Origin: Jannaschia pagri
Lineage (GTDB): Bacteria > Pseudomonadota > Alphaproteobacteria > Rhodobacterales > Rhodobacteraceae
DNA: 64,000 nucleotides
Assembly: GCF_019655435.1 (NCBI RefSeq)
Contig: NZ_BPFH01000003.1
Span: 248,001 to 312,000, forward strand
Direction of reading: 5' to 3'
Shown here: positions 1 to 64,000 of the stretch, in pieces
Layout of the letters: each line of letters opens with the position of its first letter
Position numbering within the stretch: the first letter of the stretch is position 1
Notes under the pieces: model-generated
Databases searched by the model: none
Told to the model about the DNA's origin: nothing
Seen by the model: only the letters and a program-made list of their open reading frames with translations
Translations under genes and position numbers: made by a program

Positions 1-186
1 CCGACGCATTTGATCAATGTGGATTATACCTCCGGCAGCTTCCAAGAATCCGACAGTGGCGGCGGCAGCCTGTACTTGGGCTATAACCTCGGTGGCGGGA
101 ATGACGGTGCAATCGCCGCGTTGGAGGCGCATTTCCGAGAGACGTACGACTTTAGCATCACCGACCTTGCCCCGCCGGAAAGCTAA
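1..186 (+). CDS. C-terminal fragment of an unidentified protein
   Basis: The first 61 codons in frame 1 are open and end at TAA (184-186), so this is the 3' end of a gene that begins outside the window. The visible tail is glycine- and serine-rich in the middle (QESDSGGGSLYLGYNLGGG) and ends in a mixed acidic segment. I do not recognise a family. It lies about 100 bp upstream of a sulfotransferase-like gene on the same strand and may belong to the same polysaccharide locus. The reading frame is the only evidence that it is coding. Confidence 0.5.
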   Translation, partial: PTHLINVDYTSGSFQESDSGGGSLYLGYNLGGGNDGAIAALEAHFRETYDFSITDLAPPES

Positions 187-286
187 GTTTGTTTCTGCGT
201 GGCACCGATGATATGGGCGGCCACCGCCCCGTCAGTGGTACCGTGAGCCCTATGACCTCAGAGAACGCGCCGAGACCCGAAGCCCC

Positions 287-1312
287 ATGAGCCGTCTGAT
301 CCTGCACATCGGAACCCACAAGACGGCGACCACGTCGATTCAGAAGTATTTGAACCGCAATCGGGATGTTTTGGCCGAGCGCGGCATCTTCTATCCCAGC
401 TACGATCTGATCGATCACCCGGTGCACTACGCGCACCAAGCGGCGGTAAACGCATTCTCAAATCAGAACGATGACATGACCCGCGATCAGGCCATCGCGT
501 TCTTTGCCGCCGTTCGGGCGCGGCGGGCCGACCATGACATCACCATCCTCAGCGCAGAACCCCTTTACCGTCACCTGGATCAAGCCCCGGCGCAGCCGAT
601 GCCCCAGGACCCAGAGGTGTACTGGGCGCGCCGTCGCTCCTACATCACTCAGATCGCCGAACAGGTTGGCGGGGCCGAAGTTGTCGTCGTCTTTCGCGAG
701 CAGGCCGACTACGCCCATTCCCTTTACCAAGAACACGTGAAATCGACCCGGTATCACCACAATATGCAGGTCTTCCGGCAGCGGTTCTGGTTTCATTTCG
801 ACTTCTTGGGCCAAGCCAAGGCCTGGGACGCCGTGTTCCCGGGCCTTCGCGCGCTCAGCTATGCCCACCTCTGCCGAGGCGCGGGCGTCGAAGAGAACTT
901 CGCGGCGGCGCTTGATCTTAACCTGCCAGAGGGGTTGCCGACGGCGGGGCGTCAGAACGAGGGGATGCTACCAGATTTGGTAGTCCTAAAACGTTTGTTA
1001 CACCACACCTGCCATTCGCGGGATGACATCCGTCGCCGCATGGATCAGCTGGATCACGCCATCCGTCAACACCCGGACCTGTTGGGGATGTTGCGCGCCC
1101 GCACGTTGTATCGCGATGCCAAAGGGCGGCGGGCCTTTCACAGCAGATTTGCCGCAGCGAATGCGGAACTCACACAGACGTACATCACCAACGTCCCGGA
1201 GGGAGAGGAGGCCTTTCCGCTGCGGCCCCTCCCCAATGACATAAAATGGGGTGAGGTGATGCATCCCGACCTGGCGGATTTCCTGACGCGCCGCGTGCTG
1301 GACGCGGCCTGA
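287..1312 (+). CDS. Sulfotransferase-like protein
   Basis: A 341-residue protein that opens with LILHIGTHKTATTSIQ (residues 4-19), the 5'-phosphosulfate-binding loop typical of bacterial PAPS-dependent sulfotransferases. A second element near residues 130-146 (VVVVFREQADYAHSLYQ) matches the 3'-phosphate-binding strand with the expected Arg and Ser. It would transfer sulfate from PAPS to a carbohydrate hydroxyl in the cytoplasm; the acceptor cannot be read from sequence. The next gene, a glycosyltransferase, starts 6 bp after its stop, so the two are probably co-transcribed. The ribosome-binding site is weak. Family assignment is firm; the capsule or exopolysaccharide substrate is inferred from context. 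Confidence 0.82.
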   Translation: MSRLILHIGTHKTATTSIQKYLNRNRDVLAERGIFYPSYDLIDHPVHYAHQAAVNAFSNQNDDMTRDQAIAFFAAVRARRADHDITILSAEPLYRHLDQAPAQPMPQDPEVYWARRRSYITQIAEQVGGAEVVVVFREQADYAHSLYQEHVKSTRYHHNMQVFRQRFWFHFDFLGQAKAWDAVFPGLRALSYAHLCRGAGVEENFAAALDLNLPEGLPTAGRQNEGMLPDLVVLKRLLHHTCHSRDDIRRRMDQLDHAIRQHPDLLGMLRARTLYRDAKGRRAFHSRFAAANAELTQTYITNVPEGEEAFPLRPLPNDIKWGEVMHPDLADFLTRRVLDAA

Positions 1313-1318
1313 TCGCCC

Positions 1319-3895
1319 ATGGCAGGGATCTTGCACCGCATCGCCGGTCTGTATGGTCGATACGTTCTGGCGCACGATCTGGTCTCGGGCCGCACCGGTC
1401 CATTGCGCAACGGCGCAGGCAAAACGCTCGGAGCTGTTGAGACCGCAGAGCGGGACAGTGGGCGGTTGCGCGTGGCCGGGAAGATGCATCCCGGAGAACC
1501 GCCCGTCGTCCGAGTGACGCTGGCCCACGGCGCGCGCAGTGTCTCCGTCGACCGACCAAGTGGTTTGGCCCCGGATCGGCCCTTTCGCTTTGATCTAGCC
1601 CTGCCGCACCTGCCCAGTGGCGCGTCCGAGGCCGAGCCCCATGGTCCGCGCATTCACTGGCAGGACAGTGCTGGCGACACAGCAGAGATGCCGCTGCGAT
1701 TTCCCGGGCCATTGACGGTTCGGGCGGGACATCTGGCTCAGTTCACGCGCGCGGTCCTCCGTCTGATCCCAGCGTTCTGGGGTTGGGCACGGACCGGAGA
1801 TCCGAGGTTCCGCGGTGCGGTCAAACGGGGCCTGGGCCTGGACAAGGCGGCGCGGTTCCAACCCCTTGATGCGCGGGTGCTCCCGGCCTCCGCTCCTCCT
1901 AGCCTAGCGGCTGAGACGGCGATCACCATCGTCTTACCGGTCTACAATGGGTTCGACTTGCTGGACGAATGCCTGACGCGGGTCATCCGCCACACGGATC
2001 TACCCTGGCACCTGATCCTGATCGAAGACGGGTCGTCCGATGACCGGGTCAGGCCCTTTCTGCGGGACTGGACGGCTGCGGCCGATGGGCTCGAAACTGG
2101 TCACGTGACCTTGCTGGAGCCACCGGAAAACCTGGGCTTCATCGGGGCCGTGAACCTTGGGTTTGAGGCTGCTGGGATTGATGAAGGACAGGCGCCCGAC
2201 CACCCGACTGTCCTGCTGAACTCGGACGCGCTGGTGCCCGACGGTTGGGCCAGCCGCCTTGTGGCCCCACTGGTCGGGCCGGAGGCTGATCCTGCGGTCG
2301 CCTCGGTCACGGCCATGTCAAATGACGCAGAGATTACGACGGCGCCCAGTATCTGTATGGCGCGGGACTTGATGCCCGGCGATGCCGACGCGATTGATCG
2401 GGTAGCACGAACCCTGGACCCTGTCTTTTCCCAGGCGGAGATGCCCACGGGCGTGGGCTTCTGCATGGCCCTGTCCCCTCGGTTTCTGGCGCGATTGCCC
2501 CGTTTGGATGCGGCCTTTGGCCGTGGCTATGGCGAAGAGGTGGATTGGTGCCAGAAAGCCCGTGCCCTGGGCGGTCGCCACATCGGGTTGGGCAACCTTT
2601 TCGTGGAACACCGCGGCGGCAGCAGCTTCGGCTCCGAGGCGAAGGCGATGCTGATCGCGCAAAATGGGGCGCTGATCTCTCAGCGCTATCCGACCTATGA
2701 CCTGGAGGTCGCGCGCTTCATTGCGTCCGATCCGTTGACCACACCTCGCTTGGCGCTCGCCTTGGCCTGGGCAGACACCCAAGCCGCGCGGGCGGATCTT
2801 GGTCCTGTGCCGGTCTACCTAGCCCATGATCTGGGCGGCGGGGCGGATATCTGGTTGCAAACGCGGATGGCCACGGATCGGGCCCAGGGGCTGCCGTCGG
2901 TGGTCCTGCGGGTCGGCGGGCCGACGCGCTGGCAGATTGAGGTCCACGCCGGTGGGCAACCCGGCGGCCTGACGGGTGTAACCGGTGCGGCCACGGACGA
3001 CCTGGAGGCCGTGGTTCGATTGCTTGCGATCCTGTCCCAAAAGCGCCTGGTCTATTCTTGCGGCGTGGGCGACCCGGATCCCTACACCTTGCCCGATATC
3101 CTTCTGTCGCTCCGCCAACCGGGCGATCAGCTGGAGGTATTGTTCCACGACTGGCTGCCGATCTCGCCGTCCTATACGCTTTTGGATGCTGACGATGTCT
3201 ATCGCGGCCCCATCCAGAGGGATCACACGGACCTCGCACACAGGGCAAAACGACCGGACGGACAAGAGGTGTCGTTGCCAGAGTGGATGGCGGCCTGGGG
3301 GCGCCTGTTGGGGGCGGCAGACAAGATCCGGCTCTTCTCGGAGGATGGCAGAAAACACCTGATGGCGGCCTGGCCCGACCTCGCGCCGGGCTTCACCGGC
3401 ACCAAGCTGGAAGTTCGTGGCCATCCGATGCCGGATCTTGCCCGATTGGCGATACCCAACGTTGCAAACGTCACGCCTCCCCAACCGCCGGTGGTGGGCG
3501 TTATCGGCAACTTGAACCGTCATAAGGGAGCGGCGGTCGTCGCCAGTCTTGGCCGCCATATCGGGATACAAGACGGTCCCGCAGGCCTAATCGTTCTGGG
3601 TCAGGTGGACCCGGATTGTACGTTGCCGCGCCGGGTCAGCGTCCACGGAGGCTACCGCGTGGACGAGATACCGGACTTGGTGCGCCGCCATGGGATCACC
3701 CACTGGCTGGTCCCGGCGATTTGGCCCGAAACCTTCTCTTACGCCACGCACGAAGCCCTTGCCACGGGGCTGCCGGTGATTGCCTTCGACATCGGAGCCC
3801 AGGGCATGGCAGTCAGCCGCGCGGCGAACGGACTTTGCGTTCCATTGAATGCGGAGGATCCCGCCGATCAGGTGCGTCTTGCACTCCGGCCTTGA
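1319..3895 (+). CDS. Double-domain glycosyltransferase (GT2 + GT4-like)
   Basis: An 858-residue protein. Residues about 1-195 match nothing I recognise. A GT-A family 2 domain starts near residue 201 (ITIVLPVYNGFDLLDEC), with LIEDGSSDD and a DXD-like NSDALVPDGW. The C-terminal part (about 720-850) looks like a GT-B family 4 domain: GVIGNLNRHKG, then PETFSYATHEALATGLPVI, which carries the E-x7-E motif. It is therefore probably bifunctional, adding two sugars to a growing polysaccharide on the cytoplasmic side of the membrane. It sits between a sulfotransferase gene (6 bp upstream) and kpsE-like and kpsT-like export genes. The C-terminus stops soon after the E-x7-E motif, slightly short for a GT4 domain. 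Confidence 0.83.
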   Translation: MAGILHRIAGLYGRYVLAHDLVSGRTGPLRNGAGKTLGAVETAERDSGRLRVAGKMHPGEPPVVRVTLAHGARSVSVDRPSGLAPDRPFRFDLALPHLPSGASEAEPHGPRIHWQDSAGDTAEMPLRFPGPLTVRAGHLAQFTRAVLRLIPAFWGWARTGDPRFRGAVKRGLGLDKAARFQPLDARVLPASAPPSLAAETAITIVLPVYNGFDLLDECLTRVIRHTDLPWHLILIEDGSSDDRVRPFLRDWTAAADGLETGHVTLLEPPENLGFIGAVNLGFEAAGIDEGQAPDHPTVLLNSDALVPDGWASRLVAPLVGPEADPAVASVTAMSNDAEITTAPSICMARDLMPGDADAIDRVARTLDPVFSQAEMPTGVGFCMALSPRFLARLPRLDAAFGRGYGEEVDWCQKARALGGRHIGLGNLFVEHRGGSSFGSEAKAMLIAQNGALISQRYPTYDLEVARFIASDPLTTPRLALALAWADTQAARADLGPVPVYLAHDLGGGADIWLQTRMATDRAQGLPSVVLRVGGPTRWQIEVHAGGQPGGLTGVTGAATDDLEAVVRLLAILSQKRLVYSCGVGDPDPYTLPDILLSLRQPGDQLEVLFHDWLPISPSYTLLDADDVYRGPIQRDHTDLAHRAKRPDGQEVSLPEWMAAWGRLLGAADKIRLFSEDGRKHLMAAWPDLAPGFTGTKLEVRGHPMPDLARLAIPNVANVTPPQPPVVGVIGNLNRHKGAAVVASLGRHIGIQDGPAGLIVLGQVDPDCTLPRRVSVHGGYRVDEIPDLVRRHGITHWLVPAIWPETFSYATHEALATGLPVIAFDIGAQGMAVSRAANGLCVPLNAEDPADQVRLALRP

Positions 3896-4020
3896 TCCTG
3901 TTCACGCAGGCTTGCGAAAAGTGCGTTCAGCTTTTGCGGAATACGCGATAGGGCAGACTTATCCTCTTTTCAGGCGGACCGGGCCAGAGCCCTGACCGCC
4001 GCGACCGTCGAGACTTTTGC

Positions 4021-5217
4021 ATGACAGACGCCACGGATACCCAAATGACATCAGCCGCGCCGGCCCAGCCCAGGGGACGGCATTGGTTAATCACCCTCAG
4101 TTTCCTGCTGCTGGTGGTGGCCCCCACGGCCCTGTGCGCCTGGTACCTCTGGGAACGGGCGGCGGATCGCTATGTGTCCACGGCAGGGTTTTCTGTCCGC
4201 ACCGAAGAAGCGGGATCGGCCATCGAGAGCTTGGCTGGGATCACCGGGCTTTCCGGCTCCTCTTCTTCGGACACCGATATCCTGTATGATTTCATCCAGA
4301 GCCAACAGCTTGTCCGCCAAGTCCAAGACAGCCTCGACCTTCGGACGATCTGGAGTAAGGTCCCCCCGGACCAGGACCCGATCTATGCCTATCACCCACC
4401 CGGAACCATTGAGGACCTGACGGCCTATTGGCGGCGCATGGTGAAGGTATACAACATCGGCTCCACCGGGTTGCTAGAACTCCGGGTGCAGGCCTTCGAC
4501 CCCGACGATGCCCAGCGCATCGCACAGGAAATCCAGGCGCGCAGTTCCGATATGATCAATGAGTTGTCGGCCATCGCCCGCGAGGACGCGACGCGCTATG
4601 CCCGCGATGAATTGGACGGCGCGGTGGAGCGGCTGAAAGTCGCCCGTCAGGCCATCACCCGATTCCGCAACCGCACACAGATCGTGGACCCCCAGGCCTC
4701 GATCCAAAGCCAGATGGGTATCCTATCATCCTTGCAGGGCGAATTGGCCCAGACACTGATCGACCTGGATATTCTGGTGCAAACGGCACCGGCGAACGAC
4801 CCACGGATCGTGCAGTTGAAGCGCCGGATCGAAACCATCGAGAGCCGCATCGCCGAGGAGCGGAGCAAACTGGGCCTTGGGAGCAGGCCCCGTAACGATG
4901 AGGGTCAAGATGAAGGAGGCACCGCGGAAGGCGGGGAACTGGACGCCTTTGCCGATCTTGTTGGGGAATACGAAAGCCTGATCGTCGATCTCAACTTTGC
5001 CGAACAATCCTATACCGCTGCGCTTGCTGGCTACGATTCAAGCCTGGCGGAAAGTCGGCGCCAAAGCCGCTACCTCGCGGCGCACGTGCGCCCCACCCTG
5101 GCGGAGTCGGCGGCCCACCCGGAACGGACCAAGCTGATCAGCCTTGTCGCGCTGTTCAGCTTCCTCGCGTGGGGGATCATCGTTTTGGCGGCCTATGCCC
5201 TGCGGGATCGCCGCTAG
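4021..5217 (+). CDS. kpsE: Capsule polysaccharide export inner-membrane protein, KpsE/CtrB-like
   Basis: A 398-residue protein with the polysaccharide co-polymerase layout: an N-terminal membrane segment (about 20-43, LITLSFLLLVVAPTALCAWY), a long periplasmic part with a helical, probably coiled-coil stretch (about 195-300), and a C-terminal membrane segment (about 370-392). The DRYVSTAGFSVRTEE region after the first membrane segment is typical of KpsE/BexC/CtrB proteins. These proteins link the inner-membrane ABC exporter to the outer-membrane channel. The gene is 125 bp downstream of the glycosyltransferase and 22 bp upstream of the ATPase gene, as expected in a group 2/3 capsule export cluster. 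No outer-membrane KpsD-type partner is present in the window. Confidence 0.85.
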   Translation: MTDATDTQMTSAAPAQPRGRHWLITLSFLLLVVAPTALCAWYLWERAADRYVSTAGFSVRTEEAGSAIESLAGITGLSGSSSSDTDILYDFIQSQQLVRQVQDSLDLRTIWSKVPPDQDPIYAYHPPGTIEDLTAYWRRMVKVYNIGSTGLLELRVQAFDPDDAQRIAQEIQARSSDMINELSAIAREDATRYARDELDGAVERLKVARQAITRFRNRTQIVDPQASIQSQMGILSSLQGELAQTLIDLDILVQTAPANDPRIVQLKRRIETIESRIAEERSKLGLGSRPRNDEGQDEGGTAEGGELDAFADLVGEYESLIVDLNFAEQSYTAALAGYDSSLAESRRQSRYLAAHVRPTLAESAAHPERTKLISLVALFSFLAWGIIVLAAYALRDRR

Positions 5218-5239
5218 GGTGTCACAAGGGGTCTGAACC

Positions 5240-6865
5240 ATGATCGTTCTGCGCAATCTGACCAAGACGTTCACCGTCAATGGCCGCAGCAACACAGTTG
5301 CCGACAACTTGAACGCAGTCTTCCCAACGGGCGTTTCCGTGGGCCTGTTGGGCCGGAACGGCGCTGGAAAATCAACCCTGCTTCGGTTGATCGCAGGGAC
5401 CTCAACCCCAAGCTGGGGCGAGGTGTTGTCAACGGGGTCGGTTTCATTCCCCGTTGGTCTGGCCGATTCCATGCATGCGGATCTGACCGGCGCGCAAAAC
5501 ACGCGCTTTGTGGCGCGCATCTATGGCGCGGATACAGAATCCTTGATGGACTGGGTCGAGGATTTCGCGGAACTGGGGGAACATTTCCACCTGCCGGTGC
5601 GGTCCTATTCCTCGGGGATGAAGGGTCGCCTGTCGTTCGGGATCAACATGGGCTTGGCCTTCGACACCTATCTGGTGGACGAGGTCACCGCCGTGGGCGA
5701 CGCGGCCTTCCGCCGGAAATCGAGCGAAGTCTTTCGCGGGCGGATGGAGACCTCCGGCGCGATCTTCGTCAGCCACTCCATGGGGCAAATTCGCGATCTG
5801 TGCACGGCAGGCGCCATGCTGGAGAACGGCAAGCTCCAGTACTACGAAGAGGTCGATGAGGCGATCGACCGATACCTGTTTAGTCTGGACCCCGACCGGA
5901 CCCGCGAAGCGGCTGTGCCCGCCCGCGACGACAGTATGGTCCGCCTGCCCGAGGGTGTGCGCATGCTCTACGGGCTTGGCTTGCCGGTGACCCATGCGGG
6001 CTGGGTTGGTGATTGTCTGCGCCGCCATCGCCAGTGCCTTTGCCCGGATGTGACGGAGCCCCACTACTTCGACACCCGCGCGGGTCGGAACCGCCGTCTT
6101 CTGCGCGACCGAAACGCGGCCCTGCGCAAGCTGTCGGCCCAACAAGAAAAGGCAAAGGGCGCAGATCGGTCCAAATTGCTCGGCAAGATCAGTGACACGG
6201 CGGCTCTTTTGCAAATCCATGCTGCGCCGAGCGAGGGGGAAACCCGTCACGAAGCCTATCTGGATTTCATGCAGCGCCACCGGCGCAGCCAGCCATTGTT
6301 GTGCGATCTAACACCTGCCTACGCCCGCCTCCGACAGCTTGATTTTTCCGACATGGCTGGGCTTGGCGATGGCGTGTTCCTTCTGGTGCTAAGGGATCCA
6401 GTGGATCGTTATTGGGAGGCCCTATGCCTCGATATGCCTGAGGAGAAACGGACAGCCGATACCTGTGCGCGGCAGCTTCGCCAGTTGCTTGCCGAAGGCC
6501 CGGAGGAAATCGTCGGGCTTAGACCGGATTCGGACTATGCGCGGTTGATGTCGCGGCTACTGCCCGAGGTCCCAAAGGACCGGATCGTCACGCTGTTTCA
6601 CGAACATCTCGACGACCCGGAGGCGCGCTTGGTGGAGTTGGAACGGATGACGACCACCCTGGGGCTGGATGTCCTGCCCGACGACCGTCGCCCGACGTTT
6701 CCGGACCGGCCCGATGTTCCAAAGCTGCCTGGGGAGCTCGGTGAAAAGCTGATGGAAATGCTGCTGCCGCAGTATGAGGCGATCTATGCCGAATACGGGT
6801 CCGACGTGCCCTTGGCTTGGCGCTGGCGTCCGGAACATTTGAACGAGTCCCTACCGGCAGCCTGA
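5240..6865 (+). CDS. KpsT-type polysaccharide export ATPase fused to a sulfotransferase-like domain
   Basis: A 541-residue protein in two parts. Residues 1-about 220 form a KpsT/Wzt-like ABC ATPase: Walker A GRNGAGKS (38-45), signature SSGMKGR (124-130), Walker B YLVDEV (144-149) and H-loop SHS (178-180). KpsT proteins normally end here. Residues about 240-530 resemble a sulfotransferase: LYGLGLPVTHAGWVGDCLRR (243-262), HYFDTRAGRN, LCDLTPAY and FLLVLRDPVDRYWEAL (380-395). The first of these keeps the position of the PAPS loop but lacks the usual Lys-Thr-Thr core, so catalysis is uncertain. The gene follows kpsE; a cognate permease (kpsM-like) lies at 17.3 kb. The ATPase call is firm, the C-terminal domain likely. 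Confidence 0.8.
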   Translation: MIVLRNLTKTFTVNGRSNTVADNLNAVFPTGVSVGLLGRNGAGKSTLLRLIAGTSTPSWGEVLSTGSVSFPVGLADSMHADLTGAQNTRFVARIYGADTESLMDWVEDFAELGEHFHLPVRSYSSGMKGRLSFGINMGLAFDTYLVDEVTAVGDAAFRRKSSEVFRGRMETSGAIFVSHSMGQIRDLCTAGAMLENGKLQYYEEVDEAIDRYLFSLDPDRTREAAVPARDDSMVRLPEGVRMLYGLGLPVTHAGWVGDCLRRHRQCLCPDVTEPHYFDTRAGRNRRLLRDRNAALRKLSAQQEKAKGADRSKLLGKISDTAALLQIHAAPSEGETRHEAYLDFMQRHRRSQPLLCDLTPAYARLRQLDFSDMAGLGDGVFLLVLRDPVDRYWEALCLDMPEEKRTADTCARQLRQLLAEGPEEIVGLRPDSDYARLMSRLLPEVPKDRIVTLFHEHLDDPEARLVELERMTTTLGLDVLPDDRRPTFPDRPDVPKLPGELGEKLMEMLLPQYEAIYAEYGSDVPLAWRWRPEHLNESLPAA

Positions 6866-6980
6866 CGTCCCACGATTAAGCGCCCCACGACAACGCTGTG
6901 ACGTTCCCGGCTGGCCCAATGGGCGCACGGGTGCGGGGGCGAGTCACTTCGCCCGCCGTTGCCTCATCTAAAGAATGGGT

Positions 6981-7004
6981 CAGGCGCCCCGGACGGAGCG
7001 CCTG
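6981..7004 (-). terminator. Hairpin after the RTX gene
   Basis: CAGGCGC and GCGCCTG form a perfect 7-bp stem around a 10-nt loop, just past the stop codon of the minus-strand RTX gene (7014). On the minus strand it is followed by a weak T-rich stretch. It could end transcription of the RTX gene, and also of the plus-strand export operon that ends at 6865. Confidence 0.4.
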
Positions 7005-7013
7005 ATGCCGCAC

Positions 7014-10000
7014 TTATACCAGCAAGAAGTCAGCTGACGTCAGTTCCGGATTGCCATCCAAGGTGGCGATCAACGTCTGACCGCCAGCAGCGTTGGCGTT
7101 CAGGTCCACGAACAACCGACCCGTCGCCTGATCGTAGATCAGATAGTCGTTTGCGTCCTGGGCCGCCGTGCCTTGGCGCAGGACACCGTTCGGCAAAGCG
7201 CCCGTCGGGAACACACCATCTGGGACATCAATCAGGATGCGATCCTGTCCCGACTGGAAGTCCGTGATCCGGTCGGCCCCGCGCAGCGCAGCGCCGGGGA
7301 CTTCGAAGACGAAAGCGTCGTTGCCTGCGCCACCCGTCAAGGTGTCTTCGCCCGCACCGCCAGCGATCGTGTCGTTCCCGGCACCACCGTCAATCCGGTC
7401 GTTTTGGGCGCCGCCTTCGACCTCATCTGCGCCATCACCGCCGGACACCGTCCCACCGATCCGGTCGCCAAGCGTCAAGGCATTGCCACTGTCCGACAGG
7501 TTAATGATCCGCGCGCCGTCGACGATCAGCCCACCACGGTCGGTGATGCCGCTGGCGTTCAGGCGCATGTCGCCGGTATCCCCGATCATCACGGTGATCT
7601 CATCGTTGTCCGACTGGGTTACCGCCTCTTGACCGATTTCCAGAGCCAAGTTGCGAGAGATGGTGAAGTCGAAGATATCCACGCCCGACAGATCGCCGAT
7701 CTCTTCCACGATGCCAGAGACGTTCCCAACCTCGACCACGAGGGTATCGAGGCCCGTCCCCATGATCGCTTCGAAGTTGGTCGCGTTCAGCTGCGACGCA
7801 AAGATCGTCACAGTGTCTGCAACCTGCGTGCCCAGCACGAACCTGTCTTCGGCATTCACGCGGTCCACGAGACCCTCAACGTTCGGGTCGCTCAAGAACT
7901 CGACATTGGACGGTCGCGCCAAACGGGCATCCACATCCCGCAGGCGGATCGACGCATCGACCCCACGGCCCATGTCCAGAACCACGTCGCCTTGTTCGAA
8001 GGATACCTTGAGCTGCCCGATATTGGTGAAGGCCGTCCCTTGCAGAACCAACACGTCGCCACCGGCGCCCATCTCAAAGTCGCGGATCTGGTCGTTGCCG
8101 TCACCGACACGATACACGAAGCGGTCGCTCGCCCCGCCACCGGTCAGGTCGTCATCGCCCAGCCCGCCTGTCAGCGTGTCTTGGCCGGAGCCACCGAACA
8201 ACTGGTCGCTGCCGATGCCGGTGTTGAGGTTGCCGCCCCGTTCGTCGGCCGTCACGATGTCAGGCCGCCCACCCGATTGCAGGGTGCGGAAGGTGACGTC
8301 GTTATCCTCGATCGCTTCTTCGGGGTGCTCCCCAGGAACCCCTGGGTTGACCGATTGCCACTGCGGATCCTCCCGCGACGGGACGTCGTTGCGGTACTCT
8401 TGGATCATCGTTTCCACGCGGACGATGTTGTCGGCGTCCGGGCTGCCGTGGAAGTTGATATCGCGATTGGTCTCGGTGACGTTGATCTCATTGTAGTGTT
8501 CCGCGTGGAACGATGAGAACAGAACCGAGTGGCGCGCATCTTCCGACGTGACATTGTTCAGCGTCGTCTTGAACGCCTCGACCAGGTAGTAGTGGTAGCC
8601 GTTGGACGGGCCCTTGTTGTGCGCGCCCTCGGCGACCAGATCCTCGCCCGTTACGTCATAGGTACGCTGGAAACGGAAGGCGTGGCTGGCCGGGTCTTCA
8701 ATCGTCACGCGGCTGATGGAGGAGTTCTCGACAGCATCCAATTCGATGGCGGCAATCGACTTCCATTCATCGGGAAGCGTGTTGTTGAAGTTGTTGGGAT
8801 CCGCCGTCTCGCCCCATTGGCCGGTGACCGTGAAGTCAGACAGAACGACGTTTTCCAGGTAGGTGGATTGCCGCACCGTGGCGACGCCCGCATCGAAGTC
8901 GAAAGGCAGCGGCTCCCGCACGGTGATGACGTTGCCATCAATTTCCGTGATGCGGGAGCGGAACTCACGCAGCCAGATGTCCTCCGGGCGATCAGGTTCC
9001 GGCTGGATCCAGTCGGTATTGCCACTCTCGCGGATAAAGTCAGCGTCGTTTTCCTGATGGATGAACAGCAGGTCGCCGATGCCCAACTCGTGATCTTCGG
9101 ACAGCGTGATCTGAAAGGTGCCCTTCTCTGCGTTCACCGCGATAGGGCTGAGGTCGGTGAAGAGCTCCTGACCGTCCGGCTGAACCAGGATGGTCTGCCC
9201 CGCGTTCGCGTCGGTTTGCGCCGCACGAAGGATCGTCTGACCTTGGCCTGCCCCCTTGATGGTGATGTCCGAACGGTCGATCCGCAGCGTCTCGGTGATG
9301 TCGTAGGTCCCGGCCGCCAGGTTGATCGTCGACCCGCTCGGCGCGCCATTGATCAAGTTCTGAAGCTCTTCCAGCGGCGTGCCATTGGTCACATTGAAGA
9401 TGCGCGCGTCCTGGCCGGGCAACACGAAGTCGCGGATATCGATGTTGGGGCCTGCCGCGCCCTTCAGGGTCAAGTCCAGGTCGGTGGCGGTCAGGCGCAC
9501 GTCGCGCCCGTCGATCGAGACATTGACGTCCGATGCGGCCCGGATGCTGTCGATCTGGGACAGGTCCACACGCTCCAGGAAGCTGAGCGTGTCGAGGTCG
9601 GTGATTGTGACGGGGCCTGCGTCCTTTGCGATGATGAACAGGTCATCGCCCCCACCACCGGTCATGGTCGTGGCGCCCAGGTCCGCGATCAATTCGTCGC
9701 GTCCATCGCCACCATCGAGCGTGTCATTCCCCTCGCCGCCCGTCAGCGTGTCATTGCCGCCGTCGCCGCGAATGCTGTCGTCACCGCCAGCACCGGCCAG
9801 CATGTCATCGAGCAAGCCACCCTCGATCCGGTCATCACGGCGCCCGCCAGTGATCTTGTCAGACCGGGACCCGCCCGTGACATTCCCCGCATAATCATCG
9901 GAAATCGTGACGTTCTGACCCGTCACATTGCGGAGCAGGATGTTGCCCGTCCCCTCCAACGTGATGACACCATCCCCGAAAGAGGCATCCACGATCATAT

Positions 10001-12230
10001 CGTTGAGGCCGTTCTTAATCAGGAGGGTTCCGTCGTCGGATTGCGCGACCATCCGCGGGTCGATGCGCACCGCCAGATCGCCCGTCGTTGCGGTCATGTC
10101 GATGATGTCGATCCCGTCCATGCCGCGCAGCAGGTCGAACGACAACTGACGATCCGCGCCCGTAATGCGCAGGACGTCATCACCTGCCCCGCCAACGAAC
10201 ACGTCGTCACCGGACAGGTTCGAGAACTGACCACTGAGTTCAAAGATGTCCGCTTCGTCGCCACCGGCAAAGACGTCGTTGCCCGCTGTGAACAGGAAGT
10301 CAGCTGGCGTCGAGAGGTTCGTCGCAAAGGTCACGAAGTCTTCGGCACCGGGCAGGACCAGGTTATCCACGGTCAGGCCAGCGGCCGTCGCTTCGGGCAG
10401 ACGCAGGGTTGTCCCCTGGCCCAAGTCGAACACGCCAAACCCGTCAACAACCGTATAGTTCAGGTCCAGGACGAAATTCGGCCCCATGGGGCGGAGGTCG
10501 ATCCGCTCATAGGTGTTGGTCAGCGCAAAGTCCGTGATCGTCAGCGTCTCGCCCGGGGTGATCACGAAGGTATCGGCGTTGGCCCCGCCCGTGACGGTGT
10601 TGCTGCCCAGCCCTCCGGTCAGAACGTCCGACCCGGTGCCGCCGTTGAGGCTGTCGTCCCCGGTGCCGCCATTAAGCCGGTCATGGCTTGCGCCGCCCTC
10701 AAGGGTGTCGTCGCCCGCATCGCCGTTCAGCACGTCTCGCGCGGCGCCACCCGATAGGCTGTCGTCGCCACCCTCGCCCGAAACGGTATCCGCACCGGCG
10801 CCGCCCTCCAAAGTGTCGTTGCGCGCGCCACCCGTCACTTTGTCAGCCCGGGATCCACCAATCACGGATCCCGCGTACTGGTCGGACAGGGTCAGGTTCT
10901 GGTTCACCTCATTGCGCAGGGTAATCGGGCCCGTCCCTTCAACGGTCACGACGCCATCACCAAATGCGGTGTCAACGATCACAGCGTTTCCGCCGGTCTT
11001 GATGAGAAGCGTTCCGGCGTCCGACTGCGCCACCATTGCGGCGCTGATCGAGATACCCAGGTTGCCGCTGGCCCCTGCAAGGTCGATCACGTCGATGCCG
11101 GACATGCCGGTCAGCAGACCTTCGGAAAGCTCCCGATCTTCGCCCCAGATGCGCAGTGTATCCACGTCAGCGCCGCCATCGAAGAAATCCGTCCCGGCCA
11201 GTTTGGAGAATTGCCCGATCACCTCAAATGTCTGGCGACCGGCCCCACCGGTAAAGGTGTCATCGGCATCGGTAAAGCGGAAGTCGGCCATGGGCGCCAA
11301 CCCCTGGGCCTTGGACACGAAATCCCCATCGGACGGAAGGATGAAGCTATCGCGCGTGATCGCAGCCGCCGCGCTGGCCGACAGGCGGAGTGTTGTGCCC
11401 GCCCCGAGGGACAGAACCTGAAAGGCGCCGTCCGTCGTGAAGTTCAGGTTGAACGCCAGGTCGGATCCAAGGGCGCGCAGGTCAATTCGCTCAAAGGTGT
11501 TCGTGGCTTCGAAGTCGGTGATGGTCAGCGTCTCACCCGCTGTCACCACAAAGGTGTCGGAGCCAAAGCCACCTGTCGCGGTGTTTTGCCCAGCCCCACC
11601 TTCAAGGACATCGTCTTCGGAGCCGCCGTCCAGGTCATCATTGCCCGTGCCGCCGTTCAGGACGTCATAGCCGCCGTTGCCGGTCAGCGTGTCCGCGCCC
11701 GCACCGCCGTCGACCATATCGGCATTTCCGCCGCCGCGCAGAACGTCGTTGCCCGTGCCACCTTCGATCGTATCGCTGCCAGATCCGCCATCGACCCGAC
11801 CGTTCACGCCATCCGCGACGGTGACCCACTGCAACTCACCATCAGAGAGCGACACCTGGCCCGTGCCTTCGATCACGAAGCCTTCGCGCCCACCCGCCTC
11901 GCGCAGGTCGAGTGTCAGGGGATCCCCATCGAACCGAACCAGCAGAGTGCCATCGTCGGACTGCGACAACAGGAACTCCAGCAGTTTGATTGTCACCGCA
12001 GGGGGGCTAGTGACATCAATCACATCAAGTCCACTGAAGCCGCCAAGACGATCCGTTCCGAGGCCCAGCGCTGACGTCCGCTCCGTGACCAGCGTGTCCG
12101 TACCGGCACCGAGGGTGATGATGTCACCCGCTTCTAGGTTTGCGACGTTGGAGGGAAATTCGACGATGTCGTTGCCGGTCGTTCCGGTAAACGTATCAAG
12201 ACCGGTAGTCAGTCGGAAAGTTGCGGACAT
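7014..12230 (-). CDS. Giant RTX calcium-binding protein with a parallel beta-helix core
   Basis: A 1738-residue acidic protein with no N-terminal signal peptide. Blocks of RTX nonapeptides (GGxGxDxLx) occur near residues 147-215, 463-545, 790-850, 1340-1376 and 1590-1635. A module of about 320 residues is repeated three times in the N-terminal half, and a shorter fourth copy lies near 1466-1590; each copy carries GLDVID- and QSDDGTLL-like motifs. Residues about 945-1310 look like a pectate-lyase-type right-handed beta-helix (STINLAAGTYDI, SDITIKGAGQGQTILRAA). The C-terminus (ITDFQSGQDRI, then a hydrophobic FLLV end) fits a type I secretion signal. AAGGA lies 7 bp before the ATG. A role as an extracellular polysaccharide-binding or polysaccharide-modifying protein is inferred from fold and locus. 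Confidence 0.85.
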   Translation of the reverse strand: MSATFRLTTGLDTFTGTTGNDIVEFPSNVANLEAGDIITLGAGTDTLVTERTSALGLGTDRLGGFSGLDVIDVTSPPAVTIKLLEFLLSQSDDGTLLVRFDGDPLTLDLREAGGREGFVIEGTGQVSLSDGELQWVTVADGVNGRVDGGSGSDTIEGGTGNDVLRGGGNADMVDGGAGADTLTGNGGYDVLNGGTGNDDLDGGSEDDVLEGGAGQNTATGGFGSDTFVVTAGETLTITDFEATNTFERIDLRALGSDLAFNLNFTTDGAFQVLSLGAGTTLRLSASAAAAITRDSFILPSDGDFVSKAQGLAPMADFRFTDADDTFTGGAGRQTFEVIGQFSKLAGTDFFDGGADVDTLRIWGEDRELSEGLLTGMSGIDVIDLAGASGNLGISISAAMVAQSDAGTLLIKTGGNAVIVDTAFGDGVVTVEGTGPITLRNEVNQNLTLSDQYAGSVIGGSRADKVTGGARNDTLEGGAGADTVSGEGGDDSLSGGAARDVLNGDAGDDTLEGGASHDRLNGGTGDDSLNGGTGSDVLTGGLGSNTVTGGANADTFVITPGETLTITDFALTNTYERIDLRPMGPNFVLDLNYTVVDGFGVFDLGQGTTLRLPEATAAGLTVDNLVLPGAEDFVTFATNLSTPADFLFTAGNDVFAGGDEADIFELSGQFSNLSGDDVFVGGAGDDVLRITGADRQLSFDLLRGMDGIDIIDMTATTGDLAVRIDPRMVAQSDDGTLLIKNGLNDMIVDASFGDGVITLEGTGNILLRNVTGQNVTISDDYAGNVTGGSRSDKITGGRRDDRIEGGLLDDMLAGAGGDDSIRGDGGNDTLTGGEGNDTLDGGDGRDELIADLGATTMTGGGGDDLFIIAKDAGPVTITDLDTLSFLERVDLSQIDSIRAASDVNVSIDGRDVRLTATDLDLTLKGAAGPNIDIRDFVLPGQDARIFNVTNGTPLEELQNLINGAPSGSTINLAAGTYDITETLRIDRSDITIKGAGQGQTILRAAQTDANAGQTILVQPDGQELFTDLSPIAVNAEKGTFQITLSEDHELGIGDLLFIHQENDADFIRESGNTDWIQPEPDRPEDIWLREFRSRITEIDGNVITVREPLPFDFDAGVATVRQSTYLENVVLSDFTVTGQWGETADPNNFNNTLPDEWKSIAAIELDAVENSSISRVTIEDPASHAFRFQRTYDVTGEDLVAEGAHNKGPSNGYHYYLVEAFKTTLNNVTSEDARHSVLFSSFHAEHYNEINVTETNRDINFHGSPDADNIVRVETMIQEYRNDVPSREDPQWQSVNPGVPGEHPEEAIEDNDVTFRTLQSGGRPDIVTADERGGNLNTGIGSDQLFGGSGQDTLTGGLGDDDLTGGGASDRFVYRVGDGNDQIRDFEMGAGGDVLVLQGTAFTNIGQLKVSFEQGDVVLDMGRGVDASIRLRDVDARLARPSNVEFLSDPNVEGLVDRVNAEDRFVLGTQVADTVTIFASQLNATNFEAIMGTGLDTLVVEVGNVSGIVEEIGDLSGVDIFDFTISRNLALEIGQEAVTQSDNDEITVMIGDTGDMRLNASGITDRGGLIVDGARIINLSDSGNALTLGDRIGGTVSGGDGADEVEGGAQNDRIDGGAGNDTIAGGAGEDTLTGGAGNDAFVFEVPGAALRGADRITDFQSGQDRILIDVPDGVFPTGALPNGVLRQGTAAQDANDYLIYDQATGRLFVDLNANAAGGQTLIATLDGNPELTSADFLLV

Positions 12231-12521
12231 GTGGGTTCCTTAAGAACGTGACGGAGGTCTCGCCGCGGGCAGGCACCCAACAGCAAGGGAAAAGAGGCCG
12301 CCGGCACGGAATGTCCCGGCGCGTACAGCGGTCAGACGTGTCAGAAAAAGGCGAACGAAACGTTCCCGAGACGCCGCCAGGCCACTGCTTATCGCTCTTT
12401 CTGTCCTCAAAAAGCGGCGAATTTCGCTCATAATCTGATCAAAATTCGCGGCTTTGCGCCTACTGATGCCTTTTGGCTACAATGCAATTGAAACGTTGTG
12501 TTTCCAAAATGGCAACGCGAC
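12231..12521 (-). promoter_or_regulatory. Upstream region of the RTX gene with inverted repeats
   Basis: This 291-bp gap separates the end of rfbA from the RTX start codon, both on the minus strand. It holds an AT-rich patch with two inverted repeats: GCGAATTT (12417-12424) paired with AAATTCGC (12442-12449) across 17 bp, and GAAAC-GTTGT-GTTTC (12490-12504). A weak minus-strand promoter (TTGGAA, 17 bp, CATTGT) overlaps the second repeat. They may be operator sites for the RTX gene. No gene is seen in the gap. Confidence 0.35.
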
Positions 12522-13412
12522 TCAGGCCGACGACTTGGGGTCCTCAGCCAGCGCAAGCAGGTACTGACCGTAGTCATTCTTGCCAAACATCTGGGCGCGC
12601 TTGGTCAACTCCGCCCGGTCGATCCACCCCTGTCCGAAAGCGATCTCGTCCGGCGACCCGGTTTGCAGACCCTGACGCCGCTCAAGCGTCCTGACGAAGT
12701 TACCCGCATCCAGCAGCGAGCCATGGGTGCCCGTGTCCAACCAGGCATATCCCCGGCCCATCCGCTCCACGGACAACAAACCCTGGGTCAGATACATTTC
12801 CAACAGGGTGGTGATTTCCAACTCACCCCGTGCCGAGGGTTTCACCGCGGCGGCGCGCTTCGGCGCGTCCCCATCGAGGAAGTACAGGCCCGTCACCGCG
12901 AAGTTTGAAGGAGGCACCTCGGGCTTTTCGATGATCTGCTTTGCTTGCCCATCGTCGTCAAAGGCGACCACACCATACCGTTCCGGATCCGCGACCCGGT
13001 ATCCAAACACGGTGCCTCCCACAGCTTGTTGATCGGCCCGGGCCAGCATCTTCGGCAAGCCATGGCCAAAGAAGATATTGTCGCCCAGCACCAAAGCCGA
13101 GGGCGCACCGGCCAGGAAGTCTTCGGCCAAGAGATAGGCTTGGGCCAGTCCGTCTGGGCTGGGCTGCTCGATATAGGTGAAGGACATGCCCCACTGGCTG
13201 CCATCGCCCAGGGTACGCTTGAATTGGTCCGCATCCTGCGGGGTCGTAATCAGCGCGACCTCACGGATCCCACCCAGCATCAGCACACTGATGGGGTAGT
13301 AAATCATCGGCTTGTCGTAGACCGGCAAAAGCTGTTTCGAGACCCCCAGCGTAATGGGGTAGAGCCGCGTGCCCGAGCCGCCGGCCAGAATGATGCCCTT
13401 GCGATTGGTCAT
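12522..13412 (-). CDS. rfbA: Glucose-1-phosphate thymidylyltransferase (RmlA)
   Basis: A 296-residue enzyme that makes dTDP-glucose from dTTP and glucose-1-phosphate, the first step of dTDP-L-rhamnose synthesis in the cytoplasm. The nucleotide-binding signature GGSGTRLYP (11-19) is followed by SKQLLPVYDKPMIYYP, the classic RmlA pattern, and the length is normal. It is the last gene of the minus-strand rfbC-rfbB-rfbD-rfbA operon and starts 27 bp after rfbD with a clear AGGAGA ribosome-binding site. The complete pathway is present, so rhamnose is probably a component of a surface polysaccharide made here. Confidence 0.96.
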   Translation of the reverse strand: MTNRKGIILAGGSGTRLYPITLGVSKQLLPVYDKPMIYYPISVLMLGGIREVALITTPQDADQFKRTLGDGSQWGMSFTYIEQPSPDGLAQAYLLAEDFLAGAPSALVLGDNIFFGHGLPKMLARADQQAVGGTVFGYRVADPERYGVVAFDDDGQAKQIIEKPEVPPSNFAVTGLYFLDGDAPKRAAAVKPSARGELEITTLLEMYLTQGLLSVERMGRGYAWLDTGTHGSLLDAGNFVRTLERRQGLQTGSPDEIAFGQGWIDRAELTKRAQMFGKNDYGQYLLALAEDPKSSA

Positions 13413-13439
13413 GGAAATCTCCTGCTAAATAGTGGGGCG

Positions 13440-14285
13440 TCAGACGGTTAGGTCGCGCAAGACAGCATCGAGGCCCGCGCGCCAGTCGGGCGGGTCAATC
13501 CCAAAGTCCGTGCGCAGGGTGCTGCCGTCCATCTGGGAGTTGAGTGGGCGCGCCGCTGGGGTGGGGTAGTCCTTGGTCGGGATCCCGGTCACCGTGACGT
13601 CGCGGCCTGCGCGGGTGAATATCTCGCGGGCGAACCCTGCCCAACTCGTCGCGGGCGCCCCGCCGTAATGGTAGGTGCCGCCGCCCTGCCCCGCCCGCAT
13701 CTTAGCGGACATGGCCAGCAAGGTCGCGGCAATGTCAGCAGCCGGGGTGGGCCCCCCGATCTGGTCCTCGACCACGTTCAGCGCGTCGCGGGTCTCGGAC
13801 AGGCGCAGCATGGTTTTGACGAAGTTGTTGCCATGGGCCGAGAACACCCAAGACGTCCGCAGGATTGCATGGGCCCCGCCCGCGGCGCGCACCCCCTCCT
13901 CCCCCACCAGTTTGGAGCGGCCATAGGCGCCCAGCGGTGCGACCGGGTCGCCCACCTGCCAGGGATCGGTGCCTGTGCCGTCAAAGACGTAATCGGTAGA
14001 GACATGCAGAAACGGCACGCCCAGATCCGCGCAAGCGCGGGCCATGGCGGCGGGTGCGTCGCCGTTGACGGTCGTGGCCAGGGCCTCCTCCTCCTCAGCG
14101 CGGTCCACGGCTGTATAGGCGGCGGCGTTGATCACCACATCGGGCTTATGCGCGGCAATAGCGGCAGCGCAGGCGTCGGGGTCCGATAGGTCGGCGTCTG
14201 CACGGCTCAGGAAGGTCGCCTCGGGCGCTTGACGGCGTAGCTCCGTTGCGACTTGGCCGGTGGATCCAAAAACCAGGATGCTCAT
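13440..14285 (-). CDS. rfbD: dTDP-4-dehydrorhamnose reductase (RmlD)
   Basis: A 281-residue short-chain dehydrogenase that reduces dTDP-4-dehydrorhamnose to dTDP-L-rhamnose, the last pathway step. Visible features are the nucleotide-binding loop GSTGQV (7-12), [10 protein letters not shown] (96-105) and the catalytic YxxxK (Y121, K125, in GAYGRSK). Its ATG overlaps the rfbB stop by 4 bp (ATGA), which implies translational coupling. rfbA follows 27 bp downstream. Confidence 0.95.
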
Positions 14286-15388
14286 GCGCGGGGCTCCGCA
14301 GGTTCAGTCGCTGGATCCTTCATCGTAGGATCCTCGGACAGCGCCTTCACGCCCAGCCGTTCCCCGACCCCTTTCCGGTCCAGCAACGCCTGCCACCAAT
14401 CTGTATTGTCCAGATACCAGTCCACCGTCCGTTCCAGACCCTCTTCGACGGTGACCGAGGGCTTCCACCCAAGTTCGTCCTGGATCCGGGTCGCATCGAT
14501 GGCATAACGGGCGTCATGGCCAGGGCGGTCGGTCACGTAGGTGATCTGGTCGGCATAGGAGCCTTCGTTCTTTGGCCGCTTGGCATCGAGTATGGCGCAA
14601 AGCGCGGTCACCAACTCCAGGTTGGTACGCTCATTATCCCCACCGATGTTGTAACTGCGGCCCAGAGCCCCCCGTTGCAGCGCAACCAAAAGGGCGCGGG
14701 CATGATCCTCCACGAAGAGCCAATCGCGCACATTGGAGCCATCGCCGTAGATCGGTAGGTCCTTTCCGGCCAACGCGTTCAGAATAATCACCGGCACCAG
14801 CTTCTCGGGGAAGTGGAAAGGGCCGTAGTTGTTGGAGCAATTGGTCAGCACCACGGGCAACCCGTAGGTCTCGTGCCAGGCCCGCACCAAATGGTCCGAC
14901 GACGCCTTGGACGCCGAATAGGGCGAGCGCGGGTCGTAGGGCGTATCCTCGGTGAACTTCACCGACTTGTCGGCAGGCAGCGAGCCGAAGACCTCATCGG
15001 TGGAAATGTGATGGAACCGGAACGACGCAGGCTTGCCCTTGGCAGTCCAATAGCTGCGCGCGGCCTCCAGCATGTTGTAGGTGCCGGTGATATTGGTCTC
15101 GATGAAATCGCCCGGCCCATCTATCGACCGGTCCACGTGGCTTTCGGCGGCCAAGTGCATGACGGCGTCGGGGTGATGGGCGGTAAAAGCCGCATCCAGG
15201 GCCGCGCGGTCGCGAATATCGGCCTGGACGAAGGCGTAGTTCGGGCTGTCGGCGACACCGGCGACGTTGTCGAGACAGGCCGCATAGGTCAGCGCGTCCA
15301 AGTTCACGACGCTATGGCCATCGGCGATGGCCTGGCGCACCACGGCCGAGCCGATGAAACCGGCCCCGCCGGTGATCAAGATCTTCAT
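14282..15388 (-). CDS. rfbB: dTDP-glucose 4,6-dehydratase (RmlB)
   Basis: A 368-residue extended short-chain dehydrogenase that converts dTDP-glucose to dTDP-4-keto-6-deoxyglucose. The NAD loop is GGAGFIG (7-13); the catalytic STDEVFG lies at 129-135 and YSASK at 157-161. The ATG at 15388 was chosen because MKILITGG begins the conserved Rossmann strand; the frame stays open upstream, but that stretch has no family character. The gene starts 4 bp after the end of rfbC and overlaps rfbD by 4 bp. The C-terminus carries about 20 extra Pro/Glu-rich residues. Confidence 0.95.
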
Positions 15389-15392
15389 GGTC

Positions 15393-15947
15393 TTATCCCT
15401 GCCAGGTGAAAGGGCTGTCGAACTCAGCGAGGGCGGGGGCCTTGGCATCCTTGTCGCTCAACAACGCCTCACCCTCGAACCCCCAATCGATACCGCAACT
15501 GTCCCAGCGCACGGCGCCGTCACATTCGGGTGCGTAATAGTCCGAGCATTTGTAGACGATCTCTGTGTCAGGTTCCCGCGTGACAAAGCCGTGGAGGAAT
15601 CCGGCAGGGATCAGAAGCTGCTTGCCGTTCTCAAAGGTCAATTCTTCGCCAACCCACTGCCCGTAGGTTGGGGATCCCTTCCGGATGTCGACCGCCACGT
15701 CGAACAACGCCCCGCGACCACAGCGCACCAGTTTGGCCTGGGCGTGGGGCGGCGATTGAAAGTGCAGCCCGCGCACCGTCCCGACCGTCCGCGACAGGGA
15801 GTGGTTGTCCTGCACAAAGTCGATCTCGACGCCCTCTGATGCCAGCTTGGCCTTGTTCCAACTTTCGGAAAAGAAGCCACGCGCGTCTCCGAAACGGGGC
15901 GGCTCGATCAATTTCACACCCGGAAGGGAAGTGTCGGTAATGTGCAT
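15393..15947 (-). CDS. rfbC: dTDP-4-dehydrorhamnose 3,5-epimerase (RmlC)
   Basis: A 184-residue cupin enzyme that epimerises dTDP-4-keto-6-deoxyglucose at C3 and C5. VRGLHFQ carries the catalytic His62, followed by KLVRC and a [16 protein letters not shown] segment; [10 protein letters not shown] is the other conserved strand. Starting at 15947 gives the normal family length. The frame is open much further upstream, but that extension has no RmlC homology and runs into the divergent ugd promoter region. This is the first gene of the rfbCBDA operon. Confidence 0.95.
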
Positions 15948-16174
15948 GGACGGTCCTGAAATCTCGAGAGTACCTTGGGGCGCGCCATCTGTTGACGCTT
16001 CGCCATTGCCTAACTGGTTTTGCATCAAAGCTGAACCTGTCTTGAAACCGCCAACCCATCGCGCGCCTGTTGGCGCGGTGGCGTGAAATGTGCCATTGCC
16101 ATCCCAGCGCCGTGTCTGGTTCCCATCGGTGACGCCCCCACGATGGAAGCCAGGGCCTGATTTGGAGATACCAT
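15948..16174. promoter_or_regulatory. Divergent promoter region between rfbC and ugd
   Basis: These 227 bp separate the minus-strand rhamnose operon from the plus-strand ugd-kpsM pair, so both promoters should lie here. A TTGACG near 15991 is a possible plus-strand -35 element, but no convincing -10 follows. I see no clear operator and no gene. Confidence 0.4.
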
Positions 16175-17341
16175 ATGAAGATTGCCGTTGCCGGTATTGG
16201 ATACGTTGGCCTGTCGAATGCCGTTCTTTTGGCTCAGAAGCATGAAGTCGTGGCGCTCGACTTGGATGCCAGCCGGGTAGAGATGTTGAACGCCCGGCAA
16301 AGCCCGATCGTGGACCCGGACATCGAACGGTACTTGAGCGATATTCCGCTGACGTTGCAGGCAACCACAGATCCAGCCGAAGCCTTCGCGGGTGCAGATG
16401 TGGTGATCGTTGCCACACCGACAAACTACGACACGGTGACCAACCATTTTGACACGTCTTCGGTAGAGGCGGTTGCCCAGCAGGCCGCAGCCCAACAACC
16501 GGATGCGACCATCGTCATCAAATCCACGATACCGGTTGGCTTCGTGCAAGACTTCCGGGCGCGGACCGGCCTGACCAATGTTCTCTTCTCGCCGGAGTTT
16601 CTGCGCGAGGGGCGCGCCCTCTATGACAACCTGCACCCCAGCCGAATTGTCGTAGGGGAGCGGTCGGAGCGGGCGCAGGCTTTTGCGGACCTTCTGCTGG
16701 ACGGGGCGATTACCAAAGATGTCCCCGTTCTGCTGACGGACCCCTCCGAGGCCGAGGCCATCAAACTGTTCGCGAACACCTACCTGGCGATGCGCGTCGC
16801 CTATTTTAACGAGTTGGACAGCTACGCCCTGTCCCATGGCATGGACAGTCGGCAGATCATCGAAGGGGTCGGCTTGGACCCGCGCATTGGGGCGCACTAC
16901 AACAACCCATCCTTCGGCTATGGTGGGTATTGCCTGCCAAAGGACACGAAGCAGCTTTTGGCGAATTACTCCGAGGTTCCGCAAAACCTGATCGCTGCCA
17001 TTGTGGAAGCCAACCGCACGCGGAAGGGCTTCATCTCAGAACAAATCCTGGCGCGAGGACCAAAGGTGGTTGGCATCTATCGCCTGGTGATGAAGGCAGG
17101 ATCGGACAATTTCCGCCAAAGCTCCGTCCAGGGGATCATGAAACGGCTCAAGGCAAAGGGGATCGAGGTCTTGGTCTTTGAACCGGCCTTGGACGAAGAG
17201 ACCTTCTTCAATTCCCCGGTGCTGACGGACCTCGAAGCCTTCAAGGCGCAGTCAGACGTCATCGTGGCGAACCGCATGACCGACGATCTGCTCGACGTGG
17301 AGGCCAAAGTCTTCACACGCGATCTATTCGGGGGCGACTGA
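16175..17341 (+). CDS. ugd: UDP-glucose 6-dehydrogenase
   Basis: A 388-residue NAD-dependent enzyme that oxidises UDP-glucose to UDP-glucuronate, a capsule precursor. The Rossmann motif GIGYVG (7-12) starts the protein; SPEFLREG is the substrate-binding loop, and [14 protein letters not shown] carries the nucleophilic cysteine at residue 253, the position used by the Escherichia coli enzyme, which has the same length as I recall it. It diverges from the rhamnose operon and is followed after 1 bp by a KpsM-type permease. With galU at 56.8 kb, the window supplies both steps from glucose-1-phosphate to UDP-glucuronate. Confidence 0.95.
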
Positions 17342-17342
17342 C

Positions 17343-18218
17343 GTGACAGCGACTCCGGATCCCATGACGTCAGAGACCGCCGGGCCCTCACCAGGTCCCG
17401 CGCCGATCAGCGCGACCGAGGCGGCGGCCCTGCGTCCCGTGCGCAAGACCGTGCGGTTGAGTGGTATCCGGACAATCGTCGCTTTGATCCTGCGGGAAAT
17501 GACCTCCAGCTACGGTCGGTCCCCTGGCGGCTATGCCTGGATGATCCTGGAGCCGCTGCTGGGCATCCTGTTCCTCACGGTCCTGTTCGTGATGATCGGG
17601 CTGCGTAGCCCGCAGCTGGGCACGAACTTCGCGATCTTCTTCGCCACGGGAATCCTGCCGTTCAATATGTACATGGAGGTGAGCAACAAGACCGCTCAAT
17701 CCATCAACTTCTCAAAGGCTCTGCTGTCGTACCCGCGTGTGACCTATGTGGACGCCATTCTGGCGCGAATCACACTCACGGTCCTGACGCAGCTTCTGGT
17801 GGCGGTCCTGCTGATCAGCGCGATCCGTGGTTTGTTCGAGACGCGAACGGTCGTACAAATGGAACCAATCCTGCTGTCCTATGCCATGGCCATCGTCTTG
17901 GGCGCAGGTGTGGGGATGTTGAATTGCTTTCTCATCACCCAATTCCCGATCTGGCAACAGGTCTGGGGCATTGCCAACCGACCTTTGTTTTTCCTGTCGG
18001 GGATCATCCTGATCCTCGAAGGGCTGCCCGAGCAGTATAAGGAATACTTCCTTTGGAACCCCTTAATCCATGTGACCGCACAGATGCGGTCCGGATTCTA
18101 CGTCGGGTATGACGTGGTCTATGTGAACCCGGCCTATGTGTTTGGGGTGGGGCTCGTTCTCGGCCTTGTTGGCATGGTGTTCCTGCACCGCTACCACCGA
18201 GACATGCTGGAGTTGTAG
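17343..18218 (+). CDS. kpsM: Capsule polysaccharide ABC exporter permease, KpsM-like
   Basis: A 291-residue ABC-2 type membrane protein. After a Pro/Ala-rich cytoplasmic N-terminus (about 1-35) come about six membrane segments; GGYAWMILEPLLGILFLTVL and the C-terminal WNPLIHVTAQMRSGFY are typical of KpsM/BexB permeases. It would form the inner-membrane channel with a KpsT-type ATPase, and the fused ATPase at 5.2-6.9 kb is the obvious candidate partner. It starts with GTG 1 bp after the ugd stop, so it is probably co-transcribed with ugd. It ends just before a convergent gene. Confidence 0.88.
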   Translation: MTATPDPMTSETAGPSPGPAPISATEAAALRPVRKTVRLSGIRTIVALILREMTSSYGRSPGGYAWMILEPLLGILFLTVLFVMIGLRSPQLGTNFAIFFATGILPFNMYMEVSNKTAQSINFSKALLSYPRVTYVDAILARITLTVLTQLLVAVLLISAIRGLFETRTVVQMEPILLSYAMAIVLGAGVGMLNCFLITQFPIWQQVWGIANRPLFFLSGIILILEGLPEQYKEYFLWNPLIHVTAQMRSGFYVGYDVVYVNPAYVFGVGLVLGLVGMVFLHRYHRDMLEL

Positions 18219-18246
18219 GGCGGGTCCATGCCCGCCCATCCATGTC

Positions 18247-19770
18247 TTAACTGTCCAAGAACGCCTGGAACGTCCCGCGTCGGATAAGATCCGGCAAGAC
18301 CTGATGGCGGGCGTGACCCTCCATCGGGTGCAGGGTTACGCCGGGCAGGCCCCCGATATCCTCGGAATGCCCGCGGTCGGTCGCGTTGTTGATGCCGTAG
18401 TACAAATCGACCGGACACTGGCTGTCGATAGTCGGCAAGACGGCATTCAGATCCAGCTCCTCGGGTGCAAAACTCCGATTGAGGCGGGCGATCAACATGC
18501 GCGCGCGACGGTCGTCGCCCCGCAGGAACCGCCCGATGGAGGTCGCAACGCTGAGACCAAGGACCTTTTCGGCGCCGAGTTCCCGCGCGTAGCTGATGGC
18601 ACTAAAGCCCCCGGAGCTGAGCCCCATGACCAGCAAGCGCTCCGTCTTGAGATCCGCGAGCTTGTCCTTAATCGCGGCAATCGTACCGGCACGATCCGAC
18701 GCGAGCGAGCCAATGCCACCAATGAACAAACGGAACGAATGGTCCCGCAGGAAGAGCGTTGCCGCACCGCTGCGCGCGGCAAAGGCATCGATGACCTCAA
18801 AGTCATAGTTCAAGCGGTGGGTCAGATCGGTGAAGCACAAGAGCGTGACGCCGGTTTGTGACGGCTCCGACGCGATAACTTCGGCGTTCGTGTCTTCGAC
18901 CAAGGGGCGTTTGCGGTCTTGGGGACCAGGCAGAAGCGTCAGGACCTCGGCCATGACCTCATCTTGCGCGGACAAGCCACGGCCCTGCTTCCGCTCGATC
19001 ATATCTTCGGCTTTGGCCAGGGCGTCATCCCGCTGGCCTTGCAAGGCAAGGCGATACACGCCGTTGGCCTCCGGCTTGAAATCCGCGTCGTTGCGGATGT
19101 CCAAGTCGCCCACGCGCAGGTGGCGGCCAAGGCTTTCGGGCCAATGGTCGATCATCTCGGTCTTGAGGGCATCGGCCTCGCTCGGCTCCATCCCCGCAAG
19201 CGTCGACATGATCGCCGGATAGCGCGGGTTGCGACGGGCCACGACGAGCGCTTCGCGAATGGCATCCACGGCCCGTTCCGGTGTCTCAGACCGCAGGATC
19301 GCAACATAGAGCGCGCGGTGCGCCTCCGGCATGCCTGGGTCGATATCCAAGGCCCGGTTCGCCGCCCGCTCGGCCAGCGTTGGCTGTTCGCGGCGCATCT
19401 GCAACTTGGCGAGGGATACGGCAAGATCGGCGTCGTCCAAGCGTTCGGTGATCCAGCTGAGCAGGCTTGCCTGTTTCTTCAGGTTCACATCGGCCATGCG
19501 CACCCGCTTATAGAGCGTGGCAACGGACGCCGGGTCAGCCTTGGCACGCGCCGCCCGTTCCAGGGTAATCAGGGCTTCATCAAAATCCTCGGCCATCTGA
19601 ATTTGCGCTTCCGCGCGCAAAAGCTCCGCTTCGGGGCCAGTCGTCAGGTCGGGTTCATCGTCGAGCGCCATGAGCGCACTTTCGCCTTCCCGCTCGGCGA
19701 GAAACTCTCGGACTTCCTCCAAGAGCGCGGCTAGATCGGCATCGGCGGACGTCGAAATTTCTGTCGTCAC
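18247..19770 (-). CDS. TPR-like protein with C-terminal alpha/beta-hydrolase-like domain
   Basis: A 507-residue protein with a GTG start preceded by GAGAGG. Residues about 1-270 are helical and repetitive (LAERAANRALDIDPGMPEAH and similar), as in tetratricopeptide repeats. Residues about 305-505 look like an alpha/beta hydrolase: a TLLCFTDLTHR strand, then the nucleophile elbow GLSSGGFSAISYA and a late His in MEGHARHQVLP. No signal peptide is seen, so it is probably cytoplasmic. I cannot name the substrate. The gene lies between kpsM (convergent) and the second RTX gene. A role in polysaccharide biology, perhaps as an esterase or deacetylase, is only a contextual guess. Confidence 0.65.
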   Translation of the reverse strand: MTTEISTSADADLAALLEEVREFLAEREGESALMALDDEPDLTTGPEAELLRAEAQIQMAEDFDEALITLERAARAKADPASVATLYKRVRMADVNLKKQASLLSWITERLDDADLAVSLAKLQMRREQPTLAERAANRALDIDPGMPEAHRALYVAILRSETPERAVDAIREALVVARRNPRYPAIMSTLAGMEPSEADALKTEMIDHWPESLGRHLRVGDLDIRNDADFKPEANGVYRLALQGQRDDALAKAEDMIERKQGRGLSAQDEVMAEVLTLLPGPQDRKRPLVEDTNAEVIASEPSQTGVTLLCFTDLTHRLNYDFEVIDAFAARSGAATLFLRDHSFRLFIGGIGSLASDRAGTIAAIKDKLADLKTERLLVMGLSSGGFSAISYARELGAEKVLGLSVATSIGRFLRGDDRRARMLIARLNRSFAPEELDLNAVLPTIDSQCPVDLYYGINNATDRGHSEDIGGLPGVTLHPMEGHARHQVLPDLIRRGTFQAFLDS

Positions 19771-19901
19771 GGGACCTCTCCATTCAGTGTCCCGCCGGGT
19801 TTAGCGGAATTATCGCCGAACCTTAATCGGGTTTTATCCAAAAAAACCGCGACCGGTTGCAGCAAACGGCCCCGCCGCCATCACATGGGACCAGCGCCCG
19901 A
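19771..19901 (-). promoter_or_regulatory. Upstream region of the TPR/hydrolase gene
   Basis: This 131-bp gap between the end of the second RTX gene and the GTG of the TPR/hydrolase gene, both on the minus strand, holds an AT-rich stretch around 19800-19850 with a run of seven A. It is the likely promoter region of the TPR/hydrolase gene. No precise elements can be assigned. Confidence 0.3.
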
Positions 19902-22442
19902 TCAGAACAATAGGACGTCATCGGCGGTCAAACTGGGGGTGTTTTCAAGCCGGAGGATCAGTTCAGGTTCGGCAGGACCACGCCGCCCATCCGTGTCAAT
20001 AAACAGTGATCCCGTGCGTTGGTCGTACCGCACCGCACCCGAGCCCAGCGCCGAGGCCGCCTGCGCCTCAGTCACGTCGCGCGGATCAATCCGGCCATCG
20101 CCCAGGCCAAAGTAGCGATCATCCAACGCCAGCTTATCCCCTGGGGTGAAATCGCGGATCAGCGCCGGACCGGGCGGGTCCGTGATCTGAAACGCGAAGT
20201 AATCGCGACCACCCGCGCCAGTGATCGTGTCCTCTCCACCGCCGCCGACCAGAATGTTGGACCCGGCGTTTCCGATGATTTCCGTCGCGAAACCATTGCC
20301 GTTCACCCGCAGGTTCCCGCGTCCCTCTAAGATGATGTGTTCAACGGCTGCGGCACCAAGGGTCACCTCGGCGGTGGCCAGGATCGTGTCATCCCCGGCG
20401 CCTGACACCTCGAAGACGCGGTCGTTGCGAGCGTCGATACGGTAGGTATCGCTGCCCTGCCCGCCATCCAACCGATCGGCGCCTGTCCCCCCATCCAGCG
20501 TGTCCGCCCCGCCGCCACCCGCAAGGGTGTCGTTTCCAGACCCGCCAAGCAATTGGTCCGAGCCCGCGTCACCGGTCAGTTGATCGCCCCCGGATCCACC
20601 GGAGAGCGTGTCATTACCCGTACCGCCAGAAAGCACATCGGACCCGGCCCCAGCCTCCAGGCTGTCGCCACCGTCGTCACCGGTCAGCGTGTCATCGCCA
20701 GCGCCACCGACCAGACGGTCATCGCCTTGCCCACCGGATATCACATCGTGTCCGACGCCACCGTCCAACGTATCGGCACCGCCACCGCCAACCAGCGAGT
20801 CGTCGCCAGCGCCGCCCGAGAGGGAATCAGCATCTGCCCCACCGGATAATGTGTCATCGGCATCCGTGCCCTCGGTGGGCGGCGGTGGGTCTTTCACGCC
20901 GATGGGCGCCGGAATGGCGATGGTCTCTTCCTCCATCCACGCAGGCAGTATCCGATCAAGACCGATCACTTGATCTGAAAGGAGCGTGGCGCGGGTCAAG
21001 GGCTCGGTATCGGCTGTCTCTATGTGGAGGGTTTCAGACCCGAACGTAATGGTTGCGCCATCGTCCGTCGGTGCCACCGACAGTTGCATTGGGTTTCGCA
21101 GGAACATCCAGCCAGACAGATCCAGCCGGTCCACGCCGACCTCAAAATCCGAGATCCGGTCCGCTTCACCATCGGGATGGAAGACGAAGACATCTGCCCC
21201 GGCGCCACCCGTCAAGACGTCGTTGCCCGCGCCATCCATGAGGATGTCATCACCATCGCCACCCAACAGCCTGTCGTCCCCATCAGCACCGGCAAGCACA
21301 TCATCCCCGGTCGTTCCATTGGCCGTGCCGCCGTCATCGTCCAAGACCACCGTCTCCCCTGCCTCACCCGTGGGGATCGAAATCATGGTGAGGCCTGGTT
21401 CGGTGGCGCTCGCCGCCAGGAGGATCAGATCGCCGCCGCGGTCGGTCAGGGTTGCAGCACTGAGGTTGGCAAGACCCGTGTTGAGTTCGTCCTGCACAGT
21501 TACGCGGTGGAGCAAACGACCACCGGGCAATAATTGGAAGATCGTCGCGCCATCATCGGCGCCCGTCGCCAGAACGTAGGTGGCGCCCTTCACCGTGTGG
21601 GTTTGCAAGGTGCCGATGGACTGAAACCGTGTGGAGAGGTCGTCCAGCACATGATCCGTCGCCGTGAAATTCCCGAACCGGTCGAGGATGAAAACGCTCA
21701 GGCTGTTGGAGCCAGCCCCGCCAACCAAGACATAGGCCGTTCCGTCAATCACGGCGGTCGCGACGGTTGTGGGCGCCTGAACGCCCGGGCCATCGGCGGG
21801 AGCGATCCGCCCGTCTCGCCGAAGTAGGCCGTTATCTTCGACTTCATAGCTGATCAGCGTATCGAACCCGTCGCCTGTGCCCACAAGCCACGTTCTGTCC
21901 CCGACGGAAATGCTGGCCAGATCGGTCAGACCGAAGGGACCCACGCGGGCCAGGGCGTCTTCGGGACCACGGGATTGCATCGCCCCATCGTCGGTCAAAA
22001 CCCAATGGTGAACCTTCCGATCCCCGGCGCGAGAGCCATAAAGGTGGAACGTGCCGTCAACCTCGACCATTTCTAAGGAGCGCAGGTCAGACGGAAGAAC
22101 CTCCTGATCGCCGTCGTTCAATCGCGCCAAGCGACCGTTCGTCTGAACGGTCATTTGACCGGGTCCATCCAAACCCCAAGCGAACAGATACGAAGCCGAT
22201 CCAGTCTCGATCTGCGTAAGCTGCGTCGATATCCCCACGGCGGCGCCCGCCGGTAAGTCGGCTGTGCCCGTGCGCGTAACGCGCGAGCCGGTCATGGACC
22301 ACGAGGCGATGCCCGCGTTTCCCGCATGGGTCGTTGTGAAGATACGACCGCCGACACCAACAGATATGTCCGTGACATCAGTCAGATAGGGATCTGACTC
22401 AGCCGTCCAGGTCTGGGAAAGGTCTGCACTACGCAGGGTCAT
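19902..22442 (-). CDS. RTX calcium-binding protein with propeller-like N-terminal half
   Basis: A protein of 846 residues if it starts at 22442, where GGAG lies 6 bp upstream. An ATG at 22454 adds four residues but has no ribosome-binding site. The first 380 residues contain recurring short beta motifs (TWLVGTGDGFDTLISYEV, TYVLATGADDGATIFQL), as in a beta-propeller or integrin-like repeat. RTX nonapeptides follow in two main blocks (about 377-420 and 524-665) with a third short block near 740. The C-terminus (LIRDFTPGDKL, then VRYDQRTGSLFIDTDG and a VLLF end) resembles that of the larger RTX protein in this window, suggesting the same type I exporter, which is not encoded here. Probably extracellular; function unknown. 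Confidence 0.83.
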   Translation of the reverse strand: MTLRSADLSQTWTAESDPYLTDVTDISVGVGGRIFTTTHAGNAGIASWSMTGSRVTRTGTADLPAGAAVGISTQLTQIETGSASYLFAWGLDGPGQMTVQTNGRLARLNDGDQEVLPSDLRSLEMVEVDGTFHLYGSRAGDRKVHHWVLTDDGAMQSRGPEDALARVGPFGLTDLASISVGDRTWLVGTGDGFDTLISYEVEDNGLLRRDGRIAPADGPGVQAPTTVATAVIDGTAYVLVGGAGSNSLSVFILDRFGNFTATDHVLDDLSTRFQSIGTLQTHTVKGATYVLATGADDGATIFQLLPGGRLLHRVTVQDELNTGLANLSAATLTDRGGDLILLAASATEPGLTMISIPTGEAGETVVLDDDGGTANGTTGDDVLAGADGDDRLLGGDGDDILMDGAGNDVLTGGAGADVFVFHPDGEADRISDFEVGVDRLDLSGWMFLRNPMQLSVAPTDDGATITFGSETLHIETADTEPLTRATLLSDQVIGLDRILPAWMEEETIAIPAPIGVKDPPPPTEGTDADDTLSGGADADSLSGGAGDDSLVGGGGADTLDGGVGHDVISGGQGDDRLVGGAGDDTLTGDDGGDSLEAGAGSDVLSGGTGNDTLSGGSGGDQLTGDAGSDQLLGGSGNDTLAGGGGADTLDGGTGADRLDGGQGSDTYRIDARNDRVFEVSGAGDDTILATAEVTLGAAAVEHIILEGRGNLRVNGNGFATEIIGNAGSNILVGGGGEDTITGAGGRDYFAFQITDPPGPALIRDFTPGDKLALDDRYFGLGDGRIDPRDVTEAQAASALGSGAVRYDQRTGSLFIDTDGRRGPAEPELILRLENTPSLTADDVLLF

Positions 22443-22454
22443 GGCGGTCTCCAT

Positions 22455-22734
22455 CGGGTAAGATGGAGATGCAGGTCAGGCGTGGCGGAATGGCGGATCA
22501 GCGCGTGCAAAGCCCGCGGCGAAAATCTGGACATTCCAGAAATTTCTTATTTAATTTTAGAAGGTTAATTCCCCTCCCCCCCCGGGCTCCGCTGGCCGCT
22601 GCCCTCACAGGACGACCCTGGGCCGGACGACCCTCCAAGGGCCGCCCGCTGGTGGGTGTCGGTTAACGGATCGTTAAGTGCTCAACGGGAGGGTCCCTGC
22701 GATTTTCGTCTCACCTGTCGGTCCGGAGCCAGCC
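22455..22734. promoter_or_regulatory. Divergent region between the RTX gene and the DUF2793 gene
   Basis: This region contains a perfect inverted repeat TCTGGA-CAT-TCCAGA (22526-22540), a strongly AT-rich patch (22538-22570), a run of eight C, and a 10-bp direct repeat GGACGACCCT at 22610-22619 and 22625-22634. Promoters for both flanking genes must lie here; the inverted repeat is a candidate operator for the minus-strand RTX gene. No gene is seen. Confidence 0.35.
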
Positions 22735-23844
22735 ATGTCCCAAACCACCCCAATCCTCGATCTTCCGTTGATCCAGGCGTCCCAGGCGCAAAAGCACGTG
22801 ACCCACAACGAGGCGATGGCTGCGCTCGACGCGCTGGTTCAACTGGTCGTGGCCGACATGGACCGGACCGAACCCCCCGCGACCCCAGCGGAGGGCGACC
22901 GCCATATCGTTGGGGCCGGGGCCACGGGCGACTGGCTTGGCAAATCCGGTCAGATCGCGGCGCTTCTGGGCGGGGGGTGGGTCTATTACTCGCCCAGCGC
23001 GGGGTGGCGAACCCATGTCGTCTCGCTCGGGGCAGATGCCGTGTTTGACGGCACGGACTGGCAGCCGGTGGTCGGTCAGGGGCCCCTGACCACCCTTGGC
23101 CTCAACACGTCGGCGGATACGACGAACCGCCTGGCGGTCTCGGCGGAGGCGACGCTTCTGACCCATGATGGGGCGGGACATCAGATCAAAGTTAACAAAG
23201 CCACCGCCGCTGACACCAATAGCCTTTTGTTTCAGACGAATTGGTCTGGCCGCGCGGAGATGGGATGCGCCGGCGAGGATGCCTGGTCCATCAAAGTGAG
23301 CGCCGACGGCACGGCCTGGACCACGGCCCTGCGCGTTGATCCGGCGACAGGCTTGGTGGACGGCGCGGCGGTTCAAGACACGGCTAACGACACAACACCT
23401 GGCCGCTTGATGCGCGCGGATTGGGGGTATGGCCCTGGCAACCTGTTGGCGCCCGTGTCCATGGGGGCGGGCGCCGTCCCGACGGGAGGTGTCCTGGAGC
23501 GGGGCACGACCGCCACGGGAAACTTCGTCAAAATGGCTGATGGGACGCTCATTTGCACGGCGGAGATCACGCTCACCCAGGTGGCAAGCTCCCGGATCGA
23601 GGGCACCTGGACATTTCCCGTGTCGTTCATCGATCCTGCGGATCTGATCATTACGAGCCATCTGGACGACGACAGCGTCAACGATCACTGCACACCGTTC
23701 GTTACGAGCCTGGGTTTGCGGACGCATTTGCCGCCAAGCACGACCGCGGTCACTTTCCGGCAGTATCGCATCGCCGGGATGAGCAACTTTGCGTCGGGCG
23801 ACTACGCCCTGGCCCGCGTTATGGCCGTGGGGCGCTGGGCCTAA
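22735..23844 (+). CDS. DUF2793 phage-tail-like protein
   Basis: A 369-residue protein. Residues 1-about 125 (PILDLPLIQASQAQKHVTHN, GDRHIV, GGGWVYYSPSAGW) are the DUF2793 domain found in Rhodobacterales phages and gene-transfer-agent-associated loci. The C-terminal third (about 245-369) has the phage tail-fibre signature VLERGTTATGNFVKMADGTL followed by IC and TWTFPVSF. It is probably a tail fibre or receptor-binding protein, or a domesticated relative. The start at 22735 has GGAG upstream and begins the conserved domain. No other phage gene is adjacent, so it is either an orphan that serves a remote gene transfer agent cluster or a relic. Convergent with the DM13 gene. Confidence 0.75.
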   Translation: MSQTTPILDLPLIQASQAQKHVTHNEAMAALDALVQLVVADMDRTEPPATPAEGDRHIVGAGATGDWLGKSGQIAALLGGGWVYYSPSAGWRTHVVSLGADAVFDGTDWQPVVGQGPLTTLGLNTSADTTNRLAVSAEATLLTHDGAGHQIKVNKATAADTNSLLFQTNWSGRAEMGCAGEDAWSIKVSADGTAWTTALRVDPATGLVDGAAVQDTANDTTPGRLMRADWGYGPGNLLAPVSMGAGAVPTGGVLERGTTATGNFVKMADGTLICTAEITLTQVASSRIEGTWTFPVSFIDPADLIITSHLDDDSVNDHCTPFVTSLGLRTHLPPSTTAVTFRQYRIAGMSNFASGDYALARVMAVGRWA

Positions 23845-23902
23845 TCGGTCCGGCGTCCGACCCGGTTTACGGCGGGTCAGACGCTTTGAGAAGACGCGAG
23901 AA

Positions 23903-24277
23903 TTACTTCAGCTTGGCAACGCCCAACGGGACATTGAACCGCTCACACCAGATCCAGACCTCATTGTACTGGCTCGGGTTAATGCCCGCTGGGATCGTGT
24001 AGCTGCTGGCGCCAGTGTCCGATGTCAGCGGACCCATGAGGGTCGAGGGATCATATCCGTTGCGACCCAGGGCAACCTTGGGGTCGGGCGCCCCATCAAA
24101 GGTGAAATCCGCCAGCAGATTGACTTGGTTTCCTGCGATCTCTGCGGTGCCGGTGGTCACATGGTTCGAGGCGCCCGTGAAACTGCCCAGGCGCCCGTGC
24201 CCTCCGGCCAACAGGGATCCAGCGGGTAAGGCGGCAACGCCCGTGGCGACGGACAGCATAAAAGAACGACGGTACAT
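23903..24277 (-). CDS. DM13-domain exported protein
   Basis: A 124-residue protein with an N-terminal export signal (MYRRSFMLSVATGVAALPAG; Arg-Arg then a hydrophobic stretch) and a DM13 domain over the rest: FTGASNHVTTG, LLADFTFDGAPDPKVALG and the ending NEVWIWCERFNVPLGVAKL with the conserved Cys. DM13 domains are proposed to have an extracytoplasmic redox or electron-transfer role. The start at 24277 has GGAG upstream and places the signal peptide correctly; a longer open frame upstream is not conserved-looking. It diverges from hslU. Confidence 0.8.
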   Translation of the reverse strand: MYRRSFMLSVATGVAALPAGSLLAGGHGRLGSFTGASNHVTTGTAEIAGNQVNLLADFTFDGAPDPKVALGRNGYDPSTLMGPLTSDTGASSYTIPAGINPSQYNEVWIWCERFNVPLGVAKLK

Positions 24278-24412
24278 GGATATCTCCGGTGCTATGGTGT
24301 GGGGGGACTGTGCATCGACCACCTTAGCGAGGCATAGCCCCACCCACGGGGACGTGACCGCCGTTGCGTTTCCGTGAACGTTCCTTACGTAGGCCCAGGT
24401 AAGGAGAGACCC

Positions 24413-25714
24413 ATGACCGACCTGACCCCGCGCGAAATCGTGTCCGAGCTCGACCGTTTCATCATCGGCCAGAAGGACGCCAAACGCGCCGTGGCCGTGG
24501 CCCTGCGCAACCGCTGGCGCCGCAAGCAGTTGGGCGACGACCTGCGGGACGAAGTCTATCCGAAGAACATCCTCATGATCGGGCCGACCGGTGTCGGTAA
24601 GACCGAGATCAGCCGCCGCTTGGCCAAACTGGCCCGCGCGCCCTTTCTGAAGGTCGAGGCCACGAAGTTCACCGAAGTGGGCTACGTGGGCCGCGACGTG
24701 GAGCAGATCATCCGCGATCTGGTCGATGCGGCTCAACTGATGATCCGCGAACAAATGCGCGAAGAGGTGAAAGCCAAGGCCCATTCCGCCGCCGAAGACC
24801 GCGTGATCACCGCAATCGCGGGCGAAGACGCGCGGGACGGCACGCGCGAGGCATTCCGCAAAAAGCTGCGCGCCGGTGAGTTGGACGACAAGGTGATTGA
24901 ACTGGAGGTCGCCGATACCTCGAACCCCATGGGCGGCATGGCGATCCCGGGACAGCCCGGCATGGACCAGATGGCCAATCTGGGCGAACTCTTCGGCAAG
25001 ATGATGCAGCGCACCGTGAAAAAGCGTCTCACCGTCGCGGCCTCCTACGACTTGCTGATCGACGAAGAGGCCGACAAGCTGCTCGATCCCGAGGCGGTGA
25101 CCCGCGAAGCCGTGCGCGCCGTGGAACAGAACGGCATCGTCTTCATCGATGAAATCGACAAGGTCGCCGCCCGTCAGGATGCCCGGGGCGGCGATGTCAG
25201 CCGCGAGGGCGTGCAGCGCGACCTGCTACCGCTGATCGAGGGGACGACCGTCTCGACCAAGCACGGCGCCGTGAAAACAGACCATATCTTGTTCATCGCC
25301 TCCGGCGCCTTCCACATCGCCAAGCCGTCGGATCTGTTGCCCGAGTTGCAGGGTCGTCTGCCCATCCGGGTCGAGTTGCGCGCCCTGACTGAGGCGGATT
25401 TCGTGCGGATCTTGACGGAAACCGACAATGCCCTGACCCGTCAGTACACCGCCCTGATGGCCACCGAAGAGGTCACAGTGACCTTCACCGACGAGGGCAT
25501 CGCGGCCCTGGCCCGGATCGCGGCGCAGGTGAACGAGAGTGTCGAGAACATCGGCGCGCGACGGCTCTACACGGTGTTGGAGCGCGTGTTCGAGGAATTG
25601 TCCTTCGACGCGCCAGATCAAGGCGGGACGGAGGTCACCATCGACGCCAGCTTCGTGGAGACCCAATTGGGCGAGCTCGCGAAATCGACCGACCTGTCAC
25701 GATACGTGTTGTGA
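24413..25714 (+). CDS. hslU: ATP-dependent protease ATPase subunit HslU
   Basis: A 433-residue AAA+ unfoldase that feeds substrates to the HslV peptidase in the cytoplasm. Walker A is GPTGVGKT (57-64), Walker B IVFIDEID (about 242-249), and GRLPIRVEL marks the sensor region. The extreme C-terminus, TDLSRYVL, fits the HslU tail that docks into HslV. The ATG at 24413 follows AAGGAG and begins the conserved [10 protein letters not shown]. hslV is usually close by, but the upstream gene here is a divergent DM13 gene and no hslV is present in the window. The downstream MFS gene overlaps its stop by 4 bp (GTGA). Confidence 0.97.
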
Positions 25715-26922
25715 CCAGCACGGGCGCGTTCCTGCGGGACAACGCGCCCTTTCTCTCCGCCGGGGTCCTGATCTCGTTCACATCGAGCTATGGCCAAACC
25801 TTCTTCATCGGCCTCTTCGCGGGGCAGATCATGGCAGACTTTTCCCTGACCGACGGGCAATGGGGCGCGCTCTATGCCGTCGCGACGACGATTTCGGCGG
25901 CGGTCATGGTCTTTGTTGGGCCGGTCAGCGACCGATTGCGGATCCGGCAATTGGCCGTCGCGACCAGCCTGCTGCTGATCCTTGCCTGCCTGATGATGGC
26001 GGGGGCGAGCCATGTGGCAGGTCTCGCGCTGACGGTCTTTCTGTTGCGCTTCGCCGGTCAAGGAATGATGAGCCACCTGGCCGCCCTCGCCATGGCGCGC
26101 TGGTTCGTGGCCACCCGTGGACGCGCCCTGTCGATCTCCGCCATGGGCTTCGCCTTAGGCCAGGCTGTGCTTCCCATCGTCTTTGTCGCGGGCATGGCAG
26201 TGATCGACTGGCGGTGGCTCTGGTGTTTCGCAGCCGGGGCGGTCCTTGTCTCCATCCCTGTTGTCCTGCGCCTCTTGCGGACGGAGCGTACCCCCCAGAG
26301 CATCGCGACCGAGACGGCAGTGACAGGCCTGGGCGGGCGCCACTGGACCCGGGGGCAAATGCTGCGCCACGGCCTGTTCTGGGCGCTGGTCCCCCTCCTC
26401 CTCGGGCCACCCGCCTTTGGGACAGCGCTGTTTTTCCACCAGGTCCACCTGGTCGAGACCAAGGGCTGGACCCTTGCGGGATATGTTGCGCTGCTGCCGC
26501 TTTTTACGTTGGTATCCGTGGTCGTAACGCTGACCTCCGGCATGGTGTTGGACCGGGTCGGCGCGGGTCGGTTGATCCGGGTGTACCTTCTCCCGTTCGC
26601 GCTGGCGTTTCTGTTGATGGGATGGACGCAAAGTCTTGGTGGCGCGGCCCTGGCACTCGCTGTCTTCGGCCTCGGGACCGGGTTACAAGCGACTGTTCCG
26701 ACCGCGTTCTGGGCGGAGTTCTATGGCACGCAACATCTAGGAGCGATCAAGGCACTTGCCGCTGCCATTATGGTCTTAGGGTCGGCGCTGGGACCGGGGT
26801 TGACGGGTTGGATCATCGACCGAGGTCTCACCTTCCCGGACCAGATGACAGCCATCGCCGTCTACTTCGTCTTTGCGGCAGCGCTGGCCACCTTGGGAAT
26901 TCACCGCGCCCGCCGGAGATAG
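25711..26922 (+). CDS. MFS transporter
   Basis: A 403-residue membrane protein with about 12 hydrophobic segments. [10 protein letters not shown] after segment 2 is the loop motif of the major facilitator superfamily, and [14 protein letters not shown] is its counterpart in the second half. The substrate cannot be predicted. It starts with GTG overlapping the hslU stop by 4 bp, so it is translationally coupled to hslU. Its 3' end overlaps the convergent smr gene by 22 bp. Confidence 0.85.
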
Positions 26923-27485
26923 ACGTAATACGCCCCGGTCCCCCCGTGGCTGCGGTTCGCCTCGGTGACCTGTAAGACAACTGACGATAGGGGCGCCATC
27001 GTCAGCCACATGGGCACCTGATGTTTCAAAACGCCGAGACGATTGGGCATGACCGTCTGGCTCGGCTTGGACTTACCCTTGCCCGTCACCACCAGGATGA
27101 GACGCTTTCCGTCCGCATGGGCCGCCATGACAAAACGGGTCAGCGCGGGCTGTGCGGTCGCCAGGGTCATTCCATGCAGATCCAGCTTACCCTCGGGCCG
27201 CAGTTTGCCGGCCTTCATCCGTTTGTGGGCTTTGGCATCCATGCGGAGGGGCGCGGCGGCAACCTGCTCGCTGATGCTGGGGGCGAGGGCGTGGGTTGAG
27301 GTCTGTGGACGCGCTTGGGCACCCAGCTTGAACGGGTCAATCCGCCTCGGTGCCACGGGATTAGGAACGGGTGGGGTCGGCGCCTCGGGCACTGGCGCGG
27401 CACGAGACTCCGCCAGGCGGTCCGCCGTCTTTGTGTAACGTTGCCAAAGGTCGCGATCCTCTGGCGACAGACGCCGACGTTTCAT
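26901..27485 (-). CDS. Smr-domain protein
   Basis: A 194-residue protein. The N-terminal half is basic and proline-rich (RRLSPEDRDLWQRYTKTADRL, then a Pro/Val linker). The C-terminal Smr domain starts near residue 105 with LDLHGMTLATAQPAL and continues with ILVVTGKGKSK and [12 protein letters not shown]. Smr domains are nucleic-acid-binding and often nicking endonuclease modules. The ATG at 27485 overlaps the mltA stop by 4 bp (ATGA). The order timA-mltA-smr is a conserved alphaproteobacterial arrangement. Start chosen on the coupling and on the KRRRLSPED beginning. Confidence 0.88.
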   Translation of the reverse strand: MKRRRLSPEDRDLWQRYTKTADRLAESRAAPVPEAPTPPVPNPVAPRRIDPFKLGAQARPQTSTHALAPSISEQVAAAPLRMDAKAHKRMKAGKLRPEGKLDLHGMTLATAQPALTRFVMAAHADGKRLILVVTGKGKSKPSQTVMPNRLGVLKHQVPMWLTMAPLSSVVLQVTEANRSHGGTGAYYVYLRRAR

Positions 27486-28357
27486 CTGCGCACCAGCGGG
27501 ATTAGACGACCGGTGGCGTTCAAGGCCCCAGCGCGATGACCCGCCTCCGCGCCTGTTCCCATGAACAGGTCGACACGACCGGGGCCTTTGATCGCGGAGC
27601 CGGTGTCCTGGGCGATGCACAGGCGCGTGACCCCCCCTGCGTCCAGCCAAACGAGTGTCCCAAGGGGGATGTGGTCCGGGTCGACGGCAATGGATCGACC
27701 GGCCGTCACTGGCAGACCGAGGGTTCCGATGGGACCGGTAGTGTCAGGAAGATTTTGAACGCGAAAGAACACGTAACTCGGGTTACGCGCCATCATTGCG
27801 CGGCCCCGTTCTGGGTCGGCGCGGAGCCAGTCTTTGACCTGATCCGCCGTGACATCCACGGGCACCTCACCACGATCCCGCAAGACCTGACCTATGGAGC
27901 GATAAGGGTGTGCCGTCTTTGCCCCAAACCCGAGGCGCAACGTGGTCCCGTCCTGCAAGCGCAGACGCCCGGATCCCTGGACCTGAAGAAAGAACCGCTC
28001 CACATGGTCGCGTACCCAGGCAAGAACCGGGCCGTCGAAGCCCCCTTCAATTTGCGCGCGTGTCAGGGTGCAGGGCGTCTCCGGGACGCCATGGAGCGGG
28101 ACCGGAAACTGATCGGTCGCGTGTAAGCTGCCTTCAATCTCCGGCTCGTAGTATCCCGTCAGGTGACACGACACTGGATGTCCCAAAGCAAAGTCAGTCT
28201 CGAAGACAGATCTGGCGTGTTGGACCGACTGGGGTGCGGAAGAGCGCTCAAAAACCCTCCGGGCAAGGGCCAGGTCATCCTCCCGCCAACCCGGCAGGTC
28301 CGAAAACGAAAGCCGCCCCGTTTCGGGGGCGGCCAGAGTTGCGCGCGGGGCAGCCAT
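27482..28357 (-). CDS. mltA: Membrane-bound lytic transglycosylase A-like
   Basis: A 291-residue protein of the MltA family, which cleaves peptidoglycan glycan strands to 1,6-anhydromuramyl products. TGYYEPEIEGS opens the MltA domain, FFLQVQGSGRL follows, and the C-terminal 3D barrel has IAQDTGSAIKGPGRVDLFMG with the catalytic Asp-containing DLF. No clear signal peptide or lipobox is seen at the chosen start, unlike the E. coli lipoprotein, so export is not explained. It starts 1 bp after the timA stop and overlaps smr by 4 bp. Confidence 0.88.
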   Translation of the reverse strand: MAAPRATLAAPETGRLSFSDLPGWREDDLALARRVFERSSAPQSVQHARSVFETDFALGHPVSCHLTGYYEPEIEGSLHATDQFPVPLHGVPETPCTLTRAQIEGGFDGPVLAWVRDHVERFFLQVQGSGRLRLQDGTTLRLGFGAKTAHPYRSIGQVLRDRGEVPVDVTADQVKDWLRADPERGRAMMARNPSYVFFRVQNLPDTTGPIGTLGLPVTAGRSIAVDPDHIPLGTLVWLDAGGVTRLCIAQDTGSAIKGPGRVDLFMGTGAEAGHRAGALNATGRLIPLVRR

Positions 28358-28358
28358 A

Positions 28359-29021
28359 TCAGCCGCCCGTGGCGACGAGCTTCCAGTTCGGATCGTCCGA
28401 TCCCATCTCGCGCGCGAAGGTCCAGATGTCGCGCTGCTTTTTGATTTCGTTCGGATTGCCTTCGACCACGGTGCCGTCTTGGTCTTTGACGACGCTGGTC
28501 AGCTCACCCACGAAACGGATCGTAACCTGACCCTCGTTCGTCGCGGCATCAAATTCGGCCTCTTCCAGGGATGTCTCCCGCACGCCGATGAAGTTCGCTT
28601 CGACCCTCAGGCCCTTATCTTCACGGTCGGAGATCACCGACAGGAAGGCTTCGTAGACGTCTTCGGACAGGAAGGGCTGCACGTCGCCCAGATCGCCGCT
28701 CTCAAAGGCCATCAGGATCATCTCGTAGGCGCCGCGCGCCCCGGCGACAAACTCCGTCACCACAAAACCAGGCTCTGCCTCTTTCATGGCGGCTAGGGCC
28801 TTTGCGGAGGGTGTCCCATCATCCACGTGATCGGTGATGTCCCGGTCAGGTCCCCCTTCGATGACCTCAAAATCACGCCGGACCGGCGACTCCGCCGGGC
28901 TGCCTAGAACCGTCGGCTTTTCAAAGCCGGTCCGCTTGCCCAGAACGTTCTTGAGACGGATCACCAGGAACAGGGCGATCGCCGCCAATACGATAAGTTG
29001 TAGTAACACGGCGTCGTTCAT
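28359..29021 (-). CDS. timA: Tim44-domain protein (TimA)
   Basis: A 220-residue protein with one N-terminal membrane anchor (about 3-25, DAVLLQLIVLAAIALFLVIR) and a C-terminal Tim44-like domain (about 80-220), with AYEMILMAFESGDL and VKDQDGTVVEGNPNEIKKQ. Bacterial Tim44-like proteins are thought to act at the inner membrane in protein assembly. The start at 29021 was chosen because it begins the membrane anchor; the frame is open upstream without conserved features. First gene of the minus-strand timA-mltA-smr operon and divergent from fxsA. Confidence 0.87.
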   Translation of the reverse strand: MNDAVLLQLIVLAAIALFLVIRLKNVLGKRTGFEKPTVLGSPAESPVRRDFEVIEGGPDRDITDHVDDGTPSAKALAAMKEAEPGFVVTEFVAGARGAYEMILMAFESGDLGDVQPFLSEDVYEAFLSVISDREDKGLRVEANFIGVRETSLEEAEFDAATNEGQVTIRFVGELTSVVKDQDGTVVEGNPNEIKKQRDIWTFAREMGSDDPNWKLVATGG

Positions 29022-29132
29022 CCTTCGCAATCTCGGCCCAAGGTTGGGGTCGCAGGCTTGGTATCCTACACAGGGCACATATGTAAAACCCGGTGGGGGT
29101 CAAGGGAAGCGACCCCAGACGAGAGAGGTACC

Positions 29133-29627
29133 ATGTGGCTGTTTGCCCTGTTCGTTTTGGTCCCAATCGTGGAAATCGCCCTGTTTATTCAGGTCGGTGG
29201 ATGGTTGGGCCTGTGGCCGACACTGCTGATTGTGGTGCTGACCGCCTTGGCGGGAACTTACCTGGTTCGTCGGCAGGGATTGGCGCAACTGCGTGCCGTG
29301 CAGACGTCGTTCAATCGGTTGAGCGATCCGACGCGGCCCCTCGCCCATGGCGCGATGATCCTGGCGTCAGGGCTGTTACTGTTGACACCAGGTTTCTTTA
29401 CGGACGCGGTTGGGTTTTCCCTGCTGGTGCCGCAGGTGCGCGATGCCCTTCTCTCGGCGATCCGGTCGCGCATTAATGTCCAGAGCTTTACCATGGGCCA
29501 AGGCCCTGCCCAGCGGCCCCACGGGCCTCAAGACACTGTGATCGATGGGGACTATGTGGAGGTGCACCGCAAGTCGGGTCCTTCGGGTTGGACCTCGCCA
29601 GATGATCGCGACACAGACCAAAGGTAG
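29133..29627 (+). CDS. fxsA: FxsA family membrane protein
   Basis: A 164-residue protein of the FxsA family, named for suppression of F-plasmid exclusion of phage T7. It starts MWLFALFVLVPIVEIALF and has about four hydrophobic segments; LTPGFFTDAVGFSLLVPQVR is the family signature. The cytoplasmic tail is polar. The ATG at 29133 follows GAGAGG. It diverges from timA and precedes secB, a standard alphaproteobacterial neighbourhood. Confidence 0.9.
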   Translation: MWLFALFVLVPIVEIALFIQVGGWLGLWPTLLIVVLTALAGTYLVRRQGLAQLRAVQTSFNRLSDPTRPLAHGAMILASGLLLLTPGFFTDAVGFSLLVPQVRDALLSAIRSRINVQSFTMGQGPAQRPHGPQDTVIDGDYVEVHRKSGPSGWTSPDDRDTDQR

Positions 29628-29747
29628 CGAACACACCTGGTCTATCACCCCTGGTCGGTCGTCGGATTGGACCCTCTCTGTTGTGAGGGGGGGTTGCCTC
29701 TGTTAACGAGCGGTCAACCAACTGACGCCTAGCCGGAGAGACCCCAA

Positions 29748-30284
29748 ATGGCCGACACGGACGATACCGTTCCCGCCCCCGAAGCTTCCGCCGCCCCGAC
29801 CAACGGCGCGACCGAGGCCCAGCCGCAAATGCCGCAGATGAAGGTCTTGGGCCAATTCGTGCGCGACATGTCCTTCGAAAACGTTGCTGCCCAAAAGGGC
29901 AAGACGATGGACGGACAGCCCGACATCAACGTGCAGGTTGGTCTGGATGCCCGAAAGCGGCAGCAGGACGGTCAGTTCGAGGTCGCATGTAAGCTGAACA
30001 TCACCGCAAAGGTGAAGGGCGGCGAAGACACGATCTTTGCCATGGAGTTGGACTATGCCGGGATTTTCGCGATCTCGAACGTGCCCGACAACCAGTTGCA
30101 CCCCTACCTGTTGATTGAATGCCCGCGCACCCTGTTCCCGTTCTTGCGCCGGATCGTATCCGATGTGACCCGCGACGGAGGGTTCCCGCCGCTGAACCTG
30201 GAAACCATCGATTTCGTGTCGCTGTACCGCAACGAGATCACGCGCCGCGCCCAGGCTGAGGCTGCCCAGGCAACGCCGTCCTAA
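29748..30284 (+). CDS. secB: Protein-export chaperone SecB
   Basis: A 178-residue cytoplasmic chaperone that keeps preproteins unfolded and hands them to SecA. The SecB core (about 30-165) shows VLGQFVRDMSFE, LDYAGIFAISNVP and CPRTLFPFLRRIVSDVTRDG. An acidic, Ala/Pro-rich N-terminus of about 28 residues precedes it, as in other alphaproteobacteria. The gene stands alone, 120 bp after fxsA, and is convergent with dnaQ. Confidence 0.96.
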   Translation: MADTDDTVPAPEASAAPTNGATEAQPQMPQMKVLGQFVRDMSFENVAAQKGKTMDGQPDINVQVGLDARKRQQDGQFEVACKLNITAKVKGGEDTIFAMELDYAGIFAISNVPDNQLHPYLLIECPRTLFPFLRRIVSDVTRDGGFPPLNLETIDFVSLYRNEITRRAQAEAAQATPS

Positions 30285-30295
30285 GGGCCAAGCGT

Positions 30296-30330
30296 CGGAT
30301 AAAAAGTTGGGGACCTTCGCTGGGGTCCCC
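30296..30330 (-). terminator. Rho-independent terminator of the maf-aroE-coaE-dnaQ operon
   Basis: GGGGACC (30309-30315) and GGTCCCC (30324-30330) form a perfect 7-bp GC-rich stem with an 8-nt loop, 11 bp past the dnaQ stop. On the minus strand it is followed by AACTTTTTATCC, a clear U-tract. It may also slow plus-strand transcription from secB, but that side lacks a T run. Confidence 0.75.
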
Positions 30331-30340
30331 GACACCTCAA

Positions 30341-31027
30341 CTACCGATACGTTTTCCAGACCGCATCTTCGCCCAGAGCGGCCACATGGGCATCATGTGC
30401 ATGACGTTCCGTCTCGCTCAGTCGGGATGGCAGCGGGGTCGGGCGCGCATAGGCTTTCCACACCTCCCCGGACACTTGAGTGGTCCGCTGTTGGCCCGCC
30501 AGGGTGAGCGTTGGTTGCCGACCACCGATCAGTTCCAGATAAACCTCTGCTAGGATCTCGCTGTCGAGCAAGGCGCCGTGCTTTTCCCGTGCAGAATTGT
30601 CGATCCCAAACCGGCGACAGAGCGCATCCAGCGATGCTGGAGACCCTGGGAACTTGCTGCGTGCAATGGCGAGCGTGTCCAGCGCTCGGTCCATCGGGAG
30701 CCGGGCCAAGCCCATCCAGCCGAGTTCCGCGTTGAGAAACTTCATGTCGAAAGCGGCGTTGTGGATGACCAGTTTCGCATCCCCGATGAAGTCGACGAAG
30801 GCTTGCCCCACCTGCGCGAAAACGGGGAAGTCCTTGAGGAAGTCATCGCCTAAGCCATGCACCTCGAAGGCACCTTGGGGCATCGACCGTTCAGGGTTGA
30901 TGTATTGGTGATAGGTCCGCCCCGTGGGGACGTAGTTGATGAGTTCGACGGCTCCGATCTCGACGATCCGGTCGCCGGACTCGGGTTCGAACCCGGTCGT
31001 TTCGGTATCTAGGACGATCTCTCTCAT
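30341..31027 (-). CDS. dnaQ: DNA polymerase III epsilon subunit (proofreading exonuclease)
   Basis: A 228-residue DEDDh 3'-5' exonuclease that proofreads for the replicative polymerase. VLDTETTGFEP (5-15) supplies the first Asp and Glu, and HNAAFDMKFLNAEL is motif II; a late His-Gly-Ala segment (KHGALLDSEILAEVYLEL) is motif III. Its ATG overlaps the coaE stop by 4 bp, and it is the last gene of maf-aroE-coaE-dnaQ, followed by a terminator. The same order occurs beside the Caulobacter origin. Confidence 0.95.
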   Translation of the reverse strand: MREIVLDTETTGFEPESGDRIVEIGAVELINYVPTGRTYHQYINPERSMPQGAFEVHGLGDDFLKDFPVFAQVGQAFVDFIGDAKLVIHNAAFDMKFLNAELGWMGLARLPMDRALDTLAIARSKFPGSPASLDALCRRFGIDNSAREKHGALLDSEILAEVYLELIGGRQPTLTLAGQQRTTQVSGEVWKAYARPTPLPSRLSETERHAHDAHVAALGEDAVWKTYR

Positions 31028-31602
31028 GGGGTGTCTCCGGTGAGATCCGCGATAATCCTGTCCACGCTGGCTGCGGCCGCAGGCAAGGACAGTGTTTCGA
31101 TGACATAGTCGGCCTTCGCGCGCTTTTCAGCATCCGGCATCTGACGGGATAGAATATCATCAAAGGCCGCTTCCGACATTGTCCCACGGTCCAGCACGCG
31201 GGCGCGTTGTACCTCGGGTGGAGCAGTCACCACGACCGTCTTGTCAACGGAGAGACCGGTTTCAAACAGCAGCGGGACATCCAGCACCACCAGAGGGGCC
31301 TGGGCGGTCGCAATGAATTGCGCGCGATCCTGGGCCACGAGTGGATGGACGATGGCCTCGATCAGAGACAGGGCCGTCTGATCGGTGATGATGCGCTCCC
31401 GCAGCGCGGACCGGTCTACCTGTCCGTCACGCACGGCTTCTGGGAAGGCATCCGCAATTGCGCTCACTGCGGCCCCACCGGGACCATAGAGGCGATGGAC
31501 CGCGGCATCAGCGTCCCAGACAGGCACCCCACGGTCCCGAAACATGGCCGCCGTGGTGGTTTTCCCCATCCCGATGGAGCCCGTGAGGCCAACGACGATC
31601 AT
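31024..31602 (-). CDS. coaE: Dephospho-CoA kinase
   Basis: A 192-residue P-loop kinase catalysing the last step of coenzyme A synthesis. GLTGSIGMGKTTTA holds the P-loop (GSIGMGKT, 8-15), and WDADAAVHRLYGPGG is the conserved substrate-binding segment. It overlaps both neighbours by 4 bp (aroE upstream, dnaQ downstream), so the operon is translationally coupled throughout. Confidence 0.95.
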   Translation of the reverse strand: MIVVGLTGSIGMGKTTTAAMFRDRGVPVWDADAAVHRLYGPGGAAVSAIADAFPEAVRDGQVDRSALRERIITDQTALSLIEAIVHPLVAQDRAQFIATAQAPLVVLDVPLLFETGLSVDKTVVVTAPPEVQRARVLDRGTMSEAAFDDILSRQMPDAEKRAKADYVIETLSLPAAAASVDRIIADLTGDTP

Positions 31603-32417
31603 GCGAGGACGGCCGCACGCAGGTCAGAGTCCACCGTGGGTGTCCGCCCGAACCAGGCCTCGAACCCAGGGACCGCCTGGTGGAGCAACATCCCCAATCC
31701 ATCGACAACCACATTCCCCCGCGCCCGCGCAGAGGCCAGCAAAGGCGTTTCCAGTGGCGTGTAAACAATATCGGTAACGATGGTCTCAGGCGGGAGATGG
31801 TCCAGGGACATCTGCAACGGGGGCTGGCCAACCATCCCGAGGCTGGTCGTGTTCACGAGCAACCCGTGGTCCGCAACGGCGTGTTCCGCTTGATCCCATG
31901 GGACGACCTGAACACGGTCGGGAAACTGGCTGGCGAGAGTTTCGGCCCGGGCGGCCGTGCGATTGGTCAAGGTCACGCGGTCGGTGCCATCCTGTAGCAA
32001 TGCGGCAATGACCCCGCGTGCGGCACCGCCGGCCCCAAGGACCAGAGCGGGCGCGGCGCGGTCGCGCGTTGCGGCGCCTTGGTCCAGGTTCGCCAGGAAC
32101 CCGTATCCATCGGTGTTATCCGCGTGGATCTGGCCATCGACGAACGTCAGGGTGTTTGCGGACCCGACAGCCTTGGCGCGCTCCGTCGTGGTGTGGGCCA
32201 GCTCAAACACGGCTTCTTTGTGGGGCAGTGTGACGTTGATCCCCGACAGGCCCAAGCGGGGGAGCAATTCCAGACTGGCCCGAAGATCCGCTGGCCGAAC
32301 GTGCAAAGGGATGTACTGCCCATCGATCCCATACCGCTGTAGCCAATGCCCATGGAGCCGGGGCGAGCGACTGTGCGAGATCGGGTCGCCGATGACGCCT
32401 GCAAGTCGGATTGTCAT
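31599..32417 (-). CDS. aroE: Shikimate dehydrogenase
   Basis: A 272-residue NADPH-dependent enzyme reducing 3-dehydroshikimate to shikimate in aromatic amino-acid synthesis. HSRSPRLHG near residue 15 binds substrate, NVTLPHKEAV carries the catalytic Lys, and LGAGGAARG is the NADP-binding loop followed by NRT. It overlaps the maf stop by 4 bp and coaE by 4 bp. Confidence 0.96.
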   Translation of the reverse strand: MTIRLAGVIGDPISHSRSPRLHGHWLQRYGIDGQYIPLHVRPADLRASLELLPRLGLSGINVTLPHKEAVFELAHTTTERAKAVGSANTLTFVDGQIHADNTDGYGFLANLDQGAATRDRAAPALVLGAGGAARGVIAALLQDGTDRVTLTNRTAARAETLASQFPDRVQVVPWDQAEHAVADHGLLVNTTSLGMVGQPPLQMSLDHLPPETIVTDIVYTPLETPLLASARARGNVVVDGLGMLLHQAVPGFEAWFGRTPTVDSDLRAAVLA

Positions 32418-33007
32418 GACGGCAAATTCCCCCGTGTGACGAGAAAATCAATCAATGGAAGAAGGGGCAATCCAAGCACCGCAAAGTAATCCCCTTGGAC
32501 CTGATGGAACAGGCGCGCGCCCTCCCCTTCTAGGGTGTAGGCCCCAGCCGAATGTTGGATGGTGTCCCAGTTCCGCGCGACATATTCCGCGATGTAAGGG
32601 GCGCTGGCCCGGCGCATGACCATCGTCACATCGGAGACATGGCGCCAGATGGGTTTGCCGTCTTCCACAAGAACGGCGGCGGAGTGGAGCTTATGGCGTT
32701 GTGCCGACAACTTAGACAGTTGCGCGATGGCGTTCTCTTGACTGCTGGGCTTCCCAAGGATCTCCGTCCCGAAAGACAGGATCTGATCGCAGCCCAAAAC
32801 CAGTCCGGGCCGCCGAACCCGCAAGGCCTTCATCTCGGCTAGGGCATCGGCCACATTGCGAGGCGTGTGGCCATCGGCGACGAGACTGTCGCGAAGGCTG
32901 ATTTCATCGATCCGGGCCGGGACCGCCTCAAACGGGATCGCCGCGTTCCGCAGCAAAGCCTGCCGTGTTTGGGAGGACGAGGCCAGGGTCAGGATGGGGA
33001 TAGACAT
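32414..33007 (-). CDS. maf: Maf family nucleotide pyrophosphatase
   Basis: A 197-residue Maf-like protein that hydrolyses non-canonical or modified nucleoside triphosphates. ASSSQTRQALL (9-19) is the family start, and GCDQILSFG carries the catalytic Asp; the SAGAYTLEG segment is conserved. The ATG at 33007 places ASSS at the usual position; the open frame further upstream runs into the candidate origin. First gene of maf-aroE-coaE-dnaQ. Confidence 0.93.
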   Translation of the reverse strand: MSIPILTLASSSQTRQALLRNAAIPFEAVPARIDEISLRDSLVADGHTPRNVADALAEMKALRVRRPGLVLGCDQILSFGTEILGKPSSQENAIAQLSKLSAQRHKLHSAAVLVEDGKPIWRHVSDVTMVMRRASAPYIAEYVARNWDTIQHSAGAYTLEGEGARLFHQVQGDYFAVLGLPLLPLIDFLVTRGNLPS

Positions 33008-33376
33008 GTGAACATCCAGAAGGAGAACCTTGTTCGAAAGCGGGTGCAAAACCTCACCCAGCCCGTTTGCCTGCATAACCCGCGAAGTCCTAGGAGGTTT
33101 GGCGAGAGTTATCCATGGGGATCAATGATCGTGCTCGTTTGGGAGAAGCGACGGATTGGCCATCACGTCCCCCAGGGATTTCACAGGTATACTAGGAAAC
33201 AACTATTTGTTTATAAATACTAAAAATGGTTTTCCCCAGCGGTCTAGAATCGACGAACGCTATCTGTGACGAACCGTGTGGACGAGTTTCTATCCCCGGA
33301 TTTCCATGGACCAACAAACACATCTTTCTTTCTTTCTTCTTCTTAAATTAAGGAAGGGAGGTCCAAGGAGAGCACG
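33008..33376. other. Candidate chromosomal replication origin (oriC)
   Basis: This 369-bp gap has no gene. Genes diverge from it: maf-aroE-coaE-dnaQ to the left and hemJ-rho-mnmE-mnmG-rsmG-parAB to the right. In Caulobacter the origin lies at the equivalent place, between hemE and the gene before maf, with parAB nearby; hemE and that gene are missing here. The gap has a strongly AT-rich core (33185-33233). Around it are imperfect DnaA-box-like 9-mers: TTATCCATG (33109), GATTTCACA (33177), TTTTCCCCA (33230, 8 of 9) and TGTGGACGA (33277, reverse). A polypyrimidine tract (33323-33350) precedes the hemJ ribosome-binding site. No perfect DnaA box is present, so this rests mainly on synteny. Confidence 0.6.
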
Positions 33377-33811
33377 ATGGATTTCTACATCTGGGCCAAG
33401 GCCCTTCATGTCATCTCGATCATCGCTTGGATGGCAGGGCTGTTCTACTTGCCACGTCTCTACGTATATCACGTAGAGAAGCGGGACGAGGTCCCCGAGA
33501 TGATCCCAGTCCTGCATGTGATGGAAAGTCGTCTGCTGAAGGCGATCATGACACCTGCCATGGTGTCGAGTTGGATCTTTGGATTGGTCATGGTCGGCAT
33601 GGGAGGCGTGGACTTCGGCGCGGTTTGGCCCTGGGTGAAGATGGTCTGCGTCTTGGGTATGACCTGGTTTCACATGTGGTGTGCTGCCGAACGGAAAGCG
33701 CTGTTGGCGGAGACGTCCACGATGACAGGCCGGGGCTTTCGCATGATGAACGAGGTTCCGACGGTGCTGATGATCGCGATCGTTGTGTCTGTGATCGTGA
33801 AGCCTGGATGA
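33377..33811 (+). CDS. hemJ: Protoporphyrinogen IX oxidase HemJ
   Basis: A 144-residue inner-membrane protein of the HemJ (UPF0093) family, which oxidises protoporphyrinogen IX to protoporphyrin IX in heme synthesis. About four membrane segments are visible; the family's conserved His and Lys lie in WAKALHVISIIAWMAGLFY and LPRLYVYHVE. AAGGAG lies 7 bp before the ATG. It flanks the candidate origin on the right; hemE, its usual neighbour, is absent. Confidence 0.93.
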   Translation: MDFYIWAKALHVISIIAWMAGLFYLPRLYVYHVEKRDEVPEMIPVLHVMESRLLKAIMTPAMVSSWIFGLVMVGMGGVDFGAVWPWVKMVCVLGMTWFHMWCAAERKALLAETSTMTGRGFRMMNEVPTVLMIAIVVSVIVKPG

Positions 33812-33889
33812 TTGACATTCTAGGGCAGCGTCCGTAGGTGCTTGCTAACGACGGGTCGTCCTGACCCAGGTTCGTTTTCCAGATTTTCA

Positions 33890-33895
33890 TATAAT
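33890..33895 (+). promoter_or_regulatory. rho: Probable -10 element of the rho promoter
   Basis: A perfect TATAAT lies 47 bp before the rho ATG in the 131-bp hemJ-rho gap. The -35 hexamer 17 bp upstream (CAGGTT) is poor. The remaining sequence to the start codon would be a short leader; I see no clear hairpin that would explain Rho autoregulation. Confidence 0.4.
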
Positions 33896-33942
33896 TGCAC
33901 CACTGATCGATTGACGGTCGTGTGCATTGACGGAGTGCTCTG

Positions 33943-35238
33943 ATGCGCGACGATACTGTCGAGACCGGTTCGACCGAACGCCTAAACCTGCGCGACCTGA
34001 AGGCAACGTCGCCCAAGGCTCTGGTCGACATGGCCGAACAGTTGGACATCGAAAACGCCTCTACGATGCGCAAGGGAGAGCTGATGTTCTCCATCCTGCG
34101 GGAACGCGCCGATGATGGGTGGGAGATTAGCGGCGAAGGCGTCCTTGAGGTCCTGCAAGATGGCTTCGGCTTTCTGAGGGCGCCCGAGGCGAACTACTTG
34201 TCCGGCCCCGATGACATTTATGTTTCGCCCGATGTGATCCGGCAGCATTCGTTGCGGACAGGCGATACCGTGGATGGCATCATCCAGGCCCCCGACGACA
34301 ATGAGCGGTACTTCACGATCACCAAGGTCACCTCGATTAATTTCGAGGAGCCTGAGCGGGCGCGGCACAAAGTCAGCTTTGACAACCTGACGCCGCTCTA
34401 CCCCGATGAGCGTCTGAAGTTGGAGATCGAGGATCCGACGATCAAAGATCGGTCGGCCCGCATTATCGACCTCGTTGCGCCCATCGGGAAGGGTCAGCGC
34501 TCGCTGATCGTGGCGCCACCGCGCACGGGTAAGACGGTTATTCTTCAGAATATCGCCAAATCGATCGAGACCAACCATCCTGAGTGTTACCTGATGGTTT
34601 TGCTGATCGACGAACGGCCCGAAGAGGTCACGGACATGCAGCGGTCCGTGAAGGGGGAGGTCATTTCCTCCACGTTTGATGAACCGGCCACGCGACACGT
34701 GGCGGTGTCGGAGATGGTCATCGAGAAAGCGAAACGCTTGGTGGAGCATAAGCGGGATGTGGTCATTCTGCTCGATTCGATCACGCGTCTGGGGCGGGCC
34801 TTCAATACCGTGGTTCCGTCGTCGGGTAAGGTGCTGACCGGTGGCGTGGATGCCAATGCATTGCAGCGGCCGAAACGGTTCTTCGGTGCCGCGAGAAACA
34901 TCGAAGAAGGCGGGTCCCTGACGATCATTGCGACCGCGCTCATCGATACCGGCAGCCGGATGGATGAAGTGATCTTCGAAGAGTTTAAAGGCACCGGTAA
35001 CAGCGAGATCGTTCTGGATCGGAAGGTGGCTGATAAGCGGGTCTTCCCGGCCATGGACATCTTGAAGTCCGGGACGCGGAAGGAAGACTTGTTGGTCGAT
35101 CCGCACAACCTCCAGAAGACGTTTGTGTTGCGTCGCATCCTCAACCCGATGGGCACGACCGATGCCATCGAGTTCCTGATTTCGAAGCTGAAACAGACGA
35201 AGACAAATTCGGATTTCTTCGATTCGATGAATTCCTGA
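33943..35238 (+). CDS. rho: Transcription termination factor Rho
   Basis: A 431-residue hexameric RNA-dependent ATPase that ends transcription at Rho-dependent sites. The N-terminal RNA-binding fold has [14 protein letters not shown] and the ATPase domain has the P-loop VAPPRTGKT (about 190-198), then [13 protein letters not shown] and [21 protein letters not shown] short N-terminal tail precedes [10 protein letters not shown]. It is followed after 12 bp by mnmE and is part of the rho-mnmE-mnmG-rsmG-parA-parB run. The low GC and simple codon choice of this stretch differ from the capsule region. Confidence 0.97.
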
Positions 35239-35250
35239 CGGAGCACATCC

Positions 35251-36534
35251 ATGGCCGACACGATCTTTGCCTTGGCCACGGCTCCGGGCAAGGCGGGGGT
35301 CGCGGTTGTCCGGATTTCTGGTCCGAACGCGAAAGCAGTTCTGGGAACGCTCGGGGTCGGCAACGTTCCTGATCGGCAGGCGAGCCTTCGTGTTCTGCGC
35401 GGCCACGACGGGTGTATCTTGGATGAGGCTGTTGTCCTGTGTTTTTCTGATGGGCGCAGTTTCACGGGTGAGGATGTCGTCGAGCTTCAGCTTCATGGCA
35501 GCGTTGCCGTTGTACGTGCTACCCTGGACCATCTATCCGAAACCGGTCTTGCCCGGTTGGCCGAGCCGGGGGAATTCACTCGACGTGCCTTGATGAACGA
35601 CAGGCTGGACCTGACTCAGGTTCAAGGTTTGGCCGATGTCATCGACGCAGAGACGGAGCAACAGCGGCGTGCCGCGGTTGCTGTTATGGGGGGTGCCTTC
35701 GGTGAACAGGTCTCGGCTTGGCGGGCGAAACTGGTCCGTGCGATGGCGTTGTTGAGCGCAACAATTGACTTCGCGGATGAAGAGGTGCCCGTGGATGTCT
35801 GGCCGGAGGTGCGTGAGATCCTGTCCGGTCTGCTTAGATCTTTGCGGTCGGAAGTGGACGGTGCTGGTTACGCCAAGAGCTTACGCCAGGGGTTTGAAGT
35901 GGCTCTGGTTGGTCGTCCTAACGTGGGGAAATCATCTCTGTTGAACTACATCTCTCGCGATGAGGTGGCTATTGTGTCCGATATTCCTGGCACGACCCGT
36001 GATGTTTTAGAAAAACCCCTAGATTTGAATGGTTTAAAGGTTATGTTCCTCGATATGGCAGGCGTCCGCGTCACAACGGATACTGTCGAGGAGATCGGCG
36101 TGGATCGCGCGAGACAACGTGCCAATGCCGCCGACCTTCGACTGTTTCTTCGCGACTCGGATGCCGACGAAGACTTTGGTGTGGATCATAAGCCAGACGA
36201 TCTAACGGTTCGAACGAAAGCGGATATCAACGCTGATGGAGACATCTCGGTTGTGTCTGGTGAGGGCGTCTCGGACCTGCTTGTGTCTATCTCCGACATT
36301 CTATCGAAGCGTGTCGAGAAGGCGAGTTATGTGACACGGGATCGGGATGTCCGTCGCCTTACAGCGGCGGTTGAGATACTGGATGGAATTGAGCTGTCAG
36401 GTCATGATATGCCCGACGAGATCGTCGTCGAGGGACTACGTGCCGCGTCATCCGAGTTAGGGCATGTCGTTGGTGACATCGGAATTGAGGACGTTCTCGA
36501 TGATGTATTCAAGTCCTTCTGTCTGGGGAAGTAG
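35251..36534 (+). CDS. mnmE: tRNA modification GTPase MnmE
   Basis: A 427-residue GTPase that works with MnmG to install the aminomethyl-type modification at wobble U34 of certain tRNAs. The N-terminal folate-binding domain opens [20 protein letters not shown]; the G domain has G1 GRPNVGKS (221-228), G2 around IPGTTRD, G3 DMAG (usually DTAG) and G4 TKAD. The protein ends in FCLGK, the conserved C-terminal motif with the catalytically important Cys. Slightly shorter than the E. coli protein. It precedes mnmG by 11 bp, with a parS-like site at the junction. Confidence 0.97.
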
Positions 36535-36537
36535 CGA

Positions 36538-36553
36538 GGTTTCACGTGAAACA
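36538..36553. other. parS site overlapping the mnmG start codon
   Basis: GGTTTCACGTGAAACA matches the 16-bp parS consensus TGTTTCACGTGAAACA at 15 of 16 positions, and the 14-bp palindrome is perfect (36539-36552). The GTG start of mnmG is at 36546-36548, inside the palindrome. parA and parB are about 2.5 kb downstream, so this is very probably a ParB-binding centromere site. Confidence 0.9.
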
Positions 36554-38411
36554 TCCTGATTTCGATGTCGTCGTTGTTGGCGGTGGACACGCTGGCTGTG
36601 AGGCTGCCCATGCTGCGGCACGGATGGGTGCAAAGGTCGCATTGGTCACGCTGAGGAAGAGTGACCCTGGCGTGATGTCCTGTAACCCGGCTATTGGTGG
36701 CCTCGGCAAGGGGCATCTTGTCCGAGAGATTGATGCGCTCGATGGGATCATGGGACGGTGCGGCGATGCTGCCGGCATTCAGTTCCGGTTGCTAAACCGC
36801 CGTAAGGGGCCGGCTGTCCAGGGCCCCCGCGTTCAGGCGGACCGAGCGGCGTATAGATCCGCTGTCTCAGCAGAAATGGCCAAGATGTCGGCGCTCACGA
36901 TCATCGAAGGGCACGTGACCGATCTCTTGGTTTCCCATGGGTCCGTGAGCGGGATTATACTTGAAGATGGCGCTGCAGTAGCAGGAACGTCTGTGATCCT
37001 GACCACCGGTACGTTTCTAGGTGGAACGATTCATATTGGAGACCAATCCTATCCGGGCGGTAGACTTGGGTCTGACGGGTCGATTGCGCTGGCCGAACGG
37101 TTGCGTGGGATGGACCTTCGCATCGGTCGCTTGAAGACGGGTACACCTCCCCGCTTGTCTGCGAAATCGATTGATTGGGCAGGTCTAGATGCCCAGCCTG
37201 GGGATACGGATCCTGTGATGCTTTCGTTCGCGTCCAAGTCTCCAGTGCTCCGGCAAGTGGATTGCGCGATTACGCATACGAATTCGGAAACACATGATGT
37301 CATCCGCGCGAACCTTGATCGGTCCGCGATGTACGGCGGGCATATCGATGGCGTGGGTCCGCGGTATTGTCCGTCAATTGAGGACAAAGTCACGCGGTTT
37401 GCGGAGAAGGACTCCCATCAGATCTTCCTGGAGCCGGAGGGTCTGAACACGGATTGGATCTATCCAAACGGTATTTCTACGTCACTGCCTGAGGACGTTC
37501 AGCTCCGTTACGTCCGGTCTATCCGTGGCTTGGAAGCCGCGGAGATTCTCCAGCCTGGCTATGCAATCGAGTATGATTTTATCGATCCGAGGTGTTTGTC
37601 GGCCGATCTGTCCCTCCCGGACCTTCCAGGTCTATTCCTAGCGGGGCAAATCAATGGAACCACAGGGTACGAAGAGGCGGCCGCGCAGGGACTGGTTGCT
37701 GGACTCAACGCAGCGCGCCGATGTGTGGATGGCGATCCAGTCCACTTTTCTCGAATGACGTCATACATCGGTGTGATGATTGATGATCTGACAACGCGTG
37801 GGGTCACTGAGCCTTATCGGATGTTTACGTCGCGGGCTGAATACCGCCTAAGTCTGCGGGCCGACAATGCGGACGCACGACTTACGTCTTGGGGATATGA
37901 GGTTGGATGCGTCGGTGAAGAACGGGCGGAACAATACCAGCGAAAGGCGGAGGCCGTTGAAGGTTGTACTTCCGCGATGAAGACGGTCGATGTTCTTCCA
38001 TCCGATCTCGCTATGCATGGCGTAAAGGTGTCTGAGACAGCAAAGCGGCGGTCCCTTTTTGACGTCCTATCGAGCGGTCAAGTTGACGTGGACACTGCGG
38101 CTGCTCTGTCTCCGCAGGTGGCTGAATGGCCTGAGGAAATTCAGCGACAGGTGCATCGCAACGCTTTGTACCACACCTACGAAGAACGGCAGGCAAGAGA
38201 TGCCATGGCATTGGAACGAGATGAGAAGGTCGCAATTCCATCTGACCTGTCATTTGACGGCGTGTCGGGGTTATCGACGGAAGTGAAGGACAAGCTTCGG
38301 TTGGTGAAGCCGCAGTCTGTAGGGCAGGCACGGCGGATGGAAGGCATGACGCCAGCCGCGCTGTTGACGGTTCTTTCCGAAGTTAGGCGCCATGGACGCC
38401 GGAAGGCATGA
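36546..38411 (+). CDS. mnmG: tRNA uridine-5-carboxymethylaminomethyl modification enzyme MnmG
   Basis: A 621-residue FAD-dependent partner of MnmE in wobble-uridine modification. [11 protein letters not shown] (11-21) is the FAD-binding loop; GCxxPAIGG appears as [20 protein letters not shown], and [20 protein letters not shown] is typical. Only a GTG start (36546) fits the conserved N-terminus, and it lies inside a parS palindrome; GAGG at 36536-36539 is the ribosome-binding site. Its stop overlaps the rsmG ATG by 4 bp. Confidence 0.97.
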
Positions 38412-39007
38412 CCATCGACCTTCCCGATGTTTCACGTGAAACACTGGAAGCTTACCTTGAAATGCTCATGCAGTGGAACGAGACAATCAACTTGATTGGC
38501 CCGTCAACAATTGCGACGGCATGGGATCGTCACATACTAGATTCGGTCCCCATGGCGGAGGCAATCGACCGTCCGGCCGCGAACTGGGTGGATCTCGGCT
38601 CGGGTGGCGGCTTGCCCGGTGTGGTCATCGCTATCTTACGACCGGATTGCGCGGTCACACTCGTTGAGAGCGACCTTCGCAAAGCGACATTTCTTCGATC
38701 AGTGCGTCGGCAATTGGATCTTTCCTTCGACGTTGTCTCGAAACGAATTGAAAAGTGCCCTCCATTTGATGCCGACGTCATTAGCGCTCGCGCCCTGGCG
38801 TCCTTAAGCAAGCTTATGGACTATGCACAGCCGCACATTGTGCCAGATGGGACGCTCATCTTTGCGAAAGGCGCCAAGTGGCAGGCAGAGCATATTGAGG
38901 CTCAGGCATCTTGGACATATGACTTAGATGTTGTTTCGGCGGCCGATGGTTCGGACGGAGCCATCCTTAAGATAACAAATCTACGGGCGCGGTATGAAAA
39001 CTCCTAA
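38408..39007 (+). CDS. rsmG: 16S rRNA (guanine-N7) methyltransferase RsmG
   Basis: A 199-residue SAM-dependent methyltransferase for G527 of 16S rRNA. The SAM loop is [10 protein letters not shown] (62-71), preceded by DRHILDS. Residues 7-12 (DVSRET) are encoded by a perfect parS site, so this segment of the protein may be constrained by chromosome partitioning. The ATG overlaps the mnmG stop by 4 bp, and the 3' end overlaps parA by 14 bp. Confidence 0.95.
38428..38443. other. Perfect parS centromere site inside rsmG
   Basis: TGTTTCACGTGAAACA is a 16 of 16 match to the widespread chromosomal parS consensus. It lies in the rsmG coding region (codons for VSRET) about 1.35 kb before parB. ParB binding here is strongly expected. 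Confidence 0.95.
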
Positions 39008-39788
39008 AATCTTCAGTATCGCGAACCAAAAGGGCGGTGTCGGTAAAACGACTACGGCCATCAACCTCGGTGCAGCCTTGGCCGTCCGGGGGGCAAAGGT
39101 CTTGATCATTGATCTCGATCCGCAAGGAAATGCGTCGACCGGGCTCGGCATTTCACGGGAAACCCGCACGCAAACCGTCTACGACCTCTTGCTCGGTCAG
39201 GCCTCGGCCGAGGAACTTGCAAAACCGACCGATGTTGAGAACCTTTGGATCATTCCAGCCACGATGGATCTCAGTTCTGCCGATGCGGAGCTGATGTCCA
39301 CATCCCGGCGTGTCGTCCACCTCCGAAACGCGCTCCGTCATCGCGATGCGCACTATGATTACATCCTCATAGACTGCCCACCATCGTTGAACTTGCTAAC
39401 GGTCAACGCCTTTGTCGCATCTGATTCCGTGATCGTCCCCCTTCAAGCTGAGTTCTTTGCGTTGGAGGGTCTGTCGCAACTTCTTCTCACCGTTCGGGAA
39501 GTGCGTGAGACGGCAAACGCCGATCTTCGGATTGAAGGGATTGTCCTGACGATGTTTGACCGGCGCAATAACCTTTGTTTGCAGGTCGAGGAGGATGCCC
39601 GGGCAAATCTTGGCGATCTCGTGTTTGAGACAGTGATCCCGCGCAATGTCCGGTTAAGCGAAGCCCCGAGCTACGCCATGCCGGTTCTGAACTACGATCC
39701 GACCTCACGGGGCGCCATCGCCTACAAAGCATTGGCAAGCGAAGTCTTTGCCCGAAACGCAACAAGCCAGGTGGTTGAGAATGTCTGA
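38994..39788 (+). CDS. parA: Chromosome partitioning ATPase ParA
   Basis: A 264-residue deviant Walker-A ATPase that segregates the ParB-parS complex. NQKGGVGKTT (11-20) is the deviant Walker A, DLDPQGNAS the Walker A', and YILIDCPPSL the Walker B. It starts inside the end of rsmG (14-bp overlap) and overlaps parB by 8 bp. Small chromosomal ParA type without an N-terminal DNA-binding domain. Confidence 0.96.
   Translation: MKTPKIFSIANQKGGVGKTTTAINLGAALAVRGAKVLIIDLDPQGNASTGLGISRETRTQTVYDLLLGQASAEELAKPTDVENLWIIPATMDLSSADAELMSTSRRVVHLRNALRHRDAHYDYILIDCPPSLNLLTVNAFVASDSVIVPLQAEFFALEGLSQLLLTVREVRETANADLRIEGIVLTMFDRRNNLCLQVEEDARANLGDLVFETVIPRNVRLSEAPSYAMPVLNYDPTSRGAIAYKALASEVFARNATSQVVENV
39150..39163. 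other. Degenerate parS-like sequence inside parA
   Basis: ATTTCACGGGAAAC matches the 14-bp parS palindrome at 12 positions, with the centre changed from CACGTG to CACGGG. It encodes ISRET-like residues in parA. It could be a weak or decayed ParB site, or chance. Confidence 0.3.
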
Positions 39789-40683
39789 CGTAACGGGAAA
39801 ACGACCGATGCGCCGTGGGTTGTCGGCTCTCATGGCAGATATGGGTGTGGACGCAACCGACGCCTCCGCGCAGCGTTCGTCACCAGATCGAAGCGTGCCC
39901 ATCGACTTGCTGAGCGCCAATCCAAATCAGCCGCGTCGGACATTTGACGAAGAGAAGCTGTCAGATTTGGCCAGCTCCATCGCCACCAAGGGCGTTCTAC
40001 AGCCGTTGATCGTCCGGCCAAGGCACGGCAGCACCGAATCATACGAAATTGTCGCGGGCGAACGCCGTTGGCGCGCAGCACAAAGATGCGGGCTGCACTC
40101 CGTTCCCGTCATTATCCGAGACTTTGACGATACCGAGGTCTTAGAGGTTGCGATCGTTGAAAACATCCAGCGAGATGATCTGAACGCTATCGAGGAAGCC
40201 CTCGGATTTCGACAACTCATCGACAAGTTCGGGCATACCCAAGACCAGCTTTCTGAGGTTCTTGGGAAATCACGCAGTCACGTTACAAACCTACTTCGCC
40301 TTCTGAAGCTGCCGCCCTCTGTCCAAGATCTTCTCCGTGACGGTCAGATTTCTGCCGGGCATGCCCGTGCCTTGATCAATTCAGACGATCCCTCCAGCCT
40401 TGCGGCGCTTGTGGTCAAGAACGGCCTATCGGTTCGCGAAACCGAGCGTCTCGCAAAGGCCGCAAAGTCTGAGAGTACTGGAAATACCACACGCGCTACG
40501 AGACCGGCAAAGGACGCGGACACCCTTGCTTTGGAGGGGGATCTGACAGCGGCTTTGGGTCTTTACGTGCAGATTAAGCACAAGCCAGGGGACGAAGGTG
40601 GCGACGTATCAATCCGATATAAGTCGCTCGATCAGCTAGACGCCCTCTGCGAGGTTCTCTCCCAAGGGCTCAAGCGGGACTAG
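39781..40683 (+). CDS. parB: Chromosome partitioning protein ParB
   Basis: A 300-residue ParB CTPase clamp. The N-terminus RRGLSALMAD is the ParA-contacting region; PIDLLSANPNQPRRTFDEEK and GERRWRA (93-99) are CTP-binding motifs; SEVLGKSRSHVTNLLRLLKL is the helix-turn-helix that reads parS; the C-terminal part is for dimerisation. The ATG at 39781 overlaps the parA stop by 8 bp. The 3' end overlaps the convergent hemW gene by 48 bp. Confidence 0.96.
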   Translation: MSDVTGKRPMRRGLSALMADMGVDATDASAQRSSPDRSVPIDLLSANPNQPRRTFDEEKLSDLASSIATKGVLQPLIVRPRHGSTESYEIVAGERRWRAAQRCGLHSVPVIIRDFDDTEVLEVAIVENIQRDDLNAIEEALGFRQLIDKFGHTQDQLSEVLGKSRSHVTNLLRLLKLPPSVQDLLRDGQISAGHARALINSDDPSSLAALVVKNGLSVRETERLAKAAKSESTGNTTRATRPAKDADTLALEGDLTAALGLYVQIKHKPGDEGGDVSIRYKSLDQLDALCEVLSQGLKRD

Positions 40684-41823
40684 ATCCTTGAGGATCTGGT
40701 TGAGGACAAGAATGCCGTCATCAGAGACTATGACCTGATCGTCATTCACGTTCAGAAAGCCTAGTTCCACCAGACGGCGCCGTCCCTCGTCGTGTAGAGC
40801 ATAGCCGAGACGACGTAGCCGTGACTGGCTCAGACCATCCCGTGTCCGGAGGCTCATCAAAAGGTATTCCTCGGCCACATCCACGGCCCGAAGATGACTC
40901 ACGGGCTCCTGCCCCGATCCAAGGGTCTCAACCGCATCTCGCCATGGGATCGGGGCAGATACGTTCACCGTTCCAATCCTGCCAGTGTCCATCGTTAGGC
41001 GGCCATGGGCTCCAGGACCAATCCCAAGCCAATCACCAGCCTGCCAGTAAATCGTGTTATGGCGCGACTCCTGGCCAGGCACAGCATGGTTCGATACCTC
41101 ATATCGTGGTAGACCAGCCTCAAGACACATCATCTGGGTCATTTCGTAGAGATTAGCCGACGTATCCTCGCTTGGCAAACCAGGCAGACGTCCAACTGCG
41201 GCACGGGCACCGAAGGCCGTCCCGTCCTCTATGGTCAACTGATACAGCGACAGATGATCCGGCTCCATCGCCAAAGCCTCGCGCAGCTCTGACCTCCAAT
41301 CGTCAAGGGATTGGAACTGCCGCGCATAGATCAAATCAAACGATACACGGTCGCTGACCGACCGGGCGACATCATAAGCGGCGCGCCCCTCGGCCGCCGA
41401 ATGAAGACGCCCAAGTGCCTTCAGATCCTGATCATTAAGCGCCTGTAAACCAACAGAAAAACGGGTCACACCCGCCGCAATGAATTCCCGAAACCGTCCG
41501 GCTTCCACAGACGTGGGGTTCGCCTCCAAGGTCACTTCCAGATCGTTTGCCACCACCCAGTGATGTCGAATGCGGTCCAAGATCGCGGCAACGGTCTCCG
41601 GCTCCATCAGAGACGGGGTGCCGCCACCAAAGAACACCGAAGACACGCGGCGACCCGGTGTCTTGGCGGCCCAACTATCGATTTCAGACAGGTACGCTTG
41701 ACGGAACCGAGCATGGTCCACCGTTTGGACCACATGGGAATTGAAGTCACAGTACGGGCACTTGGCCGCACAAAACGGCCAATGGACATAGATACCGAAG
41801 CCCGCAATCTGCCAGGTCTCCAT
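40636..41823 (-). CDS. hemW: Radical SAM protein HemW (HemN-like heme chaperone)
   Basis: A 395-residue radical SAM protein. GIYVHWPFCAAKCPYCDF carries the CxxxCxxC cluster motif (C18, C22, C25), and FFGGGTPSLM follows. Members of this length that lack the HemN N-terminal extension are HemW, which binds and delivers heme, rather than coproporphyrinogen dehydrogenase; older annotations call them HemN. Start and ridA stop share one base (TGATG). Last gene of rph-rdgB-ridA-hemW, and its 3' end overlaps parB by 48 bp. Confidence 0.88.
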   Translation of the reverse strand: METWQIAGFGIYVHWPFCAAKCPYCDFNSHVVQTVDHARFRQAYLSEIDSWAAKTPGRRVSSVFFGGGTPSLMEPETVAAILDRIRHHWVVANDLEVTLEANPTSVEAGRFREFIAAGVTRFSVGLQALNDQDLKALGRLHSAAEGRAAYDVARSVSDRVSFDLIYARQFQSLDDWRSELREALAMEPDHLSLYQLTIEDGTAFGARAAVGRLPGLPSEDTSANLYEMTQMMCLEAGLPRYEVSNHAVPGQESRHNTIYWQAGDWLGIGPGAHGRLTMDTGRIGTVNVSAPIPWRDAVETLGSGQEPVSHLRAVDVAEEYLLMSLRTRDGLSQSRLRRLGYALHDEGRRRLVELGFLNVNDDQVIVSDDGILVLNQILKDLVPLEPLGENLAEGV

Positions 41824-42209
41824 CAGCTTCCTCGAAAGGCCGTGACTTCGACCTCGTATAGCATTTCAGGCTTCATTAGACCCGCAATCACCATGGTCGC
41901 GGCTGGTCTCACCTGCCCAAGCGCTTCCCCCAAAATCGGGATCGCACGGTCCACGTGGCCACGATCTGTCAGGTAGTGCGTCACCCGCACAATGTCGGAC
42001 ATGGCAAAGCCCGCATCGGCTAGCACGCGGTCCACAGTGGCGTAGCAATTGCGGATCTGCTTCTCGATTTCGGCCGGCAAAACCATGGTGGTGTAATCAT
42101 AGCCGGTGATCCCGGCGACAAAGCACCAGTCTCCCTGCACGACCGCGCGCGAATACCCCACGGCCGCTTCGAACGGCGACCCGGTGGAGATCAGGCGCCG
42201 ATCGCTCAT
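41823..42209 (-). CDS. ridA: RidA family protein
   Basis: A 128-residue protein of the RidA/YjgF family, whose archetype deaminates reactive enamine and imine intermediates. GSPFEAAVGYSRAVVQGD, then VRVTHYLTDR and RPAATMVIAGLMKPEMLYEV with the conserved Arg, are visible. The exact subgroup and substrate are uncertain. It overlaps rdgB by 4 bp and hemW by 1 bp. Confidence 0.88.
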   Translation of the reverse strand: MSDRRLISTGSPFEAAVGYSRAVVQGDWCFVAGITGYDYTTMVLPAEIEKQIRNCYATVDRVLADAGFAMSDIVRVTHYLTDRGHVDRAIPILGEALGQVRPAATMVIAGLMKPEMLYEVEVTAFRGS

Positions 42210-42814
42210 GTCAGCCCCATGGCATCGCGCAGTTGTTGGAGCGCCGCCGCCCGGTGACTGCGTGCGTTCTTTTCTTCGAATGACATCTCGGCAAAAGTCC
42301 GTGTTTCCCCGTCCGGTTGGAACATCGGGTCATAGCCATGGCCCGTTGTGCCCCGTGGCGGCCAAACCAATTGCCCCTCGGCTGCGCCTTCAAACACCTC
42401 TTCATGACCGTCCGGCCACAAAAGGACCAGCGTCGCCCGAAACCGTCCCGTCCAAGGCTTCGGTGCATTCAGCGCCAGAAGCTCCCGATGGGTCCGAGCC
42501 ATTGCCATGTCGAAATCCCGGCCATTTGGCGTCTCCGCCCAATCCGCCGTATGGACACCAGGACGACCGTCCAAACCATCCACTTCGATCCCTGAGTCAT
42601 CCGCCAGTGCGGGCAGGCCCGTCGCATCCACTGCGGCCCGCGCCTTGATCCGAGCATTTCCCACGAAGGTGGTTTCTGTCTCGTCTGGCTCCGGCAGGTC
42701 GAAGTCGCGGTTGGATTTGCAGGCAATCCCCATGGCGCCGAACAGCGCGGCGTATTCCTCTAACTTGCCCGCGTTGTGGGTCGCAATCAGCAGGGTATCA
42801 CCAAGGGGTTTCAT
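42206..42814 (-). CDS. rdgB: Non-canonical purine NTP pyrophosphatase RdgB
   Basis: A 202-residue Ham1/RdgB enzyme that removes dITP and dXTP from the nucleotide pool. It begins [14 protein letters not shown], and [19 protein letters not shown] and [12 protein letters not shown] are the signature segments. Its ATG overlaps the rph stop by 4 bp and its stop overlaps ridA by 4 bp. Confidence 0.95.
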
Positions 42815-43524
42815 TGGACCGCAGCAGCCTGTGCCGCCACCAACGTCGCGATACCTTGATCGGCAAGCTGCAGCAGGTCTTGGAACTGCTCCCGGCTAAA
42901 GGTCGCGCCCTCCGCACTCGCCTGAAGCTCGATCATCTGACCCGATCCGGTCATGACGAAGTTTCCGTCTGTTCCTGCTTCGCTATCCTCCGGATAGTCG
43001 AGATCCAAAACCGGCTGCCCGGCATAGATCCCGCAAGACACGGCCGCCACGTGATCCACAATCGGGTCCGTGACGATATCGCCCGCCTTCATCAGCTTGT
43101 TCACAGCCAACCGTAAGGCAACCCAACCGCCGGTAATCGCCGCGCAGCGAGTCCCGCCATCGGCCTGGATCACATCGCAATCGACCGTGATCTGACGTTC
43201 TCCGAGGGCATTCCGATCAATCCCTGCGCGCAAAGACCGTCCAATCAAGCGCTGGATTTCCTGCGTGCGGCCCGATTGCTTTCCGGCAGCCGCCTCGCGC
43301 CGCATCCGCGACGTGGTGGCACGGGGCAGCATTCCGTATTCCGCCGTCACCCAGCCTTGGCCGGTGTTGCGCAAAAAGGGTGGGACACGCTCCTCCAAGG
43401 AGGCCGTGCACAACACATGGGTGTTGCCGCAACGGATCAGGCACGCGCCCTCCGCATGCATGGTCGCGTCAATCTCGATGGAGATGTCGCGCATTTGGTC
43501 CAGGGCTCTGCCAGAAGGTCGCAT
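42811..43524 (-). CDS. rph: Ribonuclease PH
   Basis: A 237-residue phosphorolytic exoribonuclease that trims tRNA 3' ends. [12 protein letters not shown] opens the protein; [17 protein letters not shown] and [15 protein letters not shown] are typical. GAGGAA lies 6 bp before the ATG at 43524; the open frame further upstream overlaps hrcA and is not coding. It diverges from hrcA, the normal alphaproteobacterial layout. Confidence 0.95.
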
Positions 43525-43608
43525 GGGTGTTCCTCGGTGCAAGTGTTGGCGGGGTTCTGGCCTTTGCATTGCGGTGGTGCAAGGGTCCGATTGACCCAGG
43601 GACCGGCG
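43525..43608. promoter_or_regulatory. Divergent promoter region between rph and hrcA
   Basis: These 84 bp must hold promoters for rph-rdgB-ridA-hemW and hrcA-grpE. I looked for a CIRCE operator (TTAGCACTC-N9-GAGTGCTAA) and found none here, so HrcA autoregulation at this site is not supported. Confidence 0.35.
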
Positions 43609-44721
43609 ATGAATACATCCCTCTCGTCCCGACGCCCTCGCCATGGTGCCATGTCCACAAACGCGAAGATTTTGGCAGAAATGAACGACCGCTCCCGCGA
43701 AGTCTTTCGCCGGGTGGTCGAGGGGTACCTGGGGTCCGGCGATCCGGTCGGCAGCCGGACCTTGACCAGAGAACTGTCGGAAAAGGTCTCCGCCGCCACC
43801 GTGCGCAATGTGATGCAGGATCTGGAACACCTGGGTCTGATCCGCGCGCCCCACGTGTCCGCGGGGCGCATTCCGACCCAGGTTGGGTTGCGCATGTTCG
43901 TGGACGGCCTGCTAGAGGCGCAGTTGGGTGACGACGACCGCGACCGCATCGAGGCTACGGTGGGCGCGTCAGAAGCTGACGTCGACGCCTTGATGGACCG
44001 TGTTGGCACCGCCCTGTCCGGGATCACCAAGAGCGCGTCTCTGGTGCTGGCTCCTAAGCACGAAGCACCGATCAAACATATCGAGTTCGTCAGCCTCGCG
44101 GCGGACCGCGCGCTTGTCGTCTTGGTCTTTGCCGATGGTCATGTGGAAAACCGTGTCTTCGCACCCCCGCCCGGGCAAACGCCGTCTTCCATGCGGGAGG
44201 CCGCGAATTTCCTGAACGCGATCATCGACGGTCGGACGATCTCGGATTTGCGTGATCTGATGACCGCCGAGGTGGCCGCGCGTCGCCAGGAAATCGACAG
44301 CCTTGCCCATGATCTGATTGAGCGAGGTCTGGCCTCTTGGGAATCGGACGACGGGCGCGGCGCCCGCCTGATTGTCAGGGGCCGGGCCAACCTGCTTGAT
44401 GGCAGCGGCGACGCCGAAGACTTGGACCGTATCCGAGAGTTGTTCGATGACCTCGAACGCAAAAGCGACATCACCGATTTCCTGTCGCTGACCGAAGCGG
44501 GTGAAGGCGTGCGCATTTTCATTGGGTCTGAGAACAAACTCTTCTCACTTTCCAGTTCATCTCTGGTGGTTTCTCCTTATATGAACGCGGATCGAAAAAT
44601 TGTCGGTGCGGTGGGTGTCATCGGCCCGACTCGACTGAACTACGGGCGGATCGTGCCGGTCGTTGACTACACCGCCCAATTGGTCGGACGGATGCTGTCC
44701 GGCCCCAACACAAGAGGATGA
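43609..44721 (+). CDS. hrcA: Heat-inducible transcription repressor HrcA
   Basis: A 370-residue repressor that binds CIRCE operators upstream of chaperonin genes. The winged-helix N-terminus has [29 protein letters not shown] and [19 protein letters not shown]; the C-terminus has [13 protein letters not shown]. The ATG at 43609 has AGGGA upstream; an ATG at 43651 would drop a 14-residue extension but has no ribosome-binding site. grpE follows directly. Confidence 0.94.
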
Positions 44722-44723
44722 GC

Positions 44724-45287
44724 ATGGCTGAGCCGAAGGAAAATCCGTTCCTCGACGACCCCGAAGACCTGGAAGAGGACTTCGACCTGGATGCCGCCAT
44801 GGAGGAAGGGGATGGCCCCACCGACCATGCAAAGGCCAACGTCGACGCCATCGTGGCCGAACGGGATGAGATGCGCGACCGGCTGATGCGGTCCTTGGCC
44901 GAGGCCGAGAACGTACGCAAACGCGCCGCCCGGGATCGGGTCGAGGCAGAGCAATACGGCGGTTCCAAGCTGGCCCGTGATCTCCTGCCGGTTTACGACA
45001 ACCTCAAGCGCGCCCTGGATGCCGCGGGTGAGGAAAAGGATGGCGTGATCGAGGGCATTCAACTGACCTTGAAAGAGCTGCTGAACGTCTTCTCAAAGCA
45101 CGGGATCACCCTTGTCGCACCGGAGGTCGGCGAAAAGTTCGATCCTCAGATCCACCAAGCGATGTTCGAGGCCCCCCTGCCCGGCACCAAAGCGGGTGAG
45201 ATCATCCAGGTCGCCGCCGAAGGGTTCCTGCTACACGACCGCCTGCTGCGCCCCGCGCAGGTGGGTGTGTCGTCCACCCCGGCTTAA
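44724..45287 (+). CDS. grpE: Nucleotide exchange factor GrpE
   Basis: A 187-residue co-chaperone that releases ADP from DnaK. An acidic N-terminus leads into a long helix (about 40-90) with RDRLMRSLAEAENVRKRAAR, and then IHQAMFEAPLPG and IIQVAAEGFLLHDRLLRPA. An ATG at 44718 overlaps the hrcA stop (ATGA), but the ribosome-binding site AGAGG ends 6 bp before 44724, which favours that start. dnaK and dnaJ lie about 5 kb away on the other strand. Confidence 0.94.
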   Translation: MAEPKENPFLDDPEDLEEDFDLDAAMEEGDGPTDHAKANVDAIVAERDEMRDRLMRSLAEAENVRKRAARDRVEAEQYGGSKLARDLLPVYDNLKRALDAAGEEKDGVIEGIQLTLKELLNVFSKHGITLVAPEVGEKFDPQIHQAMFEAPLPGTKAGEIIQVAAEGFLLHDRLLRPAQVGVSSTPA

Positions 45288-45335
45288 GGGCAACGGCGGG
45301 ATATATTCCGCTCACGAGAATCCATTGGGCGGTGG

Positions 45336-47948
45336 TTACCCCGCCGCCCCATCGGTCAGCGCTTTGAGTTCGTAGATCAGGTCCAACGCCTCCCGTGGGC
45401 TGAGGGCATCTGGCAAGACGGTCTTCATACGAGCCTCTACCCCGCTGTCACGCACTGGCGCCGCCAGCGGGGTTGGCACGGCGCTGAACAACGGCAGGTC
45501 GTCAATCAACGCTTTTGGCTTTGACCCGCCCTCGCGCTCGCCCTCTTCCAAGGCATTCAAGACCTCGCGGGCGCGCGATACCACCGCCTCGGGCAGCCCG
45601 GCGAGCTTCGCCACTTGCACCCCATAGGATCGGTCCGCCGCGCCTTCCCGGACCTCGTGCAGGAAGATCACGTCACCCTCCCACTCGCGGACAGCGACCG
45701 TTGCGTTTTCCACCCCGTCCAGCTTCGAAGCGAGGGCGGTCATCTCGTGGTAATGGGTCGCAAAGAGCGCGCGGCAGCGGTTCACGTCATGCAGGTGCTC
45801 CAGGGTCGCCCAGGCGATGCTAAGCCCGTCGTAGGTGGCCGTGCCCCGCCCGATCTCGTCCAAGATCACAAGGGCGCGGTCGTCCGCTTGGTTCAGGATC
45901 GCAGCCGTCTCAACCATCTCCACCATGAAGGTGGACCGGCCCCGCGCCAGATCGTCCGAGGCGCCCACGCGGCTGAATAGCTGACTGACGACGCCAATAT
46001 GGGCCGAGTCCGCTGGAACGAAACTCCCCATCTGCGCCAGCACTGCAATCAGAGCATTCTGCCGCAGCCAGGTGGATTTACCGGCCATGTTCGGGCCTGT
46101 CAGCAGGCGGATGGCTGCGCCCCCATCTGCCGACAGGGCCGTATCATTGGCCACAAAGGGCGCCCCGTCGCGTTTCAAGGCACGTTCCACGACCGGATGA
46201 CGCCCCCCTTCGATGGCGAAGGCGCGGCTGCTATCCACGCGGGGGCGGCACCAGGTCTCGCCCTTCGCTAGGTCGGCGAGGCCGGTCATGACGTCCAATT
46301 CCGCGAGGCACCGGGCGGCTGCAAAGATCGCGTCAGAGGCGTCCAACACCGCTGCGCGCAGGTCTTCGAAGATCCTATCTTCGATTTGCTGGGCCCGGCC
46401 TCCGGCGTTCAGAATCTTCGTCTCTAACTCGGACAATTCGATCGTTGTGAAGCGCACCTGATTGGCCGTCGTTTGACGATGGATAAACCGATCATCCGCG
46501 CGCATCTTGTCGGCATGGGTGGCCGTCGTCTCGACGAAATAGCCCAAGACATTGTTATGTTTGACCTTCAGCGATGCGATGCCGGTTTCCTCGATGTATT
46601 GCCCCTGCAAACCAGCGATCACACCCCGGCCCTCATCGCGTAACGTGCGCACCTCGTCCAATTCAGCGTCGTAGCCTGGCGCAACCACCCCACCATCGCG
46701 CAGCATCATCGGCGGCTCCGCGACCAACGCGCGCGCCAACACATCTCGGAGCCCCTCCTGACCGATGAGATTGCTCACATCCAAGGGGCAAGACGTCTCA
46801 AAAACCCTTTGATAGAGACTATCAGCTGCCTCCAGCCCGTTGCGGATGGCGGCCAGATCCCGTGGTCCACCACGCTCAAGCGACAGGCGGGACAGCGCGC
46901 GATCCATGTCTGGGGCGCGGCGCAGATCAGAACGAATATCCTCGGCCAGACGATCCTCCGACAGCGCCCAATCAACGGCGTCGTGGCGCGCGCGAATGAT
47001 GCCCTCCACCGCAGAGGGCGCAGAGACCCGACGTTCCAGCAATCGCCCCCCGGCGGCGGTCACCGTTCGGTCAATTGCCCAGAGCAACGATCCGTCCCGA
47101 CCACCGGTCGCCCCGCGTGTCAGTTCCAAGTTGCGCCGCGTCGCCGCGTCGATGGCCATCAGATCGTCCGCTGATTGCCGCTGGGGCGGGCGCATGAGGG
47201 GCAGCTTCCCGCGCTGGGTCAGTTCTACATATTCGACCAGTGCGCCCATGGCGCCCAGTTCAGCGCGCCCAAAGGCCCCAAAAGCCTCAAGGGAGCCCAC
47301 GTCGAACAGGGCCCGCAAGCGCCCATCAGCCGCCGTAGAATCGAATGCGCTTGCCCCCAAGGGTGTGACGGCCGCGCCCAGGTCTTCGATCACCGGACCA
47401 ATATCGGTGCCGTCTACGACGATGACCTCTCGCACGCCCAACCGTGCCAGATCGGGCCCCAACCGCACACGCGGGCAGGTTGCCACGTGAAACGCCCCAG
47501 TCGAGATATCCGCCCAGGCCAGCGCCCCTTGCCCCCGTACCTCAGCAAAGGCGGCGAGATAGTTATGAGCCCGCGCGTCCAGCAGGGTGTCCTCGGTCAG
47601 GGTCCCGGGCGTGACCAATCGGACGATCCCCCGTTTGACCACGGATTTGGAGCCGCGCTTCTTCGCCTCTTCCGGCGCCTCCAACTGCTCGGCTACGGCG
47701 ACACGAAATCCCTTGCGGATGAGCGTCATCAGATAGTTTTCGGCCGAATGGACGGGCACGCCGCACATGGCGATATCCTCGCCCAAATGCTTGCCCCGTT
47801 TGGTCAGCGCGATGTCCAGGGCAGCGCTGGCCGCAACCGCATCGTCAAAGAACAGCTCATAAAAATCGCCCATGCGATAGAACAGCAGGGCATCGGGCGC
47901 CTCCGCCTTGATTTCCAGAAACTGAGCCATCATCGGCGTGACTGACAT
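45336..47948 (-). CDS. mutS: DNA mismatch repair protein MutS
   Basis: An 870-residue mismatch-recognition ATPase. The N-terminus has MMAQFLEIKAEAPDALLFYR and MGDFYELFFDDA, which contains the mismatch-wedging Phe of the F-x-E motif; the C-terminal ATPase has TGPNMAGKSTWLRQ (about 616-629), ALVILDEIGRGT and FATHYHEM. Full length. Convergent with grpE (48-bp gap) and divergent from maeB (80-bp gap). Confidence 0.97.
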   Translation of the reverse strand: MSVTPMMAQFLEIKAEAPDALLFYRMGDFYELFFDDAVAASAALDIALTKRGKHLGEDIAMCGVPVHSAENYLMTLIRKGFRVAVAEQLEAPEEAKKRGSKSVVKRGIVRLVTPGTLTEDTLLDARAHNYLAAFAEVRGQGALAWADISTGAFHVATCPRVRLGPDLARLGVREVIVVDGTDIGPVIEDLGAAVTPLGASAFDSTAADGRLRALFDVGSLEAFGAFGRAELGAMGALVEYVELTQRGKLPLMRPPQRQSADDLMAIDAATRRNLELTRGATGGRDGSLLWAIDRTVTAAGGRLLERRVSAPSAVEGIIRARHDAVDWALSEDRLAEDIRSDLRRAPDMDRALSRLSLERGGPRDLAAIRNGLEAADSLYQRVFETSCPLDVSNLIGQEGLRDVLARALVAEPPMMLRDGGVVAPGYDAELDEVRTLRDEGRGVIAGLQGQYIEETGIASLKVKHNNVLGYFVETTATHADKMRADDRFIHRQTTANQVRFTTIELSELETKILNAGGRAQQIEDRIFEDLRAAVLDASDAIFAAARCLAELDVMTGLADLAKGETWCRPRVDSSRAFAIEGGRHPVVERALKRDGAPFVANDTALSADGGAAIRLLTGPNMAGKSTWLRQNALIAVLAQMGSFVPADSAHIGVVSQLFSRVGASDDLARGRSTFMVEMVETAAILNQADDRALVILDEIGRGTATYDGLSIAWATLEHLHDVNRCRALFATHYHEMTALASKLDGVENATVAVREWEGDVIFLHEVREGAADRSYGVQVAKLAGLPEAVVSRAREVLNALEEGEREGGSKPKALIDDLPLFSAVPTPLAAPVRDSGVEARMKTVLPDALSPREALDLIYELKALTDGAAG

Positions 47949-48028
47949 TTGCGCCCTCCGTTAGCGCGCGCAGCCTACCGCTGCCCGAAAGGCTCCGCTA
48001 CACCAACCCGACGCGAGGGAGGAATAGC

Positions 48029-50290
48029 ATGGCCGGACGCACCAAGATCACTGACGCAGAGGCCCTGGCCTATCATCTGGAGCCACGGCCCGGAAAGATC
48101 GAGATCAACGCCTCGACCGCCATGGCGACCCAGCGGGATCTGTCCTTGGCCTATTCCCCAGGTGTGGCCGTCCCTTGTGAGCGGATCGCCGAGAACCCCG
48201 CACTGGCCTACGATTACACCACCAAGGGCAACCTTGTGGCGGTCATCTCGAACGGGACGGCGGTGCTTGGCCTGGGCAACCTGGGCGCCCTGGGGTCGAA
48301 GCCGGTGATGGAGGGCAAGGCCGTCCTGTTCAAACGTTTCGCCGACGTAAACTCCATCGATCTTGAGTTGGATACCGAAGACGTCGACGCCTTCGTCAAC
48401 GCGGTTAAACTGATGGGCCCCACCTTCGGCGGCATCAACCTTGAGGACATCAAGGCCCCCGAATGCTTCATGATCGAGAGCCGTCTGAAGGAAGAGATGG
48501 ACATCCCCGTCTTCCACGACGACCAGCATGGCACGGCGGTGATCTGTGCGGCTGGTCTGATCAACGCGCTGCATTTGTCGGGCAAAAAGATCGAGGATGT
48601 GAAAATCGTCTTGAACGGTGCCGGGGCGGCGGGGATCGCCTGTATCGAGCTGCTCAAATCCATGGGCGCGCGGCACGAAAACTGTATCACATGCGACACC
48701 AAGGGCGTCATCTACCAGGGCCGGACCGAGGGGATGAACCAGTGGAAGTCGGCCCATGCGATCAAGACCGACCTGCGCACCCTTGAGGATGCCATGGTCG
48801 GTGCGGACGTTTTCCTGGGCGTCTCGGCCAAGGGGGCCGTGACGCCCGCCATGGTCGAAAGCATGGCCGACGACCCCGTCATTTTCGCCATGGCCAACCC
48901 CGACCCCGAGATCACGCCCGAAGAGGCGCAGGAAGTCCGCGCCGACGCTATCGTCGCCACCGGTCGTAGTGATTACCCCAACCAGGTGAACAACGTCTTG
49001 GGCTTTCCCTACCTGTTCCGGGGCGCGCTCGACATCCATGCCCGCGCGATCAACGATGAGATGAAGATCGCCTGTGCCGAGGCCTTGGCCGCGCTGGCCC
49101 GCGAAGATGTGCCCGATGAGGTCGCTATGGCCTATGGCCGTAAGCTGACGTTCGGGCGTGACTACATCATTCCCACGCCGTTCGACCCGCGCTTGATCCA
49201 CGTCATCCCGCCCGCCGTCGCGCGCGCTGGCATGGATACGGGCGTCGCCCGCCGTCCCATCGTGGATATGGAGGGTTACGCAAACGCGCTCGCGGCGCGG
49301 ATGGATCCAACCGCCTCGATCCTGCAGGGTCTGTCGTCGCGGTCCCGTCAGGCCCAGGCCCGCATGATTTTCGCCGAAGGGGACGACCCCCGCGTGTTGC
49401 GGGCCGCCGTCGCATATCAACGCAATGGCTACGGTAAGGCGCTTGTCGTGGGCCGCGTGGACGACGTGCGCGCTCGGCTGGAGGAGGCAGGTCTCGGGGA
49501 TGCCGTCCGCGAGTTGGAGGTCGTCAACGCCGCCAATACGCGTCATCTGGAGACCTATAAATCCTACCTTTACGACCGTCTGCAACGTCAGGGTTATGAC
49601 CAAAACGACGTGCATCGTTTGGCCAGCCGGGATCGTCACGTCTTTGCAGCGCTCATGCTCGCCCACGATCATGGCGATGGCCTGGTGACGGGTGCGACGC
49701 GGAAAGCGGCCCATGCGATCCGCCTTCTGAACCATGTCTTCGACATCCAAACCAATGACGACGCGGTCGGCATCACCGCCTTGCTGCACCGGGGGCGGAT
49801 TGTTCTGATTGGGGATACGCTCGTTCACGAATGGCCACAGGAAGAAGATCTCGCCACCATCGCCGAGGCTGGCGCCCGCGTTGCCCGTGGGTTCGGGATG
49901 GAGCCGCGCGTGGCCTTCGTCAGCTTCTCGACATTCGGCTATCCCGTCTCCGAGCGGGCTGAGAAAATGCATAAGGCCCCTGACGTTTTGGAACGGCGCG
50001 GCGCCGACTTTGAATACGAGGGGGAGATGACGGTTGATGTGGCCCTGAACCCCGATGCAGCGGCAGCCTATCCGTTCAGCCGGTTAACGGGGCCAGCCAA
50101 CGTTCTCGTGGTGCCTGCTCGGCACTCCGCATCCATTTCCGTCAAGCTGATGCAGGAAATGGCCGGTGCCACGGTCATCGGGCCGATTCTGACCGGCATC
50201 GACAAGCCGGTGCAAATTGCATCCACCTCCTCGACCCAGTCGGATATTCTCAACATGGCCCTGCTCGCCGCCTGCCGGATCGGCAGCTAA
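48029..50290 (+). CDS. maeB: NADP-dependent malic enzyme with phosphotransacetylase-like domain
   Basis: A 753-residue MaeB-type enzyme that decarboxylates malate to pyruvate and CO2 with NADP. The malic domain (about 1-430) shows YSPGVAVPCERI, DDQHGTAVICAAGLINAL and LNGAGAAGIACIELL; the C-terminal part (about 440-753) resembles phosphate acetyltransferase, which in this family is regulatory rather than catalytic. GAGGGAGGAA lies 4 bp before the ATG, a strong ribosome-binding site. Confidence 0.95.
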   Translation: MAGRTKITDAEALAYHLEPRPGKIEINASTAMATQRDLSLAYSPGVAVPCERIAENPALAYDYTTKGNLVAVISNGTAVLGLGNLGALGSKPVMEGKAVLFKRFADVNSIDLELDTEDVDAFVNAVKLMGPTFGGINLEDIKAPECFMIESRLKEEMDIPVFHDDQHGTAVICAAGLINALHLSGKKIEDVKIVLNGAGAAGIACIELLKSMGARHENCITCDTKGVIYQGRTEGMNQWKSAHAIKTDLRTLEDAMVGADVFLGVSAKGAVTPAMVESMADDPVIFAMANPDPEITPEEAQEVRADAIVATGRSDYPNQVNNVLGFPYLFRGALDIHARAINDEMKIACAEALAALAREDVPDEVAMAYGRKLTFGRDYIIPTPFDPRLIHVIPPAVARAGMDTGVARRPIVDMEGYANALAARMDPTASILQGLSSRSRQAQARMIFAEGDDPRVLRAAVAYQRNGYGKALVVGRVDDVRARLEEAGLGDAVRELEVVNAANTRHLETYKSYLYDRLQRQGYDQNDVHRLASRDRHVFAALMLAHDHGDGLVTGATRKAAHAIRLLNHVFDIQTNDDAVGITALLHRGRIVLIGDTLVHEWPQEEDLATIAEAGARVARGFGMEPRVAFVSFSTFGYPVSERAEKMHKAPDVLERRGADFEYEGEMTVDVALNPDAAAAYPFSRLTGPANVLVVPARHSASISVKLMQEMAGATVIGPILTGIDKPVQIASTSSTQSDILNMALLAACRIGS

Positions 50291-50320
50291 CCGCTGGGTT
50301 CGATGTTCTGAAAATATGCC

Positions 50321-50330
50321 GGGGGGGGGG
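50321..50330. repeat. Run of ten G
   Basis: An uninterrupted G10 tract lies 31 bp after the maeB stop in the convergent maeB-dnaJ gap. Such tracts are prone to slippage and sequencing error. It is non-coding. Confidence 0.8.
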
Positions 50331-50343
50331 CGAGCAAAGCGAG

Positions 50344-50361
50344 CGGGGGGCTGGCCCCCCG
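50344..50361. terminator. maeB: Hairpin between maeB and dnaJ
   Basis: CGGGGGGC and GCCCCCCG form a perfect 8-bp inverted repeat around TG, or a 7-bp stem with a 4-nt loop. It lies in the convergent gap and could end maeB transcription. No T-tract follows. Confidence 0.45.
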
Positions 50362-50368
50362 TCCCGGT

Positions 50369-50389
50369 CGGGTCGCAGGAAGCGACCCG
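50369..50389 (-). terminator. dnaJ: Hairpin after dnaJ
   Basis: CGGGTCGC and GCGACCCG form a perfect 8-bp stem with loop AGGAA (plus-strand reading), 4 bp past the dnaJ stop. It is a likely end point for the dnaK-dnaJ transcript, without a clear T-tract. Confidence 0.5.
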
Positions 50390-50393
50390 AAAC

Positions 50394-51554
50394 CTATTGG
50401 GTCATCCCGTCCCAGAAGCCCTTCACCTTGCGGAAAAAGCTATCGCCCTGGGGGTTGTTGTCCGCATCGATCCGCTCGAACTCGCGCAGCAACTCCTTCT
50501 GGCGACTCGTCAGGTTGACCGGCGTTTCGATGTTCATTTCAATGAACATATCGCCAACACCGCCGCCGCGCAGGGCGGGCATCCCCTTACCGCGCAGCCG
50601 CATCTGCCGTCCTGTTTGGGACCCGGCAGGCACCTTCACGCGAGACCGACCACCGTCGATGGTGGGCACCTCGACCTCACCACCCAGGGCAGCAGCGGTC
50701 ATGGATACGGGCACCGCGCAGTAGAGGTTGACGCCATCGCGTTGGAAGATCGGATGATCCTCCACCTCGATGAAGATATACAGATCGCCCGTCGGACCGC
50801 CGCGCAGACCGGCCTCGCCCTCGCCTGAGAGGCGAATACGAGTCCCTGTCTCGACGCCAGCGGGAATATTGACCGACAGCTGGCGTTCTTTCTCGACGCG
50901 ACCGCCCCCGCCGCATTCGGCGCAGGGGTTTTTGATGATCTGACCTGCGCCGTTACATGTCGGACAGGTCCGCTCGACCGTAAAAAAGCCTTGTTGCGCG
51001 CGCACTTTGCCCATGCCTGAACACGTCGGGCAGGTGGCGGGCTCGCTGGCGCCTTCGGTGCCTTTACCGTCGCACTTTCCGCATTGCACAGCCGTGGGGA
51101 CGGTGATCGTCTTCTGCTCACCCGAGAAGGCTTCCTCCAGCGAGATCCGCATGTTGTAGCGCAGATCTGAGCCCCGCGTGGCGCGCGTCCGTCCGCCACG
51201 TCCGCCACCCTGTTGGCCACCCATGAAGTCGCCGAACAGGTCCTCGAATACGTCTGAGAAGGCGCTGGCGAAGTCGCCCTGCCCCTGTGGTCCGGCACCG
51301 GGTCGGCGTGGTCCACCGCCCATGCCGCCCTCAAAGGCTGCGTGACCAAAGCGGTCGTAGGCGGCCTTCTTCTCGGCATCCTTCAGGACGTCGTAGGCTT
51401 CGTTCGCTTCCTTGAACTGTGCCTCGGCGTTGGGGTTATCGGCATTGCGGTCGGGGTGCAGCTCTTTCGCTTTGCGGCGGTAGGCTTTCTTAATTTCATC
51501 GGCGCTGGCGCCGCGCGCGACGCCCAGCGTCTCGTAGTAGTCACGTTTCGCCAT
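50394..51554 (-). CDS. dnaJ: Chaperone protein DnaJ
   Basis: A 386-residue type I Hsp40 that delivers substrates to DnaK. The J domain contains the HPD motif ([12 protein letters not shown]), then a Gly-rich linker (GGGRGGR), four zinc-binding CxxCxGxG repeats ([32 protein letters not shown]) and the C-terminal substrate-binding domains. Ribosome-binding site GGAGGAG. It lies 69 bp downstream of dnaK; a strong hairpin sits between them. Confidence 0.97.
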
Positions 51555-51573
51555 GGGAACTCCTCCAACGACA

Positions 51574-51599
51574 AGGCCGGCCCGGAAAGGGGCCGGCCT
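51574..51599 (-). terminator. Perfect 10-bp hairpin between dnaK and dnaJ
   Basis: AGGCCGGCCC (51574-51583) and GGGCCGGCCT (51590-51599) form a perfect 10-bp GC-rich stem with a 6-nt loop. On the minus strand it follows the dnaK stop by 24 bp and precedes the dnaJ ribosome-binding site. The T-tract after it is weak (TTGTCGTT), so it is more likely an attenuator or an mRNA-stability element that lowers dnaJ relative to dnaK. Confidence 0.6.
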
Positions 51600-51623
51600 G
51601 ACGTGTCACATCGGGGCGCAGGA

Positions 51624-53540
51624 TCAGGCCCGCTTCTGGTCGTCGCCAAGATCCTCGAAGTCGGCGTCGAGGATGTCGTCATCGGCGGGCTTATCGGCCT
51701 CATCCACGGGGGATTCGACATCGCCATCTTCGTCACCTTGCTGGGATTTGTAGATGGCTTCGCCCAGGCGCATGGCCGCTTCGGTCACGTTCTGGATGCC
51801 AGACTTGATCTTGCCAGCGTCGTCGCCGTCCATGACCTCTTCCAAGGCCGATACTGCCAATTCGATGGCTTCGACGGTGGAAGGGTCGACCTTGTCGCCA
51901 TGCTCTTCGACCGACTTCTTGGTGGAATGCACCAGGCTTTCGGCTTGGTTCTTGGCTTCGACCAGCTCGCGGCGCTGGGCGTCGGCCTCTGCGTTGGCTT
52001 CGGCGTCCTTGACCATCTGTTCGATGTCGTCGTCCGACAACCCGCCCGAGGCCTGGATGGTGATCTGCTGTTCCTTGCCGGTCGCCTTGTCCTTGGCGCC
52101 TACCGACACGATGCCGTTGGCGTCGATGTCGAAGGTCACCTCGATCTGCGGCAGGCCGCGCGGTGCGGGCGGGATCTCTTCGAGGTTAAACTGGCCGAGC
52201 ATCTTGTTGTCGGCGGCCATTTCACGTTCGCCCTGGAAGACCCGGATCGTCACAGCGTTCTGATTGTCTTCGGCGGTGGAGAAGACCTGGGACTTTTTCG
52301 TCGGGATCGTCGTGTTGCGGTCGATCAGGCGGGTGAAGACACCACCCAGCGTCTCGATGCCCAGCGACAGCGGCGTGACGTCCAATAGGACCACGTCCTT
52401 GACGTCGCCTTGCAGAACACCGGCCTGAATGGCGGCACCCATGGCGACAACCTCATCAGGGTTCACGCCCTTGTGGGGTTCTTTGCCGAAGAACTTGGTC
52501 ACCTCCTCGATGACCTTGGGCATACGGGTCATACCGCCGACCAGGACGACTTCGTCGATGTCGCCGGTGGACAGGCCCGCATCCTTCAGCGCTTCCTTAC
52601 AGGGCTTGATCGAGGCCTTGATCAGATCGCCTACCAGGCTTTCCAGCTTGGCGCGCGTCAACTTCATGACCATGTGCAGCGGCTGACCGTTGGAGCCCAT
52701 GGAGATGAACGGCTGGTTGATCTCGGTTTGGTTGGCCGAGGACAGCTCGATCTTGGCCTTTTCCGCCGCCTCTTTCAGGCGCTGCAGGGCCATCTTGTCC
52801 TGGGTCAGGTCGGCGCCGTGCTCTTTCTTGAACTCGTCCGCCAGGTAGTTGACGATCCGCATGTCGAAGTCTTCGCCACCCAAGAAGGTGTCGCCGTTCG
52901 TCGACTTCACCTCAAACAGGCCGTCGTCGATTTCCAGGATCGTGACGTCGAAGGTCCCGCCGCCGAGGTCGTAGACCGCGATGGTGCGTGTTTCCTGCTT
53001 ATCGAGACCGTAGGCCAACGCAGCGGCCGTCGGCTCGTTGATGATGCGCAGAACTTCCAGACCGGCAATCTTGCCCGCGTCCTTGGTGGCCTGACGCTGG
53101 GCGTCGTTGAAATAGGCGGGTACAGTGATGACGGCTTGGGTGACATCCTCGCCCAAGTATGATTCAGCCGTTTCCTTCATCTTCTGAAGGATCAGAGCGG
53201 AGACCTGTGCGGGGGAATACTTTTCGCCCCGGATCTCGACCCAGGCGTCGCCATTGCCGGAGACGACGTTGAACGGCAGGTTCTTCTTGTCTTTGGCCAG
53301 ATGCTCGTCATCAAAGCGACGGCCGATTAGGCGCTTGACGCCGAAGACGGTGTTTTCAGGGTTGGTGACGGCCTGGCGTTTGGCGGGCTGGCCGACCAGG
53401 CGTTCGCTGTCGGTGTAGCCGACGATCGACGGGGTGGTCCGGGCGCCTTCTGCGTTCTCGATGACGCGGGGCTGCGACCCGTCCATGATGGCCACGCAGG
53501 AGTTCGTGGTCCCGAGGTCGATACCGATGACTTTTGCCAT
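51624..53540 (-). CDS. dnaK: Molecular chaperone DnaK
   Basis: A 638-residue Hsp70. The ATPase domain opens with [17 protein letters not shown] (4-20), includes [17 protein letters not shown] and [16 protein letters not shown]; the substrate domain has [16 protein letters not shown]. The acidic C-terminus ends [10 protein letters not shown]. It heads the dnaK-dnaJ unit; a heat-shock-like promoter is proposed upstream. grpE and hrcA are nearby on the other strand. Confidence 0.98.
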
Positions 53541-53671
53541 TTCGAAGTGTCCTCTCTTGGCGATTTGCTCGTCCCGGGGCCCATAGGCGGCACCCCAGTC
53601 CTCATCCCAGTGAATGCGGTTAGGGCCCTTTGGGTCCCGGCCCGCGGTTCGTGGGGTATATAAGGAGGGGC

Positions 53672-53704
53672 AAATGGGGTCGCAAGGATGTGAAGGGACT
53701 CAAA
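53672..53704 (-). promoter_or_regulatory. dnaK: Possible RpoH (sigma-32) promoter of dnaK
   Basis: On the minus strand TTTGAGT (53698-53704) is followed after 18 bp by CCCCATTT (53672-53679), close to the heat-shock pattern CTTGAAA / CCCCATNT. It would give a leader of about 130 nt before the dnaK ATG. The element overlaps the 5' end of the divergent alkB gene. Spacing is slightly long, so this is tentative. Confidence 0.4.
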
Positions 53705-54319
53705 TTGAGCCAAGTTTCGAGCCGCGACGTCAGGGGATTTCGCATCTTTGACGGTTTCTTGGACCCGCCTGCCCAGGCCGCCATGGTCGAGGATGTGCGT
53801 CAGCTGCTGCGGGCAGCGCCCTTGGTGGCGCCCGTCACGCCCCGGGGGCAGCCCTTATCGGTGCGCATGACGTCGGCAGGACAGGTCGGTTGGGTGACCG
53901 ACCGGCGCGGGTATCGTTATGCGGATCGTCATCCCTCTGGTACGGCGTGGCCAGCGATTCCGGCGTCGATCCGGGCGGTGTGGGATGCGGTGACAGTGCA
54001 GGCGCGCGCGCCGGATTCCTGCTTGGTGAACTGGTACGGCCCCGAGGCGCGCATGGGAATGCACCAGGACCGGGACGAAGCGGATCTGACCCAGCCCGTC
54101 GTCTCCATCTCGCTCGGGGATGATGCGCTGTTTCGGATCGGCAACACGGAGCGGGGCGGCAAAACCGAAAGTCTTTGGCTGCGGTCGGGGGATGTGGTGG
54201 TCATGGGGGGTGACGCGCGTCTGCGCTACCACGGGGTGGACCGCATCGCGCCGGGCACCTCGACGTTGTTACAAGCGCCGGGTCGGATCAATTTGACCAT
54301 GCGCGTGGCTATGGCGTGA
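53690..54319 (+). CDS. alkB: AlkB-type alpha-ketoglutarate-dependent DNA repair dioxygenase
   Basis: A protein of about 209 residues that oxidatively removes alkyl groups from 1-methyladenine and 3-methylcytosine. [18 protein letters not shown] carries the iron-binding Hx[10 protein letters not shown] the distal His, and GRINLTMR the two Arg residues that bind 2-oxoglutarate. The start is uncertain: GTG at 53690 with AAGGA very close, TTG at 53705, or TTG at 53630. A good AAGGAGG with ATG at 53674 is out of frame. Its 3' end overlaps the convergent SH3 gene by 11 bp. Confidence 0.88.
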
Positions 54320-54899
54320 GCGTGCAGCACCCCGACAGCATGTCACCGCCATAGAAGGCGTTGATCTCTAGCCCCATGACCCGGTCGGACATGCCATCAC
54401 CGCATTGTTGTTGCGCGATGACCCCCTGGAACAACCCATCGTCGAGCCAGAGCATCAGGCCGTGCCGGTCCCGTCGGTTTATGGGTGTTGTCCGCGCGAC
54501 CACGACGCCGGTGGATGATCCCTCTGGCGTGGACAGCACCGTATCTTCGCCGACCGAGAGGGCCCAGAACGGCTCCGTCCCTGAACAGCGGGCAATCTGA
54601 GGGTAGCTCCCCAACCATTGCCCCGGTTGGCGGGTGAGAAACCGTAGGCTGACCCAGCCTGACCGCTCCCCCACGTTCACGCGCCCCCAGGTTTCAGCCT
54701 GGTTTGGGGTGATGACCTCCACGTTCACTGCGTCTGGCGCGAGGGTCCCGATGATATCGGCCCCTGGGTTCGGCGCGGCGCGGATGTTGAGCACATCGTC
54801 CGCTGCCACGCCCGCCACGTCATAAAACGCGGGCCAGGCGTCTTGGGTGGCCCAGACCGGTCCCGCAGCCCAGATCAAAAGCGCAACGAGCGCCCTCAC
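54309..54899 (-). CDS. Exported SH3-domain protein
   Basis: A 196-residue protein with a GTG start at 54899 that overlaps the permease stop by 4 bp (GTGA). Residues 1-17 (MRALVALLIWAAGPVWA) form a signal peptide. A bacterial SH3 domain follows (about 30-95: VLNIRAAPNPGADIIGTL, WGRVNVGERSGWVSLRFL). The rest (GTEPFWALSVGED, CSG and CCT cysteines) resembles a conserved domain of unknown function in periplasmic proteins. Bacterial SH3 domains often bind cell-wall components. It is probably periplasmic; function unknown. Confidence 0.78.
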   Translation of the reverse strand: MRALVALLIWAAGPVWATQDAWPAFYDVAGVAADDVLNIRAAPNPGADIIGTLAPDAVNVEVITPNQAETWGRVNVGERSGWVSLRFLTRQPGQWLGSYPQIARCSGTEPFWALSVGEDTVLSTPEGSSTGVVVARTTPINRRDRHGLMLWLDDGLFQGVIAQQQCGDGMSDRVMGLEINAFYGGDMLSGCCTLTP

Positions 54900-55768
54900 C
54901 GGCCCGCCATCCAGGAGACGGAGGCGTGCCGCTTGGTGTAGAACTCGCCCATCAACCCGATCAAGATCAGGATCAACGACAGGATCAGGGGGTACGTCCA
55001 ACTGGTGTAATGCGGGTTGTAGTTCACAAAGGTGAAGCCGCGCGACTGGTCGATTGTGTGAAACAGCGGGTTCCAAGAAAAGTACCCGAGCCAGGCGCTG
55101 GGCAGGGAGTTGGCCACAAACATCTTGCCCGAGAACACCATGTTTGCGCGGGAATAGATCGTGTTGGCGATCTGCACGAAGTTGGGAAACCAGGGTTTGA
55201 GGGCGAGAAACACAAGCCCGATGCCGATGCCTGCCAACCAGGACAGCAGGAACATCCCAAAGGCTTGAACGGGGTCCTGGATGATGACGGGGTGCCAGGC
55301 GACGTGGACGGCAAACAACACCACGACGAGCGAAAGGGTTTGTAGGTACAGCGCTGACAGGGCCGAGGCCGCGATGGCCACCGCCGTGTTCATCGGGGCG
55401 TGCTTCATCATCGGCGAGGCTGGCCCTTCGGACCCGAGAACGGCGCCGATGGTCTTAACATGCGTCAGGAACAGGAAAATCCCGGACATTAGATACAGCA
55501 GGAAATCCCCTCGGATCGCGCTGCCCCGCATGCCAAGCAGGGCGAACAACGCGAAGAAGGCCGCGAGAAAAACGACCGTCTGCAAGATGTTCATGGCCAG
55601 CGCCAAGAGCGCATTCCCGTGACCCTTGCGGGCCTGCCGAACTGTCGCGTGGAACACGAGTTCGGCCAAAGTGAAGGCGTTGCTGACCGCGCTTTGACGC
55701 TTTTCCACCCGAAACACGCTGTTTTTCCTTCCCGACTTGCCCGAACGGGTTGAGCTTACCATAAGCAT
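54896..55768 (-). CDS. ABC-2 type polysaccharide/polyol exporter permease
   Basis: A 290-residue membrane protein with about six hydrophobic segments. Its C-terminal part (YFSWNPLFHTIDQSRGFTFV) matches the ABC-2 permeases of capsule and teichoic-acid-type export (KpsM/TagG family). The N-terminus is a short basic cytoplasmic stretch. No ATPase gene is adjacent; the only export ATPase in the window is the fusion at 5.2 kb. It overlaps the downstream SH3 gene by 4 bp. An ATG at 55762 is an alternative start. It diverges from cysQ. Confidence 0.8.
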   Translation of the reverse strand: MLMVSSTRSGKSGRKNSVFRVEKRQSAVSNAFTLAELVFHATVRQARKGHGNALLALAMNILQTVVFLAAFFALFALLGMRGSAIRGDFLLYLMSGIFLFLTHVKTIGAVLGSEGPASPMMKHAPMNTAVAIAASALSALYLQTLSLVVVLFAVHVAWHPVIIQDPVQAFGMFLLSWLAGIGIGLVFLALKPWFPNFVQIANTIYSRANMVFSGKMFVANSLPSAWLGYFSWNPLFHTIDQSRGFTFVNYNPHYTSWTYPLILSLILILIGLMGEFYTKRHASVSWMAGR

Positions 55769-55838
55769 CCGTGACCGCGAAGCGGCCGCCTGTTGTTCGG
55801 CGGTGCTACACTTAAGACCTTAAAGGATTGTCCTACTC

Positions 55839-56636
55839 ATGGAATTTGACCGAATGATGGAGGTGCTGCGGCGCCTTTCCCTAGAGGCCGGTGATAAAAT
55901 CATGGAGATCTATGGCGAGGACGATTTCGACGTTCGGGCCAAATCCGACGACAGTCCGGTCACCGCCGCCGACGAAGCCGCCGATGCGATCATCAGCGCC
56001 GGCTTGGCCGCGGCCTTTCCCGAGGCGACGGTCGTGACCGAAGAACAGGCGGACAGCCATGATCTGGAGTCGGCGTCCTTCTTCATCGTCGATCCGTTGG
56101 ATGGCACCAAGGAATTCGTAAAGCGGCGCGGGGATTTTACGGTCAACATCGCTTGGGTTGAAGAAGGCGTTCCGCTGCGTGGGGTGGTCTACGCGCCGGC
56201 GCGCGGTCGTTTGTTCTGGACTCAGGCCGATGGCACCACGGTCGAAGAGGCGGCGCCTTTTGCCAAAGACGCGGTTGGCGACCTGACGCGATTGTCGGTC
56301 TCTGACCCGGACAACGCGGCGCTGCGGGTGGTCGCGTCAAAGTCCCACCGGGATGAGGCCACGGACGCGTATATTTCAAAGTATGCGACCTCCGACATGA
56401 AATCGGCGGGATCGTCGCTTAAGTTTTGTTTGGTCGCCACCGGCGAGGCGGATTTGTATCCCCGCCTCGGACGGACCATGGAATGGGATACCGCTGCTGG
56501 GGATGCGGTTCTGCGCGGTGCGGGCGGACAGGTGGTTCGGTTCGATGACCATACCCCGCTGCAATACGGCAAACCTGGGTACGAGAACCCTTACTTTATC
56601 GCCTTTGCCGAAGGCGTCACATTGCAACAGGCCTAA
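55839..56636 (+). CDS. cysQ: 3'(2'),5'-bisphosphate nucleotidase CysQ
   Basis: A 265-residue lithium-sensitive phosphatase of the inositol-monophosphatase fold. VVTEEQ, DPLDGTKEF (about 85-93) and EWDTAAGDAVL are the metal-binding motifs, and the last is typical of CysQ. It hydrolyses 3'-phosphoadenosine 5'-phosphate (PAP), the by-product of PAPS-dependent sulfotransferases and of PAPS reduction. Its position between a polysaccharide permease and a sulfotransferase-containing glycan cluster fits a role in supporting sulfation. Confidence 0.93.
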   Translation: MEFDRMMEVLRRLSLEAGDKIMEIYGEDDFDVRAKSDDSPVTAADEAADAIISAGLAAAFPEATVVTEEQADSHDLESASFFIVDPLDGTKEFVKRRGDFTVNIAWVEEGVPLRGVVYAPARGRLFWTQADGTTVEEAAPFAKDAVGDLTRLSVSDPDNAALRVVASKSHRDEATDAYISKYATSDMKSAGSSLKFCLVATGEADLYPRLGRTMEWDTAAGDAVLRGAGGQVVRFDDHTPLQYGKPGYENPYFIAFAEGVTLQQA

Positions 56637-56654
56637 CAGGCAAGGGTTTGCCTG
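56637..56654 (+). terminator. cysQ: Hairpin directly after cysQ
   Basis: CAGGCAA and TTGCCTG form a perfect 7-bp stem with a 4-nt loop that begins at the first base after the cysQ stop. No T-tract follows. It could mark the end of the cysQ transcript or stabilise the mRNA. Confidence 0.4.
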
Positions 56655-56707
56655 ACCTATGGGCAAGGACTTTCAAGGCCAGGGCTTTTGTGCCAGAGGC
56701 CCGTTAG

Positions 56708-56774
56708 GCACACATTTGCCCTAAAAGTGTGCTACAACAACACTACGGGGGCACCGGACGGTCAGATCGTCCGG
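56708..56774 (+). promoter_or_regulatory. galU: galU upstream region with inverted repeat and leader hairpin
   Basis: GCACAC (56708-56713) and GTGTGC (56727-56732) form an inverted repeat separated by 13 bp, a possible operator. Further down, CCGGACG (56754-56760) and CGTCCGG (56768-56774) form a 7-bp hairpin with a 7-nt loop, 23 bp before the galU ATG, which would sit in the mRNA leader. Confidence 0.35.
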
Positions 56775-56797
56775 CTTGGAGAAGAGAAGGATTTCTG

Positions 56798-57691
56798 ATG
56801 AGCAAGCCAGTTACAAAGGCTATTTTTCCCGTCGCTGGTTTGGGTACGCGGTTCTTGCCGGCGACGAAATCGGTTCCCAAAGAAATCATGACCCTCGTGG
56901 ATCGGCCCCTGATCCAATACGCCATCGACGAAGCCCGCGCTGCCGGCATCAAAGAGTTTATCTTTGTCACGGCCCGGGGCAAGTCCGCCCTGGAGGACTA
57001 CTTCGACCATTCGCCGGAGTTGGAGCGGACCCTGGAAGCCAAGGGCAAGGACGACCTCCTGGCGGAGTTGAAGCATACCTATATGGACTCCGGCCAAATC
57101 GCCTACATCCGTCAGCATCGCGCGATGGGGCTGGGGCATGCTGTCTGGTGTGCCCGTCGTCTCATTGGGGATGAGCCCTTTGCCGTGATCCTGCCCGATG
57201 ATGTCATCGCGGCAGAGACGCCCTGCCTGGAACAGATGGTCAATGCCCATGCAAAGACCGGCGGCAGCGTCGTTGCCGCGATGGAGGTGTCGGCGGAAAA
57301 GACATCGTCCTACGGCATCTTGGATGTGGATCCTGCCGTGGGCGACACGCTCAAGGTCAAAGGTATGGTGGAAAAACCCGCTGCTGGAACCGCGCCGTCG
57401 AACCTGGCTGTGATCGGCCGCTACATCCTGAGCCCACGGGTCATGCAGCATCTCAACGATATCAAGTCCGGTGCGGGTGGTGAGATCCAGCTGACCGACG
57501 CCATCGCCAAGGAGATCGAGGACGGCGACGATGTCCACGGCTTCCGCTTTAAGGGTCAGCGTTACGACTGCGGATCCAAGGCCGGATTCCTGCAGGCCAC
57601 CGTGGCCTTTGGCATGGCGCGCGACGACCTGCGCGAGGAGTTGGTGGAGTTCCTGTCCGACATCACTTCGATCCCGACGGCGGCCCAGTAA
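56798..57691 (+). CDS. galU: UTP-glucose-1-phosphate uridylyltransferase
   Basis: A 297-residue enzyme making UDP-glucose from UTP and glucose-1-phosphate. AIFPVAGLGTRFLPATKSVP carries the nucleotide-binding signature GLGTRFLP (14-21), followed by KEI; VDRPLIQYAIDEA is also typical. The ATG at 56798 starts the conserved MSKPVTKAIFPVAG; the ribosome-binding site is GAGAAGG. It provides the substrate of Ugd at 16 kb and heads a run of glycan genes; the next start is 10 bp after its stop. Confidence 0.96.
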   Translation: MSKPVTKAIFPVAGLGTRFLPATKSVPKEIMTLVDRPLIQYAIDEARAAGIKEFIFVTARGKSALEDYFDHSPELERTLEAKGKDDLLAELKHTYMDSGQIAYIRQHRAMGLGHAVWCARRLIGDEPFAVILPDDVIAAETPCLEQMVNAHAKTGGSVVAAMEVSAEKTSSYGILDVDPAVGDTLKVKGMVEKPAAGTAPSNLAVIGRYILSPRVMQHLNDIKSGAGGEIQLTDAIAKEIEDGDDVHGFRFKGQRYDCGSKAGFLQATVAFGMARDDLREELVEFLSDITSIPTAAQ

Positions 57692-57701
57692 CACGGGCAC
57701 C

Positions 57702-58724
57702 ATGGGCACAGGCGACGATCTGTGGACGGCCTATAAGCTTCGATGGAGACGGCGCCGCCTCTTGGCGCGGTCCCTGCGCAAACGGCGCCAGATTACATGC
57801 CGCGTGGATCGGACCGACCTGATTGCGCCAGGGGCGATCCTGGCGTTTGCGACCGTCCGGAACGAAGGGCTCCGCCTCCCCCACTTCTTCGACCATCATC
57901 GCACACTGGGCGTCGATCATTTCCTGGTGGTCGACAACGCCAGCGACGATGGCAGCGCCGATTGGCTGGCCGCGCAGCCGGATGTGTCGCTCTGGTCCAC
58001 GCCAGACAGCTACAAGCGATCCCGCTTCGGCATCGACTGGCTGACGGTGCTGATGCGGCGGTACGGTCATGGGCACTGGTGCCTGACGTTGGACGCCGAT
58101 GAACTGTTCGTCTACGCCCATCACACCACGCGGACCCTGAAGGCGCTGACAGATTGGTTGTCGTGGCAAGGGCGCGACAGCATGGGCGCGTTGATGCTGG
58201 ATCTCTATCCGCGCGGCGCGCTCGGCGAGGCAAAGCATCACCCGCACCAAGATCCGGTCGACACCCTGCCCTACTTCGATGCGGGCAACTATGTGATCAC
58301 GCGCCAAGCCAAATTGCAGAACCTCTGGATCCAGGGGGGCGTGCGAGCGCGCTGCTTTTTCGCGCCCGAGCCGCGCCGCGCCCCCACCCTATCCAAGGTC
58401 CCGCTTATCCGGTGGCACCGCAGCTACGCCTATGTCACCTCAACCCACTCCGCCCTGCCCCGCCGCTTGAACCACGTCTACGACACCAACGGCGGAGAGG
58501 CGCCTTCGGGGGTTTTGCTTCACACGAAGTTCCTTCCCAACATCATCAGCAAATCGTCTGAGGAAAAGACGCGCAGGCAGCATTTCGAGAACTCGGATCT
58601 CTACCAGGGGTACTACGACGCTCTGATCGGTGACCCCGTTTTGTGGTGCGAGCAATCGACTCGATATCAAGGCTGGCAACAGCTTGAGGGGCTCGGCCTG
58701 ATGTCACGTGGCGGGTGGGCGTAA
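57702..58724 (+). CDS. Glycosyltransferase family 2 protein (first of a tandem pair)
   Basis: A 340-residue protein with a basic N-terminus (RWRRRRLLARSLRKRRQ) and a GT-A-like domain: AFATVRNEGLRLPHFFDHHR, HFLVVDNASDDGSADWL, and LTLDADELFVY with the DxD motif. This is the bacterial GT2 subgroup that resembles Glyco_tranf_2_4/GT92-like transferases. The NLWIQGGVRARCFF segment is shared with the next gene, its paralogue. No membrane segment, so it acts in the cytoplasm. The sugar is unknown. It follows galU by 10 bp. Confidence 0.85.
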   Translation: MGTGDDLWTAYKLRWRRRRLLARSLRKRRQITCRVDRTDLIAPGAILAFATVRNEGLRLPHFFDHHRTLGVDHFLVVDNASDDGSADWLAAQPDVSLWSTPDSYKRSRFGIDWLTVLMRRYGHGHWCLTLDADELFVYAHHTTRTLKALTDWLSWQGRDSMGALMLDLYPRGALGEAKHHPHQDPVDTLPYFDAGNYVITRQAKLQNLWIQGGVRARCFFAPEPRRAPTLSKVPLIRWHRSYAYVTSTHSALPRRLNHVYDTNGGEAPSGVLLHTKFLPNIISKSSEEKTRRQHFENSDLYQGYYDALIGDPVLWCEQSTRYQGWQQLEGLGLMSRGGWA

Positions 58725-58835
58725 CCGAGCGTCAAGGCTTTTCTGGAACAAAGCCCCAAGATGGCCTTAATTGCTGAATAGGTGGAAACAATACAGGGGG
58801 CCGTCCGGGCGCCCCAGTTGAAGGTTTGGGGTGCC

Positions 58836-59846
58836 ATGGGGCTTTTGTCCTCCTATCGGATGCGCTTGCGTCGCAAGCGGTGGCGCGCACGGGCCTATCT
58901 CCGGCGGCGAGAATTGACCTGCGTGGAAAACCGCACCGGCCAAATCGCCAAGCCCGATCTTTTGCTGTTTTGCACCGTGCGCAATGAACGCACGCGGTTG
59001 CCCTATTTCTTCGACTACTATCGGCGGCTGGGCATCAACCACTTCCTCTTTGTCGACAACGGCAGCGAAGACGGCACGCGGGAATATCTGGCGCGCCAAC
59101 CGGACGCGTCGGTTTGGACGACCACGGCCAGCTACAACCGGTCGGCTTTCGGTGTCGATTGGCTCAACTGGTTGCAACGGCAATATGGCGCGCGCCACTG
59201 GTGCCTGACCGTCGATGTGGATGAGTTCTTCGTCTATCCCTTCTGCGACACGCGCCCCCTGCGGGCGCTGACCGATTGGTTGGATGCCAGCCAGATCCGG
59301 TCGTTTGGCGCCATGCTGCTGGACATGTATCCCAAAGGCCCGATCGCGCGGCATACCTATGTCGAGGGGCAGAACCCCTTCGAGATCGCCGCTTGGTTCG
59401 ACAGCGGCAATTACGTCATCGAGAAGAACCCTGGCTTGGGCAATCTCTGGATTCAGGGCGGTGTACGGGCGCGCAAGTTCTTTGCCGACCGTCCGTATCA
59501 AGCTCCGGCCCTCAATAAGATCCCCCTGGTGAAATGGACGTCCGATTATGTCTACGTCAGTTCCACCCATGCGTTGCTGCCCCGGGGGTTGAACCAGGTC
59601 TATGATGTCGATGGCGGTGAGAAAGCCACGGGCGTTTTGCTGCACGCCAAGTTCCTGAACATGTTCGTGGACCGGGCCGAGGAAGAGGCGGCGCGCGGCG
59701 AACACTACCGCGCGGGCGACGAGTATAAGACCTATGCCGATGAATTGGACCCCCGCGCCAACCTCTGGTGCAAATGGTCGGAACGCTACATCAACTGGCG
59801 TCAGCTCGAGATTCTGGGCCTGATCTCCAAGGGGAATTGGGCATGA
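58836..59846 (+). CDS. Glycosyltransferase family 2 protein (second of a tandem pair)
   Basis: A 336-residue paralogue of the preceding gene over its whole length: FCTVRNERTRLPYFFDYYRR, HFLFVDNGSEDGTREYL, LTVDVDEFFVY and NLWIQGGVRARKFF align directly. The ATG at 58836 matches the start of the paralogue; a GTG at 58782 would add 18 residues that have no counterpart. Its stop overlaps the next gene by 4 bp (ATGA). It probably transfers a sugar from a nucleotide donor onto the same glycan as its partner. Confidence 0.85.
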   Translation: MGLLSSYRMRLRRKRWRARAYLRRRELTCVENRTGQIAKPDLLLFCTVRNERTRLPYFFDYYRRLGINHFLFVDNGSEDGTREYLARQPDASVWTTTASYNRSAFGVDWLNWLQRQYGARHWCLTVDVDEFFVYPFCDTRPLRALTDWLDASQIRSFGAMLLDMYPKGPIARHTYVEGQNPFEIAAWFDSGNYVIEKNPGLGNLWIQGGVRARKFFADRPYQAPALNKIPLVKWTSDYVYVSSTHALLPRGLNQVYDVDGGEKATGVLLHAKFLNMFVDRAEEEAARGEHYRAGDEYKTYADELDPRANLWCKWSERYINWRQLEILGLISKGNWA

Positions 59847-61522
59847 CGCTAGGCTTCGTCATGTTGGTCCATACGGCCTTTGATCGGGCCGAGCAGGTGG
59901 CGCAGTATTGGTCCAATGCCGGCTGTCCCGTCATCATCCACGTGGATGGCAAGGTCACGCAAAAGGTGTTTCGCGCCTTTAAGGCCCGCTTCGACGGCAA
60001 CCGGCTGGTGCGGTTTTCAAAGCGGGTGCGCGTGGAATGGGGCACCTGGTCCTTGGTCGAAGCGACGCAATTGGCCACCACGCGGATGCTGGATAACTTC
60101 CCGGACGTGCGGCACGTCTACTTGGCGTCAGGCTCCTGCCTGCCGCTGCGTCCCGTCGGTGAGTTGCAGGAGTACCTGTTCGCCAACCCCGAGACGGACT
60201 TCATCGAAAGCGTGACCATCCAAGAGGTGACTTGGACAGTCGATGGGTTAGAGGCGGAACGCTTCACCTTGAGGTTCCCATTTTCCTGGCGGAAACGGCG
60301 TAAACTGTTCGACCGCTACACGGAGTTGCAGCGCAAGCTGGGGGTTCGTCGCAAACTGCCCGAAGGCCTGTCGCCCCATCTGGGCAGCCAGTGGTGGTGC
60401 CTTACCCGCGACACGTTAGAGGCAATTCTGAAGGCGCCGGATCGGATCGCCATGGACCGCTACTTTCAACGGGTATGGATTCCGGACGAAAGCTATTTTC
60501 AGTCCCTAACCCGCCGCTACGCGCGCCGTATCGAAAGTCGCTCCCTGACGCTGGCCAAGTTCGATACCCAGGGCAAACCCCACATCTTTTACGATGATCA
60601 CGTGCAGCTGCTGGAACGGTCCGATTGCTTCGTCGCGCGCAAGATTTGGCCCCAGGCTGATGCGCTTTACGGGACCTTCCTTGACCCCGACCGTCCAGCC
60701 AAACGCGTGGCGGAGCCGAATCCAGGCAAGATTGATCGTGTCTTTGCCCGCGCCAATGACCGGCGAGGGGACGGACGCCAAGGTTTGTACAACCAAGGCC
60801 GGTTTCCTGCGCCTGGCTTCCAGGGGCCAGTGACTTGCGCGCGCTACAACGTCTTTAGCGGCTTTGCGGATCTCTTCGAGACCTTCGACCTCTGGCTCGC
60901 CCGGCGGATTGGGGGGCGCGTCCATGGGCGCCTCTATCACCCAGATCGGGCGGAGTTCGCCGGAGAGGAGCGCGTTCTGAACGGCTGTCTGAGCGATAGC
61001 GCCACATTGCGCGACTACCGACCGCAGCAGTTTCTAACCAACCTTTTGTGGTCCACACGGGGCGAACGTCAGACCTTTTTCTACGGTCCCGGCGATACCC
61101 CTGAGGTTGCGCAGTTCATGGCGCGCGATCCCAATGCGACGATCTGTGTGATTTCGGGGGCCTGGGCCATTCCGTTGCACCTGTCACAGCGTCCCATGGA
61201 TGAGATCCGGTCCGAAGCGGCCCGGCTGCAACGGGCGGAATTGGCGTTTCTCAAGGCGTTGAACGATGTCGGTGTGACGGCTCGGGTCCACCAATGGACG
61301 CTGGCCGATTTCGTGGTGCAACCGATGGAAAAGCTTCAGAACATCGTCGATGAAATCACGGGACCGGGTCCCCGGCGGTTGACGGATATCCCGCCCATGC
61401 CAGACCTGTCCGCCTTTCCGGAGTTTCTTCAGCGGCTGCGCAACGAAGGGGTGAAACCGGTGGTGATGGGTGATTTCGCGGCCACACCGCTGCCCCAGGG
61501 ACGTCGGCGCCATGGCCGCTAA
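59843..61522 (+). CDS. Core-2/I-branching (GT14)-like transferase with extra C-terminal domain
   Basis: A 559-residue protein. Residues about 1-290 resemble the Core-2/I-branching beta-1,6-N-acetylglucosaminyltransferase family: MLVHTAFDRAEQV, VIIHVDGKV, FIESVTIQEVTW and GSQWWCLTRDTLEAIL. Residues about 300-559 form a second domain (FFYGPGDTPEV, ICVISGAWAIPLHL) that I believe is a DUF found mainly in Rhodobacterales (DUF5928-like); its role is unknown. It is coupled by ATGA to the upstream transferase and overlaps the downstream sulfotransferase by 11 bp, so all act in one pathway. Confidence 0.83.
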   Translation: MTLGFVMLVHTAFDRAEQVAQYWSNAGCPVIIHVDGKVTQKVFRAFKARFDGNRLVRFSKRVRVEWGTWSLVEATQLATTRMLDNFPDVRHVYLASGSCLPLRPVGELQEYLFANPETDFIESVTIQEVTWTVDGLEAERFTLRFPFSWRKRRKLFDRYTELQRKLGVRRKLPEGLSPHLGSQWWCLTRDTLEAILKAPDRIAMDRYFQRVWIPDESYFQSLTRRYARRIESRSLTLAKFDTQGKPHIFYDDHVQLLERSDCFVARKIWPQADALYGTFLDPDRPAKRVAEPNPGKIDRVFARANDRRGDGRQGLYNQGRFPAPGFQGPVTCARYNVFSGFADLFETFDLWLARRIGGRVHGRLYHPDRAEFAGEERVLNGCLSDSATLRDYRPQQFLTNLLWSTRGERQTFFYGPGDTPEVAQFMARDPNATICVISGAWAIPLHLSQRPMDEIRSEAARLQRAELAFLKALNDVGVTARVHQWTLADFVVQPMEKLQNIVDEITGPGPRRLTDIPPMPDLSAFPEFLQRLRNEGVKPVVMGDFAATPLPQGRRRHGR

Positions 61523-62915
61523 GTTCGATGCCTTTGTGGTCTTCGCTGAGATGCGGACCGGCTCCAACCACCTGGAGGAGTCGCTCAACAGCCTGTCAGA
61601 CGTGACCAGCTACGGTGAGATTTTCAATCCGGTGTTTCTGGGCGCGCACAACCGCGAGTCCTTGTTCGGGATCGACATGGCCGCGCGTGAGGTGGATCCC
61701 CTGCCCCTGCTGTCCGCGCTTCGGCACAACACCGAGGGGTTGCCGGGCTTTCGGTTCTTCCACGACCATGATCCCCGCGTTGTCGATACCATCCTAGAGG
61801 ATGCGCGCACGGCCAAGATCATCCTGACGCGCAATCCCCTCGACAGCTACATCAGCCTCGCCATTGCCCGTCAAACGGGGCAATGGCGTCTGACCAACCC
61901 AAAGATGGCCAAAGCGGGCAAAGCGTATTTCGATGGTGCGGAGTTCGACGGGGAGCTTGCCCGCCAACGGGCCTTTCGGGACCGCATTCAGGAGGCCCTG
62001 CAACGCACGGGGCAGGCGGCGTTCTGGTTGGCCTATGAGCAGATCGGAGACTTGAACGTCCTCAACGGCTTGGCGGCCTTTCTGGGATCCCAGGATCGGT
62101 TGAAGGCTGTCCCCGGCAAACTGAAAAAGCAAAACCCCGGCGATCCGGAGGAAAAGGTCGACAACCCGGAAGAGATGCGCGCCCACCTGGCCGGTCTCGA
62201 TCCGTTCCTTCTGTCCCGGTCCACCAATCTGGAGCCACCCCGTGGCCCAGAGGTGCCCAGCATGATGGCGGCGGCCCAGAGCCCCCTCCTGTATCTGCCG
62301 ATTCCCGGTGGGCCGACAGCCGCTGTGCGGGCCTGGCTGACGGCGCTGGACGGAGCGGCGCCGACCGATGGGATGCGCCAACGCGATCTGCGGCCGTGGA
62401 TGCGCAAGGCGAAGGATTTTGTCAGTTTCGCGGTGGTGCGTCATCCGTTGGTCCGGGCCCACGGCGCATGGCAGAGGGTTCTGTCCGACAAAGGGCCAGA
62501 GGCGAATGCGCTGCGCCGGATACTCTCGAACCAACATGGCGTGACAATCCCCGAGGTGCCCGACCCGGATCTGCATGCGCAGGGCTTTTTGGGGTTCCTG
62601 ACCTTTCTCAAGGCGAACCTGAGTGGGGGATCAGCCCTGCCCGTCACGCCGGAGCGTGCCAGTCAATCCGCGATCCTGAGCGGTATGGCTCAGGCCGTCC
62701 TGCCCCAACGGCTAATCCGCGAGTTCGATGCGCCGGGTGACTTGGCGCGTCTGGCCGATTTCTGTGGACGGGCGGCGCCGGAGTTGGATTTGACCTGCGC
62801 GGAGGCGACGCCTTCCCTTGCCGAGATTTACACCGACGCCCACGACGACGCGGCCATTGCCGCCTATCGTCGGGATTTCCTGCAGTTCGGCTTTCGCAGA
62901 TGGAAGAACAGCTAG
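61512..62915 (+). CDS. Two-module sulfotransferase-like protein (Stf0/NodH-like plus second module)
   Basis: A 467-residue protein. The N-terminal module (about 1-245) has FAEMRTGSNHLEESL (10-24), the PAPS loop of Stf0/NodH-type sulfotransferases, and ILTRNPLDSYISLAIARQTG (about 104-123) as the 3'-phosphate element. The C-terminal module (about 255-467) has YLPIPGGPTAAVRAWL and FAVVRHPLVRAHGAWQRVL, which recall the carbohydrate sulfotransferase family 2, but its first loop lacks the usual Lys-Thr core. It may be a catalytic plus a non-catalytic pair. It overlaps the upstream GT14-like gene by 11 bp. Substrate inferred to be the product of that cluster. Confidence 0.8.
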   Translation: MAAKFDAFVVFAEMRTGSNHLEESLNSLSDVTSYGEIFNPVFLGAHNRESLFGIDMAAREVDPLPLLSALRHNTEGLPGFRFFHDHDPRVVDTILEDARTAKIILTRNPLDSYISLAIARQTGQWRLTNPKMAKAGKAYFDGAEFDGELARQRAFRDRIQEALQRTGQAAFWLAYEQIGDLNVLNGLAAFLGSQDRLKAVPGKLKKQNPGDPEEKVDNPEEMRAHLAGLDPFLLSRSTNLEPPRGPEVPSMMAAAQSPLLYLPIPGGPTAAVRAWLTALDGAAPTDGMRQRDLRPWMRKAKDFVSFAVVRHPLVRAHGAWQRVLSDKGPEANALRRILSNQHGVTIPEVPDPDLHAQGFLGFLTFLKANLSGGSALPVTPERASQSAILSGMAQAVLPQRLIREFDAPGDLARLADFCGRAAPELDLTCAEATPSLAEIYTDAHDDAAIAAYRRDFLQFGFRRWKNS

Positions 62916-63003
62916 GGCGCGCAGATTCCGAATACGACCTGTTGCCCAGAGCCATCAGATCGGATCCGGTCCAAAAGGGCACCTTCGGCCCTTGGTCCCA
63001 CCC

Positions 63004-63468
63004 TTAAGCGGCTTGGTTCGCTTCCATTTCTGTCAGCACCGTATGCAGGATCGCCGGATCGCTGTTGGCCCGCAGCTTGGCGCAAATGCCACTGTCTCGC
63101 AGGGTGCGAGACACCAGGGCCAGCGCCTTCAGATGCGCCACGCCCGCGCCTTCCGGGGCGAAAAGCGCAAAGATCAGATCGACGGGTTTGCGATCCATGG
63201 CGTCGAAGTCCAGGGGCGTTTCCAACCGCAGGAAGACGCCATGGACGGCCTCTAGCCCATCGAGCCGCGCGTGGGGCAGGGCGACACCGTCGCCCACGCC
63301 CGTCGGTCCAAGGGATTCGCGGTCTTGCAAAGCAGTGAAGGCGTCAGCCTGGTCCAAACCGTAGACGTCGTGCGCAATATCACCCAGATCACAAAACAGC
63401 CGTTTCTTGCTGCTGATCTTCGGCAATACCCTCACGGCCCCGGGGGCCAGGATGTCGTTCAACTGCAT
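63004..63468 (-). CDS. ptsN: PTS IIA-like nitrogen regulatory protein PtsN
   Basis: A 154-residue EIIA-Ntr protein, the last acceptor of the nitrogen phosphotransferase system, regulating potassium, nitrogen and surface functions. The phosphorylated His is H66 in GVALPHARL; ALQDRESLGPTGVGDG precedes it. It lies downstream of hpf on the minus strand, the common ptsN-hpf pairing in proteobacteria. Confidence 0.95.
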   Translation of the reverse strand: MQLNDILAPGAVRVLPKISSKKRLFCDLGDIAHDVYGLDQADAFTALQDRESLGPTGVGDGVALPHARLDGLEAVHGVFLRLETPLDFDAMDRKPVDLIFALFAPEGAGVAHLKALALVSRTLRDSGICAKLRANSDPAILHTVLTEMEANQAA

Positions 63469-63504
63469 TCGCTCGATCCTCGCTCCGCCTTTGTGGCGGA
63501 TGTC

Positions 63505-64000
63505 TTACGTTCCGGTTGCCGGGTCTATCCAGCCGACGTTGCCATCCTCGCGCCGGTAGACCACGTTCACGCCCCCATCCTTTTCGTGTTTGAACACGAG
63601 AACCGGGGCGCCGGCCAGTTCCATTTGCATAACGGCCTCTCCAACGGACAGCGCGGGGATCTTCGTCTCCATTTCGGCAACGATGATCGGCTGTAGCGTC
63701 TCGGGCTCAGAATCCTCCGTCTCAGCGGCGAGGATATATGAAGCACCGCCAGAAACTGCAACAGGCTGCTGCCGCTCCTGGTGGTGGTTCTTGAGCCTGC
63801 GCTTGTAACGGCGCAACTGCTTGTCCAGTTTCTCGGCGGCCCCATCGAAGGCGGCATAGATCTCGGTCGCCTTGGCCTTGGCCGTGGCCGTCAGACCGGT
63901 CGAGAGATGCACCGAGGCTTCGCAAACGTGTTCATGCGCCGACTTGGAAAACGTCACCTGCGCATCGGTTGGTCGGCCGGAATACTTTTCTAAGACGCCA
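63505..64000 (-). CDS. hpf: Ribosome hibernation-promoting factor, long form (partial)
   Basis: The gene runs off the end of the window: the frame stays open from 63957 to the edge and encodes YSGRPTDAQVTFSKSAHEH, which belongs to the N-terminal HPF domain. The C-terminal dimerisation domain of the long form is present (PIIVAEMETKIPALSVGEAV, APVLVFKHEKDGGVNVVYRR). It binds and dimerises inactive ribosomes in stationary phase. A GTG at 63957 is not the true start. ptsN follows 36 bp downstream. Confidence 0.92.
   Translation of the reverse strand, partial: GVLEKYSGRPTDAQVTFSKSAHEHVCEASVHLSTGLTATAKAKATEIYAAFDGAAEKLDKQLRRYKRRLKNHHQERQQPVAVSGGASYILAAETEDSEPETLQPIIVAEMETKIPALSVGEAVMQMELAGAPVLVFKHEKDGGVNVVYRREDGNVGWIDPATGT

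Follow-up and report, generated by a model that had tools for sequence, protein, structure and literature searches.

Genes of the capsule locus and the fused frame

The window analysed here is a stretch of 64,000 nucleotides from the genome of Jannaschia pagri (genome G000, contig C3, positions 248001-312000). Its first part carries a row of genes on the forward strand: the gene of a putative sulfotransferase (287..1312); the gene of an 858-residue dual glycosyltransferase with Glycos_transf_2 and Glycos_transf_1 domains (1319..3895); kpsE of the BexC/CtrB/KpsE family (4021..5217; 195.7 bits, below the cut-off of 437.5); and, with kpsE just upstream, a frame of 541 codons encoding a KpsT-type ABC ATPase joined to an apparently inactive sulfotransferase-like domain (5240..6865). 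Further on, the reverse strand contains rmlA/rfbA (12522..13412), rmlD/rfbD (13440..14285), rmlB/rfbB (14282..15448), and a frame that comprises rmlC/rfbC in its residues 162-334 (15393..16424), the true start probably being inside this frame. They are followed on the forward strand by a nucleotide sugar dehydrogenase gene of the UDP-glucose 6-dehydrogenase type (16175..17341) and the gene of a KpsM-like permease (17343..18218; ABC2_membrane, 50.1 bits; 90 bits with the KpsM model, which has a cut-off of 300).

Judging by this gene content, we deal with an ABC-dependent capsule locus: KpsE and a KpsM-like permease, both scoring below the NCBIfam cut-offs, are encoded with the fused KpsT, and matches to Capsule_synth (KpsC/KpsS type) are found on another contig (C1:808789-812949). 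As the locus comprises the rml genes and a gene of the UDP-glucose 6-dehydrogenase type, rhamnose and glucuronic acid are probably among the capsule sugars.

The fused gene is a single open frame with an ATG start and no internal stop codons. Residues 1-215 (5240..5884) form the KpsT nucleotide-binding domain, with the Walker A motif GRNGAGKST starting at residue 38, the signature SSGMKGR at 124, Walker B YLVDEV at 144 and the H-loop VSHS at 177. The closest solved chain for residues 1-217 is 8tsi_A (E 3.1e-60), an entry named "ABC transporter ATP-binding protein", which we take to be KpsT. The ATPase is followed by a poorly conserved linker, residues 216-235 (5885..5944; 25-75% pairwise amino acid identity between the four fused copies considered below), and then by the sulfotransferase-like domain of approximately 300 residues (residues 236-541, 5945..6862). 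Thus, the preliminary description of this frame as a KpsT-type ATPase with all ABC motifs holds, and the sequence landmarks quoted there for its second half, namely HYFD, LCDLTPAY and FLLVLRDPVDRYWEAL, are all present.

The genome also encodes a second, unfused KpsT-like ATPase (C1:38946-39590; 32-34% identical), in a locus that has a weakly KpsE-like frame as well (22%, E 5e-7). About 32 kb before the window (L094:1480-2358, near position 215600 of contig C3) there is a Sulfotransfer_3 gene scoring over the cut-off, with the loop GLPRSGST, next to a gene whose product appears to be secreted and rich in repeats.

Distribution of the fusion

The fusion was found in four genomes: in the window, in an uncultured Rhodobacteraceae genome (G793, locus L009; 73% identical protein), in another genome of the same genus (G010, locus L002; 59%) and in Wenxinia marina (G069, locus L010; 56%), the latter gene, seen in loci L010, L011, L040 and L088, being counted once. 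The L009 and L010 copies were found by a search of genome contigs. Walker A, the signature, Walker B and the H-loop are present in all four proteins, and the dual glycosyltransferase is conserved in all four loci. The 1738-residue RTX-repeat protein encoded convergently with the fused gene on the opposite strand of the window (7014-12230) has counterparts at this place in L009 and L103 (G010), as well as in L010, where about 3.5 kb intervene; it may be secreted and act as a partner of the polysaccharide.

A close KpsT is present in 242 of the 394 genomes of the family, and among the matches listed only two genomes have one spanning the C-terminal domain (G000, residues 1-541; G069, residues 2-528), all other listed matches (E to about 5e-79) ending by residue 254. 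In the inspected loci with an unfused KpsT (n = 32) the frame always ends 2-15 residues past the matched ATPase region. In the genus (n = 20), the fusion is seen in G000 and G010, and the third match, in G012, is a gene on its own, 293 codons long if counted from the first ATG. The class-level search (n = 385) yielded five matches, fused only in the window, and that of 292 relatives yielded 15 matches, where the fusions were the three already known (G000, G010, G069). Beyond these three, no KpsT fusion was seen among the 20 same-genus, 394 family, 101 Wenxinia-centred, 385 class-level and 292 relative genomes; these sets overlap, and the count is exclusive of some long open frames in the family, such as those on G069:C1, G393:C33 and G336:C41. 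A close KpsT is also found in 235 plasmid records, which stand outside the fusion count. The only plasmid match of the domain is a hydrolase-sulfotransferase; the domain was not found in viral contigs, and a search of PHROGs gave no match. Thus, the fusion is rare.

We also considered whether the join could be a sequencing or assembly artefact between two genes, as the preliminary description had allowed. This can be dismissed with near certainty, since the same join recurs in L009, L002 and L010, that is, in four separate assemblies whose proteins are 56-73% identical. The preliminary description knew of no system with this fusion, and our search agrees with it: we know of no earlier case of a captured sulfotransferase serving as a reader on KpsT, and a KpsT-sulfotransferase fusion is not described in the open-licence literature searched, a scope to which the 2019 survey of carbohydrate-binding modules of ABC transporters does not belong. 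In PMC11641403 the genes are separate.

Ancestry of the C-terminal domain and its donor site

Taken as a single sequence, the C-terminal half gives a weak call of "sulfotransferase-like", as its score with the Pfam family Sulfotransfer_3 is below the curated cut-off of 27 (17.7 bits for the whole protein, 19.1 bits for the domain alone), and phmmer with the domain alone yielded no convincing match to solved structures (best E 1.1, unrelated). The family search with the domain gave matches in 141 of the 394 genomes at E<=1e-4. We aligned the four fused domains (alignment A1) and, separately, 30 relatives without the KpsT fusion (alignment A3). The latter are the 28 best loci ranking after the KpsT fusions in the family search (L012-L039), to which we added another copy from L027 and the protein of the same-genus L003; in three cases (L012, L014, L015) a hydrolase-like domain is attached. 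A 117-residue piece in L071, with an intact loop, was excluded from A3 and A4 as incomplete.

The comparison of the A1 and A3 profiles gave probability 100 (E 2e-55, 283 columns), and in the joint alignment 31 of the 34 members match Sulfotransfer_3 at E<=0.01. Searched against solved structures, A3 retrieves 3rnl (E 3.8e-22), 3-OST-3A1 (1t8t; 1.2e-12) and 3-OST-1 (2.3e-12). For A1 alone the best match is 1t8t, at E 0.25 only; hence, the link to known folds runs through the unfused relatives. By these profile comparisons, the C-terminal domain is of sulfotransferase ancestry, as the preliminary description had suggested for the second half of the protein.

The changes in the fused copies are situated mainly where the donor would be expected. 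Here and below, the names "5' PAPS loop" and "3' site" are assigned to positions from general sulfotransferase biology, and R-x7-S is taken by us to be the 3'-phosphate Arg/Ser motif. In the unfused relatives (n = 30) Gly-Thr of the loop and Ser of the 3' site are present without exception, and the loop Lys is present in 28, the other two having Arg. In the fused proteins, the loop GLPVTHAGWV (residues 247-256, 5978..6007) has the Lys250, Gly252 and Thr253 positions replaced in all four copies, so that the preliminary observation of a PAPS loop lacking Lys and Thr-Thr is borne out by the sequence and extends to the other copies. In the 3'-phosphate strand RDPVDRYWE (residues 385-393, 6392..6418), Arg385 is kept and the Ser of the relatives, eight residues further on, is Glu393 in all four copies.

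Among 39 columns common to at least 27 of the 30 relatives, 22 are kept, eight are mixed and nine are replaced across the fused copies. Replaced in all four are A248, K250, G252 and T253 of the 5' loop, K272, S393 of the 3' site, R396 (invariably Cys in the fused copies), R430 and F473. Kept in all four are G247, W255, H275, F277, D278, Y340, D356, T358, P359, Y361 and M372, as well as R385, D386, P387, R390, W392, Y433, E455, Q511, Y512, P524 and W527. Thus, HYFD (residues 275-278, 6062..6073) is kept in all copies, with the preceding Glu273 in three of them and Met at this place in L002, and in DLTPAY (residues 356-361, 6305..6322) D, T, P and Y are kept throughout. The four fused domains also have invariant cysteines at 259, 266, 355 and 396; in the 30 aligned relatives, the positions corresponding to C259 and C396 are never Cys.

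The residues of 3-OST-3 important for activity include Lys162, Arg166, Glu184, His186 and Asp189, according to PMC8341778. In the 3-OST alignment obtained via the A3 search, Lys162 corresponds to position 250, Glu184 to 273, His186 to 275 and Asp189 to 278, and by this alignment E273 would be the counterpart of the catalytic Glu184. The losses are thus concentrated where PAPS would bind, and the loss of the donor site would be expected to abolish sulfate transfer.

The origin of the domain was traced on two trees, both rooted at the midpoint. The domain tree (34 rows) unites the fused copies in a single clade (100/100), set on a long stem of 1.09 changes per column, and places them in a 99/95 group together with L012, L013, L014, L015, L017 and L016. 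For the first five of these, kpsT is close by on the same contig; for L016 it was not seen within the 1.5 kb of sequence examined. The fused copies are united in the KpsT tree (39 rows) as well (100/99); the 99/95 group to which they belong has ten members and also contains the proteins of G180, G375, G182, G084, G277 and G330; in G180, G375, G182 and G084 a related sulfotransferase is encoded near kpsT. KpsT of G024 and G054 fall outside this group, although they too have a sulfotransferase nearby, that of G054 being a 153-aa frame. The latter (L071:2217-2567), 3' of kpsT and with an intact loop, is perhaps a broken gene.

In two genomes the end of kpsT shares 4 bp with the start of an intact sulfotransferase gene (G180, 755-1465 and 1462-2382 in L013; G375, 815-1471 and 1468-2385 in reversed L017). 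Such an overlapping pair is likely to represent the state before the fusion, and a frame change at the overlap could have joined the two genes. Since the donor site is intact in the 30 aligned relatives, the direction of change, on trees with midpoint roots only, is read as from an active to a degenerate domain.

The gene at 287-1312 is a candidate for the enzyme modifying the chain, encoded in the same cluster as the fusion. Its protein begins MSRLILHIGTHKTATTS; the loop GTHKTATTS and R-x7-S (REQADYAHS) are intact in all four homologues. We assign it as a putative sulfotransferase only weakly: the profile of the four sequences matches 3rnl at E 8e-4, one of the four homologues matches Pfam (0.0086), and hhalign against A3 gives probability 8 for the single protein, aligned over the loop only, and 39 for the four-sequence profile, over another stretch than the loop. 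At E<=1e-10, a homologue was found in each of the four genomes with the fusion (G000, G010, G069, G793) and in none of seven others, a difference that is suggestive only, as the seven are a chosen set (five genomes with an intact sulfotransferase near kpsT and two of the same genus) and the four loci are related. In all four genomes, it shares the contig with the fusion. It is directly upstream of the dual glycosyltransferase gene in the window, G010 and G069; G010 and G069 have a further 2-3.4 kb between the glycosyltransferase and kpsE, which the window lacks. Its distance from the fusion in G793 is about 21 kb, so that it does not adjoin the fused gene there. No homologue was found in the plasmid records at 1e-10.

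Known exporters and the possible role of the fused domain

The locus resembles the KpsMT-KpsE system (PDB 8tsi, PMC11041684) in the ATPase domain, the adjoining kpsE, the KpsM-like gene in the window and Capsule_synth elsewhere in the genome. It differs from it in KpsT itself, as the solved chain has 234 residues, whereas here 300 more follow the ATPase. In PMC11041684, KpsMT is described as having limited chain specificity, with recognition proposed for the lipid/Kdo part, and translocation is suggested to start with the lipid and not with the terminal sugar.

An additional domain that follows the nucleotide-binding domain directly on its C-terminal side, with a proposed glycan-reading role, is a feature of Wzt (A. 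aeolicus, E. coli O9a, Klebsiella O12), and in this layout, that is, an export ATPase followed by a glycan-related domain, the analogy drawn in the preliminary description stands. The C-terminal domain of A. aeolicus Wzt is reported to bind the capped glycan, with glycan binding modulating the ATPase activity (PMC9445017), and for Wzt exporters this domain is described as binding the modified chain end (PMC11231755). By ancestry the two domains differ: that of Wzt is a jelly-roll dimer (PMC9445017), whereas the one studied here is of sulfotransferase ancestry and is carried by KpsT. With the full-length Wzt chains (7k2t, 8dku/8dou), the alignment of the fused protein is confined to residues 23-200, and, judging by sequence, the fused domain would not belong to the carbohydrate-binding modules of jelly-roll fold. 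Besides, if translocation starts with the lipid, Wzt is not a ready model for recognition of the distal chain end; should this hold here, the domain would contact the chain or its proximal part, or come into play ahead of loading, rather than read the far end.

With the heparan sulfate 3-O-sulfotransferases (1t8t, 1zrh) and the bacterial 3rnl the domain shares homology via the unfused family, the HYFD/HFFD motif and the 3'-site Arg, and differs from them in the absence of the PAPS-loop Lys, Gly-Thr and the 3' Ser from all fused copies. Related sulfotransferase domains also occur in the hydrolase-sulfotransferases encoded in polysaccharide clusters of Rhodobacteraceae (L012, L014, L015; WP_015063277.1). 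In the three loci, the sulfotransferase part lies on the kpsT contig, about 1-4 kb away; these proteins differ from the fusion in that the donor loop is intact and the partner is an alpha/beta-hydrolase-like domain and not KpsT. As we read the sequences, the combination of an alpha/beta-hydrolase-like domain with an intact sulfotransferase of this family is found in L012:700-2385, L014, L015 and L086:8221-10737, and L014 and L015 have a second sulfotransferase-like part after the hydrolase-sulfotransferase. WP_015063277.1, from plasmid pSD118 of Sulfitobacter guttiformis, is annotated with such a hydrolase part, and its gene is clustered with rfbCBDA and the gene of a nucleotide sugar dehydrogenase.

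Given the two trees and the overlapping gene pairs, we suggest that the fused domain descends from an active carbohydrate sulfotransferase that was once encoded just downstream of kpsT. After what would have been a single fusion, the PAPS site was lost, the scaffold and the HYFD and TPxY residues being kept. The domain most likely no longer transfers sulfate; most likely, it holds the capsule chain, or the enzyme finishing this chain, against the exporter, so that chain maturation would be coupled to ATP-driven export. If the polymer is sulfated, sulfation would be performed in trans by the 287-1312 protein, which has an intact donor loop and co-occurs with the fusion. We give this account as a whole about an even chance. 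In the best reading of the data, the domain would be an inactive sulfotransferase turned into a module reading or anchoring the glycan, similar to that of Wzt in its working and different in ancestry; by analogy, it is plausible that it senses the glycan. A narrower version, which we hold tentatively and consider possible rather than probable, is a maturation checkpoint, where the donor-less sulfotransferase on KpsT would recognise either the acceptor glycan or the sulfated product of the second sulfotransferase from the same operon, and only finished chains would be exported.

The anchoring could also proceed with no contact to the glycan, if the inactive domain bound the 287-1312 protein or the dual glycosyltransferase and served as a scaffold tethering biosynthesis to the exporter. 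Inactive homologues of enzymes often are partners of active ones, and the 287-1312 gene accompanies the fusion on the same contig, as described above. Against this, the fused copies all retain HYFD, which belongs to the active-site, acceptor side in 3-OST-3 by the alignment (PMC8341778); the TPxY residues presumably belong there too. A scaffold of this kind seems to us rather unlikely. That the domain adds sulfate was one of the two roles offered in the preliminary description, and one may imagine sulfate transfer with a remodelled donor site or the transfer of a different group: Arg385, His275 and Asp278 are kept in all copies and Glu273 in three, and the last three positions are aligned to His186, Asp189 and Glu184, listed among the activity residues of 3-OST-3 in PMC8341778. 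Both halves of the PAPS site, however, are altered in every copy, with Lys and Gly-Thr of the loop lost and a Glu at 393 whose negative charge would face the 3'-phosphate; the putative base is Met in L002; and the cluster contains another sulfotransferase-like gene, whose loop is intact. A role in adding sulfate is therefore disfavoured, and we regard a still active enzyme as very unlikely.

The domain might also be a relic, a passenger in decay kept only because it leaves KpsT undisturbed. It does evolve fast: between the window and L009 the amino acid identity is 60% in the domain vs 91% in the ATPase, and in the L010-L002 comparison (NG86) the domain has dN 0.57 and dS 0.68, and the ATPase, 0.15 and 0.55, so that dN/dS is about 0.84 and 0.26, respectively, in a method that ignores codon bias and for which several other pairs are saturated. 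Such rates fit weak constraint as well as changing specificity. A relic is argued against by the four open frames and by 75 positions that are invariant over the fused copies, down to about 40% identity; 18 positions invariant in these copies are rare in the 30 relatives, some of which may be explained by shared ancestry alone. On balance, we consider mere decay improbable and prefer the inactivated domain that holds the chain, or its finishing enzyme, at KpsT.

What is new here is an ABC exporter of polysaccharides whose C-terminal accessory domain has an ancestry different from that of the known ones, and relatives in which kpsT overlaps an intact sulfotransferase gene illustrate the likely stage preceding the fusion. 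An inactivated sulfotransferase may here be reused as a binding module. If the checkpoint reading is true, the exporter would be an independently evolved KpsMT counterpart of the jelly-roll Wzt. This bears on the way a capsule system tells finished chains from unfinished or modified ones, to which an inactive glycan-modifying enzyme on the exporter would be a testable answer.
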